NCBI GenBank assembly: GCA_015055945.1
Contig: SVHH01000007.1
Location: 1-60,398, forward strand
Origin: Clostridiales bacterium
GTDB taxonomy: Bacteria; Bacillota; Clostridia; Christensenellales; Borkfalkiaceae
Direction: 5' to 3'
DNA length: 60,398 nt
The notes under the pieces are model-generated. The model saw nothing but the letters and a program-made list of their open reading frames with translations. It was not told where the DNA came from and ran no database searches. The position numbers and the translations under genes are program-made. This document shows, in pieces, positions 1 through 60,398 of this stretch; the first letter of the stretch is position 1, and each line of letters opens with the position of its first letter.

Positions 1-249
1 AGATTTGAAAAACTTTCAGCAAACGTAGGCGACAAAGTTGAGTTTGACGTTTTGATGGTTTCAGATGAAAACGGCATCAAAGTAGCAGACGAAGCAAAGG
101 CATTTAAGGTAGTAGGCGAAGTTCTTGAACAAGGTAAAGAAAAGAAAATCGTTGTTTTCAAGTACAAAGCAAAGAAGAATGAAAGGAAGAAACAAGGCCA
201 CAGACAACCTTTCACCGCAGTTAAGATTCTCGAAATCGTTGCGAAGTAA
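1..249 (+). CDS. rplU: 50S ribosomal protein L21 (5' partial)
   Basis: L21 is a structural protein of the large ribosomal subunit that binds 23S rRNA. The window opens inside the gene; frame 1 gives 82 residues ending at TAA 247-249. The C-terminal L21 signature [11 protein letters not shown] is present and the fragment is Lys-rich, as expected. About 20 N-terminal residues are missing upstream of the window. It sits 18 bp before rpmA, so the two are co-transcribed. In most Bacillota a small protease gene (prp) lies between rplU and rpmA; it is absent here. Confidence 0.95.
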
Positions 250-267
250 TAGGGAGGGTTAAATATT

Positions 268-549
268 ATGATGTTCTTATTTAGATTATTTGCGCACCAC
301 AAAGGTGGCGGTAGCACTAAAAACGGCAGAGACAGTAACGCTAAGAGACTTGGCGTTAAAAGAGTAAATGGTCAAGAAGTTCTTGCTGGCGGCATCATCG
401 TACGTCAACGTGGAACTAAAATTCACCCCGGTAACAACGTAGGTATCGGTAGTGATGACACCTTGTATGCACTTATCGACGGTGTTGTTAAGTTCGAAAG
501 AATGGGTAGACACGACAAGAAGGTAAGCGTTTACGCTAAAGAAAACTAA
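268..549 (+). CDS. rpmA: 50S ribosomal protein L27 with cleavable N-terminal extension
   Basis: L27 lies at the ribosomal peptidyl-transferase centre, and its N-terminus contacts tRNA ends. The 93-residue product has the family core ([20 protein letters not shown]) preceded by a short hydrophobic extension, MMFLFRLF, before AHHKGGG. In Bacillota such an extension is removed by the cysteine protease Prp to expose the alanine; the same cleavage is inferred here. A strong Shine-Dalgarno (GGGAGGG, 252-258) precedes two adjacent ATGs (268 and 271). Either start is possible, with 268 better spaced. It is followed directly by a terminator, closing the rplU-rpmA operon. Confidence 0.95.
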
Positions 550-563
550 AGATCGTAAAAAAT

Positions 564-597
564 ACGGGTTGAGTGTGCTCAGCCCGTTATTTTTTTC
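564..597 (+). terminator. Intrinsic terminator of rplU-rpmA
   Basis: A 10-bp stem (ACGGGTTGAG with CTCAGCCCGT, one G-U pair) is followed by TTATTTTTTT. It starts 14 bp after the rpmA stop. The open frame that runs through it cannot be a real N-terminus for the next gene, which supports the downstream start at 650. Confidence 0.9.
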
Positions 598-649
598 TAA
601 TCCGTTTTCTAAACGACATATATACTTAGTAAAAGTGAAATTTAAATCT

Positions 650-1510
650 ATGAAACAAATAGTTTTTAACAACGAATTTTTTAATATTAAAGACACCCTA
701 GAGTGCGGTCAAATTTTTAGGTTTACGCCTTTTGAGAACGGTTATCTAGTATATTCTATGGATAAGTGTGCTTACGCGTATTCTAAAGATAATAACACCG
801 TTATTGAGTGTGAAGAAGTTGATGAAGAATATTTTTATAACTTCTTTGACCTTGCGCGCGATTATAAAACAATATATAACGCGGCAAAATCTAACGGTGT
901 TAAAATTCTAAGCGATGCTTGTGAACAAGGTAAAGGGATAAGGATATTAAAACAAAATGCGCTAGAAATGCTTTTTTCATTTTTGATTTCGCAAAATAAC
1001 AACATCCCAAGGATAAAGGGCAGTATCGACAAACTTTGCGCATCTCTCGGTGAAAAAAAGACTTTTAATGGTAAAGTTTATTTTACCTTTCCGTCTGTTT
1101 CTAAAATGGCTGAGCAGAGCGTGGAATTTTACCGCCAAATAGGGCTTGGGTACCGCGCGGAATATATTTTAAGTTTAGCAAAAACTATTAAATGCGGGCT
1201 TGATATAAATTCATATAACAAGTTGTCAACAGTAGAATTAAAGAAAGAACTTATTAAACTTTACGGCGTAGGACCAAAGGTTGCCGACTGCGTTTTGCTT
1301 TTTGGGTTTAACAGAACGGATTCTTTCCCCGTGGATACTTGGATAGATAAAGTTTATATAGAAGATTTTAACGGTACTGAAAAATCGCGCGAAAAGGTTA
1401 GTAAATGGTTTGTTGGAAAATTCAAAGATAATTCAGGATATTTTCAGCAATACTTATTTCACTATAAAAGAAATTTGTTGATAAAAAAAGATAAAATACA
1501 AGACAAATAA
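650..1510 (+). CDS. OGG1/AlkA-type 8-oxoguanine DNA glycosylase
   Basis: This is a base-excision-repair glycosylase/lyase of the HhH-GPD superfamily, predicted to remove 8-oxoguanine. From the ATG at 650 it is 286 residues. The N-terminal OGG domain has ECGQIFRF (compare GQ-FRW in OGG1). The helix-hairpin-helix GVGPKVADC places the catalytic lysine, and PVDTW supplies the conserved aspartate about 20 residues later. The frame stays open upstream to 569, but that part translates the rpmA terminator, so ATG 650 is preferred; no strong ribosome-binding site is visible. Substrate preference cannot be read from sequence, and a general HhH-GPD glycosylase is the alternative. Confidence 0.85.
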   Translation: MKQIVFNNEFFNIKDTLECGQIFRFTPFENGYLVYSMDKCAYAYSKDNNTVIECEEVDEEYFYNFFDLARDYKTIYNAAKSNGVKILSDACEQGKGIRILKQNALEMLFSFLISQNNNIPRIKGSIDKLCASLGEKKTFNGKVYFTFPSVSKMAEQSVEFYRQIGLGYRAEYILSLAKTIKCGLDINSYNKLSTVELKKELIKLYGVGPKVADCVLLFGFNRTDSFPVDTWIDKVYIEDFNGTEKSREKVSKWFVGKFKDNSGYFQQYLFHYKRNLLIKKDKIQDK

Positions 1511-1530
1511 ATAAAAGTCAATTAAAATAA

Positions 1531-1559
1531 TTGTCAAAAAACGGCTAATGTGTTATACT
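1531..1559 (+). promoter_or_regulatory. Promoter of the NifU-like/GGGtGRT operon
   Basis: A -35 TTGTCA (1531-1536) and -10 TATACT (1554-1559) are separated by exactly 17 bp. They lie 43 bp ahead of the start codon at 1603, which has the ribosome-binding site GGAGGG at 1588-1593. Confidence 0.75.
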
Positions 1560-1602
1560 ATTCTAAGTTAATTATAAAAACAATATTGGAGGGCATAGAT
1601 TT

Positions 1603-2304
1603 ATGCAGTATTCAACTGAAGTTAAAGAAATGACCTGCGTTTGCAAAGGACCTAAACACGGTCCCGCTCCCATTCCCGAAGAAGGCAAATGGGTAGAAGC
1701 AAAGGAAATTAAAGATATTTCCGCATATACGCACGGTGTAGGCTGGTGCGCACCCCAACAAGGTGCTTGTAAACTTTCATTAAACGTTAAAGACGGTATT
1801 ATTGAAGAAGCGCTCGTAGAAACCATCGGTTGCTCAGGTATGACTCACTCAGCAGCAATGGCAGCGGAAATTCTTCCTGGTAAAACTCTTCTTGAAGCGT
1901 TAAATACCGACCTTGTTTGCGATGCAATCAATACGGCTATGAGAGAATTATTCCTTCAAATCGTATACGGTCGTTCACAATCTGCTTTCTCTGAAGGCGG
2001 CTTGGTTATCGGCGCTGGTATGGAAGACCTTGGTAAAGGCGCTCGTTCAATGGTTGGTACTATGTATGGTACTAAGGCTAAGGGCGTTAGATATCTTGAA
2101 ATGACTGAAGGTTATTGCACGAGAATGGCTCTTGACGAAAATGACGAAGTTATCGGTTATGAATTCGTTTCACTCGGCAAGATGACAGACTTTATTAAAA
2201 AGGGTATGGAACCCAACGAAGCGTATGAAAAGTCAAAAGGCACTTACGGACGCTTTAAAGAAGAAGACGGCGCGGTTAAATATATCGACCCGCGTAAAGA
2301 GTAA
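1603..2304 (+). CDS. NifU/IscU-like iron-sulfur scaffold family protein
   Basis: The 233-residue protein resembles the NifU N-terminal/IscU scaffold fold, in which cysteines carry a transient Fe-S cluster. Cysteines sit in MTCVCKG, VGWCAPQQGACKL, ETIGCSGM and EGYCTRM, and the block around GACKLSLNVKDGIIEEA matches the scaffold family. It is longer than IscU (about 130 residues), with an N-terminal Cys/Pro segment and a C-terminal tail of unknown role. It is 17 bp upstream of the GGGtGRT gene, and the two families are routinely paired in Clostridia. The family assignment is fairly clear, but actual cluster assembly is inferred. The isc/suf desulfurase genes are not nearby. Confidence 0.75.
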   Translation: MQYSTEVKEMTCVCKGPKHGPAPIPEEGKWVEAKEIKDISAYTHGVGWCAPQQGACKLSLNVKDGIIEEALVETIGCSGMTHSAAMAAEILPGKTLLEALNTDLVCDAINTAMRELFLQIVYGRSQSAFSEGGLVIGAGMEDLGKGARSMVGTMYGTKAKGVRYLEMTEGYCTRMALDENDEVIGYEFVSLGKMTDFIKKGMEPNEAYEKSKGTYGRFKEEDGAVKYIDPRKE

Positions 2305-2321
2305 TAAGGAGGGCAATTATA

Positions 2322-3335
2322 ATGGCACAATTTGAAGGTTATGAAAGACGTGAAGCCAAAATTCTTGCTACCTTAGCTGAATACGGCATTTCTTCTATTG
2401 ATGAATGTAAAGAAATTTGTGATAAGTATGGTATTGATCCTTACACTATCACTCAAGAAACTCAACCCATCTGCTTTGAAAACGCTAAATGGGCATACAC
2501 CGTTGGCTCAGCAATCGCTTTAAAGGCTGCTGAAAAGACGGGGGATAAGAGCGCTGCAACCGCTGCTGCTAACATCGGTATCGGTTTACAATCTTTCTGT
2601 ATCCCTGGTTCAGTTGCTGAAAACAGAAAAGTAGGTTTAGGTCACGGCAACTTAGGCAAGATGCTTCTTTCTGAAGAAACTGAATGCTTCTGCTTCCTTG
2701 CTGGTCATGAATCTTTCGCTGCAGCAGAAGGCGCAATCAAAATTGCACTTAATGCAAACAAGGTTAGAGTTAAACCCTTAAGAGTTATCCTTAACGGTCT
2801 CGGTAAAGACGCTGCTTATATCATTTCAAGAATTAACGGCTTTACCTACGTTGAAACCAAGTTTGACCCCGCTACTGAAGAAGTTAAGGTTTTGGAAGAA
2901 AAACCCTTCTCTAAAGGCGCAAGAGCAAACGTTAAATGTTACGGTTCAGATAGCGTACCCGAAGGCGTTGCTATCATGCGTTTAGAAAACGTTGGCGTAT
3001 CTATCACTGGTAACTCAACCAACCCCACTCGTTTCCAACATCCCGTTGCTGGTACTTATAAAAAGTGGGCTATCGAAAACGGCAGAAGTTACTTCTCAGT
3101 TGCATCAGGCGGCGGCACGGGTAGAACCCTTCACCCCGACAACATGGCAGCAGGTCCCGCATCTTACGGTATGACCGACACCATGGGTAGAATGCACTCT
3201 GACGCTCAATTTGCAGGTTCATCTTCAGTTCCGGCACACGTAGAAATGATGGGACTTATCGGTGCTGGTAACAACCCGATGGTTGGTATGACCGTTGCAT
3301 GCGCAGTTGCAGTTCAAGTAGCATTAAATAAATAA
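2322..3335 (+). CDS. GGGtGRT family protein
   Basis: A 337-residue protein named after its signature loop, seen here as SGGGTGRTLHP near residues 262-271. It is soluble, with no signal peptide or membrane segment. Other conserved-looking blocks are GLGHGNLGKMLL and the Gly/Met-rich C-terminus (GLIGAGNNPMVGMTVA). The biochemical function of the family is not established. It is co-transcribed with the NifU-like scaffold (17-bp gap, ribosome-binding site AAGGAGGG at 2306-2313), so a joint role in Fe-S or redox metabolism is a reasonable inference. Codon use is strongly biased (CCC, GGT, GAA), like the ribosomal genes here, suggesting high expression. Confidence 0.85.
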   Translation: MAQFEGYERREAKILATLAEYGISSIDECKEICDKYGIDPYTITQETQPICFENAKWAYTVGSAIALKAAEKTGDKSAATAAANIGIGLQSFCIPGSVAENRKVGLGHGNLGKMLLSEETECFCFLAGHESFAAAEGAIKIALNANKVRVKPLRVILNGLGKDAAYIISRINGFTYVETKFDPATEEVKVLEEKPFSKGARANVKCYGSDSVPEGVAIMRLENVGVSITGNSTNPTRFQHPVAGTYKKWAIENGRSYFSVASGGGTGRTLHPDNMAAGPASYGMTDTMGRMHSDAQFAGSSSVPAHVEMMGLIGAGNNPMVGMTVACAVAVQVALNK

Positions 3336-3350
3336 TTCATTTAAAACTAA

Positions 3351-3381
3351 AAAAGGCACGCTTTAAAAGCGTGCCTTTTGT
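3351..3381 (+). terminator. Intrinsic terminator after GGGtGRT gene
   Basis: AAAAGGCACGCTT pairs with AAGCGTGCCTTTT across an A-rich loop, followed by GTTTT. It ends the NifU-like/GGGtGRT unit 15 bp after its stop codon. Confidence 0.9.
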
Positions 3382-3447
3382 TTTATAGTGTTTAACAAAT
3401 GTTTTTATGTGCGTTTATGTTACGCATAATGATATTAAATCAATAGT

Positions 3448-3478
3448 AAAAGCCTGCTTAAAACAGGCTTTTTCTTTT
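3448..3478. terminator. Bidirectional terminator between convergent units
   Basis: AAAAGCCTG and CAGGCTTTTT form a 9-bp stem with a 7-nt loop, and T-tracts lie on both sides. It abuts the stop codon of the minus-strand DUF4130 gene (3480) and can also catch read-through from the plus strand. Confidence 0.7.
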
Positions 3479-3479
3479 T

Positions 3480-4220
3480 CTATTCCCAAGTTTCAAAACA
3501 GTACTTTCTATAACGCCTTGGAAAGAAACTATCTTGCTGAGCCTGGTGTGGTCGCTCTTTAATATTTACTGCACGGAAATATTTTCTCCACAAATTTTGC
3601 AAATATTGTTCTTGTTGTGATGCGTTAAACGATGGTAAAAGTTCGGTATAATCCGTCTTAATGGTAACGCCGTTAGAAATGGCAATAACGTTTCTTTTAA
3701 CGTCGTGTATTATAAAAGGGGTATGACCTAAGCGCTTTAGAAAGTGTGGGGCAAGGAGCGCCGTTATATCGTTATCGGGGGAATACCTTGCATACAGCAC
3801 CCCGTTTTCCGATTCAGTAAAGCGCAAAAAACCGCTTACTATATGGCGTTCGTGTAGAACTTTTTGAACAAGAAAAGAAAAGTCTGAAACAGCCTTTTCA
3901 CTTAAATTTTCCGAAACGTCCGCACGCTCTTTCAAGGTTAAATATCCATAATTAAATGCAATAGACAGCGCGCGCGTGTCGCAAGACATCAAACATATTT
4001 TAATATGGTAAATAATATCGTCGCCACCGTAAGAGTAAAGCGCATTTTTAACCCTTTCGCAATTTTCTCTATTCGTAGTAATTCTTATATTGACCGCATC
4101 AAGCCTAGGTTGAAATGACAGCGCATTTTCTACGGCATCGGGCACAATTTTTTCAGTAAAACTCATAAATAGAGCGGATAAAATTCCGTCGATATTATTG
4201 TCGATAGTAAAAATCTTCAT
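3480..4220 (-). CDS. DUF4130 putative DNA metabolism protein (TIGR03915 type)
   Basis: A 246-residue protein of the family always found beside, or fused near, a radical-SAM DNA repair protein. The C-terminal YRKYCFETWE end is characteristic of the family, and the C-terminal half corresponds to DUF4130, sometimes fused to uracil-DNA glycosylase elsewhere. No catalytic motif can be assigned confidently. Its start overlaps the upstream radical-SAM stop by 4 bp (ATGA), so translation is coupled. A role in handling a damaged or modified base with its partner is inferred from family association, not from visible active-site residues. Confidence 0.8.
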   Translation of the reverse strand: MKIFTIDNNIDGILSALFMSFTEKIVPDAVENALSFQPRLDAVNIRITTNRENCERVKNALYSYGGDDIIYHIKICLMSCDTRALSIAFNYGYLTLKERADVSENLSEKAVSDFSFLVQKVLHERHIVSGFLRFTESENGVLYARYSPDNDITALLAPHFLKRLGHTPFIIHDVKRNVIAISNGVTIKTDYTELLPSFNASQQEQYLQNLWRKYFRAVNIKERPHQAQQDSFFPRRYRKYCFETWE

Positions 4221-5470
4221 AATTCACCAGTAAGCGCGGATAGGGCAGTCGGGTTGCTAAACATAGACAGTTGAGTTGCCGTAGCGCCGACTTCCGCACC
4301 TATAAGCATATTTTTAATTATAAACTCATTTTTTCCGCCCAAGAATTTACCCTTACAGGTTATAAAGTGCACGGCGCGCTTTAATACTACGCGCAGTCTT
4401 TTAAGGTCGTCAAAATCGAGTTTAGCATGTTTTCTTGCCTGCATTATTCTATACGCGCTTTTTATCCCAACTCCAGGTATACGCAACAGCATTTCGGGTG
4501 AAGCCGTGTTTATTTCCACGGGGAAAAGATGCGGGTTTTTTAATGCCCACGCGCATTTAGGGTCATATTCGGTGGATAAAAACCCGTCTTCGCCAGTAAT
4601 TTCATCCGCGGTAAAACCGTAAAACCTAAGCAGCCAGTCGGCTTGGTAAAGCCTATGTTCTCTGAGCAAGGGGATTTGTTCTTGCGGAAGAAGTGAAGTA
4701 TCGAAGTTGGCGGGGTTATAGGTAGAAAAATACACGCGCTTTAACTTATAGTTGTGGTACATATATTCTGTAAGTTTCAAGATGTGCGCGTCGCTCTCAG
4801 GCGAAGCGCCAACAATCATTTGCGTGGTTTGCCCAGCGGGTAAAAAGTCCTTACGGCGAATAGACGGCGCTGCAAAATATTTATCTTGTGCAAGCATTTT
4901 CATAGGCGTAATAATAGCGGTTTTATCTTTTTGCGGGGCAAGGAGTTTAAGGCTTTTTTCACTGGGAAGTTCAATGTTAAAACTCATTCGGTCAACCAAA
5001 AATCCCGCCCTTTCAATAAGCAGCCTATCCGCGTTGGGGATACCTTTAAGATGAATATATCCGTTAAAGTGGTACTTTTGCCTAAGCAGCCTAACCGTTT
5101 CGTACAAAAGTTCCATAGTATAGTTGGGTGATTTATAAATGGAAGAAGATAAAAACAGCCCTTCAATATAATTGCGCTTGTAAAACCCCATAGTAAGTTC
5201 ACAAATTTCTTCTGGGGTTGCGGTTGCTCTCGGCACGTTATTAGAGCGCCTTGAAGTGCAGTAAGCGCAGTCGTAACAACAATCGTTGCTTAGGAGAATT
5301 TTAAGGAGAGAAATACATCTACCGTCGGGGGTGAACGAGTGGCAAAGTCCACCCGCGCAAGCGTTACCGATACCGCCCAAAGAATTTTGCCTTTTAGAGC
5401 CGCTTGAAGAACAACTAACGTCGTACTTGGCGCTTTCAACGAGTATAGATAATCGCTTTTCGTTTAACAT
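4217..5470 (-). CDS. Putative DNA modification/repair radical SAM protein (TIGR03916 type)
   Basis: A 417-residue radical-SAM enzyme. The cluster-binding CxxxCxxC is visible as DCCYDCAYC near residue 60. A helix-hairpin-helix motif, RIPGVGIKSAYRI, in the C-terminal third implies non-specific DNA binding. The same fold family includes spore photoproduct lyase-like enzymes, but the substrate of this subfamily is unknown. It heads a two-gene operon with the DUF4130 partner and has its own promoter. The length and both motifs are intact, so the protein should be active. Confidence 0.85.
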   Translation of the reverse strand: MLNEKRLSILVESAKYDVSCSSSGSKRQNSLGGIGNACAGGLCHSFTPDGRCISLLKILLSNDCCYDCAYCTSRRSNNVPRATATPEEICELTMGFYKRNYIEGLFLSSSIYKSPNYTMELLYETVRLLRQKYHFNGYIHLKGIPNADRLLIERAGFLVDRMSFNIELPSEKSLKLLAPQKDKTAIITPMKMLAQDKYFAAPSIRRKDFLPAGQTTQMIVGASPESDAHILKLTEYMYHNYKLKRVYFSTYNPANFDTSLLPQEQIPLLREHRLYQADWLLRFYGFTADEITGEDGFLSTEYDPKCAWALKNPHLFPVEINTASPEMLLRIPGVGIKSAYRIMQARKHAKLDFDDLKRLRVVLKRAVHFITCKGKFLGGKNEFIIKNMLIGAEVGATATQLSMFSNPTALSALTGEL

Positions 5471-5502
5471 AAATCTCTCCCTAAAACATGTATGGTAGAG
5501 TT

Positions 5503-5531
5503 ATTATAACACATCAAAATTCAAAAAGCAA
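5503..5531 (-). promoter_or_regulatory. Promoter of the radical SAM/DUF4130 operon
   Basis: Reading the minus strand, -35 TTGCTT (5526-5531) and -10 TATAAT (5503-5508) are 17 bp apart, about 33 bp upstream of the start codon at 5470. Confidence 0.7.
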
Positions 5532-5556
5532 ACAAATGTTCGTATTTTTAAAAATA

Positions 5557-5598
5557 AAATAAACGGTAATTTTTACCAACAAAAATCACCGTTTATTT
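5557..5598 (-). terminator. Second terminator downstream of serA
   Basis: Eleven-base arms AAATAAACGGT (5557-5567) and ACCGTTTATTT (5588-5598) form a stem followed on the minus strand by a T-rich stretch. It backs up the terminator at 5613. Confidence 0.6.
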
Positions 5599-5612
5599 AC
5601 AATTGAATAAAG

Positions 5613-5635
5613 AAAGGGTTGAAAACCAACCCTTT
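5613..5635 (-). terminator. Terminator of serC-serA
   Basis: Arms AAAGGGTTG and CAACCCTTT form a 9-bp stem with a 5-nt loop. On the minus strand it is followed by CTTTATT, 30 bp beyond the serA stop. Confidence 0.7.
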
Positions 5636-5665
5636 GCATTTTATTTATAATTATTTAAATATCAA

Positions 5666-6832
5666 TTACTTAATAACTCTAACCTTAATGATGTTTTCTA
5701 CTTTAGAGATATGTTCGATAGCCTTTTCAGAAACTTCATTATCGATGTCGAGCATAGTTACTGCATAATCACCCTTGCTTTGATTGATAAGGTTAGAAAT
5801 GTTAATACCTTCGTTACCAACCGTGCCAGTAATTTGTGCCAAGATGTTATGAGTGTTTTTATGAAGAATAACGAGCCTGTAAGCGGTAGTTCTAGGTGCA
5901 GCACAAGTGGGGTAGTTAACACTGTTAACGATGTTGCCGTTTTCGATATAATCGATAAGTTGTTTAGCAGCCATAACCGCGCAGTTGTCTTCGGCTTCTT
6001 CGGTAGACGCGCCAAGGTGGGGAATACAAATGATATTTTCTTCACCGATGAGTTCGTCAGCGGGGAAGTCAACGATGTATTTAGCAACCTTGCCGTTCTT
6101 TGTTGCGCTCAAGATTGCATCGTTATCAACGAGTTCGCCTCTAGCGCAGTTGATAAGAACAACGCCGTCACGCATCTTGCGGATAAGACCAGCATTTATG
6201 ATACCCTTGTTTTGTGCGGGAATATAGGGGATATGGATGGTGATGAAATCACATACTTTAGCAAGTTCTTCTAAATCTTTTTCAATCTTAACTTTTGCAG
6301 AAAGTCTAAGCGCAGCGTTTACAGACAAGAAGGGGTCGTAACCGTGAACGTCCATACCTAGTTCAATAGCAGCGTTAGCAACGAGCGCGCCGATAGCGCC
6401 AAGACCGATAACGCCAAGTTTTTTACCCATAATTTCGTGGCCAGCAAAGTTTGCTTTGCCTTTTTCAACCAACTTACCAACTTCTTCGCCCTTGCCTTTA
6501 AGGGTTTTGGTCCAGTCGATTGCGCTTACGATATTTCTTGAACCCATAAAAAGTGTAGCGAGAACAAGTTCCTTAACAGCGTTAGCGTTAGCGCCGGGGG
6601 TGTTGAAAACTACAACGCCTTTTGCAGCGTAATCTTCAATAGGGATATTGTTAACACCAGCGCCCGCTCTAGCGATAGCGATAGTGTTTTCATCTAAGTT
6701 ATAATCGTGCATCTTAAAACTGCGGAGCATAATGCCCACGGGTTTTTCCACGTCGCTAGCCACGTTGTAAGTAGAGTCAAACACGTCGTTAATAACGGGG
6801 CTAATTGCGTTTAAGGTAAGAATTTTTTTCAT
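5666..6832 (-). CDS. serA: D-3-phosphoglycerate dehydrogenase with ACT domain
   Basis: This enzyme oxidises 3-phosphoglycerate to 3-phosphohydroxypyruvate, the first step of serine synthesis. The 388-residue protein has the D-2-hydroxyacid dehydrogenase fold: the NAD-binding loop GLGAIGALVA near residue 146, the catalytic arginine in NCARGELVD and the histidine in IPHLGAST. The last 75 residues form an ACT domain, which in this family can bind serine as a feedback inhibitor. It lies 2 bp downstream of serC on the same strand, so the two are one operon. It is of the compact type, without the extra ASB domain of long SerA forms. Confidence 0.93.
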   Translation of the reverse strand: MKKILTLNAISPVINDVFDSTYNVASDVEKPVGIMLRSFKMHDYNLDENTIAIARAGAGVNNIPIEDYAAKGVVVFNTPGANANAVKELVLATLFMGSRNIVSAIDWTKTLKGKGEEVGKLVEKGKANFAGHEIMGKKLGVIGLGAIGALVANAAIELGMDVHGYDPFLSVNAALRLSAKVKIEKDLEELAKVCDFITIHIPYIPAQNKGIINAGLIRKMRDGVVLINCARGELVDNDAILSATKNGKVAKYIVDFPADELIGEENIICIPHLGASTEEAEDNCAVMAAKQLIDYIENGNIVNSVNYPTCAAPRTTAYRLVILHKNTHNILAQITGTVGNEGINISNLINQSKGDYAVTMLDIDNEVSEKAIEHISKVENIIKVRVIK

Positions 6833-6834
6833 AA

Positions 6835-7908
6835 TTACTTATTCTCCAATTCGAATTTTTTCATAAAGTCGATAAGCGCTTTAACGCCTTCGATAGGCAT
6901 AGCGTTGTAAATTGACGCTCTCATACCGCCGGTAACTCTGTGGCCTTTAAGTGAAACGAGCCCAGCCTTAGTTGCTTCAGCAACGAACTTAGCGTCGAGT
7001 TCTTCACTGGGTGAAACGAAGGGAACGTTCATGATAGAACGGTCTTTAACAGCAACCTTATTGGTGTAGAAAGACGAGTTATCGATAAAGTCGTAAAGAA
7101 GAGCAGCCTTTTCTTCGTTAATCTTTTGCATAGCCTTAACGCCGCCGAGTTCTTTAAGCCATCTAAATACTAAGAGAGACATATAAATGGGGAAGCAAGG
7201 GGGAGTGTTGTAAAGGCTGTCGTTCTTATCTTGAATAGCATAGTTAAGCATAGTGGGGCAGATAGGAGAAGCGTTGCCGATTAAATCTTTTCTAACGATA
7301 ACGATAGTAAGACCAGCGGGAGCAATGTTCTTTTGTGCACCAGCGTAGATAAGACCGAATTTAGAAACGTCAACTTCTTCACTTAAAATGCAAGATGACA
7401 TATCAGAAACGATGGTCGCATCGGTTTTGGGTAAAGAAGTATATCTAGTACCGAAAATAGTGTTGTTGTAAGTGGTGTGAACGTAATCAATACCTTCACG
7501 GAAAGTAACCTTGTCCATATCGGGGATATAGGTGTACTTATCTTCCTTAGAAGAAGCAGCAATAGCCATATCGCCGTATTTTAAACCTTCTTCATAAGCC
7601 TTAGAAGCGAAGTTACCAGTAAGGATATAGTCAGCCTTACCGTTTTTCAAAAGGTTAAGGGGAACAGCCGCAAATTGTTGGGACGCGCCGCCTTGAACGA
7701 AGAGTACCGAATAGTTTTCGGGAATATTCATGAGTTCGCGAAGAAGCGCTTGGGCTTCAGCGTTGACAGCCATAAAAGGCTTACCGCGGTGACTCATTTC
7801 AATAATACTCATGCCAGTTCCGTTGAAATCTAAAAGTTCTTTTTGTGCTTGTTCCAAAACGGGAAGGGGCAAAGTTGAAGGGCCTGCTGCAAAGTTATAA
7901 ACGCGCAT
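6835..7908 (-). CDS. serC: Phosphoserine aminotransferase
   Basis: A PLP-dependent class V aminotransferase converting 3-phosphohydroxypyruvate and glutamate to phosphoserine. The 357-residue product begins MRVYNFAAGPSTLPLPVLE, typical of SerC. The PLP lysine lies in IYAGAQKNIAPAGLT, and VQGGASQQFAAVPLN supplies phosphate and cofactor contacts. It has a good ribosome-binding site (AAGGAGA) and leads the serC-serA operon. serB is not adjacent, so phosphoserine hydrolysis must be encoded elsewhere. Confidence 0.95.
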   Translation of the reverse strand: MRVYNFAAGPSTLPLPVLEQAQKELLDFNGTGMSIIEMSHRGKPFMAVNAEAQALLRELMNIPENYSVLFVQGGASQQFAAVPLNLLKNGKADYILTGNFASKAYEEGLKYGDMAIAASSKEDKYTYIPDMDKVTFREGIDYVHTTYNNTIFGTRYTSLPKTDATIVSDMSSCILSEEVDVSKFGLIYAGAQKNIAPAGLTIVIVRKDLIGNASPICPTMLNYAIQDKNDSLYNTPPCFPIYMSLLVFRWLKELGGVKAMQKINEEKAALLYDFIDNSSFYTNKVAVKDRSIMNVPFVSPSEELDAKFVAEATKAGLVSLKGHRVTGGMRASIYNAMPIEGVKALIDFMKKFELENK

Positions 7909-7959
7909 AATGTATCTCCTTAAATAAAAATGTTGTCGTATTTTAATATTATTTTTAAT

Positions 7960-7988
7960 ATTATACTCTTATATAGAAATTTTTTCAA
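7960..7988 (-). promoter_or_regulatory. Promoter of serC-serA
   Basis: On the minus strand TTGAAA (7983-7988) and TATAAT (7960-7965) are 17 bp apart, about 50 bp upstream of the serC start. Confidence 0.75.
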
Positions 7989-8039
7989 GTAAATTTACAC
8001 CGTAAAACATAAATTATTTCAATGTGTTCTAATTTACTG

Positions 8040-8068
8040 TTTACTTTTTTTGGAAAAAAGTGTATAAT
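8040..8068 (+). promoter_or_regulatory. Promoter of the rnj operon
   Basis: TTTACT (8040-8045) and TATAAT (8063-8068) are 17 bp apart. A strong AAGGAGG (8094-8100) follows before the ATG at 8112. Confidence 0.65.
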
Positions 8069-8111
8069 ACAAAAGAACACAAGCAAAAAACCAAAGGAGG
8101 CGACTTGAATT

Positions 8112-9875
8112 ATGAAGAATAAAAAAAGCGGACAAGCGCCCGCAAAAAAAGCCCTTCTACAAGTGAAAAATTCCAAGAAAAAAGTTGCTTTAACTAAAGA
8201 TAAAAAAGCAAAATCAAAAGATCAAAAACCCGCAAAAGCATTAAAGATTAGGTTTTTGGGCGGCGTAGGTGAAATCGGTAAAAACATGACCGCGTTAGAG
8301 TTCGGCAGAGATATTATCGTAATCGACGCTGGACTTACCTTTCCCGGCGATAATATGCCCGGCGTTGATTTAGTTATTCCAGACGTAACTTACTTAAAGG
8401 AAAACCTTTCAAGAATAAAGGGAATAATCATAACCCACGGGCACGAAGACCACATCGGTTCACTTCCGTATATTTTAAAGGAAATTTCCGCACCAATATT
8501 CGGCACGAAACTTACCTTAACACTTATTGAAAATAAGTTAAAAGAACATAGATTAGACGGCGTTAGTCTAAACTGTATCAAGCCGTCAACCACGGTTAAA
8601 CTGGGCTGTTTTACCATTGAATTTATCAACGTAAACCACTCTATCGCGGGTGCGGTTGCGCTTTCTATAACAACCCCCGTTGGCGTAGTTTTTCACTCGG
8701 GAGATTTTAAGATTGACTACACTCCAGTAAACGGCGAAACTATGGACTTAGCAAGGATTGCCGAAATAGGTAAAAAGGGCGTATTGCTACTTATGGCAGA
8801 CTCTACTAATATAGAAATCGAAGGCGTAACTATCAGTGAATCAGCGGTTAAAGAAACGCTCGACCACGTATTTTCTGACAATGCTAAAAAGCGCTTGATT
8901 ATAGCAACTTTTGCATCAAACGTGCATAGACTTCAACAAATTTTAGACCTTGCTAAAAAGCACAAAAGAAAGGTTGCGTTCTCGGGTAGAAGTATGATAA
9001 ATATTGCGGACGCTGCATCAAGAATAGGCGAACTCAATATTCCAGACGGTTTAATTGTTGACGTAGAAAAAATTAAAAATTATAAAGATAATCAAATAGT
9101 AATCGTATCAACTGGTACTCAAGGCGAACCTATGAGCGCGCTCACGCGTATGGCAAGCGGTGAATTTAACAAAGTAGTAGTAGGCAAAAACGACACGGTC
9201 GTTATCAGTGCATCTGTTATCCCTGGTAATGAAAAGATGATTTACGGTGTAATAAATAACCTTTATAGACTTGGAGCGGAAGTTATTTACGAATCGTTAG
9301 AACCTATTCACGCGTCAGGGCACGCTTGTCAAGGCGAACTAAAAACGCTTATATCTTTGATTAAACCCAAGTTCTTTATCCCAGTTCACGGCGAATATCG
9401 CCACTTAACTAAACACGCGCGCTTAGCACATAGTTTAGGGGTTAAAGAAACGAATACTTTAATTGCTGAAATAGGCGATACGGTAGAACTTACCCAAAGA
9501 CAAATGAAACGCGGCGAAAAGATAAAAGCGGGCTCACGCTTTGTTGACGGCGTTGGTATCGACGGGGAAGATAGTTTCGTTCTTCGCGATAGAAGACATC
9601 TCTCTGAAGACGGACTTGTAGTCGTAGTCGTTGGCGTAGATGAATTTAGCGCGGAACTGTCTTCAGTTGAAATTATCGGCAAGGGTTTAGTGTTTAGTGA
9701 AGAAATGATAAACGATGCTAAATCACATCTCGTTCACGTGCTCACTTCCATCGACTTAAGAAAGGTTAGCGACGAGAGTGAACTCGCTGCAATTATCCGC
9801 AGGGGATTAAAGAATTATATATTTAAGGCGACAAAGAAAAATCCTATGATTTTACCTGTCGTTATGGTGGTATAA
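8112..9875 (+). CDS. rnj: Ribonuclease J
   Basis: A metallo-beta-lactamase/beta-CASP nuclease with 5'-to-3' exonuclease and endonuclease activity, central to mRNA decay and rRNA maturation in Bacillota. The 587-residue protein has the metal-binding HGHEDH motif (in THGHEDHIGSLPYI), the beta-CASP domain, and a C-terminal His motif in FIPVHGEYRHL. The first 45 residues are an unusually Lys-rich basic tail that may contact RNA. The start is set by the AAGGAGG sequence. It is the first gene of an operon with trmR and trhP. Confidence 0.95.
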   Translation: MKNKKSGQAPAKKALLQVKNSKKKVALTKDKKAKSKDQKPAKALKIRFLGGVGEIGKNMTALEFGRDIIVIDAGLTFPGDNMPGVDLVIPDVTYLKENLSRIKGIIITHGHEDHIGSLPYILKEISAPIFGTKLTLTLIENKLKEHRLDGVSLNCIKPSTTVKLGCFTIEFINVNHSIAGAVALSITTPVGVVFHSGDFKIDYTPVNGETMDLARIAEIGKKGVLLLMADSTNIEIEGVTISESAVKETLDHVFSDNAKKRLIIATFASNVHRLQQILDLAKKHKRKVAFSGRSMINIADAASRIGELNIPDGLIVDVEKIKNYKDNQIVIVSTGTQGEPMSALTRMASGEFNKVVVGKNDTVVISASVIPGNEKMIYGVINNLYRLGAEVIYESLEPIHASGHACQGELKTLISLIKPKFFIPVHGEYRHLTKHARLAHSLGVKETNTLIAEIGDTVELTQRQMKRGEKIKAGSRFVDGVGIDGEDSFVLRDRRHLSEDGLVVVVVGVDEFSAELSSVEIIGKGLVFSEEMINDAKSHLVHVLTSIDLRKVSDESELAAIIRRGLKNYIFKATKKNPMILPVVMVV

Positions 9876-9876
9876 T

Positions 9877-10464
9877 TTGTTAGACATAATACGAGAAAAA
9901 AGGCGAGTTGCGGGGCTTAACGGCGAACCGATTTTAAGGGATGAATCGTTTGAACTTCTTTTAAAACTAGTTAAGGAAAAGAAGTCAAAGCGCATATTAG
10001 AAGTGGGCGTAAACTTAGGCTATTCAGGCATAGCGATGCTGCTTACTAATAAGGACGCGAACCTTACTGGCATAGAAATCAACGAAGAAAAAGCGGCGCT
10101 TGCAAGAGAAAATTATAAAGAATTCGGCGTGGATAAAAGGGCAAAAATATTCCTTGGGGACGCGTCTGAAATAATACCAGTTTTAACTGGTGAGTATGAT
10201 TTAATATTCTTAGACGGGCCGAAAGGGCATTACTATGAATATTTGCAAAACTTACTCGGTGTGTTATCAGTGGGCGGAATTTTATTTGCGGATAACGTTC
10301 TCTTTAGGGGGTACGTTGGCGGAAAGGTTAAAACACCGCACAGATTTAATACTACGAAAAACAGTATGGAAAAATTTTTAAACGCTATCACGACTTCGCC
10401 CGACTTAAAAACGGAAATTATTGATTTGGAAGACGGTGTTAGCATAACGGAAAAACTAAGATGA
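9877..10464 (+). CDS. trmR: tRNA 5-hydroxyuridine methyltransferase TrmR-like
   Basis: A 195-residue class I SAM methyltransferase of the O-methyltransferase 3 family. Motif I is EVGVNLGYSGIAML, an acidic residue follows in IEINEEK, and FLDGPKGHY carries the metal-binding aspartate. The B. subtilis homologue TrmR (YrrM) methylates 5-hydroxyuridine at tRNA position 34 and is encoded beside the hydroxylation genes trhP1/P2, as here. The start is TTG 9877, one base after the rnj stop, with GGTGG (9866-9870) inside the rnj end as ribosome-binding site. A catechol-type O-methyltransferase is the alternative, but the neighbour argues for tRNA. Confidence 0.8.
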   Translation: MLDIIREKRRVAGLNGEPILRDESFELLLKLVKEKKSKRILEVGVNLGYSGIAMLLTNKDANLTGIEINEEKAALARENYKEFGVDKRAKIFLGDASEIIPVLTGEYDLIFLDGPKGHYYEYLQNLLGVLSVGGILFADNVLFRGYVGGKVKTPHRFNTTKNSMEKFLNAITTSPDLKTEIIDLEDGVSITEKLR

Positions 10465-11681
10465 GTAAAATCGAATTATTGTCGCCCGCGGGAGATATGT
10501 CAAAACTTAAAACCGCACTTTACTTTGGAGCTGACGCCGTTTACATCGGGGGAAAGCACTTTAGTTTGCGCGCTTTGGCTGGCAACTTTACCGATGAAGA
10601 AATTTTAGAAGCGGTATCCTTTGCACACTCACTCGGCAAAAAGGTATACGTAACCGTAAACATTTTCGGTCGAAACGACGATATTGAACAGGCTGAAAAG
10701 TACTTTAAGTTTTTAGAAAGTGCAAATATTGACGGTGCAATCATATCTGATACTGGGTTAATTTACCTTGCAAGACAAGTTGCGCCTAATCTTCCTATAA
10801 ACATTTCAACCCAAGCAAACACCTTAAATTATAAAACGGTGGAATTTTGGAAGAATTACGGTGTAAAACGCGCAATTTTAGCAAGAGAACTATCTTTGGA
10901 AGAAATTGCACAAATACATAAAAGAGTGCCCGATATGGAAATTGAAACCTTTATCCACGGCGCAATGTGTATTTCATACAGCGGAAGATGTTTGCTCTCT
11001 GATTATCGAACTGGCCGTTCAAGTAACCGTGGAGAGTGTGTTCAAGCGTGCAGATGGCATTATGAAATTCGTGAAAAAGATTCAGAATGCGGCTTTATGG
11101 AAATGCAAGAAGACGAGCGCGGAACTTATATAATGAACAGTAAAGACCTTAATCTTTTAGATTATATTGCCGAACTCGATAAGGCGGGGGTATGCTCGTT
11201 TAAGATTGAAGGAAGAATGAAGTCGGAATATTACCTTGCAACCGTTGTAAACGCTTACCGTAGAGCGCTTGACGCTTACTATGAAGAAGGCGAAAATTAT
11301 AAAGAAAATCCGCTCTACCAAGAAGAATTGAAAAAGACCGCGCATAGAGAATTTACCACTGCGTACATCAGCGGCTATAACGATAGAACGGTAAATTATG
11401 ACGATAGCCAAAGTAAAGGCACGCATAAGTTTATAGCACAAGTTCTAGATGGTAATAAAGATAGAGATTACGCCCTTGTTGAAATGAGAAATCGTTTTAA
11501 GGTAGGTGATGAATTAGAAGTGTTATCACCTAGTAATTCTTTCAATAAAACAATCGTTATTGACAAAATGACTGATGAAAAGGACGTGGAAATTTTAGAC
11601 GCAAAAATTGTTCAGCAAAAAATTAAACTCCACACTTCCGTTCCGCTATCCGCTGGTGATATTTTAAGAATAAAAATGTAA
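10461..11681 (+). CDS. trhP: U32 family protein, tRNA hydroxylation protein TrhP-like
   Basis: The 406-residue protein has the U32 signature ETFIHGAMCISYSGRC and further cysteines in GECVQACRW, consistent with Fe-S binding. Members of this group (TrhP/YrrO) use prephenate-dependent chemistry to hydroxylate U34 of tRNAs, making ho5U, the substrate of TrmR. The gene overlaps trmR by 4 bp (ATGA), so the two steps are translationally coupled. Bacillus has two tandem trhP genes; only one is present here. The older label 'collagenase-like protease' is not supported by the context. Confidence 0.85.
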   Translation: MSKIELLSPAGDMSKLKTALYFGADAVYIGGKHFSLRALAGNFTDEEILEAVSFAHSLGKKVYVTVNIFGRNDDIEQAEKYFKFLESANIDGAIISDTGLIYLARQVAPNLPINISTQANTLNYKTVEFWKNYGVKRAILARELSLEEIAQIHKRVPDMEIETFIHGAMCISYSGRCLLSDYRTGRSSNRGECVQACRWHYEIREKDSECGFMEMQEDERGTYIMNSKDLNLLDYIAELDKAGVCSFKIEGRMKSEYYLATVVNAYRRALDAYYEEGENYKENPLYQEELKKTAHREFTTAYISGYNDRTVNYDDSQSKGTHKFIAQVLDGNKDRDYALVEMRNRFKVGDELEVLSPSNSFNKTIVIDKMTDEKDVEILDAKIVQQKIKLHTSVPLSAGDILRIKM

Positions 11682-11703
11682 TATACTTCACATAATCATA
11701 TTA

Positions 11704-11733
11704 AAAAACCCTTGCAATTTGCAAGGGTTTTTG
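11704..11733. terminator. Bidirectional terminator, trhP versus glycosyltransferase
   Basis: AAAAACCCTTGCAA pairs with TTGCAAGGGTTTTT. T-tracts on both strands let it serve the plus-strand rnj-trmR-trhP operon and the minus-strand gene whose stop is at 11734. Confidence 0.9.
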
Positions 11734-12777
11734 TTATTTGTCAGTAATTAAAAATTGAGAGGGAAGTTTTCCGTCTAATTTCTTTCTTTTGCACAATAAA
11801 ACTTTAAAAACCGGGGGCATAAGCGGTATCAAAATACGCCTATAAAGTTTAGGTTCACGGCAAAATTTAAGGTGTTTAACGTCAACCGTTAAGTAATGTA
11901 AAATCTTTCTAATGATAGCGCCGTTATTAAACGTGCCGCCGTTAAACTTAAAGAATTTTATATAGAAAATAAGTTCACAACAGATTGCAAGGCGCATAAT
12001 GTGAGCGTAGTGGATGATATCGGCAAAGTCGTTATACGCGTCTTTTATAATATTGTTTAAACTTATAAACGCGCTCAGTTTATATTCGCTAAACGGTTGA
12101 TGAACTAAACTTGTAGAGCGTTGAACGTAATAATAGGTGGGTGTTTTAACAAGCACGGTTTTATTCACTTGCTTAAAGAATTTATAATTAAACAAAGAAT
12201 CTTCGTTATAATGGCAATCTTCTTCAAAACGGATATTAAATTTTCTTAAAATTTCGCCAGAGTAGAGTTTGTTCCACACACAAAACTCAAACTTGTTTTG
12301 GCATAGGTATTCTTTAAGTGCTCCCAACTTATCAAATTTTTCAGTCTTATAATTTTGGGGCTTAATAAACTTATTAGGGTTGTATTTTGCATTTTCACGC
12401 GTCCTTTTATATTGAATAATAGAAGCGTCAGCACCGCTACTAATTAGTTCGGTTACCAAAAGTTCAATATGAAAAGGAGAAACAAAGTCATCAGAATCAA
12501 CAAAGGCAATAAATTTGCCCTTAGCAATATCAATACCAGTATTTCGCGCGCAAGAAACGCCTTTATTTTTAGATTTTAATGGAATTACGCGGCTATCTTT
12601 TTTTGCGTAAAAAGACAAAATCTTAAAAGTATCGTCGGTGCTAAAATCATCAACGGCGATAATTTCAAGATTTTTATAAGACTGCATGCAAAGGCTTTGC
12701 AAACATTTATCTATGAAGTTTTCCGCATTATAACAGGGTACGATAACTGAGATAAGCGGCAAATTTTCTTTTAACAT
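11734..12777 (-). CDS. Family 2 glycosyltransferase
   Basis: A 347-residue GT-A fold glycosyltransferase. The nucleotide-sugar binding start LISVIVPCYNAENF, VDDFSTDDT, the GVSCARNTG loop and the metal-binding FVDSDDFVSP are all visible. It has no membrane domain. The acceptor cannot be predicted; cell-wall or capsule polysaccharide is usual. Its start codon overlaps the stop of the upstream TetR gene by one base (TAATG), so both form one transcription unit and the regulator may control the enzyme. Confidence 0.9.
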   Translation of the reverse strand: MLKENLPLISVIVPCYNAENFIDKCLQSLCMQSYKNLEIIAVDDFSTDDTFKILSFYAKKDSRVIPLKSKNKGVSCARNTGIDIAKGKFIAFVDSDDFVSPFHIELLVTELISSGADASIIQYKRTRENAKYNPNKFIKPQNYKTEKFDKLGALKEYLCQNKFEFCVWNKLYSGEILRKFNIRFEEDCHYNEDSLFNYKFFKQVNKTVLVKTPTYYYVQRSTSLVHQPFSEYKLSAFISLNNIIKDAYNDFADIIHYAHIMRLAICCELIFYIKFFKFNGGTFNNGAIIRKILHYLTVDVKHLKFCREPKLYRRILIPLMPPVFKVLLCKRKKLDGKLPSQFLITDK

Positions 12778-13376
12778 TATTTAAAAAGACCTTTAACGAG
12801 TTCAATAACCATATCTTTCATAACGAAGTAATCGATATATTCGTGTTTATCGAAAACGAATTCGTGTGAAAATGATTGAATAATATCCATAGCAAAGTGG
12901 ATTTTTTCCAAAGAATTCTCTATTTTAATGCCAAGATGGTTAAGTTTTTCAGAAATTTTTAAGGTAATATTATCTTCTAGGGCAATAAATTGTGCGCTAA
13001 CTGCTTCATCAGAGCCAGCAAGAGAGTGCAACGCTTCGTGAATTTTACGGTTGTTTTTGTGCGTTTTAATAGCCATGTCAATAATTTTAGGAATTAACGC
13101 GTCAAAATCAATGGGGAGCGTAAGTTTATCAAACAATCTCAAAAAAGGCGCAAAAGCCTTATCGATATAAATTTCTAAAACACTAATTAAAATATCACGC
13201 TTATCTTGAAAATAACCGTAAACAATGCCAGTAGAAACGCCAGCGCGTTTAGCAATTTCCGCGGTGTTAGTGCCGTAATAACCAACTTCAGAAAAAAGTT
13301 CGTAACCAGCGTTTATAATCTTATTTTTCTTTTCAATAGAGCGCTCTTGGCGCGGTTGTCTAACTGCGTTTTTCAT
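12777..13376 (-). CDS. TetR/AcrR family transcriptional regulator
   Basis: A 199-residue regulator with the N-terminal helix-turn-helix AKRAGVSTGIVYGYF and a variable C-terminal ligand domain. The ligand is unknown. It is first in an operon with the glycosyltransferase and diverges from feoAB. The promoter -35 lies inside a palindrome (CTTGA-6-TCAAG, 13401-13416), a likely autoregulatory operator. The start codon follows the -10 by only 10 bp and no Shine-Dalgarno is present, so the message may be nearly leaderless. Confidence 0.85.
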   Translation of the reverse strand: MKNAVRQPRQERSIEKKNKIINAGYELFSEVGYYGTNTAEIAKRAGVSTGIVYGYFQDKRDILISVLEIYIDKAFAPFLRLFDKLTLPIDFDALIPKIIDMAIKTHKNNRKIHEALHSLAGSDEAVSAQFIALEDNITLKISEKLNHLGIKIENSLEKIHFAMDIIQSFSHEFVFDKHEYIDYFVMKDMVIELVKGLFK

Positions 13377-13386
13377 AACATTATAT

Positions 13387-13416
13387 ATTGTACACTATCG
13401 CTTGAATATTGTCAAG
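13387..13416 (-). promoter_or_regulatory. TetR gene promoter with palindromic operator
   Basis: On the minus strand TTGACA (13410-13415) and TACAAT (13387-13392) are 17 bp apart. The -35 is inside CTTGAATATTGTCAAG (13401-13416), a 5-bp inverted repeat with a 6-bp centre that could bind the TetR protein. Confidence 0.6.
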
Positions 13417-13458
13417 TAAAAAATTTTTTAAAAAGTTGAAAAAAGTTTCACATTTTAT

Positions 13459-13487
13459 TTGACAATCGTGAATATAAGTGATAATAT
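13459..13487 (+). promoter_or_regulatory. Probable feoAB promoter
   Basis: A consensus TTGACA (13459-13464) is followed 17 bp later by TAATAT (13482-13487); GATAAT at 13480 with 15-bp spacing is the alternative. The sequence TTTCACATTTT occurs on both sides (13446-13456 and 13509-13519) and could be a regulator site. No classic Fur box is evident. Confidence 0.5.
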
Positions 13488-13528
13488 AGTAACGAAAAAT
13501 GAAATTTATTTCACATTTTGGAGGACGT

Positions 13529-13768
13529 ATGGTAAAGACTTTAGATAAGTTTGCTATCGGAGAAAGCGGCAAAGTAATTTCCGTTAGTGGCGAAAGAAAG
13601 ATTAAAAGAAGACTTTACGATATGGGCATCACCAACGGGGCGGATATTTATCTTCGCAAAAAAGCACCGCTTGGCGATCCTATTGAAGTAACGGTTAGAA
13701 GTTACGAGTTATCGCTTAGAAACTCTGAAGCGGCTTGTATAACGATGGAGGTTACACCTAATGTATAG
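13529..13768 (+). CDS. feoA: Ferrous iron transport protein A
   Basis: A small cytoplasmic SH3-like protein that supports FeoB. From ATG 13529 it is 79 residues; TGGAGGA just upstream decides this start over an upstream in-frame ATG at 13499 that precedes the ribosome-binding site. FeoA features are visible in KIKRRLYDMGITNGADI and ELSLRNSEAACI. It overlaps feoB by 8 bp. Confidence 0.92.
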   Translation: MVKTLDKFAIGESGKVISVSGERKIKRRLYDMGITNGADIYLRKKAPLGDPIEVTVRSYELSLRNSEAACITMEVTPNV

Positions 13769-16007
13769 ATTTTGTTTAGCGGGTAACCCCAACAGTGGTA
13801 AAACCACCTTATTTAACGGTTTAACTGGTTCAACCGCGCACGTAGGCAACTGGCCGGGCGTAACGGTTGATAAAAAAGAAGGTATTTATAGAAAGTGTGC
13901 AGAACCTATTGCAATCGTCGATTTGCCAGGTATTTATTCACTTTCACCTTATACTCAAGAAGAAGTTATCGCAAGAAATTATATTCTTGATGAAAAACCT
14001 GATTGCGTTATCAACATTATCGATGCAACCAACTTAGAGAGAAACTTATATTTAACCACGCAAATTATGGAAATTGACGTTCCCGTAATACTTGCGCTCA
14101 ATATGATGGACGCGGTTAAAAAGCGTGGTGATAAAATAGACGCAGACGAACTTGAAAAAAGACTTGGGCTTCCCGTTGTGGAAATTTCCGCATTAAAGGG
14201 CGAAGGCTTAGACAAGTTGATGGAAAGGGCGTACGAAACTTGCAAAAAGAAAAGAGAAGGCAAAACGGTTATTGAAAACACTGCGTTAAAGCACCTTATC
14301 GGCGACATTAAAATCGCACTCGAAGGGCACGGGGTAAAGAACCCTATGTTCCACGCGGTAAAACTCGTTGAACTTGACGAACTTGAAGTTTTAATGCATA
14401 AAGAAACGGTCAACATGGTTGAAGCGTTCAAGAAAACTCATAACGATAAAACTTTTGGCGACGACTTTGAAGCGCTTATTGCCGATGCAAGATATAAATA
14501 CATAACCAAGTATTTTTCACCGACCTTAAAGAGAAAGAACGAAGAAAAATTCGTTGTAACCCCGTCTGATAAAGCGGATAAAATTTTAACGCACAAAATT
14601 TGGGGCTTCCCGATTTTCTTAGTAATTTTATTTGCAATCTTCCACTTGACTTTTTCTGAAAACTTATTCTTCTTAGGCGGAGTTCTTCCCGAAGGCTTCG
14701 GTAAGTTAGAAGGTACGCTTTTTGAAGGCGTTTTCGTAGGGGATAGCGGTATCAACTCACTGGGCGTAATGCTAATGGGCGTTGTTGAAGTATTGACCGG
14801 ATTAGTATCAGAACTCGTTGGCGGCTGGCTCAGCAGTTCACCCGAATGGGTAAGCGGTCTTATTTGCGACGGCGTGCTCGGCGGTATCTTTGCAATCTTA
14901 GGCTTTTTACCGCAAATTCTCGTACTTTTCTTATTCTTCTCTATCCTAGAAGATAGCGGTTATATGGCAAGAATTGCCTTTATTTTAGACCGCGCACTTA
15001 AAAAATTCGGGCTTTCAGGTAGAGCGTTTTTGCCTATGATAATGGGCTTTGGCTGTTCTGTGCCCGCAATGATTAACACTAGAACACTCGCTGATGAAAA
15101 GGAAAAACTTGCAACGGTTAGGGTAATACCTTTCTTCAGTTGCGGCGCAAAACTTCCTATCTTGACGGCAGTTGCCGGCGGTATCGTAAGTTATTTTGGC
15201 GTAGGCAACGTTGACTTTATCACTTACGGAATGTATATTTTAGGTATTGCAACCGCGCTTATTGCAGTAATCTTAATGCGTGAAACCACCTTAAAAGGCG
15301 AAACCCCGCCATTTATTATGGAACTTCCCGCATACCACGCACCCCAAGTTAAAAACTTGATAATGCTTCTTTGGGATAAGGCAAAGCACTTTATTCAAAA
15401 AGCGTTTACCATTATTTTAGCATCTACTATTGTAATTTGGGTAATCAGCCACTTTGACTTCAGTTGGAACTATCTCACTGATGAACAAATGGAATTAAGT
15501 ATTTTGGCGGGTTTTGGTAAACTTATTCAACCCTTGTTTACTCCCGTAGGTTTCGGTAGTCAATTAAAGGCGTTTGGTTGGGTATTTGCAGTTGCTGCAA
15601 TTACTGGGCTTATCGCAAAGGAAAACGTTGTATCAACTCTCGGCACACTTGCTGCATGCATAGGTGCTGCTGCAATTGACGTAGAAGTTGACGGCGGCGT
15701 AGGTGCTGTTTCGGCAATGATTCAAGCAACTGGCGTAACGCTTCCCGCACTCCTTGCGTTTATCGCGTTTAACATGACAACGATTCCTTGCTTTGCTGCC
15801 GTTGCTGCGGCTAAAGGCGAAATGGCAAGTAAATCCAAGTTTAACTGGACGCTTTTGTTCTGGGTTGCAACTTCATATATCGTATCTTCAGCAGTATATC
15901 TAATCGGCACTGCGTGGTGGACTGCATTTATCTATCTAGCAGTATTAGTAGTTGCGTTCGTGGTAATAAAACTTTATAATAAAAAGCGTTTTGCTAAGGA
16001 GAAATAA
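13761..16007 (+). CDS. feoB: Ferrous iron transporter B
   Basis: The main Fe2+ uptake channel of anaerobes, a membrane protein with an N-terminal GTPase. The 748 residues include G1 GNPNSGKT (residues 8-15), G3 DLPGIYSL, G4 NMMD, a helical regulatory segment, and two Gate domains with repeated membrane helices, including the conserved GFGCSVPAMINTRT and FSCGAKLPI. All expected parts are intact. Translation is coupled to feoA (8-bp overlap) and to the small downstream gene (TAATG). Confidence 0.96.
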   Translation: MYRFCLAGNPNSGKTTLFNGLTGSTAHVGNWPGVTVDKKEGIYRKCAEPIAIVDLPGIYSLSPYTQEEVIARNYILDEKPDCVINIIDATNLERNLYLTTQIMEIDVPVILALNMMDAVKKRGDKIDADELEKRLGLPVVEISALKGEGLDKLMERAYETCKKKREGKTVIENTALKHLIGDIKIALEGHGVKNPMFHAVKLVELDELEVLMHKETVNMVEAFKKTHNDKTFGDDFEALIADARYKYITKYFSPTLKRKNEEKFVVTPSDKADKILTHKIWGFPIFLVILFAIFHLTFSENLFFLGGVLPEGFGKLEGTLFEGVFVGDSGINSLGVMLMGVVEVLTGLVSELVGGWLSSSPEWVSGLICDGVLGGIFAILGFLPQILVLFLFFSILEDSGYMARIAFILDRALKKFGLSGRAFLPMIMGFGCSVPAMINTRTLADEKEKLATVRVIPFFSCGAKLPILTAVAGGIVSYFGVGNVDFITYGMYILGIATALIAVILMRETTLKGETPPFIMELPAYHAPQVKNLIMLLWDKAKHFIQKAFTIILASTIVIWVISHFDFSWNYLTDEQMELSILAGFGKLIQPLFTPVGFGSQLKAFGWVFAVAAITGLIAKENVVSTLGTLAACIGAAAIDVEVDGGVGAVSAMIQATGVTLPALLAFIAFNMTTIPCFAAVAAAKGEMASKSKFNWTLLFWVATSYIVSSAVYLIGTAWWTAFIYLAVLVVAFVVIKLYNKKRFAKEK

Positions 16008-16183
16008 TGACACCTATTGAAATCATAGTAATAATCGCTGCCGTATTGATAGTAGGCGGAGTAATAGTAAAATCAATTATCGATAGAAAGAAAGGCAAAA
16101 CTTCTTGCGGATGTGATTGCTCTAATTGCTCTGGCAGTTGTTCTTGCTGTGGCACAAAAAATAAAGAAGAAAATTCTAAATAG
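16007..16183 (+). CDS. FeoB-associated Cys-rich membrane protein
   Basis: A 58-residue peptide starting at the ATG that overlaps the feoB stop by one base, with AAGGAG at 15997-16002. It has one N-terminal membrane helix (EIIVIIAAVLIVGGVIV) followed by a basic segment and a cysteine cluster, SCGCDCSNCSGSCSCC, with eight cysteines in 16 residues. This matches the FeoB-associated family, thought to help metal handling at the FeoB pore or act like FeoC. It ends the feo operon. Confidence 0.85.
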   Translation: MTPIEIIVIIAAVLIVGGVIVKSIIDRKKGKTSCGCDCSNCSGSCSCCGTKNKEENSK

Positions 16184-16213
16184 ATTATAATCATAACAAA
16201 TCACTAATCTGTT

Positions 16214-16246
16214 GTTAAACCCCGCATTTTTTGTGGGGTTTAACTT
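16214..16246 (+). terminator. Terminator of feo operon
   Basis: GTTAAACCCC and GGGGTTTAAC form a 10-bp stem around GCATTTTTTGT; only a short T-tract follows. Confidence 0.65.
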
Positions 16247-16267
16247 TAAACAAGTTTAAAAGTTAAG

Positions 16268-16296
16268 TTGAAAATAAATTGTATTTGTGCTATACT
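16268..16296 (+). promoter_or_regulatory. Promoter of the copper ATPase gene
   Basis: TTGAAA (16268-16273) and TATACT (16291-16296) are separated by 17 bp; TTTGGAGAAG precedes the ATG at 16326. No clear CopY or CsoR box is seen. Confidence 0.7.
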
Positions 16297-16325
16297 AATT
16301 TTTAAGGATATCTTTGGAGAAGATT

Positions 16326-18737
16326 ATGACTAAAAAATTTAGCGTTAGCGGTATGACGTGTGTCAACTGTTCAAGCGGAATTGAAAGAAATATTGCAAAA
16401 CTTGACGGTGTAAATAGTGTAAGCGTTTCGCTTATGGAAAAGGTTATGACCGTCGATTTTGACGAGAATATTTTGTCGATTGAAAAGATTATTGCAGTCG
16501 TTGAAAAGTTAGGATATGCAGCGGAAGTTTTCGGCAGCAAAAAAGTGGATAGGTTTGCCGATGCAAAAAAATTAAAGCAACGCTTTTTCATATCTCTTTT
16601 AGTGCTTTTGCCCTTGATGTATTTTTCAATGGGGAATATGTTGTCGCTACCCGTACCGAAAAATGAAATAAACTTTGTAATTCAGTTGGTTTTAGCAAGC
16701 GTAATACTCGTCTTAAATAGAAAATTCTTTATAAACGGTGTAAAGGCAGTTATAAACGGCTCGCCCAATATGGATACGCTCGTATCATTAGGCTCGGCAT
16801 CCGCGTACGTTTACAGCATAGTCGTAACGGTTATGATGTTTTTAGGAAAACTTATCCCAGAGCACACCTTTTTTGAAGCGTCGGCAATGGTCGTTGCGCT
16901 CGTAACGCTCGGTAAATGGCTGGAAGAATTATCTAAGATTAAAACTGGGGACGAGATTGAAAAACTAGGTAATCTTCTTCCCAAAACGGCAACCGTGATA
17001 GAAAACGGCAAAGAAAAGGTCGTTCTCACTTCAGAATTGAAGAAAGGCGATATAATTTTATTAAAAGCAGGGGACTATGCAAGTGTTGACGGTGTAATCG
17101 TTGAAGGCAACGCAAGCGTAGATAAATCGGCAATAACTGGAGAAAGTCTGCCAGTAGAAGTCAGCGTGGGCGACACGGTTAATTCGGGCAGTATCTTAAA
17201 GAACGGATACCTTCATTTGCAAGCGGAAAAGGTTGGCGAACAAACGCTCTTTTCTAAAATTGTTGAAATTGTAAGAAAGGCTGGCGCAAGCAAAGCACCT
17301 ATTCAAAAACTTGCCGATAAAATATCTAAATTTTTCGTGCCTACGGTAACCATAATAGCGATTATAACATTTATCGTTTGGATAGTAATTAGTGGAGACT
17401 TTTACAAAGCGTTTAACTTTGGAATAAGCGTTTTAGTAATATCTTGCCCGTGCTCTTTAGGGCTTGCAACTCCGGTTGCGGTTATGGCGGCAACTGGAAA
17501 AGCGGCGTCTTACGGAATACTTTTTAAAAATGCGGAAAGTCTGCAAAACGCTTGCAAAATCAACTGCGTACTTCTCGATAAAACGGCAACCATCACCGTT
17601 GGTAAGCCAAAGGTAACCGATTATATTAACTTTACCGACGAGCCTAATTCAACCATCTTCCCAGTAGCAGCAGCACTTGAGTCAAAGTCATCACATCCGC
17701 TTGCGGAATGCGTTAAAAATTACTGTGGAGAAAGTGATAAAATCGTTACCGATTATTCTTATATAACCGGCAAGGGGATAATAGGCACTGTTGACGGCGT
17801 TAAGTATTATTTGGGTAATCGTGAACTTTTACCCGATAATATCATAATGAGTGAAATTCCCGTTAGTGTTACCGAAGGTAAAACCGTGCTGTATTTTGCT
17901 GATGAATATCAACTTGTTTCAGTGTTTGCCGTCAGTGATTACTTAAAAGAAGATAGTGCTGACGCAATAGCAGCGCTGCACGCTAAAAATATTAAAACGG
18001 TAATGATAACTGGCGATAACGAAAGTGCAGCAAAGAATATTTCCGCGCAAGTTGGGCTTGATGAATTTGCCGCAAACGTACTTCCGCAAGACAAGTATGA
18101 AATAGTTGAAAAGTATAAAAAAGAAGGCTATTTCGTAGCGATGGTTGGGGACGGCATAAACGATAGCCCCGCGTTAAAGAGCGCGGATATCGGCGTTGCT
18201 ATGGGTACTGGTACGGATATTGCAATAGACAGTTCTGATATAGTAATTGCAAACGGCTCGCTCTCGGCACTCTCAAAGACTGTGGAAATTTCTTCTAAAG
18301 CGCTTAAAATAATCAAACAAAATCTATTCTGGGCGTTCTTTTATAACGTTATAGGAATTCCTATTGCGGCGGGCGCATTAAGTGCTCTAGGAGTTGTTTT
18401 AACGCCTATGGTGGCATCTGCGCTTATGTCAATGAGTTCACTTTTCGTGGTAACAAACGCGCTTAGAATTGCGGGTAAGAAGAAAAAAGAAAAGTCCGAG
18501 TGTGATAGTTCTTGCGGCGCGCTTATTGATATTAAGGTTGATATTAAAGGTATGATGTGCAAACACTGTCAAGGTAAAGTTACCGATGCTTTAGGCGCCA
18601 TTCAAGGTGTTTACGGGGTAAAGGTAAGCCTAGAGAAAAACCAAGCAACCTTTAAAGCGGATAGTTTTCTTACTGATAACGCTATAATCTCAGCAATAGA
18701 GAGCGTTGGGTTTACGGTAACTAATATACAAAGATAA
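16326..18737 (+). CDS. copA: P1B-type copper-transporting ATPase with two HMA domains
   Basis: A Cu+ efflux P-type ATPase of 803 residues. There is an N-terminal HMA domain (GMTCVNC), a membrane CPC motif (SCPCSLGLATP), the actuator TGES, the nucleotide-domain SSHPLAE, TGDN and GDGINDSPAL. A second HMA (GMMCKHC) is fused to the C-terminus, where many relatives have a separate CopZ. The phosphorylation site reads DKTATIT (D418, A421), not the near-invariant DKTGT, an odd single substitution. ATG 16326 is chosen over TTG 16314, which overlaps the ribosome-binding site. Its neighbour is a convergent two-component system. Confidence 0.9.
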   Translation: MTKKFSVSGMTCVNCSSGIERNIAKLDGVNSVSVSLMEKVMTVDFDENILSIEKIIAVVEKLGYAAEVFGSKKVDRFADAKKLKQRFFISLLVLLPLMYFSMGNMLSLPVPKNEINFVIQLVLASVILVLNRKFFINGVKAVINGSPNMDTLVSLGSASAYVYSIVVTVMMFLGKLIPEHTFFEASAMVVALVTLGKWLEELSKIKTGDEIEKLGNLLPKTATVIENGKEKVVLTSELKKGDIILLKAGDYASVDGVIVEGNASVDKSAITGESLPVEVSVGDTVNSGSILKNGYLHLQAEKVGEQTLFSKIVEIVRKAGASKAPIQKLADKISKFFVPTVTIIAIITFIVWIVISGDFYKAFNFGISVLVISCPCSLGLATPVAVMAATGKAASYGILFKNAESLQNACKINCVLLDKTATITVGKPKVTDYINFTDEPNSTIFPVAAALESKSSHPLAECVKNYCGESDKIVTDYSYITGKGIIGTVDGVKYYLGNRELLPDNIIMSEIPVSVTEGKTVLYFADEYQLVSVFAVSDYLKEDSADAIAALHAKNIKTVMITGDNESAAKNISAQVGLDEFAANVLPQDKYEIVEKYKKEGYFVAMVGDGINDSPALKSADIGVAMGTGTDIAIDSSDIVIANGSLSALSKTVEISSKALKIIKQNLFWAFFYNVIGIPIAAGALSALGVVLTPMVASALMSMSSLFVVTNALRIAGKKKKEKSECDSSCGALIDIKVDIKGMMCKHCQGKVTDALGAIQGVYGVKVSLEKNQATFKADSFLTDNAIISAIESVGFTVTNIQR

Positions 18738-18750
18738 CCAATAAATAAAA

Positions 18751-18788
18751 AACGCGCTGACAGTTTTGTCAGCGCGTTAAATTTTTTT
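18751..18788. terminator. Bidirectional terminator between copA and histidine kinase
   Basis: AACGCGCTGACA and TGTCAGCGCGTT make a 12-bp perfect stem with a 4-nt loop, followed by AAATTTTTTT on the plus strand. It serves both convergent units. Confidence 0.9.
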
Positions 18789-19974
18789 ATTGCAAAATTA
18801 CCGTAATAGTCATTGAAACTTCGGGGATAGAAACGGCGGAAATTTTCCACTTATTGCTATCGGCAATACTCTTTGCAATTGCAAGCCCTAAGCCGCTTCC
18901 ACCCGACTCGCGTGAGCGGGAAGAATCACCGCGGTAAAATCTTTCAAAAATCTTGTTCGCATCGGCGGCGGCTATATGGCTGCCACTGTTGGTAACGATA
19001 AGAATTGTTTTATTGTTATCTTTCTTTAGCGTTATGGTAATTTCGCCCTTTTCATCGGCGTGTTTAATTGCGTTGTCAAGCAAGATGTTTACAATCTTTT
19101 TAACGCTTTGCTTGTCGCCGTTATAGATTATATCGGGCGCAACTTCAACGTTTAACGTCTTGCCTTTTTCGAAGGCAACCGCGTCAAAGGGTAGGGCGGT
19201 CTCTAAAACTTCATCGGAAATATTGAATTTTTCAAATATAAGTTTATTGTTGCCTTCATCAAGTTTAGCAAGCGATAACATATCTTCAACAAGCCCGCTC
19301 ATTCTAGTGGTTTGTGATTTTATGTTGCTTATCCATTGAGAATGGTTGTTTTCTTGCGCCAAAACGTCCACGTTTGCGGAAATAACCGATATAGGCGTTT
19401 TTAGTTCGTGGCTGGCGTTTGAAATAAACTGTTTTTGTTTATCGAAAGAATCTCTTAAAGGTTTAAGTACCCACCAAGAAAGTTTCATCATCAATAGAAA
19501 AAGCAAAAAGTAGATAATAACCATTGAAAACAGCGTGCTTATCGTATTTTGTCTTAGTGATGCGAAAGAATCGGACGCATCTACAGCAATTAAAAGCGCG
19601 CGGTCGTGGGAGTTAGTAAACAGTTTGTAATATACGTTGTCAATATGACCTGATTTATGAACTTTTGATAAAATAGCCGTTATAATTTCATCAGTTTGGG
19701 TTTGAGTAAAAGTTCCGTCGTCATACCAAACGTTTTTAATCTTATCGTTTATATCGTCGCCGATAGGGTTGAGCGTAACTATAATGCTGTTAGAGTGCAC
19801 TCTAGCGCCCCCAGGTATATAAAAACCCGCGGCAGTATCGTTTATTACGTTTTCAACGTTGGCAACCGTGTTGGTAAAAGCGATGTAATATACCGTAGTA
19901 AATATAATGGAGAATACACCAAACAGTATAGACATCATGATTGCAACGAATCTAAGTTGCGCTTTTTTAATCAT
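18787..19974 (-). CDS. Membrane sensor histidine kinase
   Basis: A 395-residue kinase with two membrane helices flanking an extracytoplasmic region of about 120 residues. The H-box is NASHELKTPISV, the N-box LLDNAIKHAD, and the ATP lid includes FERFYRGDSSRSRESGGSG and GLGLAIAKSIAD. ATG 19974 is preferred because it places a basic MIKKAQLRF before the first helix; the longer frame lacks a ribosome-binding site and overlaps the upstream regulator further. The gene overlaps the response regulator by 8 bp. The signal is unknown. Confidence 0.88.
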   Translation of the reverse strand: MIKKAQLRFVAIMMSILFGVFSIIFTTVYYIAFTNTVANVENVINDTAAGFYIPGGARVHSNSIIVTLNPIGDDINDKIKNVWYDDGTFTQTQTDEIITAILSKVHKSGHIDNVYYKLFTNSHDRALLIAVDASDSFASLRQNTISTLFSMVIIYFLLFLLMMKLSWWVLKPLRDSFDKQKQFISNASHELKTPISVISANVDVLAQENNHSQWISNIKSQTTRMSGLVEDMLSLAKLDEGNNKLIFEKFNISDEVLETALPFDAVAFEKGKTLNVEVAPDIIYNGDKQSVKKIVNILLDNAIKHADEKGEITITLKKDNNKTILIVTNSGSHIAAADANKIFERFYRGDSSRSRESGGSGLGLAIAKSIADSNKWKISAVSIPEVSMTITVILQ

Positions 19975-20644
19975 TTTTAACCCCAAGGGTATAACCAATA
20001 CCACGCAAAGATTTGATTTCGGTTTTAGAGCCAACGGCGTTTAGTTTTTTTCTCAAGAAAGAAACGTAAACTTCAATAGTGTTGTACTCAGCGTCGGTAT
20101 CGTATCCCCAAATTTTTTCAATAAACTTTTCTTTATCAATGCTTTTACCAGCGTTAAGGATGAGCATCTCTAAAATTTGAAATTCCTTTTTACCTAAAGC
20201 AATACTCTTTTCGCCCTTTAAAAGTTTAACTGTGTCGCGGTCGAGCGAGATATCACCGTAACTTAAAACGTCGCCTGTAAAGGTCGCTTTACGGCGAAGT
20301 AGGGCACGTATTCTTGCAAGAAGTTCGTTAGTGTCGAAAGGCTTTGCAATATAATCGTCAGCACCAAGGTTAAGCCCGATAATTTTATCGGAAATATCAG
20401 ACTTAGCAGAGAGCATAAGTATAGGCGTATCGCACTTACTTTCTCTAAGCGTTTTCAGCACTGATAATCCATCGATTTTGGGCATCATTATGTCTAACAC
20501 AATAAGGTCGTAAATGCCAGATAGGGCAAGGTCTAAACCGTCTTCGCCGTTATAGGCGCAGTCAACTGCAAAATTATTCTTTTTTAATATTGACGAAAGC
20601 GCGTCGGTTAGTTGTCTTTCGTCGTCAACAAGTAATATTTTCAT
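19967..20644 (-). CDS. OmpR-family response regulator
   Basis: A 225-residue regulator: a receiver domain with phospho-acceptor D51 in LIVLDIMMPKIDG and switch residues MLSAKSD, then a C-terminal winged helix ending SLRGIGYTLG. It is the partner of the overlapping histidine kinase. Targets are unknown; the neighbouring copper and calcium ATPases are candidates only by proximity. Confidence 0.92.
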   Translation of the reverse strand: MKILLVDDERQLTDALSSILKKNNFAVDCAYNGEDGLDLALSGIYDLIVLDIMMPKIDGLSVLKTLRESKCDTPILMLSAKSDISDKIIGLNLGADDYIAKPFDTNELLARIRALLRRKATFTGDVLSYGDISLDRDTVKLLKGEKSIALGKKEFQILEMLILNAGKSIDKEKFIEKIWGYDTDAEYNTIEVYVSFLRKKLNAVGSKTEIKSLRGIGYTLGVKND

Positions 20645-20705
20645 ATTTTAATTATAACATATAATAATTGAATTTTTCTTTAAAAAATAAAAATTAAATA
20701 ATTTC

Positions 20706-20866
20706 AAAAAACCTTTGTCTTTCAAGATTTTTTTAAGTTTCGGGTGTTAGTATGAAAATGTAGAAAGGAAACTTTCTCATAAATAAAGCCCACACTCTCA
20801 ATAAACTTTTTCCTGGGGTAGAACGTCGCTTAGTCGGCGTTTTACCTTTTTTAAAAGGTTTTTGGA
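20706..20866 (+). ncRNA. Candidate structured small RNA (6S-like shape)
   Basis: This gene-free stretch folds on the plus strand into a rod. A closing stem pairs AAAAACCTTT (20707-20716) with AAAGGTTTTT (20854-20863). Inside, AAGTTT (20735) pairs with AAACTT (20803), and a terminal hairpin AGAAAG-GAAA-CTTTCT lies at 20762-20777. The 3' arm carries an 11-bp side hairpin (20818-20845) with two G-U pairs, which would be mismatches on the other strand. A long rod with an internal bubble is reminiscent of 6S RNA, but no sequence identity is claimed. No convincing promoter is seen, and a terminator follows at 20875. Confidence 0.45.
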
Positions 20867-20874
20867 TAATACTA

Positions 20875-20907
20875 AAAAATCGCCATCATAAATGGCGATT
20901 TTTCTTA
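20875..20907. terminator. Bidirectional terminator
   Basis: AAAAATCGCCAT and ATGGCGATTTTT form a 12-bp stem. It lies just beyond the stop of the minus-strand phosphoribosyltransferase gene and just after the candidate RNA. Confidence 0.85.
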
Positions 20908-20909
20908 TT

Positions 20910-21449
20910 TTATAGTAGTGGGATTGTAGCAAGATAAGAAATATCCGCGCGGTCTTTAGCATCGCCTTCAGCGAGAACGAATAATTTTTTATAAACTATT
21001 CCGCCAGCCTTTTCAACTAATGTTTCTAAGCCCTTAACGCTCTCTCCAGTAGAGATAACGTCGTCAACGATACAAACCTTTTTACCTTTAATCAAATCAA
21101 CGTCGTGCTTAGAAAGATAGAACTTTTGTTCTTTGCCGGTGGTAATTGAAGAGCCGTAAGAAATATCAATACCGTCTTGCATATAGAGTTTATGTGATTT
21201 TCTTGCAACTGCGTAGTAGGGGTGGTTAAGTTCACGCGCAACAACGTGAGTTAGTTGTAAGCCCTTTGATTCCGCAGTGATTAAAACTTCACAATCATCA
21301 GTGAGTTTAGCAAGTTCTTTACCGCAATGCTCTGTAAGATTGGGGTTACCGTGTAAATTAAAGAATGCAATATTAATGCCGTTGGGTAAGGGTAAAATAG
21401 GTAAATCGGCAACAACGCCTTTGATATCAACTTTAAAAACTTTACTCAT
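20910..21449 (-). CDS. Purine-type phosphoribosyltransferase
   Basis: A 179-residue type I phosphoribosyltransferase joining a purine base to PRPP. The PRPP loop is VCIVDDVISTGES, and ITAESKGLQLTHVVAREL plus an Apt-like hood region suggest adenine or xanthine as base. The substrate is not decidable by eye; the closest call is Apt-like. ATG 21449 is chosen because AAGGCGGTG lies just upstream. It is a single-gene unit with its own promoter and terminator. Confidence 0.8.
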   Translation of the reverse strand: MSKVFKVDIKGVVADLPILPLPNGINIAFFNLHGNPNLTEHCGKELAKLTDDCEVLITAESKGLQLTHVVARELNHPYYAVARKSHKLYMQDGIDISYGSSITTGKEQKFYLSKHDVDLIKGKKVCIVDDVISTGESVKGLETLVEKAGGIVYKKLFVLAEGDAKDRADISYLATIPLL

Positions 21450-21483
21450 ATTACACCGCCTTAAATATTTATTTAACAAAATA

Positions 21484-21512
21484 ATTTTATCACAAAAAAT
21501 ACTGATTGTCCA
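21484..21512 (-). promoter_or_regulatory. Promoter of phosphoribosyltransferase gene
   Basis: On the minus strand TGGACA (21507-21512) and TAAAAT (21484-21489) are 17 bp apart, about 35 bp before the start codon. No purine riboswitch or PurBox is evident. Confidence 0.6.
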
Positions 21513-21574
21513 TTATACAATCATATATTTTAAAATAAAAGCATAATTTTTACAGTAATAAAACGGAGGCGGGG

Positions 21575-24223
21575 ATGACTTTTCACGATAAAAACGTAGT
21601 GCAAGTTTTAGAAGAATTAAATTCTAACGAACATTTTGGCTTAACATCCGAAAAAGTATTAGAAAATAGGCGCATACACGGTCAAAACGTTTTGACGGAA
21701 AAGAAAGGGCGTAACTTTTTTCAAAAGGTGTTTGATGCGCTAAAAGAACCCATGCTTATTATTTTGCTATTCGGGCTTATTTTAACTTTTGGCACTAATC
21801 TAGGTAAGTTATTAAAGTCGGGCGAAGGTGATTTTACCGAGTGTATAGGGATATTGCTTGCCGTAACGCTATCCGTTTCAATAACGCTAATAATGGAAGG
21901 CAGTTCGCAAAAAGCATTTAAGGCGCTGAGTAAAATTTACGAAAAGATAATAGTAAAGGTCGTGCGCGACGGCGTAACGCTATCCATACCGCAAAATCAA
22001 ATAGTTGTGGGCGATATAATTTTGCTTGAAAGCGGCGATAAAATTGTTGCCGACGGTAGACTTATCGACAGTAACTCACTTTCAGTAGATGAATCGGCAT
22101 TAACTGGCGAAAGTTTACCTGTAAAAAAATCAGCAAGTACAACGCTTTCTAGTAAAACTCCGCTAGCAGAAAGGGTAAACTGTGTGTATTCTGGCACTTT
22201 CGTGTCGGGTGGCACTGGTAAAATGGTTGTTACCGCAACGGGCGATAATACCGAAATGGGCGGGCTTGCGGGCGAACTTACCGCTAAAACAAAACAAACG
22301 CCGTTAGAACAAAAGTTAAGCAAACTAGGTAAAGTTGTAACGATTGTCGGTGCGGTTACAGCGACGCTAGTGTGCGCAGTGTCAGCGGTAAGACTTATAA
22401 TGCAAGGAGCATTTACCTTTTCAAGTTTACAAGACCTATTTATTTCTTCAATTGTTTTAATCGTTGCCGCAGTTCCAGAAGGATTGCCTACGATAGTAGC
22501 CGTATCGCTCGCGCTAAATATGGTCAAACTTGCCAAGGAAAACGCGCTTATAAAGAAAATGTCGGCAACCGAAACTACGGGCGCTGTAAGCGTTATTTGC
22601 TCTGATAAAACGGGTACTTTAACCGAAAATAAAATGAAAGTTATCAGCATCTGTAAAAACAAGGCTTGCGTAGATGAAAAGAACTTTACGGATGAAGTGT
22701 TAAAGCAAAACTTTGTGTGTAATTCTACTGCGGAAGTTACCGTTAAAAATAAGCGCGTAATTTACCGTGGAAGCGCAACTGAAGGCGCGCTAATCAAAGC
22801 GTATATAGATAGTGAAAAGGGCGCAAATTATAACAAATTTAGGGCAAAGTATAAGGTTATCGAAAGACAGCCCTTTTCAAGCGAAACTAAGTTTATGTCA
22901 ACGACCATAGATTTAGGGGATAAACATCGCGTGCTACTTAAAGGCGCACCCGAAGTAGTTTTAGATAAATGCAATTTAAGTGTAGAACAAAATAAAAAGA
23001 TAATAGCCGATATGGCAAGACACCAACAAAAAGCGCGTAGGGTTATAGCGTTTGCGCATAAAGATACGGGCGGCGGCTTTGTTTTTGATGGTTTTGCCGC
23101 TTTAGCAGATCCAGTTAGAAAAGACGTTTTTAAGGCGGTTCAAGATTGCAGTAGTGCAAGCATAAAGGTAAAAATCTTAACTGGTGATAATTTTGAAACG
23201 GCGTTTGCGATTGCAAAAGAACTTGGTATAGCGCAAAACGAAAGCCAAGTTGTAACCGCAAAAGATATAGAAAACTTATCCAATGAAGAATTAAAAAATG
23301 TATTAAATAAGATAACCGTAATTGCCCGCAGCACGCCCATACTCAAATTGCGGGTGGTAAAAGCATTAAGGAGTATGGGCGAAGTTGTCGCGGTTACTGG
23401 CGACGGTATAAACGATGCACCCGCAATAAAACAAGCGGACGTTGGTATCGCTATGGGTATAAACGGCAGTGATATTACAAAGGAAGCGGCGGATATTGTG
23501 CTTCTTGACGACAGTTTTTCCACAGTCGTTAAAGCCGTTGCTTTCGGTCGCAACGTGTTCAAGAACTTACAGCGTTTTATAGTATTTCAATTGTCGGTAA
23601 ACTTGTCGGCACTATTATTCGTAACTGTGTGCGCGTTGACTGGTATGAGCGCGCCGTTTAACACACTTCAATTGTTGTGGATAAACGTTATAATGGACGG
23701 ACCGCCCGCTCTAACTTTAGGGCTTGGAGCGGAAGACGACGACCTTATGAAATTAAAGCCCGTAAGCCGCAAAGAGAGCATTATAAGTAAAAATATGCTG
23801 GTTAAGATTATATTCAACGCGCTTTTCGTCGGTGCGGTTATGTGTTTGCAGTATTTTACTGACTTTCTAAATGTTGGCGCGGCTAAAATGAGCGGAACGA
23901 TTTTTACGCTGTTTATAATCTTTCAATTGTTTAACGCCTTTAATTCAACTCAACTCGGTTCAAAAAGCATATTTAAGAGTATAGGTAAAAACAAGATTAT
24001 GGCTATTACTTTTTTAGGTGTGCTAGTCGTGCATTTTTGCATAGTTCAATTCTTTCCTTTAGTGTTCGGCGTGTGTTCACTGGGTGCTTTAGAGTGGGTT
24101 AAAACCATTTTGACCGCGTCGACGGTAATAATAGTTTCAGAACTAGCAAAAGCGGCGTATAGAATATTTGATAAAAGTAAAAGAAAAAGGGTTTCTAATA
24201 AGTTAAAATCGGTCAAAGCGTAA
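21575..24223 (+). CDS. P-type calcium-transporting ATPase
   Basis: An 882-residue P2-type cation pump, PMCA/SERCA-like. In order: the N-terminal cation ATPase domain, actuator TGESLPV, membrane helix 4 with VPEGLPT, phosphorylation site CSDKTGTLTENK, KGAPEVV in the nucleotide domain, TGDGINDAPAI, and six C-terminal helices with LLWINVIMDGPPA. All motifs are intact. It likely exports Ca2+ from the cytoplasm, and spore formers often carry one. The ribosome-binding site ACGGAGGCGGG decides the ATG at 21575. The next gene follows closely. Confidence 0.92.
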   Translation: MTFHDKNVVQVLEELNSNEHFGLTSEKVLENRRIHGQNVLTEKKGRNFFQKVFDALKEPMLIILLFGLILTFGTNLGKLLKSGEGDFTECIGILLAVTLSVSITLIMEGSSQKAFKALSKIYEKIIVKVVRDGVTLSIPQNQIVVGDIILLESGDKIVADGRLIDSNSLSVDESALTGESLPVKKSASTTLSSKTPLAERVNCVYSGTFVSGGTGKMVVTATGDNTEMGGLAGELTAKTKQTPLEQKLSKLGKVVTIVGAVTATLVCAVSAVRLIMQGAFTFSSLQDLFISSIVLIVAAVPEGLPTIVAVSLALNMVKLAKENALIKKMSATETTGAVSVICSDKTGTLTENKMKVISICKNKACVDEKNFTDEVLKQNFVCNSTAEVTVKNKRVIYRGSATEGALIKAYIDSEKGANYNKFRAKYKVIERQPFSSETKFMSTTIDLGDKHRVLLKGAPEVVLDKCNLSVEQNKKIIADMARHQQKARRVIAFAHKDTGGGFVFDGFAALADPVRKDVFKAVQDCSSASIKVKILTGDNFETAFAIAKELGIAQNESQVVTAKDIENLSNEELKNVLNKITVIARSTPILKLRVVKALRSMGEVVAVTGDGINDAPAIKQADVGIAMGINGSDITKEAADIVLLDDSFSTVVKAVAFGRNVFKNLQRFIVFQLSVNLSALLFVTVCALTGMSAPFNTLQLLWINVIMDGPPALTLGLGAEDDDLMKLKPVSRKESIISKNMLVKIIFNALFVGAVMCLQYFTDFLNVGAAKMSGTIFTLFIIFQLFNAFNSTQLGSKSIFKSIGKNKIMAITFLGVLVVHFCIVQFFPLVFGVCSLGALEWVKTILTASTVIIVSELAKAAYRIFDKSKRKRVSNKLKSVKA

Positions 24224-24256
24224 ATAAAAATTAATTTGGAGCGTAAACTAAGAAAT

Positions 24257-24976
24257 ATGACCAGTATAACTGTAACAGAAAAAGAAAGCGCGGGCGAAAA
24301 TTTACTGTACGTGCAATCGGCATCGAGTGAACTGTTTTCTCACGCAGATTGCTCCGCTCGCGTTGCGCGTACGGGCGGTAGGGTGGAATTAAAGGTAAAT
24401 TGCCCAGAGTTTTATTCCGACCTAATAAAAACGGAAATAGCCGATAAAGTATCTGAAATTATAACGATAAAATATAAAATAGATTATTTTAAGAAAAATC
24501 TTAAAGTAGGTGGACTTACACCCAACGAAAAAGAAATATTATACGCAAGCCTAATAGCCGCTGATTTAGAAGACGATAAAAGGTATACCTTTAGCAAATT
24601 AAAAACTTACGACAGCATAGCGATTGACGGGGTTTATAACTTTTGTTTAAAGCCGTTAAAGAAGAAGTGGCAAGACGTTGTAGAGTGTATTCCACAAATA
24701 TTTTTAAGTTCGCAGTTAAAAGAATTTATTTCATATTTACTTGAAAACAAAAAAAGGCGCGTATTTATCGATGAGGGAAGGGTGTACGACAGCCATTATA
24801 GACGGCTAAACCGCAGCGAACTTTTAGGCGGGGAAAGCGTTAAAATCGTTAGAGAAGTACTGCTTAGTAACTGTGGCGAAGTTGATATTTGCGGCGAAAT
24901 TCCCAAAGACGACGAGTACTTCTTAAAGGAATATTATAGAGATAAAATAGTATTTTCAAATAAATTTATAAATTAA
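24257..24976 (+). CDS. YtxC-like putative sporulation protein
   Basis: A 239-residue soluble protein without an enzyme motif I recognise. Its central block (DYFKKNLKVGGLTPNEKE) and the position directly before thrS match the YtxC family of spore formers, where ytxC precedes thrS. The start is uncertain: ATG 24257 has GGAGCG 14 nt upstream, while TTG 24236 lacks a ribosome-binding site. It is 33 bp after the calcium ATPase, so possibly co-transcribed with it. The function of the family is not established. Confidence 0.55.
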   Translation: MTSITVTEKESAGENLLYVQSASSELFSHADCSARVARTGGRVELKVNCPEFYSDLIKTEIADKVSEIITIKYKIDYFKKNLKVGGLTPNEKEILYASLIAADLEDDKRYTFSKLKTYDSIAIDGVYNFCLKPLKKKWQDVVECIPQIFLSSQLKEFISYLLENKKRRVFIDEGRVYDSHYRRLNRSELLGGESVKIVREVLLSNCGEVDICGEIPKDDEYFLKEYYRDKIVFSNKFIN

Positions 24977-25005
24977 AAGAAGCAATAAACTTTTCACCAA
25001 AACAG

Positions 25006-25034
25006 TTGACAAAAAAGATTAAAAGGTTTAATAT
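25006..25034 (+). promoter_or_regulatory. Promoter of T-box/thrS
   Basis: A consensus TTGACA (25006-25011) is followed after 17 bp by TAATAT (25029-25034), immediately upstream of the T-box leader. Confidence 0.7.
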
Positions 25035-25040
25035 ATAAAT

Positions 25041-25270
25041 AACCTAATAGTCTATATGTTCGGACAAGTAGTGCTTTATAAAGTTTTTCAGAGAGCGGGC
25101 GGCGGCTGAAAGCCCGTAAACAGTAAAGTTATGAAACCACCGTGCAGGGCAAAGTAGCGCAACTTTTATTGCGCATATTAAGTGGTCATTCTTTATAAGA
25201 GTGGCAATTAAGGTGGAAACGCGGAAATTTATTTCGTCCTTAAAGCAATAGTGCTTTAAGGATTTTTTAT
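25041..25270 (+). promoter_or_regulatory. Threonine T-box riboswitch
   Basis: A tRNA-sensing leader in front of thrS. Stem I includes AGAGAGCGGGCGG and a specifier region with ACC codons (25136-25141), both threonine. The T-box sequence AAGGTGGAAACGCGG (25210-25224) carries the UGGA that pairs with the tRNA 3' end; it departs from the usual GGAACCGCG by one base. It overlaps the start of a terminator, CCTTAAAGCA with TGCTTTAAGG (25238-25261), followed by six Ts. Uncharged tRNA-Thr should stabilise the antiterminator and allow thrS transcription. Confidence 0.92.
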
Positions 25271-25285
25271 TTAGGAGGAGCAAAA

Positions 25286-27217
25286 ATGAAGATTACCTTA
25301 AAAGACGGTTCAGCAATCGAATACGATAGCCCTATAACCGTAGGTGAAATTGCAAAGAACATTTCTGAAGGTTTGTTTAGAAACGCTGTTTGCGGCAAGG
25401 TTAACGGCGAACTCGTTGACCTTTCACACGTTGTGGAAAAAGACTGTGAATTACAAATTATTACCCTTAAAGATAAAGAAGGGTTAGACGTATATCGTCA
25501 TACAACTTCACACGTTTTGGCGCAAGCGGTTAAAAATATTTTCCCGACTTCAAAACTCGCTATCGGTCCGACCATTGAAAACGGTTTTTATTACGATATT
25601 GAGTTTAAAACGCCCATTACTCAAGCAGACCTTGTAAAAATTGAGCAAGAAATGAAGGATATTATTAAGAGCGACCTTCCCATCGAACGCATCGTTTACG
25701 GCAAGAGAGACGCTGTTAAGAAATTCAAAGATTTTTCTGAACCTTACAAGGTTGAACTCATTAACGATTTACCCGCAGGTAGCGTAATTTCTTGCTACAA
25801 GCAAGGTGATTTTATGGACTTGTGTCGTGGCCCGCACCTTCCTTCAACCGGCAAGATTAAAGCGTTCAAACTCACCAGCGTGACCGGTGCTTACTGGCGT
25901 GGGGATGAAAAGAATAAGATGCTTACCCGTATTTACGGTACTGCGTTTGCTAAAAAGAGCGAACTCGAAGAATACCTTGCTGCAGTTGAAGAAGCAAAGA
26001 AACGCGATCACAACAAAATCGGTAGAGAACTCGGTATTTTCTTAACTGAAGAAGTTGTAGGTCAAGGCTTGCCTATTCTAGCACCTAAAGGCGCAAAGAT
26101 TATGCAAATTTTAACCCGCTTTGTAGAAGATGAAGAAGAAAAGCGTGGCTTTATGATTACCAAAACGCCGTATATGGCAAAGAACGACCTTTATCGTATT
26201 TCAGGGCACTGGGATCATTATAGAGATAAAATGTTTATTATCGGCGATGAAAATTCACCCGAAGCGTTGGCTCTCCGCCCGATGACTTGCCCGTTCCAAT
26301 ATCAAATCTATAAGAATGGCTTAAAGAGTTATAGAGACTTACCTTGCCGTTATAGTGAAACCGCAACTCTATTTAGAAAAGAAGCGAGTGGGGAAATGCA
26401 CGGGCTTATTCGTGTTCGCCAATTTACTCTCTCTGACGGACATATCGTATGTACGCCTTCTCAAATTGAAGAAGAATTTAAGCGTTGCTTAGAACTTTCT
26501 TATTACTTCCTTGATTGCTTAGGTATGAGAGAAGACGTAACCTTCCGCTTTAGTAAACGCGGCAAGGCAAATAAAGATAAATATATCGATAACGACAAGG
26601 CTTGGAACGAAACCGAAGCACTCATGAAAGAAATTCTTGACGATATCGGCATTGAATACGTTGAAGCAGACGATGAAGCAGCATTCTACGGCCCGAAACT
26701 CGACGTTCAAGCAAAGAATGTTTACGGTAAAGAAGACACTATCATTACCTTACAATTAGACTTTGCTGCAGCACATTCTTTCGATATGACTTATATTGAT
26801 GAAAACGGCGATAAGCAATATCCCTTCGTTATCCATAGAAGTTCAATCGGTTGCTATGAAAGAACGCTTGCTATGCTTATTGAAAAATACGCTGGTGCAT
26901 TCCCGTTCTGGATTTGCCCCGTACAAGTTAAAGTTCTCAGTTTAACTGAAAGAACTGCTGAATACGCTAACAAAATCGTAGAAGAATTAGCAAAGTACGG
27001 CTTGCGTGCTGAAGCGGATAATAGAAACGAAACAATCGGCTATAAGATTAGAGAAGCAACCTTGGAAAAAATTCCTTATCAATTCGTTGTGGGGGATAAA
27101 GAGCTTGCTGATGAAACCGTTTCAGTTTCAAGCAGAAAAGAAGGTAAACTCGGCGTAATGAAACTGGATGAAATTATCAAAAAACTCGTCGACGAAGATC
27201 GTTCTAAAAAAGCATAA
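25286..27217 (+). CDS. thrS: Threonyl-tRNA synthetase
   Basis: This enzyme charges tRNA-Thr. The 643-residue protein has a TGS domain (residues 1-60), the second additional/editing domain (HTTSHVLAQAVKNIF) and a class II catalytic core. The zinc ligands are the cysteine in RPMTCPFQYQ and histidines in SDGHIV and VIHRSS. The C-terminal anticodon-binding domain is present. The ribosome-binding site AGGAGGAG lies just after the T-box terminator. Expression is controlled by the T-box leader. Confidence 0.97.
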   Translation: MKITLKDGSAIEYDSPITVGEIAKNISEGLFRNAVCGKVNGELVDLSHVVEKDCELQIITLKDKEGLDVYRHTTSHVLAQAVKNIFPTSKLAIGPTIENGFYYDIEFKTPITQADLVKIEQEMKDIIKSDLPIERIVYGKRDAVKKFKDFSEPYKVELINDLPAGSVISCYKQGDFMDLCRGPHLPSTGKIKAFKLTSVTGAYWRGDEKNKMLTRIYGTAFAKKSELEEYLAAVEEAKKRDHNKIGRELGIFLTEEVVGQGLPILAPKGAKIMQILTRFVEDEEEKRGFMITKTPYMAKNDLYRISGHWDHYRDKMFIIGDENSPEALALRPMTCPFQYQIYKNGLKSYRDLPCRYSETATLFRKEASGEMHGLIRVRQFTLSDGHIVCTPSQIEEEFKRCLELSYYFLDCLGMREDVTFRFSKRGKANKDKYIDNDKAWNETEALMKEILDDIGIEYVEADDEAAFYGPKLDVQAKNVYGKEDTIITLQLDFAAAHSFDMTYIDENGDKQYPFVIHRSSIGCYERTLAMLIEKYAGAFPFWICPVQVKVLSLTERTAEYANKIVEELAKYGLRAEADNRNETIGYKIREATLEKIPYQFVVGDKELADETVSVSSRKEGKLGVMKLDEIIKKLVDEDRSKKA

Positions 27218-27230
27218 AAACAAAACTAAT

Positions 27231-27269
27231 AAAACCCTACTAAACTTAGTGTTTAGTAGGGTTTTTTTA
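27231..27269 (+). terminator. Terminator of thrS
   Basis: AAACCCTACTAAAC and GTTTAGTAGGGTTT form a 14-bp stem with a 5-nt loop, followed by TTTTT. Confidence 0.93.
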
Positions 27270-27290
27270 ATGCGATTATATCACGCATAA

Positions 27291-27797
27291 TCAAATTATT
27301 AAGCATATAAAACACGCAAAAACGCAAGAGATAAACGAAGAAATTAGCGATATTATAATGGGCAGGGTTAAGTTCTTTGTTTTTGCGCCCGCAAAGTATA
27401 CTGCGGCTATATAAAACACCGTTTCACTACTGCCGTATATAACTGACGCACAGCGTGATAGGTAACTATTAACTCCGTGTTTTGTATAAATTTCAGACAG
27501 CACCGCAAGAGAGCCGTTGCCAGAAAAAGGCTTGATTAAAACGAGTTTTGTAAGTTCTTTTGGTATGCCTAAAAATCTAAAGAAAGGCGATAAAAATTCA
27601 GCAACGGCGTTCGATAGTCCGCTTTGTTCAAACAGTTCGGTTAAAATAAAAATATTTGCTAAATATGGGAAAATGTTTACCGCAAAAGGCAGGGCTGATT
27701 TTGCGCCGTCGCAAAAAGCGTCGTACGGCTTGACCTTCTTAAAAATAGCGTAAACGAATATGACTAAAAACAGTATCGGGATGAAGTAAGCGGACAT
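27291..27797 (-). CDS. spmB: Spore maturation protein B
   Basis: A 168-residue membrane protein with a nucleoside-recognition/Gate fold. The conserved PFSGNGSLAVLSEIY and YGSSETVFYIAAVYF segments are present. With SpmA it contributes to spore-core dehydration and heat resistance in Bacillus and Clostridium. It is separated from spmA by 3 bp, in the standard order. Its presence is one of the main reasons to call the host a spore former. Confidence 0.92.
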   Translation of the reverse strand: MSAYFIPILFLVIFVYAIFKKVKPYDAFCDGAKSALPFAVNIFPYLANIFILTELFEQSGLSNAVAEFLSPFFRFLGIPKELTKLVLIKPFSGNGSLAVLSEIYTKHGVNSYLSRCASVIYGSSETVFYIAAVYFAGAKTKNLTLPIIISLISSFISCVFACFICLII

Positions 27798-27800
27798 TTT

Positions 27801-28355
27801 TTACACCTTTTTCTTAATGAAAATTTTAACTAATATCACGCCGATTATAGTGGATAAAAGTGTTGCTAAAATGGTTGGTAAAATTATATCCGCGGGGGAC
27901 GACGCACCCATAGATGATCTTAGCGCCAAAACCGAAGACGGTATAATTTGAATACTGGTTGCGTTTATAACAAAAAACATTGCAATAGCGTACCCAGTGT
28001 TGGGGTGCTTTTCAAGTTCACAAATTGACTTTATTCCAAATGGCGTCGTCGCGCCACTCATTCCTAAAATATTAGCGGAGATGTTTAGCGACATAAAGTC
28101 GTTTGCCTTTTCTGGAAGTGGACCAAACAAAAACTTGTTTACGGGTTTAAGGGTTTTCGCAAATTTATTAGCAAGCCCGCTTTTTTCCAAAAGGGAAAAC
28201 ACGCCCATCCATACGGCGTAAATTACCACCATTTTCAGCGTAAGACTAAGCGCCTTTTCGCCACCAGAAAGCATAGCGGTAAGCACGCTCTCGGGCGAAG
28301 TAAATAGTAGCACAACGCTTGATATAATAAAAACTAGTCCAAAAATTACGTTCAT
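27801..28355 (-). CDS. spmA: Spore maturation protein A
   Basis: A 184-residue polytopic membrane protein of the Gate family. The SpmA-specific MSLNISANILGMSGATTPFG and NATSIQIIPSS segments are visible. It partners SpmB in spore maturation. It is divergent from metG, with 105 bp between their start codons. No sporulation sigma-factor promoter could be assigned by eye. Confidence 0.92.
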   Translation of the reverse strand: MNVIFGLVFIISSVVLLFTSPESVLTAMLSGGEKALSLTLKMVVIYAVWMGVFSLLEKSGLANKFAKTLKPVNKFLFGPLPEKANDFMSLNISANILGMSGATTPFGIKSICELEKHPNTGYAIAMFFVINATSIQIIPSSVLALRSSMGASSPADIILPTILATLLSTIIGVILVKIFIKKKV

Positions 28356-28380
28356 AATAAAACTTTATGCTTTTATATTG

Positions 28381-28409
28381 TTGAAAATACCGAAAAAATG
28401 TGGTAAAAT
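28381..28409 (+). promoter_or_regulatory. Promoter of metG-tatD
   Basis: TTGAAA (28381-28386) and TAAAAT (28404-28409) are 17 bp apart, 51 bp upstream of the metG ATG. Confidence 0.65.
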
Positions 28410-28460
28410 GTACGGTATATAGATTAGTAACTTTATTTAAAGTAATTAGTAGGAGAAGTT

Positions 28461-30437
28461 ATGAAAGAAAAGTATTATATAACGACCGCAATTGCGTACA
28501 CTTCGGGAAAGCCCCACATCGGCAACACTTACGAAGCAATCTTGGCGGATAGCCTTGCGCGCTTTAAGCGCTTTGAGGGGTATGACGTATTCTTCCAAAC
28601 TGGAACGGATGAACACGGTCAAAAAATAGAAGAAAAAGCGGCTGCAGCAAACGTTTCACCCAAACAATTCGTTGACGGCGTTGCAGACGTTATTAAAGGT
28701 ATTTGGGATTTAGTTGGCGTTTCGTACGATAAGTTTATTAGAACGACCGATGAATATCACGAAAAACAAGTTCAAAAGATATTCAAAAAACTTTATGAAA
28801 AAGGGGATATCTATAAAGGCTCTTACGAAGGTTGGTATTGCACGCCTTGTGAGTCGTTCTGGACGGAAAGTCAACTCGTAGACGGCAAGTGCCCCGACTG
28901 TGGTAGACCTGTTAAGAAATCTCAAGAAGAAGCGTATTTCTTTAAGATGAGTAAATATGCTGATAGATTGATGGAATACTACAACGAACACCCCGAATTT
29001 ATTTTGCCCGTTTCAAGAAAGAACGAAATGGTAAATAACTTCCTTAAACCGGGGCTTCAAGACCTTTGCGTTTCAAGGAGTACTTTTAAGTGGGGGATTC
29101 CGGTAGATTTCGATCCCAAACACGTTGTATACGTTTGGCTTGACGCATTGACTAACTATATCACTGGTGTTGGTTACGATGCTGACGGCGCGCATCAAGA
29201 AAGTTATAATAAACTTTGGCCGGCGGACGTGCACGTAATCGGTAAAGATATTATTAGATTCCACACCATTTACTGGCCCATTTTCTTGATGGCGCTTGAT
29301 ATTCCGTTGCCTAAAAAGGTTTACGGACACGGCTGGTTGTTGCAAGACGGTGGCAAGATGAGTAAGTCAAAGGGCAACGTAATTTATGCTGACGACTTGG
29401 TTAACTTCTTCGGTAAGGACGCCGTTAGATATTACGTTTTAACCGCTATGCCGCAAGATAACGACGGGCTTATTTCTTGGGAATCAGTTATCGACGTTAT
29501 CAATAGTGATTTAGCAAACGTTTACGGTAACTTGGTAAGCCGTACTATTGCAATGAGTAATAAGTATTTCGGTGGGGAAGTTGTAAACGCTAACGTAGTG
29601 GAAGAAGTTGACGCGGAATTAAAGGCTGTTACCACTTCAGCAGTTGAAAAGGTAACTGCAAAGATGAACGAATTTAAAGTTGCTGACGCTTTGGCGGAAA
29701 TCTTTACCGTATTCCGTAGAGCAAATAAGTATATTGATGAAACTATGCCTTGGGCTTTGGCAAAAGATCCCGAAAAGGCTGATAGACTTAAAACCGTTCT
29801 CTATAATCTTACTGAAAGTATTATTATCGGCACTTCACTTCTTGAGCCGTTCCTTCCCGATACCGCGCAAAAGACCGCAAGCATGCTTAACCTTAAACTT
29901 CGTGAATACGCTGAACTTAAAGAATTTGGCAAGATTGAAGCGGTTAAGGTTACAGATAAGCCGGAAATTTTATTCGCTCGTTTAGATGCTGCAAAGGTTA
30001 TGGAAAAGGTAAACGCTATGATTGAAGAAAGAAAAGAAAAAGTGCAAGTTAAAGAAGAGGAAAAGGAAGAAAAGAAGGCGGAAGTTAAACTTCACGACCA
30101 CTCTGAAAAACCCTTAATCGATATTGATGATTTTGCTAAAGTTCAAATCAAAATTGCGCTTGTTACCGCTTGTGAAAAGGTTGAAAAGAGCAAAAAACTT
30201 CTTAAACTCACCGTAAAGGTTGGCGAAGAAGTTAGAACTGTTGTAAGCGGTATTGCACACGCTTATACTCCCGAACAATTAGTTGGTAAAAAACTTGCTA
30301 TGATTACCAACTTAAAACCCGCAAAACTTTGCGGAATTGTAAGTGAAGGTATGATTATTTGCGCGGAAGACGAAAACGGCAAACTTGCATATCTTACCCC
30401 CGAAAACGATATTGCAGACGGAAGTCAGGTATTCTAA
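28461..30437 (+). CDS. metG: Methionyl-tRNA synthetase
   Basis: A class I synthetase of 658 residues charging tRNA-Met. The HIGH-like GKPHIGNTYE, a zinc knuckle with CTPCESF and CPDCGRP, and KMSKSKGN are all present. A Lys/Glu-rich linker leads to a C-terminal tRNA-binding (EMAP/OB) domain that drives dimerisation. Its stop overlaps the tatD start by one base. Start ATG 28461 follows TAGGAGAAG. Confidence 0.97.
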   Translation: MKEKYYITTAIAYTSGKPHIGNTYEAILADSLARFKRFEGYDVFFQTGTDEHGQKIEEKAAAANVSPKQFVDGVADVIKGIWDLVGVSYDKFIRTTDEYHEKQVQKIFKKLYEKGDIYKGSYEGWYCTPCESFWTESQLVDGKCPDCGRPVKKSQEEAYFFKMSKYADRLMEYYNEHPEFILPVSRKNEMVNNFLKPGLQDLCVSRSTFKWGIPVDFDPKHVVYVWLDALTNYITGVGYDADGAHQESYNKLWPADVHVIGKDIIRFHTIYWPIFLMALDIPLPKKVYGHGWLLQDGGKMSKSKGNVIYADDLVNFFGKDAVRYYVLTAMPQDNDGLISWESVIDVINSDLANVYGNLVSRTIAMSNKYFGGEVVNANVVEEVDAELKAVTTSAVEKVTAKMNEFKVADALAEIFTVFRRANKYIDETMPWALAKDPEKADRLKTVLYNLTESIIIGTSLLEPFLPDTAQKTASMLNLKLREYAELKEFGKIEAVKVTDKPEILFARLDAAKVMEKVNAMIEERKEKVQVKEEEKEEKKAEVKLHDHSEKPLIDIDDFAKVQIKIALVTACEKVEKSKKLLKLTVKVGEEVRTVVSGIAHAYTPEQLVGKKLAMITNLKPAKLCGIVSEGMIICAEDENGKLAYLTPENDIADGSQVF

Positions 30438-31207
30438 TGTTTATCGATACGCATTGTCATCTTCACGATGCAAAGTTTCCCGACGTTGACTTAATAGTTA
30501 ACAACTATCTTCGCGACGGCGTTGAAGCGGTTATAAATATGGGTTGTTGTGCAGCAACCAGCGTTATGGGTAAAAACTTAGCGGAAAAATATCCGTCAGT
30601 TTATTTTGCAACCGGCTGTCATCCAAGCGATAGTAACGGTTTTGACGATAAAGAGTTTGAAACAATACGCTCGCTTGCATCACACCCCAAATGCGTTGCA
30701 GTGGGGGAAATCGGGCTTGATTATTACTGGAAACCTTTTGACAAAGAAAAGCAAGCCGACTGCTTTATAAAGCAAATTGAATTTGCAAAAGAAGCAAAAC
30801 TTCCTATATGTATTCATAACCGTGATGCAACTGGGGATATGTTAAAGATACTAAAGGATAATAAAGATAAACTCACTTACGGCGGTGTAATGCACTGCTT
30901 TTCTGGTAGCGTAGAAACTGCTGCGGAAGTATTAAAACTTGGGCTATATATTTCTTTTGCAGGTCCTTTAACCTTTAAGAACGCGAGCACGCTTTTAGAC
31001 GTTGCAGCGTTTGTTCCAGAAGATAAATGTTTAACGGAAACTGATTGTCCGTATCTTGCTCCGCACCCACTTCGCGGCACTGTGAACGAGCCTAAAAACG
31101 TAACTATTACTTCAGCGTTTTTAGCCGAGTTAAAGGGTAAAGAAGTTACGGAATTTGCAAAAACTTTAACGAATAACGCAAAAAATTTATTCTATAAAAT
31201 GAAATAA
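30437..31207 (+). CDS. tatD: TatD family metal-dependent hydrolase/DNase
   Basis: A 256-residue TIM-barrel amidohydrolase-type nuclease. The metal ligands lie in DTHCHLH, GEIGLDY, HNRDA, HCFSG and ETDCPYLAP. It begins at the ATG overlapping the metG stop (TAATG); the longer open frame upstream is inside metG and is not used. The metG-tatD-rsmA order is common in Bacillota. It is predicted to act in DNA or RNA end trimming. Confidence 0.9.
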   Translation: MFIDTHCHLHDAKFPDVDLIVNNYLRDGVEAVINMGCCAATSVMGKNLAEKYPSVYFATGCHPSDSNGFDDKEFETIRSLASHPKCVAVGEIGLDYYWKPFDKEKQADCFIKQIEFAKEAKLPICIHNRDATGDMLKILKDNKDKLTYGGVMHCFSGSVETAAEVLKLGLYISFAGPLTFKNASTLLDVAAFVPEDKCLTETDCPYLAPHPLRGTVNEPKNVTITSAFLAELKGKEVTEFAKTLTNNAKNLFYKMK

Positions 31208-31233
31208 AGTCGAAAGCAATTTTCGACTTTATT
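31206..31233 (+). terminator. Terminator of metG-tatD
   Basis: AAAGTCGAAA and TTTCGACTTT form a 10-bp stem with a GCAA tetraloop, followed by ATTTC. The T-tract is short. Confidence 0.6.
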
Positions 31234-31346
31234 TCTAAAACAATTTTCTCACCTCATTAGTAAAATGATTGATAGTAAAGATTTCTCTTTACAATATTAT
31301 AGTGTGTTTGTCACACAAAATTATACCAAAAATCGATAGGTAAATA

Positions 31347-32189
31347 ATGGAAAAACCCTTAAAGCAACTTTTAATTGAACACGGTCTAAATCTTAAAAAA
31401 GCATTCGGTCAAAATTTCTTGACCGATAATTTATTGCTTGGCGATATTGTTGAAAAAGCAGGCGTGAAAGATACCGACACAGTCTTAGAAATCGGCTGTG
31501 GTGCGGGTGCACTAACACGCCACCTTGCAAAGCGTGCAAAAAAGGTTGTTGGGTATGAAATAGACACTAGATTAAAGCCCGTCTTGAAAGAAATCGTTGG
31601 CGAATTTTCTAACGTGGAAATTGTTTTTGGCGACATTATGAAGCAAAAAATGTCTGACGTGGAAAACAAGCTCGGCGGGGAATATATAATGGTTGCAAAC
31701 CTTCCGTATTATATAACTACGCCTATCGTTATGCAGTTTATTGAAAACGCTAAAAACATAAAGGCTATGGTTATAATGGTGCAAGAAGAAGTTGCGTATC
31801 GTTTAGCCGCAAAGGCAGGTACTTCTGACTACGGCGCAATAACCGTTGGCATAAACTTACGCGGAAATGCGGAAGTAATTATAAGAGTTCCAAGGGAAAA
31901 ATTCACTCCTGCTCCCAACGTTGATTCAGCGGTTGTTAAGATTGAAATTGAAAAGGATAAGTTTGACGGCGTTGATTTTATTGCTGTTAGAAACTTGGTT
32001 AGAATAGGCTTTCAAAACCGTAGAAAAATGCTCGTAAACAATCTTATGAACGGGTATAAATTATCGCGTGCTGACGCTGAAAACGCGCTTATTTCTTGCG
32101 ATATTTCTACCACGGCAAGAGCGGAAAATTTAACAGCGGAAAATTTTGTTTCGCTTGCCAACTGTCTTAAAAATATAGGTGTAAAATAA
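31347..32189 (+). CDS. rsmA: 16S rRNA (adenine1518/1519-N6) dimethyltransferase
   Basis: RsmA/KsgA dimethylates two adjacent adenines in the 3' end of 16S rRNA during 30S maturation. The 280-residue protein starts with the family motif KKAFGQNFLTD, then SAM motif I EIGCGAGALT and the catalytic NLPYYITTP. Its stop overlaps the rdgB start by one base. Upstream lies a 140-bp gap with a small inverted repeat, GTGTG-TTTGT-CACAC, but no clear promoter could be fixed. Confidence 0.95.
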   Translation: MEKPLKQLLIEHGLNLKKAFGQNFLTDNLLLGDIVEKAGVKDTDTVLEIGCGAGALTRHLAKRAKKVVGYEIDTRLKPVLKEIVGEFSNVEIVFGDIMKQKMSDVENKLGGEYIMVANLPYYITTPIVMQFIENAKNIKAMVIMVQEEVAYRLAAKAGTSDYGAITVGINLRGNAEVIIRVPREKFTPAPNVDSAVVKIEIEKDKFDGVDFIAVRNLVRIGFQNRRKMLVNNLMNGYKLSRADAENALISCDISTTARAENLTAENFVSLANCLKNIGVK

Positions 32190-32767
32190 TGGGTAAAAAA
32201 CAAAGGATTGTGCTTGCAAGTGGCAATGCGCATAAAATTCGTGAGATCTCTCAAATGCTCCCCGAATTTGAAGTTGTGGGTTATAAAGAATTAGGTTTTA
32301 CCGACGAGATTGTTGAAGACGGAAAAACCTTTTATGAAAACGCTTTGATAAAGGCTAAAACGGTAAGTGAAAAGTTAAACTTACCCGCACTTAGTGATGA
32401 CAGCGGAATTTGTGTTGACGCGCTCGGTGGCGAACCTGGAATTTATAGTGCGCGTTATGCTGGCGACGGGGACGATAAGCACAACAATGCACTTTTGTTA
32501 AAGAATATGGAAGGCGTTGAAAATAGAAAGGCAAAGTTCGTGTGCTGTATGGTTTTATATAAACCTAACGGTGAAATTATTACGGCAACTGGCGAAACAC
32601 TTGGTGAAATTATGCACGAAGAACACGGCGAAAACGGCTTTGGTTACGACCCATTGTTCTTCAGTTATGACTTGAACGAGTGCTTGGGCATAGCGCCTGC
32701 GGAAAAGAAGAATAAAATAAGCCACCGCTTTCGCGCTATCGAAGCCTTAAAAGATAAACTTAAATGA
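32189..32767 (+). CDS. rdgB: XTP/dITP pyrophosphatase
   Basis: A 192-residue Ham1-family house-cleaning enzyme that hydrolyses inosine and xanthosine triphosphates. Motifs: LASGNAHKIREI, the nucleotide-binding SDDSGICVDALGGEPG and the C-terminal GYDPLFF and KNKISHR. It is coupled to rsmA by TAATG. Confidence 0.93.
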   Translation: MGKKQRIVLASGNAHKIREISQMLPEFEVVGYKELGFTDEIVEDGKTFYENALIKAKTVSEKLNLPALSDDSGICVDALGGEPGIYSARYAGDGDDKHNNALLLKNMEGVENRKAKFVCCMVLYKPNGEIITATGETLGEIMHEEHGENGFGYDPLFFSYDLNECLGIAPAEKKNKISHRFRAIEALKDKLK

Positions 32768-32813
32768 AAATTTCATTAGAAAAGTTATTGCCAAGATTGT
32801 AAAGGTATAAAAT

Positions 32814-33743
32814 ATGAAAATTTACGATAGTATTGAAAACTTAATAGGAAATACGCCGCTTTTTGAACCAAAAAACCTTGCCGAAATCGAAGGGCTTAAA
32901 GCAAGGCTTTTGGTCAAGTTAGAATACTTAAACCCCGCAGGCAGCATCAAGGATAGAGCCGCGCTCTATATGATAGCGGATGCGGAAGAAAAAGGTTTAA
33001 TAAAAAAGGGTGCAACTATAATTGAGCCTACAAGCGGTAACACTGGTATAGGTATTGCTGCAATAAGTGCTAAAAAGGGTTATAAAACGATTCTTACTAT
33101 GCCCGACACGATGAGTGTAGAGAGAAGAAAATTATTAAAGGCGTACGGTGCGGAAATTGTTTTAACCGACGGCAAACTCGGTATGAACGGCGCGGTTGAA
33201 AAGGCTAAAGAAATTCAAAAGAATACGCCTAACAGTATAATATTATCACAGTTTGATAATCCAGCAAACATCATGGCGCATTATAAAAGCTCTGGTCCTG
33301 AAATTTGGATTGATACCGACGGCAAGGTCGATTATTTAGTTGCGGGTATAGGAACTGGCGGAACTATAAGCGGAACTGGTAAATACTTAAAAGAACAAAA
33401 TTCTAGTATAAAAGTTATCGGTGTTGAGCCGTCGAATTCTCCGCTTATTACTTGCGGAAAGGCTGGCGCGCATAAACTTCAAGGCATAGGCGCAAACTTT
33501 ATCCCCGAAAACTTTGATGAAACCGTATGTGATAGCGTGTGCGCTATAACCGATGAAGATGCGTTTAAGTACGCAAGAATTATGGCAAATAGTGAAGGTA
33601 TACTAGTTGGTATATCATCTGGCGCAGCAATAGCGGCGGCGGCAAAACTTGCAAAACTTGAAGAAAACGCTGGTAAGATAATAGTTGCGATTTTACCCGA
33701 TACGGGGGATAGATATTTATCAACCGAACTATTTAGCGAATAA
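32814..33743 (+). CDS. cysK: Cysteine synthase A
   Basis: A PLP enzyme making cysteine from O-acetylserine and sulfide. The 309 residues contain the PLP lysine in NPAGSIKDRAA, the substrate loop EPTSGNTGIGIA and the phosphate-binding GTGGTISGTGKYL. All are intact. It sits 46 bp after rdgB. Its substrate O-acetylserine derives from serine, made by the serC-serA genes elsewhere in this window. A cystathionine beta-synthase-like activity cannot be excluded. Confidence 0.93.
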   Translation: MKIYDSIENLIGNTPLFEPKNLAEIEGLKARLLVKLEYLNPAGSIKDRAALYMIADAEEKGLIKKGATIIEPTSGNTGIGIAAISAKKGYKTILTMPDTMSVERRKLLKAYGAEIVLTDGKLGMNGAVEKAKEIQKNTPNSIILSQFDNPANIMAHYKSSGPEIWIDTDGKVDYLVAGIGTGGTISGTGKYLKEQNSSIKVIGVEPSNSPLITCGKAGAHKLQGIGANFIPENFDETVCDSVCAITDEDAFKYARIMANSEGILVGISSGAAIAAAAKLAKLEENAGKIIVAILPDTGDRYLSTELFSE

Positions 33744-33751
33744 TGAAAAAA

Positions 33752-33787
33752 TAAAAATAAAAAAGCCACCTAAAACTAGGTGGCTTT
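33752..33787. terminator. Bidirectional terminator, cysK versus rpmB
   Basis: AAAGCCACCT and AGGTGGCTTT form a 10-bp stem. On the minus strand it is followed by a long T-tract, ideal for ending rpmB. Confidence 0.85.
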
Positions 33788-33805
33788 ACATTTGCAAAAA
33801 TATAA

Positions 33806-33997
33806 TTATGCTCTTTCTACTTTACCGCTCTTAATGCATCTGGTGCAAACGTATTCTTTAGAAACGGTACCGTTAGCGCTCTTAACGCTGATTTTTTGAA
33901 GGTTTGCTTCGTACAACTTGGGGGTCTTACGGTTAGAGTGGCTTACCAAATTACCAGAAAGTTTGCCTTTACCACATACGCTACATACTTTACTCAT
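33806..33997 (-). CDS. rpmB: 50S ribosomal protein L28
   Basis: A 63-residue ribosomal protein with paired CxxC zinc ligands (CSVCGKG and CTRCIKSG). It has its own ribosome-binding site (GGAGGA) and diverges from asp23-fakA-recG, the same arrangement as B. subtilis rpmB-yloU-yloV-recG. Confidence 0.96.
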   Translation of the reverse strand: MSKVCSVCGKGKLSGNLVSHSNRKTPKLYEANLQKISVKSANGTVSKEYVCTRCIKSGKVERA

Positions 33998-34153
33998 ATT
34001 AATATCCTCCGCTTTTGGAATAATTTTATTTTTTCACACCAAATACTCTACCATATTCTCAATTAAAAAGCAACAAAATAAAGGGTAAAAATTAAATTTT
34101 AATAGAAAAAAATCGGTTAAAATCAAAAATTTTTAATAAATTATATTAAAGGG

Positions 34154-34182
34154 TTGCAAAAAGTTCATAAATATTGTAAAAT
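34154..34182 (+). promoter_or_regulatory. Promoter of asp23-fakA
   Basis: TTGCAA (34154-34159) and TAAAAT (34177-34182) are 17 bp apart, 28 bp before the start codon. Confidence 0.65.
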
Positions 34183-34209
34183 AGATATAACGTTTTATAA
34201 GAGGTTATT

Positions 34210-34560
34210 ATGTCGGTTAAAACAAATAACATTTACGGCAAGATCTTAATATCAGACAAAACGATTGCTCGCTTTACTAAACACGTAGCAATGGATTGCT
34301 ATGGTATAGTTGAGTTTTCGGCTAGAAATATAGTTGACCTTGTGCTTAGTTTCGTTAATAAAAACTATGACGTTAAGGGTGTAAAAGTCCATTCCGTTGG
34401 GGATAGGATTTTTATTGACGTGTCTGTAATCGTTAAGTACGGTGTATCGATAAAGGCTGTTGTTGAAGCGCTTAAAGAATCTTTGAAATATAAGGTAGAG
34501 CGTTTTACGGGTATGATTTGTGATACCATCAACGTAAAAGTTTCTGGAGTAAAAGCATAA
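34210..34560 (+). CDS. Asp23/Gls24 family envelope stress protein (YloU-like)
   Basis: A 116-residue small alpha/beta protein of the Asp23 family, which in staphylococci lies along the membrane and affects envelope stress. It matches by length, by the pattern VKVHSVGDRIFIDVSVIV and by position before the DAK2 kinase (yloU-yloV order). It has no membrane helix itself. RBS: AGAGG at 34200-34204. Confidence 0.88.
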   Translation: MSVKTNNIYGKILISDKTIARFTKHVAMDCYGIVEFSARNIVDLVLSFVNKNYDVKGVKVHSVGDRIFIDVSVIVKYGVSIKAVVEALKESLKYKVERFTGMICDTINVKVSGVKA

Positions 34561-34605
34561 AACGTAATAAATTCGCTTGTTCGCCCTTTAGGGCAGGAGA
34601 TATAT

Positions 34606-36237
34606 ATGCAAAAAACAATTAACGGTGCAATGCTCAAGTCAATGATTTTGACTGCTGCAAAACTTCTTGAAGTAAATAGAGTAAGTATTGACGCACTCAA
34701 CGTTTTCCCCGTACCGGATGGTGATACTGGTACAAATATGTCGCTTACAATGCAATCAGCGGTAAAAGAATTAGTCGCTTGTCGTTCTAATAAGGTTGCT
34801 GATATTGCGGAAGCAATTAGTAAAGGTGCATTGAAAGGCGCAAGAGGTAACTCAGGCGTTATTTTATCTCAAGTAATTAGAGGTATGTGTACCATTCTTA
34901 AAAAGAATGAAGAAATTGACACCAAGATTTTCGTGCACGCTTTGAAAAACGGTGCGGAAATTGCATACGGTGCGGTTAGTAAACCTAAAGAAGGTACTAT
35001 GCTTACCGTTGCAAGAATGGTTGCTGAACACGCGCAATCTATTCGCGTAAAACATAAAGATTTTGAAACTTTACTTCCCGAAGTTATCGCTGCTGGTAAT
35101 AAGGCTGTTGACCTTACACCGTCACTTCTTCCCGTGCTTAAAAAAGCAGGCGTAGTTGACGCGGGTGGTAAAGGGCTTATGTGCCTTTACGAAGGTATGT
35201 ATAAAGCACTCATGGGCGAAAGCGTAACCGAACCCACCGTTCAGTCTGAAGATACTTCTTCTGCTGATACTTTGATGGAACATGCGGATATCATGAGCCT
35301 TGGCGATATTGAATTTGCTTATTGTACCGAATTCTTTATCATTAATTTAAATAAAAAGACGACTACTGCGGACATCGAAAGGCTTCGTGAAACTTTGATG
35401 ACTATGGGCGATAGCGTTATCGTTATTGGCGACTTAGAATTCGTTAAAGTTCACGTTCACACTAATCAGCCTGGTAAAGCACTTACTGAAGCGCTTAAAC
35501 TTGGCGAACTTGATAGACTTAAGATTGAAAATATGCTCGAACAAAACCGCGAACTTATGAAGAAGTACGAAGCGGAAAAGAAAGATATGGGCATGATGAG
35601 TATTTCAGCGGGTGATGGTATCACCAGCATATTTAAAGATTTAATGGTTGACGCTGTTATTGAAGGCGGTCAATCAATGAATCCATCGGCTAACGATATT
35701 GCAAACGCGGTTAGCCGTATCAATGCGGAAAACGTTTTCGTTTTCCCGAACAACAAAAATATTATTCTTGCCGCTGAGCAAGCAAAATCATTAGTTGATA
35801 ACAAGAAAATTCACGTTATTCCTACAAAGAATATCCCGCAAGGTTTTGCAGCAGCACTTGCATTTAATCCCGAACTTTCAGCAGAAGAAAACAAGACCAA
35901 CATGGTTCATGCGCTTGACTCTGTTACGGTTGGTCAAGTAACTTACGCTGTTAGAAACACCAAACTTTACGGCTTTGACCTTAAAGTTGGCGATATTATG
36001 GGGCTTGATAATAAGAAAATACTTGCTAAAGGTAATGACGTAACTCAAGTTACAATAGACCTTATCGAAAGATTACGTAGCGGTGAAGAAATTATCACTC
36101 TTTACTACGGTCAAGACGTTAAGGAAGAAGACGCCATAGCACTTCAAGAAGCATTGATGGAAAGATATCCTGAATGTGACGTTGAAATTCATTACGGCGG
36201 TCAACCGATTTACTATTACTATATTGCATTAGAATAA
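34606..36237 (+). CDS. fakA: Fatty acid kinase subunit FakA (DAK2 domain, YloV-like)
   Basis: FakA phosphorylates fatty acids presented by DegV-type FakB proteins. The 543-residue protein has the DhaL nucleotide-binding motif VPDGDTGTNMSLTM and GARGNSGVILSQ, a middle domain with VKVHVHTNQPG, and a C-terminal DegV-like domain. A FakB-type DegV gene occurs at 39175. It is 45 bp after asp23 with CAGGAGA as ribosome-binding site, and a terminator separates it from recG. Confidence 0.92.
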   Translation: MQKTINGAMLKSMILTAAKLLEVNRVSIDALNVFPVPDGDTGTNMSLTMQSAVKELVACRSNKVADIAEAISKGALKGARGNSGVILSQVIRGMCTILKKNEEIDTKIFVHALKNGAEIAYGAVSKPKEGTMLTVARMVAEHAQSIRVKHKDFETLLPEVIAAGNKAVDLTPSLLPVLKKAGVVDAGGKGLMCLYEGMYKALMGESVTEPTVQSEDTSSADTLMEHADIMSLGDIEFAYCTEFFIINLNKKTTTADIERLRETLMTMGDSVIVIGDLEFVKVHVHTNQPGKALTEALKLGELDRLKIENMLEQNRELMKKYEAEKKDMGMMSISAGDGITSIFKDLMVDAVIEGGQSMNPSANDIANAVSRINAENVFVFPNNKNIILAAEQAKSLVDNKKIHVIPTKNIPQGFAAALAFNPELSAEENKTNMVHALDSVTVGQVTYAVRNTKLYGFDLKVGDIMGLDNKKILAKGNDVTQVTIDLIERLRSGEEIITLYYGQDVKEEDAIALQEALMERYPECDVEIHYGGQPIYYYYIALE

Positions 36238-36243
36238 AATTTG

Positions 36244-36275
36244 GGGAAAGAGCAATCTTTCCCTTTTGATTTTTG
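36244..36275 (+). terminator. Terminator between fakA and recG
   Basis: GGGAAAGA and TCTTTCCC form an 8-bp stem with a GCAA loop, then TTTTGATTTTT. recG starts 40 bp later, so either read-through or an unseen promoter supplies it. Confidence 0.8.
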
Positions 36276-36315
36276 ACGGAAATTATATTAACAAAGTCTT
36301 GTGTGGAAAGGGAAA

Positions 36316-38328
36316 ATGGAACTTACAAGAATATACGGAATTAGCGATAAGCGCAGTGAAGAACTGAATAAAATGGGTATTTATGATACGGCAGATTTGT
36401 CGCGTCATTTTCCGCGCGCATATCTTGATCTTCGTCAACAGCAGTTCTTAAAATACGCATATCACAACGACATAGTTTTGACTGTTGGTAAAATTGTAAG
36501 TATTCCGTATACTCGAAACTTCCGCCGCGGTGGACTCGTTAAAACCGTATGTGAGCAAGAAGGCTTTATCTTTTCAGTCGTTTGGTTTAATCAACCGTAC
36601 GTTTTATCTAAACTTAAAGTGGGCGAAGAATATCTTTTTTACGGTAGAGTGCAAAATAGGTTTGGCGAAGTAAGTTTAGTCAATCCGTCCTTTGAACCAT
36701 GTGATAAAAACTTTAGGCTTAAAGGTATAGTACCGCAGTATTCTCTAAAGGGGAGTTTAACTCAAAAAGTTATGCGCGATGCTGTTCGCCGCGCAGTCGA
36801 ACTGGATAGACCAAGAAGCATAATCCCCAGTGATTTACTTGTAAAATACGAATTAACGGACCTTTATTCAGCATTTAGAGAAGTTCATAACCCAACTGAT
36901 TTTGAAAGCGCAAAAAAGGCAGCGGATAGAATTGCCGTTGAAGAATATTTTGCACTAATTTCCGCGTTTAAATTTATTAAGGGCGGTAGGGAACAAGTGC
37001 GCATAAATAAATATAATTGCTCCGCCAAAGATTTACTTACCTTTATATCCGAGCGTTTTCCGTTTGAGTTTACCGATGGCCAAAAGTCGGCGGTAAATGA
37101 AATTTTTGCCGATATGACTGGCGGTAAGGTTATGAATAGACTTATGCAAGGGGACGTTGGCAGTGGTAAAACTGCGGTTAGTATGTGCGCACTTTTTATC
37201 GCGGTAAATAGCGGTTATCAAGCGGTTATGCTTGCGCCTACTGAAGTTTTGGCAAGACAAAATTATTTAGCAGTACAAAAAGCATTCCCCGATTATAATA
37301 TAGGTTTAATAACTGGCTCGATGACTGCAAAACAAAAAAGCGAAATGAAAAAAGCCTTAAAAGAAGGCTTAATAAACATAGTTGTTGGAACTCACGCATT
37401 GCTCGAAGATGACGTGGAGTTTAAGAAGTTATCTCTTTGCGTGTGTGATGAACAACAGCGTTTTGGTGTTGCGCAAAGAAGCAGTTTGCTCAATAAAGGC
37501 GTTACTTCCGACGTTTTAGTAATGAGTGCAACGCCTATTCCAAGAACACTTTCACTTATCTTTTATGGTGATTTAGATATTACAACCATTAAAGATAAGC
37601 CAAAGTCAAGGATAGAAATTCAAACGAATATAGTTCCAACTGAAAAGTATAATGATATGCTCAAGTTTATCGAGCGTGAAATTCAAGACGGTAAGCAAGC
37701 ATACTTTGTTTGTCCTAAAATTGATGGGGATGAAGAAGGCTCGGTTATAAGTGCAACCGAACTTTACGAAGAATTGAAAGAAAAATTACCGTCTATTAAA
37801 GTTGGACTTTTGCACGGCAGGATGAAAGACAAAGAAAAGAATGCCGTTATGCAAGATTTTAAGGATAAAAATATAGAATTCTTAGTATCTACAACTGTTA
37901 TTGAAGTAGGTGTTGACGTGCCTAATGCATCGGTTATGGTTATATATAACGCGGAGCGTTTTGGGCTTTCACAACTCCATCAATTAAGGGGTAGAGTTGG
38001 TAGGTCTGATATCAAAAGTTATTGTTTCTTGCTTAGCCGCGCAAACAGCGGCGTTGCTATTGAACGCTTAAAGATTATTAAAGATAATTCGGACGGTTTT
38101 AAGATATCGGAGTATGACTATAAACTTCGTGGCTCGGGTGATTTTATGGGCGACAAGCAAAGCGGGAAATTTATGACCGAACTCGGTGCACTGAATTATT
38201 CTACAGATTCAATATTCCTTGCAAAAAAAATTAGTGATGAAGTTTTTGAAACGGGTAGACCGCTTGATAAAATTAAACAGGTTGCAATAGAAAAATATCA
38301 AAGAATAAAGGATATAACGCTTAACTAA
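36316..38328 (+). CDS. recG: ATP-dependent DNA helicase RecG
   Basis: A 670-residue branch-migration helicase that remodels stalled forks. The N-terminal wedge/OB domain is followed by Walker A GDVGSGKT, the DEAD-like box CDEQQRFG (relatives usually have DEQHRFG), SATPIPRTL, and motif VI QLRGRVGRS. ATG 36316 is chosen because AAAGGGA precedes it; the GTG at 36301 lies in that ribosome-binding region. The order asp23-fakA-recG matches Bacillus. Confidence 0.95.
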   Translation: MELTRIYGISDKRSEELNKMGIYDTADLSRHFPRAYLDLRQQQFLKYAYHNDIVLTVGKIVSIPYTRNFRRGGLVKTVCEQEGFIFSVVWFNQPYVLSKLKVGEEYLFYGRVQNRFGEVSLVNPSFEPCDKNFRLKGIVPQYSLKGSLTQKVMRDAVRRAVELDRPRSIIPSDLLVKYELTDLYSAFREVHNPTDFESAKKAADRIAVEEYFALISAFKFIKGGREQVRINKYNCSAKDLLTFISERFPFEFTDGQKSAVNEIFADMTGGKVMNRLMQGDVGSGKTAVSMCALFIAVNSGYQAVMLAPTEVLARQNYLAVQKAFPDYNIGLITGSMTAKQKSEMKKALKEGLINIVVGTHALLEDDVEFKKLSLCVCDEQQRFGVAQRSSLLNKGVTSDVLVMSATPIPRTLSLIFYGDLDITTIKDKPKSRIEIQTNIVPTEKYNDMLKFIEREIQDGKQAYFVCPKIDGDEEGSVISATELYEELKEKLPSIKVGLLHGRMKDKEKNAVMQDFKDKNIEFLVSTTVIEVGVDVPNASVMVIYNAERFGLSQLHQLRGRVGRSDIKSYCFLLSRANSGVAIERLKIIKDNSDGFKISEYDYKLRGSGDFMGDKQSGKFMTELGALNYSTDSIFLAKKISDEVFETGRPLDKIKQVAIEKYQRIKDITLN

Positions 38329-38330
38329 TA

Positions 38331-38361
38331 AAAAACCCCTTTGCAAAAAGCAAAGGGGTTA
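38331..38361. terminator. Bidirectional terminator after recG
   Basis: AACCCCTTTGC and GCAAAGGGGTT form an 11-bp stem with an A5 loop, placed between convergent recG and the XRE membrane regulator. Confidence 0.9.
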
Positions 38362-38364
38362 AAT

Positions 38365-38961
38365 TTATTTAATAGTTCTATATTTTGACCAAAAAACAGT
38401 TAAAATTTGAAGGGGGATACCTATCAAAAATACTTGCCATAACTGCTCAGGCGGAGAAGGTAACATAAATAGTAGTGATAGATAAACCGCAAGTATTACC
38501 GACCAAACTAAGCAAGAAATTATTATTGCAGTAGTAATTTTCTTTTTCCAAACCGAAGTCAATACCAAAAGCACGATACAGGTTATGGGGAGCGCGTAAA
38601 TAAATGCTATCCAAGTGTGCGTTATGCCTGGTATAATAATGTTAAGAAAAGCAAATGCGACAATGGCAACAAGCCATACGAGCATAGTAGAGCAAATTGC
38701 GATAATTTGTCGAATTTTACCCCTAACGTTATCTTTTTTTGTAACTACTTTTGTAGGTTCGGAAATAAGCGTGTCAATAGTAACGTTATAAAAATCAGCA
38801 AGTTGTTTTAATACGTTAAGGTCGGGGACTGATTCACCGCGTTCCCATTTTGAAACCGCTTTGTCTGAATAATTGAGTTTTTCTGCAAGTTCCGCTTGGG
38901 TAAGGTTAAAGTGCTTTCTATATTTAACTAAATTTTCAGCAAGGTTAAGTTTGATATCCAT
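38365..38961 (-). CDS. XRE-family regulator fused to a membrane domain
   Basis: A 198-residue protein with an N-terminal Cro/C1 helix-turn-helix (NLTQAELAEKLNYSDKAVSKWE, residues about 19-40) and four predicted membrane helices from residue 85 on. A membrane-tethered repressor of this type usually responds to envelope signals or a neighbouring transporter; none is adjacent. Two inverted repeats upstream (39021-39068) are candidate operators. The ligand is unknown. Confidence 0.8.
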   Translation of the reverse strand: MDIKLNLAENLVKYRKHFNLTQAELAEKLNYSDKAVSKWERGESVPDLNVLKQLADFYNVTIDTLISEPTKVVTKKDNVRGKIRQIIAICSTMLVWLVAIVAFAFLNIIIPGITHTWIAFIYALPITCIVLLVLTSVWKKKITTAIIISCLVWSVILAVYLSLLFMLPSPPEQLWQVFLIGIPLQILTVFWSKYRTIK

Positions 38962-39020
38962 ACGTTTATTTTATCACACGATTTATTAAAAATCAAGCAT
39001 TTTCACAGTATTTTGCTGTT

Positions 39021-39068
39021 ATTCTACTTTCAGTAGAATAACGTAAAAACTACTCTACTAGTAGAATA
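39021..39068. promoter_or_regulatory. Tandem inverted-repeat operator candidate
   Basis: ATTCTACT-TTC-AGTAGAAT (39021-39039) is a perfect 8-bp inverted repeat. About 20 bp on, ACTCTACT-AGTAGAAT (39052-39067) repeats it with one mismatch and no spacer. The pair sits between the divergent XRE regulator and the DegV gene, so it could control either or both. Confidence 0.55.
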
Positions 39069-39174
39069 AATAAATGTAGAACAATAAAATATAATAGTTA
39101 CTTGATTTTTACCTAGATAATATATTAAAATAAATAAGTAATAAAACTGTGAACGTAAAACTATCGAGGTGTTT

Positions 39175-40017
39175 ATGAAAATTGCAATTTCAACCGAATC
39201 AACAGCGGACTTGACGAAAGAACTTATAGAAGAGTTTGATTTAAAGACAATCGCGTATGAAATTCAACTCGGCGATAGATGTGGGCTTGACGGAGAAATT
39301 ACTTCAGGTGAAATAATTGAGTTTGTAAACCAAACTAACACGCTCGCAAAAACGGCAGCGGTAAACGAATATAGGTTTAACGAATATTTTGAAAACTTGC
39401 TGAAAGATTATGATGCGGTTATTCACTTTTCATTGTCATCAGAACTAAGCGTAACTTATAATAACGGTGTTCGCGCAGCAAAAAACTTCAAGAACGTTTA
39501 TATGGTTGACACGCGTTCTTTATCAACTGGGATAGGGCTTTTGGCAATTTATGCAAAAACTTTGGTTGAACAAGGCTTGGACGCTGAAGAGATTTATCAA
39601 GCGTGCTTAAGGAGAGTACCTTATATTCAAGCGAGTTTTGAACTTAAGCGACTTGACTATTTGCATAAGGGTGGGCGTTGCAGTGGACTTGCACTTTTTG
39701 GTGCTAACTTGCTTAAAATTCGCCCGCAAATAATCGTTAGCAATGGTAAAATGATTCCTGGTAAAAAATATAGGGGCAAATTTGACCACGTTGTAAAAAA
39801 CTATTGTCAAGACGTGTTGGATACTTTTAATAACCCCGATTTAACTTTAGGTTTTGTAACTTACACAACCGCTGATGATGAAATAATTAAAACGGCAAAA
39901 CAATATCTTTTAGACCGCGGGTTTAAGAGAATATGTGTAACTAGGGCGGGTGGAACAATCACAAGTCATTGTGGTGAAGACTGCTTAGGTATTTTGTATA
40001 TTAACGATGGTAAATAA
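39175..40017 (+). CDS. DegV family fatty-acid-binding protein (FakB-like)
   Basis: A 280-residue protein of the DegV family, which binds a fatty acid and presents it to FakA. It begins with MKIAISTESTADLTKEL, with further family features in DTRSLSTGIGLLA and LKRLDYLHKGGRCSG. ATG 39175 is preferred over GTG 39169, which overlaps the ribosome-binding site. It probably serves the FakA at 34606. Fatty-acid selectivity cannot be predicted. Confidence 0.88.
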   Translation: MKIAISTESTADLTKELIEEFDLKTIAYEIQLGDRCGLDGEITSGEIIEFVNQTNTLAKTAAVNEYRFNEYFENLLKDYDAVIHFSLSSELSVTYNNGVRAAKNFKNVYMVDTRSLSTGIGLLAIYAKTLVEQGLDAEEIYQACLRRVPYIQASFELKRLDYLHKGGRCSGLALFGANLLKIRPQIIVSNGKMIPGKKYRGKFDHVVKNYCQDVLDTFNNPDLTLGFVTYTTADDEIIKTAKQYLLDRGFKRICVTRAGGTITSHCGEDCLGILYINDGK

Positions 40018-40020
40018 AAT

Positions 40021-40048
40021 AAAGCAACGACAAACTGTCGTTGCTTTT
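40021..40048. terminator. Terminator of DegV gene
   Basis: AAAGCAACGACA and TGTCGTTGCTTT form a 12-bp stem with an AAC loop, followed by TCTT. It also abuts the stop codon of the convergent amidase gene. Confidence 0.9.
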
Positions 40049-40049
40049 C

Positions 40050-40526
40050 TTATATTCTCACGCCGTTTACGTGCAGTGTGTAAAGGTTATGGAAGTTAAA
40101 GTAATCTAACGGCATATCAAGCGCGTCGCGCGTGTGTGAGCAAACATAAACTCTTTCGTTTTCAATCTTACTTATAAATAAAGTATGAAATTTATCGCCG
40201 CTTTGTCGCTCTAAAACTATTACGTCGCCAACGCTTGCATTAGATAGTGGAATTACGGAAGCAAACGGTCCGCGTCCATTGTTGTTTAATAGAAAATCAT
40301 AAAAAAACTCCACGCCGCTCCAAGCGGGTGCTCGGTTGTTTAAGGTGGTATAATACCAGCCGTTTTGGGCGTAATTCATTACTAGACTTCCCGCATAAAC
40401 ACACTGAGAAGCAAAGTTGGTGCAATCGCCACCAAGACTGTCAAAATTATAGTAAAATGGGTTGCGAGATAAAGCCCATTTTCTTGCATAAATAATAGCA
40501 AGTTGTCGATTATATGCTTTTACCAT
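40050..40526 (-). CDS. Amidase_6-type putative amidase
   Basis: A 158-residue papain-like domain protein of the Amidase_6 family, often linked to cell-wall or spore-coat proteins. The catalytic cysteine lies in GGDCTNFASQCVYAG and the histidine in KFHTLFISK. There is no signal peptide, so it is cytoplasmic or a forespore/mother-cell protein; the substrate is unknown. A TATAAT sits 5 bp before the ATG and there is no Shine-Dalgarno, suggesting a leaderless message. Confidence 0.82.
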   Translation of the reverse strand: MVKAYNRQLAIIYARKWALSRNPFYYNFDSLGGDCTNFASQCVYAGSLVMNYAQNGWYYTTLNNRAPAWSGVEFFYDFLLNNNGRGPFASVIPLSNASVGDVIVLERQSGDKFHTLFISKIENERVYVCSHTRDALDMPLDYFNFHNLYTLHVNGVRI

Positions 40527-40565
40527 AATATATTATACGTTTTTATCCTAATAATCTGTGCCTAC

Positions 40566-40594
40566 TTGACTAAACTAAAGTTAAATGTTAAAAT
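40566..40594 (+). promoter_or_regulatory. Promoter of second two-component system
   Basis: TTGACT (40566-40571) and TAAAAT (40589-40594) are 17 bp apart with an extended TGT just before the -10. Confidence 0.75.
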
Positions 40595-40634
40595 ATAACG
40601 GTAAAAGTTAAATGCGCTTTTAAAAGGGGGCGTT

Positions 40635-41309
40635 ATGGTAAAAATTCTCGTAGTAGACGACGATAAAAATATTCGTAAACTTATGAAAGTCGTGTTGGAG
40701 CACGAAGGCTTTTCGGTTATCTGTGCCAGTGATGGTAGTGAAGCGCTTGCCGTGCTTGACAAAGAAATAGTTGACGTTATAATAGTTGACGTTATGATGC
40801 CAAAGGTTGACGGTTATGAGTTTACTGAAAGCGTGCGCTCGTTTAATTCTAAAATTCCAATTTTGATGGTTTCAGCAAAGCAGCTTGCTGACGATAGAAA
40901 AAAGGGTTTTATTGCGGGTGTTGACGATTTTATGGTTAAGCCTATCGATACCGAAGAACTAGTTCTTCGCGTAAGGGCGCTTATGCGTAGAGCAAAAATC
41001 AACGATGAAGGAAAAATTATCATAGGTGACGTTATAGTTGATAGCGAATCTTTTACCGTAACAAAAGGGGATAACGTGCAACTTCTTCCGCAAAAAGAGT
41101 TTATGTTGCTCCATAAATTACTCTCATATCCGGATAAAATTTTTACAAGAATTCAACTTATGGATGAAATTTGGGGTATGGATAGTGAAACTGGTTGGGA
41201 AACCGTTACCGTTCACATTGCAAGATTAAGAAAAAGATTTGAAAGCTTTGCTGAGTTTGAAATTCAGTCTATTCGTGGGTTAGGTTATAAGGCGGTAAAG
41301 AAAGTATGA
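40635..41309 (+). CDS. OmpR-family response regulator
   Basis: A 224-residue regulator: a receiver domain with phospho-acceptor D52 in VIIVDVMMPKVDG, MVSAKQ, and a winged-helix output ending SIRGLGYKAV. It overlaps its kinase by 4 bp. RBS AAGGGGGCG. Targets are unknown. Confidence 0.92.
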   Translation: MVKILVVDDDKNIRKLMKVVLEHEGFSVICASDGSEALAVLDKEIVDVIIVDVMMPKVDGYEFTESVRSFNSKIPILMVSAKQLADDRKKGFIAGVDDFMVKPIDTEELVLRVRALMRRAKINDEGKIIIGDVIVDSESFTVTKGDNVQLLPQKEFMLLHKLLSYPDKIFTRIQLMDEIWGMDSETGWETVTVHIARLRKRFESFAEFEIQSIRGLGYKAVKKV

Positions 41310-42370
41310 CAAAAAAGACGGCAAAAAGAGATTATAAAAATAAATCTAAAGTATTGCTTATCTTCTCAACGCTTGTGTTCTTCGTGCTTATGGTAACTAT
41401 GGTTATCGTTGGTTTTTTGATGTATTTGATGTTTAATAGAGAAGTTATCAATATGACCGACGTCGATACTATTTGGTTTTTGGGCGTGTTCTTTTTTGCA
41501 TCAAGTATTATTATAGGCACGCTTATAAGTTTCGGTATGGGTAGTATCGTTCTAAAGGAAGCGGACAAAGTTGTTGAAGGTATGCAAAACTTAACCCGTG
41601 GTGAATACGAAGTAAGAGTTCCGCCAGTAAAGAGCGGCTTTTCAAAAGAGTTGGTTGATAATTTTAATATGCTTGCCGACGAACTTGAAAATACTCAAAG
41701 TTTAAAATCCGACTTCATAAACGACTTTGCACACGAGTTCAAAACGCCTATCGTTTCTATCTCTGGTTTTGCAAAAGTGCTTAAAAAAGATAACTTAACA
41801 AAAGAACAGCGTTTGGAGTACTTGAACGTAATTGAAGAAGAAGCGGAAAGATTGTCGCTTTTATCAACTAACGCGCTCAACTTTACTAAAGTTGAAAAAC
41901 AAAACATTTTATCGGGGGAAAGCACTTTTAACCTTTCCGAACAAATTAGAACGTGCTTATTGATTCTTGAAAAGAAGTGGACTACAAAAGAACTTGAATT
42001 AAACGTTGACTTGGAAGAAACGGTAATCTTTGCTAATGAAGAAATGCTAAAGCAAGTATGGATAAATCTTCTTGATAACGCTATAAAGTTCGCCGATGTA
42101 AAAACTCCACTCTACGTTTCGCTTAAAAACGTAAAAAGTGGCGTTATATTTTCAGTAAAGAATAAAGGTTTGGAAATTGCTGAAGAAGAAAAAGAAAAGA
42201 TATTTAATAGATTTTACCGTACAAAAGTTGCTAAAGGTATTGAAGGTAACGGTGTAGGTCTTGCAATAGTTAAAAAAATAGTCAACCTACATAATGGCTC
42301 GGTTGACGTTGATTGTGTGGAAGGGTTTACCGAATTTAGGGTTACGCTTCCAGTATCATTTAATATATAA
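41306..42370 (+). CDS. Histidine kinase with minimal sensor region
   Basis: A 354-residue kinase with two membrane helices (about residues 13-38 and 54-76) joined by a short loop, so it has almost no external sensor domain. Such kinases detect signals within the membrane or through partner proteins. A HAMP-like linker leads to the H-box FAHEFKTPIVS, N-box LLDNAIKFAD and GNGVGLAIVKKIV. It is the partner of the overlapping response regulator. Confidence 0.9.
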   Translation: MTKKTAKRDYKNKSKVLLIFSTLVFFVLMVTMVIVGFLMYLMFNREVINMTDVDTIWFLGVFFFASSIIIGTLISFGMGSIVLKEADKVVEGMQNLTRGEYEVRVPPVKSGFSKELVDNFNMLADELENTQSLKSDFINDFAHEFKTPIVSISGFAKVLKKDNLTKEQRLEYLNVIEEEAERLSLLSTNALNFTKVEKQNILSGESTFNLSEQIRTCLLILEKKWTTKELELNVDLEETVIFANEEMLKQVWINLLDNAIKFADVKTPLYVSLKNVKSGVIFSVKNKGLEIAEEEKEKIFNRFYRTKVAKGIEGNGVGLAIVKKIVNLHNGSVDVDCVEGFTEFRVTLPVSFNI

Positions 42371-42403
42371 CGTTATATATAGTAATAAAATTTTACCACG
42401 TAA

Positions 42404-42438
42404 AAAGGCTTTCGTTTTCACGAAAGCCTTTAATTTTT
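42404..42438. terminator. Bidirectional terminator, kinase versus rpsT
   Basis: AAAGGCTTTCG and CGAAAGCCTTT form an 11-bp stem, followed by AATTTTTTT on the plus strand; the convergent rpsT ends 20 bp later. Confidence 0.9.
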
Positions 42439-42457
42439 TTATAAAGGTAATAGTAAA

Positions 42458-42907
42458 TTATTCAGCTGCTTCAGCTTTTTTTGCTCTGGGTTTTCTGGTA
42501 GCAGGTTTTTTAGCGGGTTCAGCGTCGTCTGCTTTCTTAGCGGTTGCTTTTTTAGCAGCGGGCTTCTTAGCGGGCTTTTCTTCTACTACGGGAGCAGCTT
42601 CAACGGGTTTTTCTTCTACAACAGGTGCAGCAACGGGTGCGGTAGCAAGAGCAGCATCAACTTTCTTAGCAAGTTTAGCTTTCTTGTTTGCAGCGTTGTT
42701 AGCGTGGTAGATGTTCTTAGAACAAGCAGAATCAATAACAGAGAAAGCTACAGAAAGAGCAGCCTTTGCTTCTTCTAACTTGTTTTCTTTAATAAGAAGG
42801 TCAACCTTCTTAATTTCGGTCTTAACTGCTGAGCGGATAGCCTTGTTTTGTTCAGCCTTTTTTGCGTTTACTAAAACTCTTTTCTTTGCAGATTTAATGT
42901 TGGGCAT
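42458..42907 (-). CDS. rpsT: 30S ribosomal protein S20 with long C-terminal extension
   Basis: S20 binds 16S rRNA in the small subunit. The first 85 residues are a normal S20 (start MPNIKSAKKRVLVNAKKAE). About 64 further residues form a Pro/Ala/Lys/Glu tail with the direct repeat APVVEEKP and then alternating KKPAAKK-type segments. Typical S20 is 85-90 residues, so the tail is an addition, probably disordered. It is in frame with the same codon style, so it does not look like a frameshift. RBS AAGGAG. Confidence 0.93.
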   Translation of the reverse strand: MPNIKSAKKRVLVNAKKAEQNKAIRSAVKTEIKKVDLLIKENKLEEAKAALSVAFSVIDSACSKNIYHANNAANKKAKLAKKVDAALATAPVAAPVVEEKPVEAAPVVEEKPAKKPAAKKATAKKADDAEPAKKPATRKPRAKKAEAAE

Positions 42908-43048
42908 TTCGTATGCACTCCTTAGTTACTTTTAATATCGCTAATAATTTTAACACAAAATTAAAGTAAATGCAAGCACATTTTACTGGGAATTTTACCT
43001 TTTTAATTAAAATTCACTATTTTTATCTAAAATTTCATACAATTTATT

Positions 43049-43777
43049 ATGGAGAAAGGTTACGTTGCCGTTTTAGATAGCGGTGTAGGCGGAATTTCCG
43101 TGCTTAAAGAATTAGTTAAACATTATCCAAACGAAAAATATTTGTACTTGGGCGACTACTATAACGCGCCTTACGGCAACAAAAATTTGCGCCAGTTATT
43201 AGATATAACAAAGCATAATATTGATTTTATTAAAAGATATCCTATTAAACTAATAGTGCTTGGCTGCAACACGCTTAGCGTAACACTAAAAGATGATATC
43301 GAGTATTATTCGGGGGTAAGTGTTTTTGGCGTTTATCCGCCCGTTGAAACCACTTTTAACCACAAAAATAAAACGTTATTGCTTGCTACGGTTAAAACCG
43401 CAAAACAGTATAGGGCAAGCGATAATCTGCATGTGGTTGGGCTTAAAGACCTTGCAAAAGATATAGAAAATAACGTACTAGATTTAAGTAGTGTGAATTT
43501 TGACTTAAATTTAAAGCGTTCCGTGGGCAATTTTTATAATAAAAAGCATTTTTATCAAACGGTTATTTTGGGTTGCACACACTATGAATTTATTAAAAAT
43601 CAAATTTTCGACCACTTTTGCCCCCAAAATATAATAAGTGGAATAGATTTTTTGGTGAAAAACTTATCGCATACACTAAAAAATGATAAATCGCTAGTAA
43701 ATAACAAGGATTTTGATGTGTTATTTATAGGGCATAATGCGCGCATATATAGGAATGCTTTTGGTATGGGTGGTTAA
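43049..43777 (+). CDS. murI: Glutamate racemase
   Basis: MurI supplies D-glutamate for peptidoglycan. The 242-residue product has DSGVGGISVL, the first catalytic cysteine in LGCNTLS and the second in LGCTHYEF; it is slightly shorter than usual (about 260). ATG 43049 has no upstream Shine-Dalgarno. A TACAAT (43038-43043) ends 5 bp before it, so the message may be leaderless. It lies just upstream of the division cluster. Confidence 0.85.
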   Translation: MEKGYVAVLDSGVGGISVLKELVKHYPNEKYLYLGDYYNAPYGNKNLRQLLDITKHNIDFIKRYPIKLIVLGCNTLSVTLKDDIEYYSGVSVFGVYPPVETTFNHKNKTLLLATVKTAKQYRASDNLHVVGLKDLAKDIENNVLDLSSVNFDLNLKRSVGNFYNKKHFYQTVILGCTHYEFIKNQIFDHFCPQNIISGIDFLVKNLSHTLKNDKSLVNNKDFDVLFIGHNARIYRNAFGMGG

Positions 43778-43830
43778 TTTTAGCAAAAACGTGTAAAAAA
43801 ATTTCAAAAATACACAAATTTTTTTAAAAA

Positions 43831-43864
43831 AGTGGTTGACAGTGGTCAAAAATTATGCTACAAT
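43831..43864 (+). promoter_or_regulatory. mraZ promoter with candidate MraZ boxes
   Basis: Consensus TTGACA (43836-43841), 17-bp spacer, extended TGC-TACAAT (-10 at 43859-43864). AGTGGT is repeated at 43831 and 43841, a 10-bp period overlapping the -35. MraZ proteins bind direct TGGG-type repeats with about this period, so autoregulation is likely. An AGGAAGGGG ribosome-binding site follows. Confidence 0.8.
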
Positions 43865-43899
43865 AACAGTACAAAATTAGGAAGGGGTATGCTTTTTAA

Positions 43900-44325
43900 A
43901 TGTCCGGTAAAAATTACTCGCATCAATTAGATGCTAAAAACCGAATGAGAATACCGGCTAAACTGCGTGAGCAACTTGGTGAAGGCTATGCTATCACCGT
44001 GGGCACGGGCGGTTGTCTTTACGTATATACCGCAGAGCAGTTGAAAGAAGTAAAAGCAAAACTTTCTAATATCAACGCTTATAGGGAAAAACAGTTAAAG
44101 GCAGCGCGTTTTATTCTTTATAATACGTGGGAAGCCGAAGAAGACAAGCAGGGCAGAATTCTTCTCCCTGAAAACTTAAGAAAGTTCGCTAAGATTGAAA
44201 AGAACGTAAAAGTTTTCCAAGGTCCTAACTGCATTGAAATTTGGAGTGAAGAAGTTTGGAACGAATACTTTAACGACGTTAACTTTGAAGAACTTGCTGA
44301 TGCGCTTGAAGCATTAAATTCCTAA
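43900..44325 (+). CDS. mraZ: Division/cell wall cluster transcriptional regulator MraZ
   Basis: A 141-residue AbrB-like double-domain protein that represses its own division cluster. The start SGKNYSHQLDAKNRMRIPAK and the second-domain counterpart EEDKQGRILLPENLR are typical. It leads the mraZ-rsmH-ftsL-PBP series under a strong promoter. Confidence 0.95.
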   Translation: MSGKNYSHQLDAKNRMRIPAKLREQLGEGYAITVGTGGCLYVYTAEQLKEVKAKLSNINAYREKQLKAARFILYNTWEAEEDKQGRILLPENLRKFAKIEKNVKVFQGPNCIEIWSEEVWNEYFNDVNFEELADALEALNS

Positions 44326-44329
44326 TAAG

Positions 44330-45268
44330 ATGGCTGAACTTAAACACGTATCCGTTATGTTTGATGAATGCATGGACGGACTTAACATTAAAAACGGCGG
44401 GCTGTACTTTGACGGAACGCTGGGCGGTGGTGGACATTCTCACGGAATATTGAGTAGATGCGCCCCCGACGGTAAACTGGTTGCAACCGATCTTGATGAT
44501 TATGCTATCGCAAGGGCAACCGAAAGATTAAGCGAATTTAACGGGAGATTTACTCTCGTAAAAGATAATTTCAAAAACTTTGCTCAAGTTAAAGAAAATT
44601 TAGGGATAGATGCCTTTGACGGAATACTTCTCGACCTTGGCGTTTCAAGTTTCCAACTTGACGATAGAGCCCGCGGATTTTCTTATATGGCAACCGACGT
44701 AAAACTCGATATGCGAATGGGTAAAGATAACCCCTTAACCGCTGAAACTGTTGTTAACGAGTACAGTGAAAGGGAATTAAAAAGAATTTTAACGGTGTAC
44801 GGCGAAGAAAGATTTGCTTCTTTAATTGCAAAAAACATCGTTGAAAATAGAAAGGTTAAAAGAATTGAAACGACTGGACAACTTATCGAGATTATCGAAA
44901 AGAGTATTCCTAAGAAGTTTCAAAAAGATGGGCATCCCGCAAAAAGAACCTTTCAAGCAATAAGAATAGAAGTAAACGGCGAGCTGGACGGACTTTACGA
45001 AACGGTGCTTACGATGGCAAGATCACTCAAGAGTGGTGGCAGAATTGCAATTTTAACGTTCCATTCATTAGAAGATAGGATAGTTAAAAACGCGTTCAAA
45101 GAATTAGAGTGTGATTGTATTTGCGATAAGAGTTTGCCAGTATGTGTGTGCGGTAAGAAAAAGGAAGTTAATATCATAACTAAACATCCAATAACCGCAA
45201 GCGAAAAAGAATTAGAAATTAACGGAAGGGCAAGGAGTGCAAAACTCCGTATTGCCGAAAAAGTATAA
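44330..45268 (+). CDS. rsmH: 16S rRNA (cytosine1402-N4) methyltransferase
   Basis: RsmH (MraW) methylates C1402 of 16S rRNA. The 312-residue protein starts with HVSVMFDECMDGL, contains the SAM loop DGTLGGGGHSHGIL, DLGVSSFQLD and the C-terminal ITAS and RSAKLR. It begins 4 bp after mraZ without a clear Shine-Dalgarno, implying coupled translation. Confidence 0.95.
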   Translation: MAELKHVSVMFDECMDGLNIKNGGLYFDGTLGGGGHSHGILSRCAPDGKLVATDLDDYAIARATERLSEFNGRFTLVKDNFKNFAQVKENLGIDAFDGILLDLGVSSFQLDDRARGFSYMATDVKLDMRMGKDNPLTAETVVNEYSERELKRILTVYGEERFASLIAKNIVENRKVKRIETTGQLIEIIEKSIPKKFQKDGHPAKRTFQAIRIEVNGELDGLYETVLTMARSLKSGGRIAILTFHSLEDRIVKNAFKELECDCICDKSLPVCVCGKKKEVNIITKHPITASEKELEINGRARSAKLRIAEKV

Positions 45269-45288
45269 CAAAGTATAGGAGAAAAGGT

Positions 45289-45318
45289 ATGGTACAGCAA
45301 GACGTTCAAGTGATGTGA
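45289..45318 (+). other. Nine-codon leader ORF in front of ftsL
   Basis: The best Shine-Dalgarno of this junction, AGGAG (45277-45281), serves ATG 45289, but that frame stops after nine codons (TGA 45316). The stop overlaps the GTG proposed for ftsL (GTGA). It is either a coupling leader peptide or the remnant of the true ftsL start after a one-base loss: in the ftsL frame the same DNA encodes GTARRSSDVNTTYE. Confidence 0.45.
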
Positions 45319-45878
45319 ACACAACTTATGAATCTGCAAACGGTGGCGTTGCAGTATTAGAAAGACCTTGCGAAGTGGTTGAAAACGCTACGGCAACTTA
45401 TTCTGATCAAGAATCTAGAATCAAGAGTAATCTTGATAAGCTTCTTAATTACGATAAGTATGCTCCGACAGTTTCAAGCACGGCGGAAGAAGCAGTGTCT
45501 AAAGTAGTTGCTCAAGCATCTACTCTTGCAGATGAAGACATTAGACCTACTTCAACTACTATGCAATTTGGCGAAGACATTGATCAAATTACTAGAGATA
45601 TGTCACGCAGTGCAGCAGTTGCACAAGATTCTTATCAAATCAACAAAAAGGGTAAGGTAGCCGTTATGCTTTACGCCTTAGTAGTAACCGTTATTTTAGC
45701 GCTAATAATTTTAAATACAGGTGTTTTGGCATCATTGTCTAGCACCGCAGAACAAAAGGCTGCAGAATTTTCTGCGATTAAATCAGAAGCAAGTGCTCTT
45801 GCCGCTGAAAACGAATATTTGCAAAGCAACGAACGTATCGTTGAAGAAGCAATGAAATTAGGTATGGTTCAAAAGTAA
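45315..45878 (+). CDS. ftsL: FtsL-like division protein
   Basis: A 187-residue bitopic protein: a long acidic cytoplasmic region (about 112 residues), one membrane helix (VAVMLYALVVTVILALIIL), then a coiled-coil heptad segment (AEQKAAEFSAIKSEASALAAENEYL). Position after rsmH and topology fit FtsL, which recruits division-septum synthases with DivIC/FtsB. GTG 45315 is the only start in this frame near a ribosome-binding site, but the site is better spaced for a short out-of-frame ORF. The amino end is therefore uncertain and may be frameshifted. Confidence 0.7.
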   Translation: MNTTYESANGGVAVLERPCEVVENATATYSDQESRIKSNLDKLLNYDKYAPTVSSTAEEAVSKVVAQASTLADEDIRPTSTTMQFGEDIDQITRDMSRSAAVAQDSYQINKKGKVAVMLYALVVTVILALIILNTGVLASLSSTAEQKAAEFSAIKSEASALAAENEYLQSNERIVEEAMKLGMVQK

Positions 45879-45890
45879 TTAAAACCGACC

Positions 45891-45926
45891 ACCCCGAATA
45901 CACTTATAATAAACTATAAGTGGGGT
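45891..45926 (+). promoter_or_regulatory. Intergenic hairpin masking the PBP ribosome-binding site
   Basis: ACCCC (45891) and ACTTATA (45902) pair with TATAAGT (45915) and GGGGT (45922), giving 12 bp with a 6-nt bulge and 6-nt loop. GGGGT is the only Shine-Dalgarno-like sequence before the PBP frame, so the hairpin could limit its translation. Confidence 0.5.
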
Positions 45927-45933
45927 AACAACA

Positions 45934-47514
45934 ATTAAAAACGATTTATCTATCACGATTTTACGAAAGAGGTTATTCGCAATTATACTTGCGGTAACCT
46001 TTTTATTTTTGTCCGTTTTAGGCAGAGTATTTTACGTTCAAGTAATTTGGGGTGAAGAACTTCAAAAAAAGGCAATAGACCAGTGGACAAGGGAAATACC
46101 TATAATTGCAGCCCGTGGAAAAATTGTAGATGAAAACGGTGTGGTTCTTGCTGATAACGATGATACTTATACGGTGTTCGTTAGAAAGAAAGCAGTGGGT
46201 GATTTTGACAAATTGTCAAGCGTATTATCTAATATTTTAGGTCTAAGTTATGAATACGTCTATAATAGATTGACTAAAACCACGTCTAGTGAAGTAACAA
46301 TAAAAAAACAAGTACCAAAAGAGCAAATTTCTCAGTTGTTAACTTACGAATTTAATGGTCTTTATGTGTCGCGTGATAACTCTAGAACTTATCCGTATAA
46401 CGAGTTTTTGACTTCAGTTTTGGGGTTTACTTCAACTGATGGTAAAGGTCAGTCTGGGTTAGAACTCTATTACGATAAATATCTATCGGGTATGAACGGA
46501 GAAATACTTTATGAAACTGATATTGTCGGTGTTGAAGTGGACGGTGGCAAAGCAAGTTATATCCCCGCAACCGATGGGCTTAATATAAAACTTACGATTG
46601 ATTATGAAGTTCAGCAATTATGTGAGCACGCTATGGAAGAAGCGATGGAAATTCATAAAGCAAAGTCAGCACAAATGCTTGTTATCGATCCAAGTACTGG
46701 CGCGATTAAAGGGATAAGTATAAAGCCGTCGTATGACCTAAATGAAATTCCAAGAGATGATTTGGCTGCGCTTAACGCGCTGTCTAGAAACAATTTGTTT
46801 TGCGACGTATACGAGCCTGGTTCAACTTTTAAGGTGCTTACTGCTGCGGCTAATATCGAAGAATATTTACAAGGAAATAAAAATGCTTATAGTCCGCAAC
46901 ATATTTATTCTTCTTCAAGGTATCGTTATATTGACGGTCAAAAAGTAAAGTGTTGGAATAACCACGCTAACGGTAGGCACTCAGCACTTACGCTGCAAGG
47001 TGGGTTAAATAACAGTTGTAACCCGATATTTGTTGACATTGCTTGTGCGTTAGGCAAAGAAACTATGTATAAATACATTGACTTGTTCAATTATGGAAAG
47101 GTTACTGGGGTAGATTTTAACGGCGAGTCGCAAGGAATGGTGCTGCCGATAACTGCTGTTCAAAACGTAGACTTGGCAAGAATTGCTTTTGGGCAAACTA
47201 TTGCCGTAACTGGATTACAACTTGCTGCTGCAACTAGTGCTGCAATTAACGGCGGTATTTATTACACGCCTTATCTAGTTAGCGAAATTTATTCAAATGA
47301 CGGTGCGTTTAGTGAAAAAAACGAGCCTGAACAAAAGAATAGGGTTATAAGTGAAAAGGCATCAAAAATGCTTAGCGAAATGCTTGAAAAGGTTGTTTCA
47401 GAAGGCTCTGGAAAACAAGCCTATATTGAAGGGTATAGGGTTGCGGGTAAAACTGGTGATATTCTGACAACTTGTGTAAATCTCGTCAAAAATCTTATTA
47501 AAATACATACTTGA
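45934..47514 (+). CDS. Class B penicillin-binding protein (FtsI/SpoVD), 3'-truncated by element insertion
   Basis: A transpeptidase that cross-links peptidoglycan at the septum (FtsI) or spore cortex (SpoVD). From an inferred ATT start at 45934 it has 526 codons: a basic start and membrane helix (RKRLFAIILAVTFLFLSVLG), the RGKIVDENG dimerisation region, active serine S297 in EPGSTFKVL, SCN at 361-363 and KTG at 506-508. Immediately after KTG the usual threonine is replaced by D and the frame ends after 17 unrelated residues, because a mobile element begins there. The last strand of the active site and any PASTA domain are lost. No ATG/GTG/TTG exists in frame before TTG 46009, which would cut into the membrane helix. 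Family certain; FtsI versus SpoVD undecided. Confidence 0.8.
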   Translation: MKNDLSITILRKRLFAIILAVTFLFLSVLGRVFYVQVIWGEELQKKAIDQWTREIPIIAARGKIVDENGVVLADNDDTYTVFVRKKAVGDFDKLSSVLSNILGLSYEYVYNRLTKTTSSEVTIKKQVPKEQISQLLTYEFNGLYVSRDNSRTYPYNEFLTSVLGFTSTDGKGQSGLELYYDKYLSGMNGEILYETDIVGVEVDGGKASYIPATDGLNIKLTIDYEVQQLCEHAMEEAMEIHKAKSAQMLVIDPSTGAIKGISIKPSYDLNEIPRDDLAALNALSRNNLFCDVYEPGSTFKVLTAAANIEEYLQGNKNAYSPQHIYSSSRYRYIDGQKVKCWNNHANGRHSALTLQGGLNNSCNPIFVDIACALGKETMYKYIDLFNYGKVTGVDFNGESQGMVLPITAVQNVDLARIAFGQTIAVTGLQLAAATSAAINGGIYYTPYLVSEIYSNDGAFSEKNEPEQKNRVISEKASKMLSEMLEKVVSEGSGKQAYIEGYRVAGKTGDILTTCVNLVKNLIKIHT

Positions 47515-47538
47515 CAAAAAAATAGTATATTTTTAACG

Positions 47539-47600
47539 AAAAAAAGCCTAAAATGTCAACAATCTAATTACGGTTTATAGTTGACAATAGGGCTTTTTTT
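47539..47600 (+). terminator. Terminator at the element's left edge
   Basis: AAAAAAAGCCTA (47539-47550) and TGTCAA (47554) pair with TTGACA (47581) and TAGGGCTTTTTTT (47588-47600) across a 21-nt loop. The T-tract follows directly, so host transcription entering from the PBP gene should stop here. The right arm doubles as the -35 of the element's first promoter. Confidence 0.7.
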
Positions 47601-47610
47601 ATGCTATAAT
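47581..47610 (+). promoter_or_regulatory. Promoter of XRE/HipA-like genes
   Basis: Consensus TTGACA (47581-47586), 18-bp spacer, extended TGC-TATAAT (-10 at 47605-47610). A TAGGAGA ribosome-binding site precedes the ATG at 47640. The inverted repeat TGTCAA/TTGACA over the -35 could also bind the XRE protein. Confidence 0.85.
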
Positions 47611-47639
47611 ATAGGAAAATTAGGGTTAGGAGAAATATA

Positions 47640-48539
47640 ATGCCGATTTTCTATTATGGATTACGTAAACTTATGGACGAGAATAATATTACGCAAAAAG
47701 CACTTGCTGAAGCTTGTGACATTGCGCCAAATTCAATTTCTCGTATGATGCAAGGCGAATATGTGTCAATAGAAACAATTGATAAAATTTGTAATTTCTT
47801 CAATTGCGATTATGGCGATATTATTACGCGATTTAAAAAAGATGATCCTATCGGGTATGTAAGCGATGCTCAATACGAAGAAGGTATGGCGCAGGTTAGA
47901 ACAGCGTTAGTTTATTATATGGAAAAAACAGGCGAGGCTGTTTCAAGAGTAAGTCAGAAAACAACACTATCGGTCAATACGATAAAATCTTTTCTTTTAG
48001 GAAACCCGATTCATTCGACGTCATTTTTGAAGTTAACTAAGTTAGGTGACATTTTTAATAATAGACTGGCAGAAATAATGAATGGGGCAATGAAACCTGA
48101 TGATTATATTGCACCAAAGCCAATCAAGAAAGTTTCTTTTAAGGTGTATTATAAATTATTAAAATTAGTGCCAAAGGGGAAACTAGCAAGAAGGGAAGAT
48201 ATTGAAGCATACGTTGCAAAAAAGTTGAATGTAGAATATGTTTCTTTTGCATTGTTTAAAGGGGATTCTCAATGGGAGTTCAGTACGGATATTATGTTTA
48301 CGATTCCATATTGGAGAGAAATCTCAACTCGTGGCGTTTTGCAAGAGACAAGCAAATGTTCAAGGGAAACACAAGAACAGGCATTAATTGAAGAGGGGCA
48401 TACTTTAGTCAAATATGGGAAAGATTCCAAACGAGTAGAAGACTTCCAAAATAAGCTCTTCGATTTTAATTCAATTGACGATAAGACTTTCTTTGAAATT
48501 TATGACGATGAAGAATCAAAGAGATTTTACGAATTTTAA
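47640..48539 (+). CDS. XRE-family regulator
   Basis: A 299-residue protein. The N-terminal helix-turn-helix is NITQKALAEACDIAPNSISR (residues about 16-35), and a second similar segment, SQKTTLSVNTIKSFL, follows near residue 105-120. The C-terminal 150 residues match nothing I recognise. It probably represses its own promoter and, as first gene before the HipA-like kinase, may act as the antitoxin-like partner. It is much larger than HipB (about 90 residues), so an immunity/regulator role for the element is the alternative. Confidence 0.75.
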   Translation: MPIFYYGLRKLMDENNITQKALAEACDIAPNSISRMMQGEYVSIETIDKICNFFNCDYGDIITRFKKDDPIGYVSDAQYEEGMAQVRTALVYYMEKTGEAVSRVSQKTTLSVNTIKSFLLGNPIHSTSFLKLTKLGDIFNNRLAEIMNGAMKPDDYIAPKPIKKVSFKVYYKLLKLVPKGKLARREDIEAYVAKKLNVEYVSFALFKGDSQWEFSTDIMFTIPYWREISTRGVLQETSKCSRETQEQALIEEGHTLVKYGKDSKRVEDFQNKLFDFNSIDDKTFFEIYDDEESKRFYEF

Positions 48540-48586
48540 TAGTTGATGTATAAAAAACACGAAAATGAAAAATGAGGGATACTTCA

Positions 48587-49708
48587 ATGTTCGATACGAA
48601 ATGGACTTATATGATTATGCATAAAAATGAACTTGTCGCATCCATTCGCAAAGATGGGTATTGTGAGGTTTATAGTTCATCTTTTATGCCGTATAATTTA
48701 TATCTTGAAACTAAAACGCAGGACTTGGATGAGAGGGTTAATAATTTAACGAATTTTTATTATTGGTGTGCGTCAAGGGTATTGTCTTTGGATAGAAAAC
48801 ATGCAAAAACAATATTAAATTATTTGAATAAAAAACAAGCTGTTACGGATAAGGATAGGGCGGAAATTGCCCTTTCGTATCACTGTTTAACGTTGACGGA
48901 TGTTTTTTGGGTAAAGGAAAAAGAAGAAACGCTTTTCTTTGAAGATATTAGTTTATATAGAAATCCTTTAAGTAGGGCTTTTTTTGACGTTTGCTTAAGA
49001 GGTGTGTATCCGACATCTCGGACTCAAGAGTTTTTAACACAGGGTAAAGTTGCTGGAGATATTTCTACGAGTGGTGTTGCGCCTAAAGCATGGCTTCGTA
49101 AAGATGGATATATATACTTGTATAAGGACGGCAACGCCGATGAAGTAAATGCTGAATTATTAGCGAGTAAGATAGCTAATTGTTTTCAATGTAATCATAT
49201 AGAATATTTTGAAGATTACTATCTTGGAGAAAAAGTTTGCGTAAGCAAACTAATTACTTCCGAAGAGACTAGCATAGTTCCAATAGAATATATAGAAGTC
49301 TATGCGATAAATAACGAAATCGACAAATATTCACTTGTGCTGGAAAAAGATTCGTATAATTACTATATGATGAACATTCTTGATTACTTAATTGGGAATA
49401 CCGATAGGCATTGGGGTAATTGGGGCTTTTTAGTTGATAATAAAACGAATGAATTACTGAATTTGCACCCGTTAATGGATTTTAATAAAGCATTTACGAC
49501 ATATGATGATTTAGCGGGGGCGAAGTGCTTGACGACTAGAGAAGCGAGGACGCAAATGCAAGCCGCAATAGAGGCTGTTAAACAAATTGGGCTTAATCAA
49601 ATATCTGAAATTCAAGGGAACTGGTTTTACGATGAAAGTATAAAAGAGATGTTTTTTAAGAGGTTGGATGTTTTAAGAAAAACTAATGATGAAAGGTCAA
49701 AAGCTTAA
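48587..49708 (+). CDS. HipA-like kinase-domain protein
   Basis: A 373-residue protein with the HipA C-terminal kinase pattern: SGVAPKAWLRKDG with a lysine strand IYLYKDG, the catalytic loop GNTDRHWGNWG (N271, D273, H275, N278), and HPLMDFNKAF with the metal-binding D298. HipA-type kinases phosphorylate targets such as glutamyl-tRNA synthetase and cause growth arrest; others are non-toxic. ATG 48587 is chosen because GAGGGA lies just ahead; an upstream ATG (48572) lacks one. It follows the XRE gene by 47 bp. Confidence 0.75.
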   Translation: MFDTKWTYMIMHKNELVASIRKDGYCEVYSSSFMPYNLYLETKTQDLDERVNNLTNFYYWCASRVLSLDRKHAKTILNYLNKKQAVTDKDRAEIALSYHCLTLTDVFWVKEKEETLFFEDISLYRNPLSRAFFDVCLRGVYPTSRTQEFLTQGKVAGDISTSGVAPKAWLRKDGYIYLYKDGNADEVNAELLASKIANCFQCNHIEYFEDYYLGEKVCVSKLITSEETSIVPIEYIEVYAINNEIDKYSLVLEKDSYNYYMMNILDYLIGNTDRHWGNWGFLVDNKTNELLNLHPLMDFNKAFTTYDDLAGAKCLTTREARTQMQAAIEAVKQIGLNQISEIQGNWFYDESIKEMFFKRLDVLRKTNDERSKA

Positions 49709-49769
49709 TGTGAAACGTGTTTATGGTGAAAATTCAAACAAAAGAGAAACAAACTTAATATATAGTGAT

Positions 49770-49805
49770 AACCCTGTAATATATGATATTTTACAGGGTT
49801 ATTTT
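49770..49805 (+). terminator. Terminator after HipA-like gene
   Basis: AACCCTGTAA and TTACAGGGTT form a 10-bp stem with an 11-nt loop, followed by ATTTTAT. Confidence 0.8.
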
Positions 49806-49892
49806 ATACGGAAATTTATTAACGCGATTTGTTTTAAGTATAAAAAAGTGTAAAAAACGACAAAATATATCTATTAAAAAATGTAATTTTTA

Positions 49893-49921
49893 TTGACATT
49901 CATACGCTAATATGATATACT
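49893..49921 (+). promoter_or_regulatory. Promoter of AAA/DUF4143 gene
   Basis: Consensus TTGACA (49893-49898), 17-bp spacer, TATACT (49916-49921), then TGGAGG (49931-49936). Confidence 0.8.
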
Positions 49922-49942
49922 ATTACCATCTGGAGGATGATT

Positions 49943-51238
49943 ATGGAACGAAAAATTTATCAAGAATTATTAAACTGGAAAAACAACGAAGCTCGTAAAC
50001 CATTAATCTTGCAAGGTGCAAGACAAGTAGGCAAAACGTATATAGTCAACTATTTTGCAGGTAAAGAGTATCAGAATTATATTTACTGTAATTTTGAGAA
50101 AGAAAAGGGATTAGAAGATTTCTTTACAGACTTAAACCCTGAAAATATAATTCGTAAATTAGCGAATTATAAACGCAAGGAAATTTTGCCGAAAGATACT
50201 TTGATTATTTTCGATGAAATTCAGTCTTGCCCGCAAGCAATTACTTCTTTAAAGTATTTCAACGAAGAGGCGAATGAATATCATATAGTTGCGCTTGGCT
50301 CATTATTAGGTGTATCGGTAAATCGTGGCAATTTTTCATTTCCCGTTGGGAAAGTACAATTTTTAACAATGTATCCGATGGATTTTGAAGAATACTTGCT
50401 CGCAAAGGGTGAAGAGTATTTGGTAGGGCAGATTAAAGATTGTTACGCAAGCGATGCGCCATTAGATTCGCTTTTTCACGAGCGTGCGCTTGATTATTAT
50501 AAAGAGTATTTATTCGTTGGTGGTATGCCAGAGGTGGTTGAAAATTACATCAAGAATAAAAACCCTGAAATGGTAAGAATAGCGCAACAAACTATTTTAG
50601 AATCGTATCAAAATGATATGGGTAAATATAATAAACAATCTGAAATTCCAAAGACTAAGATTGTCTATAAAAATATTAGTACTCAACTTGCTAAAGAGAA
50701 TAAAAAGTTTCAATATAAGTACGTGAAATCAGGCGGTCGTGCTTCTGAATTTGAAGGCGCAATAGAGTGGTTGTGTTTAGCGGGGGTTGCGAGCCAGTTG
50801 TATCGCATAGAACAAATTGCTTTACCATTAAACGCTTATAGGTCATTATCAGACTTTAAGTTTTATATGAATGACGTCGGGCTTTGCGGTGCAAGTCAAG
50901 ATATACATTTTGATGATATTCAGCGCGATAATCCCTTGTTATATAATTTCAAGGGTGGGTTAACTGAAAATTATGTATTTAATCAATTTACGAGTAATGG
51001 TTTTGATTTATATTATTGGAATAGCGGAAATCAAGCAGAAATAGATTTCATTGTAAGAGTTAATGAAGATGTTATTCCTGTAGAGGTAAAATCTTCGGAC
51101 AACACTCGTTCAAGAAGTTTATCTGTTTATACAAGCAAATATGCTCCAGCATATTCAATCCGATTATCAATGAAGAATTTCGGTTTTGAAAATGGTATAA
51201 AATCAATTCCTCTTTACGCAGCGTTTTGTATTAAATAA
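49943..51238 (+). CDS. AAA ATPase with DUF4143
   Basis: A 431-residue protein of the AAA_14/DUF4143 type: Walker A GARQVGKT (residues 25-32), Walker B LIIFDEIQSCP, SFPVGKVQFL, and a C-terminal nuclease-like DUF4143 part with AEIDFIV and PVEVKSSDN, a PD-(D/E)xK-like arrangement. The cellular role of the family is unknown; it is common as cargo in gut Clostridia and Bacteroides. ATG 49943 is chosen over ATG 49937, which overlaps the TGGAGG site. It has its own promoter and is flanked by terminators, so it is a stand-alone cargo gene. Confidence 0.88.
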   Translation: MERKIYQELLNWKNNEARKPLILQGARQVGKTYIVNYFAGKEYQNYIYCNFEKEKGLEDFFTDLNPENIIRKLANYKRKEILPKDTLIIFDEIQSCPQAITSLKYFNEEANEYHIVALGSLLGVSVNRGNFSFPVGKVQFLTMYPMDFEEYLLAKGEEYLVGQIKDCYASDAPLDSLFHERALDYYKEYLFVGGMPEVVENYIKNKNPEMVRIAQQTILESYQNDMGKYNKQSEIPKTKIVYKNISTQLAKENKKFQYKYVKSGGRASEFEGAIEWLCLAGVASQLYRIEQIALPLNAYRSLSDFKFYMNDVGLCGASQDIHFDDIQRDNPLLYNFKGGLTENYVFNQFTSNGFDLYYWNSGNQAEIDFIVRVNEDVIPVEVKSSDNTRSRSLSVYTSKYAPAYSIRLSMKNFGFENGIKSIPLYAAFCIK

Positions 51239-51273
51239 CACAACAAACATAATTATAAATATATTATTAAATG

Positions 51274-51303
51274 AAGACAGGATAAAAAGTTCTGTCTTTT
51301 TTT
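51274..51303 (+). terminator. Leader terminator before winged-helix gene
   Basis: AAGACAG (51274-51280) and CTGTCTT (51292-51298) form a 7-bp stem followed by a run of Ts to 51303. It ends 19 nt before the ATG at 51323, with the ribosome-binding site AAGGAGGT squeezed between, so it can act as an attenuator for the next operon. Confidence 0.75.
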
Positions 51304-51322
51304 ATTTCAACAAGGAGGTCTT

Positions 51323-52363
51323 ATGAGTTGTTTGATGAAATTTAAGTGGGTAAAACTACCACGCAAAATTATACCGCAAAAGAAAGGAATTATGGGGTAT
51401 TGGATGAAACTCGCCGCAAGGGTTGCTTTTAGAAAAGGGCAATCCTTTTATTGTGGACACACCAATGAGGTAAATCCTGGTGAATGGGTTGGTGGAATTA
51501 TGGGATTAAAGAGTATTCTTGGTCTTAAGTCGAAAGAAAAGGCGATGCACGTTATGGATGAACTTGCTAGATTTGGATACATAACTTATAACATTGATGT
51601 TCAAACAAAAAAATTAACGTATAAGATAAATGACTGGGTTATCGAATGTTCAGGGAAAGCATGTTTAGGCGATAATACTTATGCAACTAACGATTACGGT
51701 TTTCTTTGCGTACCAAGAAATATTACTGAACGTCTTGTAAGTAAAGGGTATGAATTTGGCGAATCTGATGCGTGGTTAGACCTTTGGATTCATACAATTT
51801 ATGAAGATAGAAAAAATTTTTTAACTTTTTTTGCTCCAATGGTAAGGTTTCAAGAATTGAATGTCTTCTTATCATTGGAGACACTTAGTAAACGCTGGGG
51901 CTGGGAAAAGACAAAAACGTGGAGATTTTTACAAAAAAATAAGGAGGTGTTTGAATTATATCGTCTTCCTGGAACATATGGTTGTTTGCTATTCAATAAG
52001 TTGTATCCGACCAGTAAAGATATTGTATTACCAAACCAGTTAGAAATAATTGAAGTGATTTTGAAAACACGTCAGACATTAGAAGATATGAACGTAGATT
52101 GCACTCACGGGAATCTAGGGTATCTTATCGAAACAATGGGAGAGGATTTTACAAACCTAATTATCGGTGAGAAAGAAAAAAATAGCGTTGCACTTTTTCA
52201 TTATATAATACGCGCGTATATTTCTCCGTGTTGGAAAGACGTTAAAATTAGTTGTGACTGCAAAGAATATTATATATTACTCAAAAGAGAAGTTATTGAA
52301 CTAAATAAAATACGTGGTCCTTGTGTGTCTCTGGATTTACACGATAAGGAGAATCAGCAATGA
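51323..52363 (+). CDS. Winged-helix protein, possible replication/transfer initiator
   Basis: A 346-residue protein without a clear family. A segment near residues 183-200, SLETLSKRWGWEKTKTWRFL, resembles the winged helix of phage replisome-organiser and element replication proteins. Cysteines are scattered (CLGDN, CSGKAC, CDCKEYY). It overlaps the next gene by 4 bp, and together they could control replication or transfer of the element. Start supported by AAGGAGGT. Its function is not assigned. Confidence 0.55.
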   Translation: MSCLMKFKWVKLPRKIIPQKKGIMGYWMKLAARVAFRKGQSFYCGHTNEVNPGEWVGGIMGLKSILGLKSKEKAMHVMDELARFGYITYNIDVQTKKLTYKINDWVIECSGKACLGDNTYATNDYGFLCVPRNITERLVSKGYEFGESDAWLDLWIHTIYEDRKNFLTFFAPMVRFQELNVFLSLETLSKRWGWEKTKTWRFLQKNKEVFELYRLPGTYGCLLFNKLYPTSKDIVLPNQLEIIEVILKTRQTLEDMNVDCTHGNLGYLIETMGEDFTNLIIGEKEKNSVALFHYIIRAYISPCWKDVKISCDCKEYYILLKREVIELNKIRGPCVSLDLHDKENQQ

Positions 52364-53025
52364 AAGAAAAAAAAGAAACTAATGAAATGAGAAAGGCAGA
52401 AATGTCCAAAGAAATTAATGTGATGAAACAAGAACATTCGGATTTTTTAAGGTTGTTCTTGGACGGTACACTTACTGGTGATACCAAGAAAGTTGATGAA
52501 GTTCTACAAGACTTTAAGAATAATAAGATGCCGAAGGCATTTCATAACACTAGATTACTACTTAGAAATTACAAAAAAATAGTTTGGTTGGTTGAATGTT
52601 TTCCTGAATTTATTGCAACGGAACTTGCTCAACCATTAGAGAGCGTTGATAAACTTTTGGCTCGTGTTGATGGAGAATTAGCGTTTGGGAATAAAAAACT
52701 TGATAGGAAATTAGCTAGCATTGAAAAGACAAGAATGGTTTTGGAATTGGTGAACGATGCAATAAGTGTCTTGCAGAAAATGCCTAAGGGCGAAAATATG
52801 TATCAAGTTATTTATTTGACTTATGCAACGCAAGAAGATTTGACCATTGATGATATTTTGTACCGATTAAATATATCGAGAAAGAAATATTATTTACTTA
52901 GGGACCAAGCTATAGCATTAATTTCTATTCGTTTATGGACGAGCGCAGACAAGGATTTGGCATTTTGGTTAGAGTTGCTGTACATTTATGAAAACAGAAA
53001 AAAAGATGGAGGTGAAGATAATTAA
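52360..53025 (+). CDS. Sigma-region-4-like regulator (ArpU/RinA type)
   Basis: A 221-residue protein, mostly helical and charged. The C-terminal segment, TIDDILYRLNISRKKYYLLR (residues about 165-184), has the helix-turn-helix pattern of sigma-70 region 4 and of ArpU/RinA-like phage late regulators. It is translationally coupled to the winged-helix gene (ATGA overlap). A role as activator of the transfer genes is plausible but inferred. Confidence 0.55.
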   Translation: MKEKKETNEMRKAEMSKEINVMKQEHSDFLRLFLDGTLTGDTKKVDEVLQDFKNNKMPKAFHNTRLLLRNYKKIVWLVECFPEFIATELAQPLESVDKLLARVDGELAFGNKKLDRKLASIEKTRMVLELVNDAISVLQKMPKGENMYQVIYLTYATQEDLTIDDILYRLNISRKKYYLLRDQAIALISIRLWTSADKDLAFWLELLYIYENRKKDGGEDN

Positions 53026-53040
53026 GGCGTTGAAAAGTGA

Positions 53041-53069
53041 TTGAAATATTTTTTTATATTTGATATAAT
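53041..53069 (+). promoter_or_regulatory. Promoter of unknown gene 53164
   Basis: TTGAAA (53041-53046) and TATAAT (53064-53069) are 17 bp apart. A transcript would begin near 53076 and enter the hairpin at 53091. Confidence 0.75.
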
Positions 53070-53090
53070 ATAAGTAAACTAACAGTCTTA

Positions 53091-53131
53091 AGGTGGCAGA
53101 CTGATTAATAATTTTAATTGGTCTGCCATTT
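53091..53131 (+). terminator. Leader hairpin/attenuator before gene 53164
   Basis: An 18-bp stem (53091-53108 with 53114-53131) with a 5-nt loop. Four of its pairs are G-U on the plus strand, so it is suited to RNA rather than to a DNA palindrome. It is followed by ATTTATG, a weak T-tract, and ends 32 nt before the start codon. Confidence 0.6.
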
Positions 53132-53163
53132 ATTTATGTAAATTAGTATACAGGAGGTAAACA

Positions 53164-53646
53164 ATGAAAGAAAAAAATAAATTTACATTAGAAAAAATAG
53201 ATGAATTGTTAAGCCTTCTTGTAGGATATGAAACACAAAAGTACACATTTGAAAACAAAGGATATGATTTTCTTGATGTAGGACAGTTGTTTGTAAAAGT
53301 TAAAAATCCTGAGAAGACAAACGATTTATCAATCAAAACAAGTGACGTATTTACATTATTTTTTGCAGGAACGCAAAAAGAATTCCCTGCAAATGAACAA
53401 GGGTTTAATGAATTAAAAATACTTGTGCAGGCTATACTTGATTGCTCTCAGTGTGTTTATGTTCTAAATACAACGGATGGCTCTCGTTATGCGATAGGGA
53501 AGGTTTTATCCGTAAAGGAAATTAATGATAAAACTATTAAAAATATAATTAATTCTTTTGCGGAATTTAGGAAAATGAAGATGAAGAACGCAAAACTTAG
53601 GCTTATTGCGTGGCAATCGGAGTATAATAAAGAGTTCTGTCTTTAG
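53164..53646 (+). CDS. Unknown element protein
   Basis: A 160-residue soluble protein that I do not recognise. It has no signal peptide or membrane helix, a charged N-terminus and a C-terminal helix rich in Lys/Met (KMKMKNAKLR). RBS AGGAGGT. Its own promoter and leader hairpin, and its place just before the transfer module, suggest an accessory or regulatory role. Confidence 0.6.
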   Translation: MKEKNKFTLEKIDELLSLLVGYETQKYTFENKGYDFLDVGQLFVKVKNPEKTNDLSIKTSDVFTLFFAGTQKEFPANEQGFNELKILVQAILDCSQCVYVLNTTDGSRYAIGKVLSVKEINDKTIKNIINSFAEFRKMKMKNAKLRLIAWQSEYNKEFCL

Positions 53647-53696
53647 AAAAAGATTCTTAAGATTGAGACTTTTTAGAGAAGAATATTAAAAATTTC

Positions 53697-53804
53697 TTAA
53701 AAGGATACGAAACATACACAAAAAATATACAAAACTTACACAAAAAAGAGATATAAAGGGAATTCCTAATGTGTTAAAATGATATCGTGGAAAAATTGAA
53801 ACCA
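53697..53804 (+). repeat. Tandem module copy 1: iterons and promoter
   Basis: First copy of a unit repeated 172 bp downstream. It holds two iterons, AAACATACACAAAAAA (53710) and AAACTTACACAAAAAA (53732), 22 bp apart, then the extended -10 TGT-TAAAAT (53775-53780) and a common transcript start, GTGGAAAAATTGAAACCA. Confidence 0.85.
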
Positions 53805-53850
53805 GACGTGAAACCACCGTTTTGATATGCAAATCAAATGGTGGTTTTTT
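53787..53850 (+). ncRNA. Candidate small RNA 1 of the tandem module
   Basis: Predicted transcript of about 64 nt from the extended -10 promoter to the terminator. The 3' hairpin pairs ACCACC (53812) with GGTGGT (53840), extended through TTTGAT/ATCAAA with a bulge, and ends in six Ts (53845-53850). It shares its first 18 nt with RNA 2. No ORF lies within it. Confidence 0.45.
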
Positions 53851-53868
53851 AGTTAAATTTTAATTTTT

Positions 53869-53976
53869 TTAAAAAGATACGAAACTTACACAAAAAATAT
53901 ACAAAACTTACACAAAAAAGAGATTTAACGGGGATTCTCAATGTGTTAAAATGGTATCGTGGAAAAATTGAAACCA
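53869..53976 (+). repeat. Tandem module copy 2: iterons and promoter
   Basis: Second copy of the 172-bp-period unit. The iterons AAACTTACACAAAAAA occur at 53882 and 53904, and the extended -10 TGT-TAAAAT lies at 53947-53952. Differences from copy 1 are a handful of substitutions. The downstream terminator sequence is unrelated, so only the control part was duplicated. Confidence 0.85.
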
Positions 53977-54020
53977 AACGAACGCACCGCTTAGGAAAAC
54001 TATCCTAAACGGTGTTTTTG
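53959..54020 (+). ncRNA. Candidate small RNA 2 / leader of the transfer operon
   Basis: Predicted transcript of about 62 nt from the second module. The terminator pairs CACCG-C-TTAGGA with TCCTAA-A-CGGTG (53985-54014), followed by five Ts. It ends 27 nt before the VirB2-like start, so it could be a leader whose terminator must be passed to express the transfer genes. Confidence 0.5.
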
Positions 54021-54046
54021 TTTACTAAAAAAAGGAGGTAAAAAGT

Positions 54047-54409
54047 ATGCAAGCAGAAAAGCAAAAAGGTGCTTGGATAAAAATTGTATACTGGTCTCTT
54101 GTCTTTGCTTTCATGGCTATTCTTGTTTGTATGCAGACAACGTTTGCAGCAACTGAAACTATGTGGGATAGATTTGAAACCGTTATGAACGATTTTTATT
54201 ATAAGCTTCTTGGTATCAGTACCATTATTGCTGTTGCGATGGCAGCAGTGGCTTTGGTTGTAAGAATGGTTTCTAGGAACCAAAAAGCAGTAGATGAAGC
54301 AAGTGCTTGGTTGAAGAGAATTTTAATTACTTGGGTTATATTGAATTCTCTCGGACTAATTGTAGCGTATGTACAACCGCTTATTGCGGGCGGAAATTAC
54401 GTTGGGTAA
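54047..54409 (+). CDS. VirB2/TrbC-like pilin candidate
   Basis: A 120-residue protein with an N-terminal signal-like helix ending at TTFAATETM (possible cleavage after Ala-Ala), then two further membrane helices (ISTIIAVAMAAVALVVRM and ILITWVILNSLGLIVAYV). Size and topology fit the VirB2 pilin or analogous small subunit of Gram-positive type IV systems. It has a perfect AAAGGAGGT and lies directly before the VirB6-like gene. Confidence 0.65.
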   Translation: MQAEKQKGAWIKIVYWSLVFAFMAILVCMQTTFAATETMWDRFETVMNDFYYKLLGISTIIAVAMAAVALVVRMVSRNQKAVDEASAWLKRILITWVILNSLGLIVAYVQPLIAGGNYVG

Positions 54410-54439
54410 ACCTAATCAAGGAAAGGGAGGTGATAACAA

Positions 54440-56512
54440 TTGCTTGATTGGATGTTTGAAGGGATAGTTGACTGGGTTAGCGGTGTTGTCACGGACCTCA
54501 TGGACGCTGTTTCTGGATTATTCTTAAATGCGCTCGGTACAGATATGACGGCAATGGAAGAATATTTTCCTTTTGTCGCAAGTGCGTTTACTGTAATGCA
54601 GTATATGGCTTGGGCGTTGTTGTTTTTAATAACAGTGTGGCAACTGTTCAAGGCTTTCAGCGGACCACTTGGGGAATCTGAAAATCCTTGGACATTAATT
54701 TTTAAGAGTGCGTTATTTGCGTTATTGATTTATTTCGCTAAACCTATATTCTTATATATATTGAATATAGCGAAAGCTCCGTACACGGCTTTAATGGACG
54801 TGGTTGTATCAAAAGAGCATTTCACTTTTGCGGGAATTGAAGGAGCTCTACGAAATGGTTTAACCAACTTCATTTCAATGGTATCGGTGGTGGGTGAAAT
54901 CTTAATCCTTATATTAATTATTGCACTCGGATGGAACTATTTCAAATTATTATTGGAAGTCGTAGAAAGATATATCGTTGTTGGTGTTCTTTGTTATACT
55001 TCGCCATTGGCTTATTCGATGGGTGCGTCACAAAGTACCAGCCAAGTATTTAAGTCATGGTGTAGAATGGTAGGCTCACAGTTATTACTATTAATAATGA
55101 ACGTTTGGTTCCTACGAGCATTTAACAGTTCGGTGGGACATTACGTTGGAGCAGGGGGAGCACTAACAAACGGACACGGAAGCGTATTCCTTTGGTTGTT
55201 CTGTGCTCTGGCATTCTTAAAGACGGCTCAAAGGTTTGATGCATACCTTGCATCAATAGGTCTCAACGTAGCACAAACAGGAACTGGTCTTGGTTTTGAA
55301 TTACTTATGGCCGCAAGATTAGTAACAAGCGGTATGGGTGGTTTCTCAAGAGCTGGAAATGTGTTTGGTTCTGGTGCAGGCGGTGTTGCCGCTGCTGGTG
55401 GCGCAGGTGGTTTCTTCAGTAGATTCAAAGGGAACTCATTTGTTAGGGATTCCGTTGTTCAAGGAGGAACACGAATGGGCGCTGGTGGTGCAATTGGTGT
55501 TGTGGGACGAGCCTTTGGCGGAGTTGCAGCAAGAAACGGTGCGACTTTAACGGGTGAATCGATTGCGTCTGTTGCGGGAAGACATCCCAGCGTTTCAGGA
55601 ACCATCGGAGGAGATATTGCTAATAAGAGTTTGGGAAACTATATGCCACACCTTAAAGGGAAAACACTTAGCGATACTCAAATAACGGGTGGTAAGATAT
55701 CTACGACCGCTATCGGAACTGACGGTAAACAAGCGGCATTAAGTATGTATAGTGCTGAGCAGTTTGAAAAGCCGAGCGAACCACATTCAATTGTTACGGC
55801 AACGGATGGAAGTAAATGGTATCAAACGGCAAGTGGTGCTGGGGCAGGAGAATATAATGATTTGTCTGGTTTCCAAAATGGTGTTATGGATAGTGGGCAG
55901 GTTTCAACTATGTTCCCCGGAGTAGAAAACGGAACTGTATTAAGGTCTGTTGGCGATGGGGTAGTTGAAGCAAGTAATGCTAATGGTAATACTCTTTGGT
56001 ATAACAGTGCTTACTTTGATGAACCGGACGCTCCACACTCAACCTTGTACACAGAGAACGGGGTTGCATGGTATGCAATGAATCCTAATGCTGAAATGCC
56101 GTCTTTTGAAAGTGGTAGCGATGCAACGGATTATAATATCGCACAATTCCAAAACTTTATGCCTGGATATGAGGGGACCGTTACGTCTGTAAGTGAAGGA
56201 GATAATGGAAGATTTGAAATCCGACATGAAGACGGTTCTGGAACTCGTTTCTATGATTCGAATCAATATGAAACACCGAGAAACGATTATACCGTGTATG
56301 AAGACAATACCGGACATCAATGGTATGCCGTAGATGGAACACCTGCGGTTGAACGTCGTCCCGTTTACGAGAACGGCGAGCCAGTATATAATGGCGATAA
56401 TGTAAGAACGGTATCGGTTGAAACCGTGAGATATAGGGGAGAACCTTCAAGATTCGGAACTCCTAAATCAAGAACAGATTCTTTTGACCGAGAACCTAGA
56501 AGAAAAAGATGA
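54440..56512 (+). CDS. VirB6/TrbL-like membrane transfer protein with repeat tail
   Basis: A 690-residue protein. Residues 1-290 contain several membrane helices and resemble the VirB6-type channel subunit of clostridial conjugative elements. A Gly/Ala-rich linker (about 295-360) follows. Then comes a soluble tail with an exact 84-residue repeat: QFEKPSEPHS (441), YFDEPDAPHS (525) and QYETPRNDYT (609), each followed about 20 residues on by a WY pair. The last 25 residues are Arg-rich. TTG 54440 is the start, set by GGGAGGTGA 6 nt ahead. The tail is unusual for the family. Confidence 0.75.
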   Translation: MLDWMFEGIVDWVSGVVTDLMDAVSGLFLNALGTDMTAMEEYFPFVASAFTVMQYMAWALLFLITVWQLFKAFSGPLGESENPWTLIFKSALFALLIYFAKPIFLYILNIAKAPYTALMDVVVSKEHFTFAGIEGALRNGLTNFISMVSVVGEILILILIIALGWNYFKLLLEVVERYIVVGVLCYTSPLAYSMGASQSTSQVFKSWCRMVGSQLLLLIMNVWFLRAFNSSVGHYVGAGGALTNGHGSVFLWLFCALAFLKTAQRFDAYLASIGLNVAQTGTGLGFELLMAARLVTSGMGGFSRAGNVFGSGAGGVAAAGGAGGFFSRFKGNSFVRDSVVQGGTRMGAGGAIGVVGRAFGGVAARNGATLTGESIASVAGRHPSVSGTIGGDIANKSLGNYMPHLKGKTLSDTQITGGKISTTAIGTDGKQAALSMYSAEQFEKPSEPHSIVTATDGSKWYQTASGAGAGEYNDLSGFQNGVMDSGQVSTMFPGVENGTVLRSVGDGVVEASNANGNTLWYNSAYFDEPDAPHSTLYTENGVAWYAMNPNAEMPSFESGSDATDYNIAQFQNFMPGYEGTVTSVSEGDNGRFEIRHEDGSGTRFYDSNQYETPRNDYTVYEDNTGHQWYAVDGTPAVERRPVYENGEPVYNGDNVRTVSVETVRYRGEPSRFGTPKSRTDSFDREPRRKR

Positions 56513-56544
56513 TCACACAAGTTTCTCCTTTTTATATTTTTTTT

Positions 56545-56597
56545 AATAGCGTAAATACGCCCATTGTTAAAAAGCTTTGGGCGTATGATAAGCTATT
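56545..56597 (+). promoter_or_regulatory. Nested inverted repeat after VirB6-like gene
   Basis: AATAGC (56545) pairs with GCTATT (56592) and ATACGCCCA (56555) with TGGGCGTAT (56578), separated by small internal loops. A TATAAT (56597-56602) starts at its last base, so it may be an operator or an RNA processing/stabilising hairpin. Confidence 0.5.
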
Positions 56598-56638
56598 ATA
56601 ATATGGGAGAATTTAATAAAACTTAATATAATTATGAT

Positions 56639-56670
56639 AAGAGTCGGTAAAAAGTTATCGGCTCTTTTTT
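56639..56670 (+). terminator. Leader terminator before gene 56694
   Basis: AAGAGTCGGT (56639) and ATCGGCTCTT (56657) form a 10-bp stem with two G-U pairs, followed by Ts to 56670. It ends 23 nt before the GTG start and lies just upstream of AAGGAGGT. Confidence 0.8.
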
Positions 56671-56693
56671 CATGCGAAGGAGGTAAATATTTT

Positions 56694-57593
56694 GTGGCAG
56701 AACAAACAAAACAACAAGTCGGCGACGGTAAAGACAATTACGGGCAGGCCGCAAAAAATATATCAAAAGCCGCCAAAGGTATTGGCAAAGCAGCGGCGAA
56801 CACCGCAAAAGAGGGTGCAAAAGCAACGGCAAACGTCGCGGCCCAGACAGTAAAAGCTGGTGTAAAAACAGGTAAAGCTGTTTCTCAAATTGCAGCAGGC
56901 ACAGCAGCAGGTGGACCGTGGGGAGCGATTATTTCAGCAGCGTGGTCAATGCGCCATACGTTGTTTAAGATTTTTGTTTCTATAACGCTAGTTATTGTTT
57001 TTATAGTCGTTGCAATTCTTTCTATCCCTAGTATTATTTTTGATACAATTTTCGGAAATAAGTTCGAAGGATTAGGAGAGCAAACGTCAATAGTACAAGC
57101 TTATGAAGAGTTGTCAAACACGGTGGACGATATTATAGATATTGCTTTTGAGCTTACGTTAGGTAGAGTTGACGATATTATTTCTATTGGTAACTATGAT
57201 TACTCAATGTCTATGAAACATCTAACGTATACAAGACCAACAAGCAATGATTATGATACCTATTATATTATTGCAGCGTATTCTGTTTCAATGAATCAGC
57301 AAGGGACAAGTCAAGAAAATTTCGCCAATAAACTTAACAGCGTAAGCACTTTGATGTTCCCTATAAAATATCAAATTTGCAAAGCGAACCGAATAATAGA
57401 TACATTACTTGGTCCAATAGATGAAATCTTTGAGTACGTTGTTTGTACGATATTACCATTTGATCCAAGCTCAATATTAACAGCATTCGATTTGGACTTG
57501 AATGCAAAGTATGGTGAGTTTGATATTACAAATGGTGAGGCTATTGAGTTTATGGCAACGGCTTTAGAAAAAACGCTAAATGAAGGAGGATGA
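56694..57593 (+). CDS. Transfer-module membrane protein with Ala/Lys-rich head
   Basis: A 299-residue protein starting at GTG 56694, decided by AAGGAGGT; the open frame upstream is the leader terminator. Residues 1-75 are an Ala/Lys/Gly helix with repeated KAAKG-type blocks, followed by one membrane helix (IFVSITLVIVFIVVAILSI) and a domain of about 180 residues outside. The head and helix resemble CD1108-type proteins of Clostridioides elements, which often carry a peptidoglycan hydrolase; no such domain is visible here. Confidence 0.55.
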   Translation: MAEQTKQQVGDGKDNYGQAAKNISKAAKGIGKAAANTAKEGAKATANVAAQTVKAGVKTGKAVSQIAAGTAAGGPWGAIISAAWSMRHTLFKIFVSITLVIVFIVVAILSIPSIIFDTIFGNKFEGLGEQTSIVQAYEELSNTVDDIIDIAFELTLGRVDDIISIGNYDYSMSMKHLTYTRPTSNDYDTYYIIAAYSVSMNQQGTSQENFANKLNSVSTLMFPIKYQICKANRIIDTLLGPIDEIFEYVVCTILPFDPSSILTAFDLDLNAKYGEFDITNGEAIEFMATALEKTLNEGG

Positions 57594-57594
57594 T

Positions 57595-57927
57595 ATGGAT
57601 GAAAGAGAACTAGAAAACGTATATAGTATTCCAGTTAATTATACCGATTCAGGTAAGTTGCTTGGTGGATTGCTTTCCTGGAGAAATGCTATTGAAACAA
57701 TTATATTAGTTGTGGCTTTAGGATTTGTAGAATTAAAGTTAATACCAATGCCTGATATGGTAAAGGTAGTGGTAATGACAATAACGTTAGTACCGCTTGC
57801 AATATTTAGTGCGATGGGTGTTGACGGTGATTCTTTACTACAGTTTTTAGGTCGGATTCTAAAGCATCTATTTAAGAGAAAAAAATTACATTTCAAAAGG
57901 GTGGACGTAAAAAATGAAGAAAAATAA
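57595..57927 (+). CDS. PrgI family conjugal transfer protein
   Basis: A 110-residue protein with two membrane helices (AIETIILVVALGFVEL and VKVVVMTITLVPLAIF) after the family start YSIPVNYTDSGKLLGG. PrgI proteins always precede VirB4 in Gram-positive conjugation modules and probably act like VirB3. ATG 57595 is chosen by AGGAGG at 57584-57589; it begins 1 bp after the previous stop and overlaps virB4 by 14 bp. Confidence 0.9.
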   Translation: MDERELENVYSIPVNYTDSGKLLGGLLSWRNAIETIILVVALGFVELKLIPMPDMVKVVVMTITLVPLAIFSAMGVDGDSLLQFLGRILKHLFKRKKLHFKRVDVKNEEK

Positions 57928-60379
57928 ACTTGAGTTTGCACAGGATATTATTCCCGTGAAAGATATAAAGGCAGGCATTATTGAAACCACAGATGGAAGA
58001 TATATTAAGATTCTTGAAATCGAGCCTATAAACTTTATGTTGCGGTCAGATGATGAGCAGTTTTCAATTATTTCTTCATTTGCAAGTTGGTTAAAAATAT
58101 GTCCAGTAAGAATGCAGTTTAAAAGCATAACACGGCGAGCTGACACTGAAAAACACTTGGAGGTTTTAAGGAAAGAACTTAGAACTGAATCGGATAATAA
58201 ATGTTGGACGCTTGGCGAAAGTTATATCAATCTGATAAAAGAGGTGGGAAGTAAGGAAGCGCTAACAAGGCGCTTTTTTCTTATATTCCAATATGAATCG
58301 CCACACAAAAACGATGATTTTCAACAAGTATATTCAACGCTTCAAACGGTGGAACAAAATGCGAGAGCTTATTTTTCTCAATGTGGTAATAACATACTAC
58401 AATATAAAAATCCAAACGAAGAGATAATGGAAATTTTATATACGTATTTTAATCGCAATTCATGTACGACGGAGCCTTTTGTGAAAAGGGTAGAACGTGT
58501 TGTGATGGATGCGATGAGAGTTGAGGGTAAGACAATCGGAGTTGATGAGGTTCCGAATGTGCCTATTAAAAATTTCATTGCACCAAGAGGGATTGATTTT
58601 ACCAATCATGCCTATACGATTATGGATGGTAGATATTACACGGTTCTATATATCAAAGGTAATGGCTACCCAAGTAAAGTAAGAGCAGGGTGGTTATCTA
58701 CATTAATCAATGCTGGTGATGGTATAAACGTTGATGTATTCTTGAAAAAAGAAAACAAAAGCAAAGTAATAGATAAGGTTGCGCAAAAAATTCGGCTTAA
58801 TAGAACAAAACTTAAAGATATGCAAGATACGAGCACCGATTATGAAGAGTTGACGAATTCAATTCAAGCAGGCTATTACATTAAACAAGGAATTGCTAAC
58901 TATAACGAAGACCTATTTTATATGTCGGTATTTATTACGGTATCTGCGAACACAAAGAAGGAACTTTTGTGGCGTAAGCAACAAGTAATAGATAAGTTAA
59001 AAGCGATAGATATTAGTGTTTCAGAAGGAAAGTTTCAACAAGAAGAAGCATTTAAGTCGGTGATGCCATTTTTAAGAGTTTCGCCAGTTCTTGAAAAGAA
59101 AGCAAAACGAAACGTTTTAACGAGTGGTGCTGCATCGTCATACATATTTACTAGCTTTGAATTGTCTGATGACACGGGTGTTTTACTTGGCGTAAACCAA
59201 CACAATAATTCACTTTGTATCGTTGACCTTTTTAATACAAAGAAAAACAAAAACGCAAATCTAAATCTTATTGGAACAAGCGGTGCAGGTAAGACTTTTA
59301 CCATGCAACTGCTTGCATTGCGCATGCGTATGCGCGGTATTCAATCGTTTATTCTTGCACCTATAAAAGGGCACGAGTTTAAGCGAGCTTGTAAAAAAAT
59401 AAACGGCAGTTTTATTAGAATTGCACCAGGCTCTCCGCACTGTATTAACGTGATGGAGATTCGGCAAACGATAAGTCCTGAAATGGATTTGATAGATGGA
59501 ACGGATTATAGGGGAAATGATTCGCTGCTGGCAAGAAAAATTCAGCAACTTATGATTTTCTTTACGTTATTAATTCCAGATATCACAAACGAAGAGGAAC
59601 AGCTTCTTGATGAAGCGCTGATAAAAACATACAAAGATTTTGGCATCACTCATAAAAACAAAAGTCTGTATGTGAATGGTAGCAGCAAAGAGTTTAAGAG
59701 AATGCCAGTCCTTGGAGATCTGCATAAGAATTTGAAAGATAATCCAAGAACGGAACGTCTGGCAATAATTTTGAGCAGGTTTGTTACCGGTTCGGCGCAG
59801 TCCTTTAATCGTCAAACCAACGTAGATTTATCAAACAAATACATCGTAATAGATTTATCCGAATTAAAAGGAAAACTTCTACCAGTGGGCATGATGATAG
59901 CGCTTGATTACGTTTGGGATAATATTAAGTTAGACCGAATTAAAAAGAAAGCGATTTTTATTGATGAAATATGGCAACTTGTCGGTGCATCGTCTAATAG
60001 CCTTGCAGCCGATTTTTGTTTGAACATATTCAAAACTATTAGAGGCTATGGTGGAGCAGCGATAGCGGCAACACAGGATTTATCCGATTTTTTTGGGTTG
60101 GAAGATGGAAAGTACGGTAGAGCTATAATCAATAACAGTCAAAATAAAATCATTTTGAATTTGGAACATGATGAGGCTCAATACGTAAGAGACGTGTTAA
60201 AACTTACGAGAACCGAAATACACGCTATAACAAGTTTTAATAGAGGTGAAGCGTTGGTTTGTTCTAGTGCAAATAAGATACCGATTGTTATAAAAGCGTC
60301 GGAAGAGGAACACGAATCCATTACGACGGATAGGGCAGAGCTTGAAGCAATTCTGCAAAAACATAAAGCAAAAGAATAA
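57914..60379 (+). CDS. VirB4-type conjugation ATPase
   Basis: The energy source of the type IV secretion system. The 821-residue protein has an N-terminal VirB4 domain and a C-terminal ATPase with Walker A GTSGAGKT (residues 454-461), Walker B IFIDE (D684, E685) and a following glutamine-rich TQDLSD motif typical of TraE/VirB4. It is intact. It overlaps prgI by 14 bp, so the subunits are co-translated. Another ribosome-binding site (GAAGGAGGTG) follows its stop, so the module continues beyond the window. Confidence 0.95.
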   Translation: MKKNKLEFAQDIIPVKDIKAGIIETTDGRYIKILEIEPINFMLRSDDEQFSIISSFASWLKICPVRMQFKSITRRADTEKHLEVLRKELRTESDNKCWTLGESYINLIKEVGSKEALTRRFFLIFQYESPHKNDDFQQVYSTLQTVEQNARAYFSQCGNNILQYKNPNEEIMEILYTYFNRNSCTTEPFVKRVERVVMDAMRVEGKTIGVDEVPNVPIKNFIAPRGIDFTNHAYTIMDGRYYTVLYIKGNGYPSKVRAGWLSTLINAGDGINVDVFLKKENKSKVIDKVAQKIRLNRTKLKDMQDTSTDYEELTNSIQAGYYIKQGIANYNEDLFYMSVFITVSANTKKELLWRKQQVIDKLKAIDISVSEGKFQQEEAFKSVMPFLRVSPVLEKKAKRNVLTSGAASSYIFTSFELSDDTGVLLGVNQHNNSLCIVDLFNTKKNKNANLNLIGTSGAGKTFTMQLLALRMRMRGIQSFILAPIKGHEFKRACKKINGSFIRIAPGSPHCINVMEIRQTISPEMDLIDGTDYRGNDSLLARKIQQLMIFFTLLIPDITNEEEQLLDEALIKTYKDFGITHKNKSLYVNGSSKEFKRMPVLGDLHKNLKDNPRTERLAIILSRFVTGSAQSFNRQTNVDLSNKYIVIDLSELKGKLLPVGMMIALDYVWDNIKLDRIKKKAIFIDEIWQLVGASSNSLAADFCLNIFKTIRGYGGAAIAATQDLSDFFGLEDGKYGRAIINNSQNKIILNLEHDEAQYVRDVLKLTRTEIHAITSFNRGEALVCSSANKIPIVIKASEEEHESITTDRAELEAILQKHKAKE

Positions 60380-60398
60380 AACGAAGGAGGTGAAAAGA

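Follow-up and report, generated by a model that had tools for sequence, protein, structure and literature searches.

The window analyzed here, a DNA stretch of 60,398 bp, is the entire contig C10 of a genome (G000) of 1.45 Mb, which was assembled in 18 contigs and is 96.4% complete. Three ORFs between 43900 and 45878, which we take from their sequence and order to be mraZ, rsmH and ftsL, lead to an ORF (46009-47514) with similarity to class B PBPs up to the residues GKTG and with a stop after a D and 17 further residues (Table 1). The 5' part of this gene was counted from TTG at 46009, a putative start; the open frame is of 533 aa. The SxxK, SCN and KTG motifs are all retained in the 5' part and PBP homology is lost at 47458. 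Both the ORF and the homology therefore agree with the first-pass annotation, which had described a frame that is normal through these three motifs and then switches at 47458. The residue which it had called S297 is the SxxK serine, although the number becomes S272 when counted from the TTG at 46009, another start having been used. Its placing of a conjugative element in the KTG codons of a PBP gene likewise stands, given the junction and the conjugation genes that were found. The match of the window PBP to PF00905 stops at position 240 of 299, and when the PBP is matched to the C. difficile SpoVD chain (548 residues), about 70 residues of that chain extend past the match. The lost part may hold the last catalytic strand, as the first-pass annotation had it.

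Table 1. Features of the window at and around the left end of the element
Feature	Position	Strand	Remarks
mraZ (presumed)	43900-44325	+	ORF; dcw gene upstream of split PBP gene
rsmH (presumed)	44330-45268	+	ORF; dcw gene upstream of split PBP gene
ftsL (presumed)	45315-45878	+	ORF; dcw gene upstream of split PBP gene
spoVD-like class B PBP gene, 5' part	46009..47457	+	frame continues inside element to 47514
GG of KTG glycine codon, left-junction crossover bases	47455..47456	+	
Left-end dyad arm CTTGTGTA	47471..47478	+	partner TACACAAG at right end, L004
Promoter-like TTGACA-18-TATAAT	47581..47610	+	consensus match; reads toward element gene 1
HTH (Cro/C1-type) protein	47640..48539	+	
Weakly HipA-like protein	48572..49708	+	below Pfam cut-off; weak PDC-M03A matches
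AAA_14 / DUF4143 protein	49937..51238	+	PDC-S01 candidate defence protein
Gene without Pfam or NCBIfam match	51323..52363	+	homologue near left end of G028 element
PrgI-like conjugation protein	57580..57927	+	26.5 bits, cut-off 27
VirB4-like conjugation ATPase	57914..60379	+	contig ends directly after

The missing 3' part of the PBP gene was found on contig C1 (locus L004), where PF00905 positions 236-299 were matched and the fragment reads in frame from GKTGTAQKYENG to IPSYS, followed by a stop. Directly before it lie three serine recombinase genes, encoding a 132 aa resolvase-domain protein, R2 (499 aa) and R1 (545 aa); the 3' fragment and the integrase that the first-pass annotation had suggested looking for at the other end of the element are both present. 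After the fragment come genes which, apart from spoVE/ftsW, carry names that we presume to be correct: murE, mraY, murD, spoVE/ftsW, murA, ftsQ, ftsA and ftsZ. Mobile genes had been noted where mraY and murD were expected, and element genes do lie there, but the next gene of the cluster is murE, on L004. When the host flanks were joined at the crossover, a single 553-codon frame with VAGKTGTAQKYENG was obtained for G000, and the same operation gave a 639-codon frame in genome G439, in which both PBP halves lie on a single 185-kb contig. The right ends of G028 and G000 share 98.5% DNA identity over 394 bp, while their host 3' fragments share 73%. One of the four promoter-like matches at the right end is directed outward toward murE (shuffle mean 3.0), and no strong outward promoter toward murE was detected there in this search of promoter matches against shuffles.

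Seven left and seven right ends, from eight host loci, are without exception consistent with a crossover at GG, bases 1 and 2 of the glycine codon of KTG. The junctions were printed by a script at places specified beforehand, and inspection of the printed sequences gave the bases shared between left and right ends: exactly GG for both G437 and G440, GGT in G000, AGG in G439 and AAAACAGG in G028 and G438. G437 and G440 therefore narrow the shared bases to exactly GG. A dyad around GG was present in all six elements tested, offset 0 being the best of three tried, with 13, 18, 14, 19, 14 and 13 of 24 positions paired; 34, 1, 21, 0, 6 and 20 of 2000 simple shuffles, respectively, reached these values. 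The dyad arms differ by subgroup (TACACAAG/CTTGTGTA, AATAAATGGG/CCCATTTATT and ATTATAGTGCTTA/TAAGCACTATAAT). Since G000/G437 and G439/G440 are near-copies, the six dyads are not independent and the eight loci represent fewer lineages. We take this GG-centred dyad at the element ends to resemble the attP of a large serine integrase.

The family was scanned for with R2 alone as query against genome contigs. Five loci were obtained in four other MAGs (goat, sheep, rabbit), with 45-95% identity to R2. Four of the loci extend beyond the recombinase, and in each of these a PBP 3' fragment is reached; the fifth locus (L129) stops 21 bases past the recombinase. A PBP search of these four MAGs revealed the gene split at KTG in every one of them, as five truncated 5' parts and four 3' parts; at E <= 0.001, PBP matches occurred nowhere else in these MAGs. 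The G438 bin contains two rsmH-ftsL-PBP loci, both split, and is mixed because it holds two dcw loci. In G437, from goat, the PBP 3' fragment is separated from murE by several host-like genes (L128, 6065-10737). The family has two full recombinases, with a short third one in G000 and G437. As in an ICE, the site-specific recombinase belongs to the element and lies beside the attachment site; R1 or R2 would be the acting enzyme.

Thirty-six genomes of the same genus served as a rough control. Over at least 280 residues, the identity of their best R2 relatives does not exceed 33%, while over stretches of about 65-100 residues it reaches up to 48%; the frame runs through the site in 24, is split in one (G028) and 11 had no match. 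R2 matched 62 plasmid records and 105 phage records, all below 60% identity, the best among the matches listed being at most 33% and 29%, respectively. Neither a confirmed R2 relative nor an exact match to the left-end pattern was found in viral contigs.

Occupancy of the site was surveyed in 44 genomes of the genus by means of the PBP 3' part, which matched in 32 and was without match in 12. An intact gene, which the first-pass annotation had suggested looking for in relatives, was seen as an uninterrupted frame through the site in 29 of the 32; 27 of these frames were re-read, and G015 and G029 were judged from frame length alone. The 3' fragment is joined to other DNA in three genomes, namely G000, G028 (both ends seen) and G063 (right end only). 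No close R2 relative was found in the assembly of G028, which shares its right end with G000. The occupied site of G063 (contig C9; L084, 1-3760) is preceded by other genes, with no recombinase within 3.7 kb before the fragment. In G017 (contig C139; L083), an intact PBP gene at 214-1416 is followed about 2.1 kb later, at about 3532-3744, by a second, slightly different PBP 3' fragment with the same core start, as though a further 3' end had come in with another element.

Contig ends close to the site in G005 and G035, and those in G319, G125, G375 and G380, were rejected as insertions; the terminus in G380 is presumably adapter-like sequence. From 396 genomes, 25 with split, weak or absent matches were chosen by hand, and 16 of the 25 matched; contig breaks in such a sample give no rate. 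Contigs broken exactly at the core were observed in G004 (C4/C6; L080, L081), G400 (C16; L109) and G368 (C10; L115), with overlaps of 141 bp in G004 and 77 bp in G368. These breaks are suggestive only, of mixed occupied and empty sites or of strain differences.

The G439 element is complete on one contig and measures 37,484 bp between its two GG cores. It encodes a MobL relaxase, VirD4, a pilin-like protein, VirB4 and an NrS-1 polymerase-like protein, and so has the relaxase, coupling protein and VirB4 of the conjugation machinery of an ICE. At its left end is a cassette matching the SspA, SspB, SspC, BrxP/SspD/DndC, PbeA and PbeC defence models. This cassette, of the Ssp/Pbe phosphorothioation type, occupies L142 3283-14816; the left 9 kb of the G440 element (L148) gave no alignment to it, although the right parts are 98% identical, suggesting that the left ends hold exchangeable cargo. 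At the left end in G000 the promoter-like matches number four, the shuffle mean being 1.0. A stretch that includes the HipA-like gene (48557-49834) is absent from the otherwise 86-92% identical G437 element (L152), the alignments ending at one side of the stretch and resuming at the other. No relaxase or coupling protein was found in the parts of the G000 element that are present, its middle being missing from the assembly.

Comparison of recombinases with host genes indicates that the family is moving between hosts and keeping its site in very different PBPs. The recombinases of G439 and G440 are 99-100% identical and the host PBPs 56%; for G000 and G437 the values are 95-98% and 54%. R2 identity exceeded PBP identity in all 15 pairs, the recombinases and PBPs of G438 being paired arbitrarily. 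The right part of the G439 and G440 elements shares about 12 kb at 98.2% DNA identity, which extends slightly past the junction, against 70.9% for the 5' PBP region. The same site is kept by R2 proteins merely 44-45% identical, in PBPs 34-36% identical.

By its matches the split PBP gene is SpoVD-like. The best solved relative of its product is C. difficile SpoVD (290 bits; next 179), and TIGR02214 (SpoVD) is the best NCBIfam model, with a score of 433 against a cut-off of 688, which the intact gene of a relative (523) also did not reach. The product therefore belongs to the class B PBPs, is encoded in the dcw cluster and matches SpoVD best, below the curated cut-off. PBP_dimer and SEDS were each matched at one place in the genome. 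A second class B PBP, that is another ftsI or spoVD as the first-pass annotation had considered, was not found in the G000 assembly; at 96.4% completeness, another one could be missing from it. No second SEDS protein was found in the genome either. PF00905 was matched at three places: the 5' part in the window, the 3' part on C1 and a class A-type PBP on C5, whose best model is PBP1A, under its cut-off. With the spoVD-like gene split, this class A-type PBP is the sole other PF00905 transpeptidase-domain protein found. The neighbouring SEDS protein scored 374 bits with SpoVE, below the cut-off of 448.8, and 357 bits with FtsW, above the cut-off of 337.5; since the higher score fails its cut-off and the lower one passes, the models do not decide its role. 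Between the FtsI and SpoVD of the first-pass annotation, the best matches speak for SpoVD, but the SEDS scores do not allow a clean separation from an FtsI-type role.

Matches to sigE, sigF, sigG, sigK, spoIIGA, spoVAC and spoIVA were identified in G000, sigK being one open frame. SigE and SpoIVA scored over their cut-offs and SigK over its subfamily cut-off and slightly under the equivalog one, while SigF, SigG, SpoIIGA and SpoVAC were under the curated cut-offs. SpoIVA is present in G000 and in all 13 other genomes tested. C. difficile can grow without its dcw-encoded SpoVD and SpoVE, the vegetative septum being the work of a class A PBP (PMC10693644). If the same arrangement applied here, it would account for the insertion being tolerated; the tolerated insertions and the C. 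difficile precedent together lead us to infer that the PBP gene is not needed for growth. The catalytic activity of C. difficile SpoVD is needed for the cortex and is partly dispensable for asymmetric division (PMC12713402). Because the truncated PBP retains the N-terminal and dimerisation parts, early sporulation might, speculatively, proceed ahead of excision.

Upstream of R1, the best sigma-A matches at six loci were 12, 11, 10, 11, 10 and 10 of 12, scores reached by 0, 2, 73, 4, 69 and 47 of 200 shuffles, so that the match is clear in three of the six. A sigma-E-like promoter gave no signal upstream of the recombinases at any of the six loci, 200, 200, 162, 200, 150 and 126 of 200 shuffles reaching the best matches. 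With sigma-A-like promoters and no sigma-E signal, the recombinase promoters do not tie excision to sporulation. Only a small directionality factor is, however, under sporulation control in C. difficile skin (PMC5025042), and a sigma-A-like promoter would therefore be compatible with sporulation timing; excision timed by sporulation, as for skin/sigK, is plausible. Inspection by eye showed operator-like motifs in repeats before R1, together with a small ORF that in G000 has no Pfam match. A divergent HTH-type gene near R1 is listed in five loci and is expected in G440 from 98% DNA identity. The operon looks like that of an element under its own repressor.

Several known systems are related to this arrangement. 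One of them is gin in gerE of Bacillus cereus ATCC10987 (PMC5595907), also a non-phage element in a sporulation gene, with three serine recombinase genes and a short shared junction sequence as here; it differs in its gerE target and in that sporulation-specific excision was demonstrated for gin, and the text of that paper contains no mention of spoVD. Skin in sigK of C. difficile and B. subtilis (PMC5025042) likewise uses a large serine recombinase, by which a sporulation gene is rebuilt, and in C. difficile that recombinase is expressed from a sigma-A promoter, comparable to the sigma-A-like one found here. Excision of SPbeta from spsM by a large serine recombinase also rebuilds a sporulation gene (PMC4191935). 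Skin and SPbeta are prophages or prophage-like, whereas the present elements carry conjugation genes and have a peptidoglycan transpeptidase as target. The element yin in yabG of Clostridium botulinum (PMC10747680) again lies in a sporulation gene, with integrated and excised subpopulations within one culture, but is a prophage in another gene and was reported from one strain, while the spoVD family occurs in several hosts.

Streptococcal ICEs with serine integrase triplets (PMC4701971) resemble the family in their tandem integrases at one end beside the disrupted target and in their very short direct repeats; their targets are mutT, traG and hsdM rather than a spoVD-like gene. The SpoVD/SpoVE of C. 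difficile (PMC10693644, PMC12713402) are similarly a bPBP/SEDS pair of the dcw cluster with no other FtsW/FtsI pair, but C. difficile also has RodA-PBP2 and PBP3, where in G000 a single SEDS and a single class B PBP were found. An ICE within spoVD is known from ICEBs1 in B. subtilis (PMC3715440), as a secondary site with eight mismatches and undetectable excision, in a host without the normal attB; for the element family described here, spoVD is the regular site. Apart from this secondary site (PMC3715440), no spoVD or PBP gene was found as an integration site among the literature matches listed. In an integrase survey (PMC10083194), spoVD is absent and 'penicillin' occurs twice.

The explanation that probably holds is an ICE-like family with serine recombinases which integrates at the GG of the KTG codon in a spoVD-like PBP gene. 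The sequence shows that integration splits the gene and that joining of the flanks at the crossover restores its frame. Because the element sits inside the codons of a catalytic motif, the gene should stay split unless the element leaves. Carriers would grow because the PBP serves sporulation and not growth, as in C. difficile, and the element would have to leave, at least in the mother cell of the spore, for a normal cortex. Like an intervening element, it splits a gene that is repaired in frame on joining; a use in sporulation rests on the SpoVD similarity. An assembly or binning artefact might be feared with MAG data, G438 being visibly mixed, but is most improbable: these ends were obtained again in separate assemblies, and in G439 a single contig carries the two halves, for which reasons the assembly chimera was rejected. 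It is also unlikely that the PBP is an essential FtsI, with the DNA coming from a minority of cells or with a truncated protein that works with its SxxK, SCN and KTG. The gene is the sole class B PBP found, its place is in the dcw cluster, the neighbouring SEDS protein is over the FtsW cut-off, and the three core breaks (G004, G400, G368) could mean mixed occupied and empty sites; however, G000, G028, G437, G439 and G440 were assembled with both junctions, PF00905 positions 240-299 after KTG are absent, and the best matches are to SpoVD.

Within the ICE-like family, what excision is for can be read in different ways. The SpoVD-like target in genomes with sporulation genes and the precise, in-frame repair recall the precedents skin, SPbeta, gin and yin (PMC5025042, PMC4191935, PMC5595907, PMC10747680), and would fit a programmed switch like skin, in which the element is excised in the mother cell during sporulation, its recombinase or directionality factor being controlled by a sporulation sigma factor. 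The sigma-A-like promoter is compatible with this, given the directionality factor of C. difficile skin, but sigma-E-like matches upstream of the recombinases do not exceed the shuffles at any of the six loci, the divergent HTH gene suggests control by the element itself, and the 29 of 32 genus genomes without insert imply that the element is no fixed part of the programme; such a switch is possible but rather doubtful. Close to an even chance is given to a plain ICE, for which a dispensable conserved gene would be a safe site, sporulation would be delayed or blocked, and spoVD would be rebuilt as a by-product of occasional excision for transfer. The conjugation genes, the defence cargo, the recent transfer and the recombinase operon adjoining a divergent HTH gene are as expected for it, and ICEBs1 delays sporulation to the advantage of its carriers, by the other route of devI (PMC8032392). 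Against it stand the retention of SpoIVA by the hosts and the losses that non-sporulating carriers would be expected to suffer where spores matter. A further reading is put forward tentatively, the balance being somewhat against it: a family of elements spread over distant gut hosts would have a dedicated, reversible home at the catalytic-motif codon of spoVD, the cells would grow with their only class B PBP disabled, excision in the mother cell would rebuild the cortex enzyme and the spore would inherit the element.

With the present family, a peptidoglycan synthase joins the genes that are split, and could be rebuilt, by mobile elements; here the elements carry conjugation genes and have split the gene repeatedly at one codon. 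Its recombinases, with their matched attachment sites, are candidate site-specific integrases. In several genomes the insertions amount to natural knock-outs of the single class B PBP found. They are relevant to a proposal that was tested in C. difficile, namely that FtsW/FtsI are not used for division in many clostridia.
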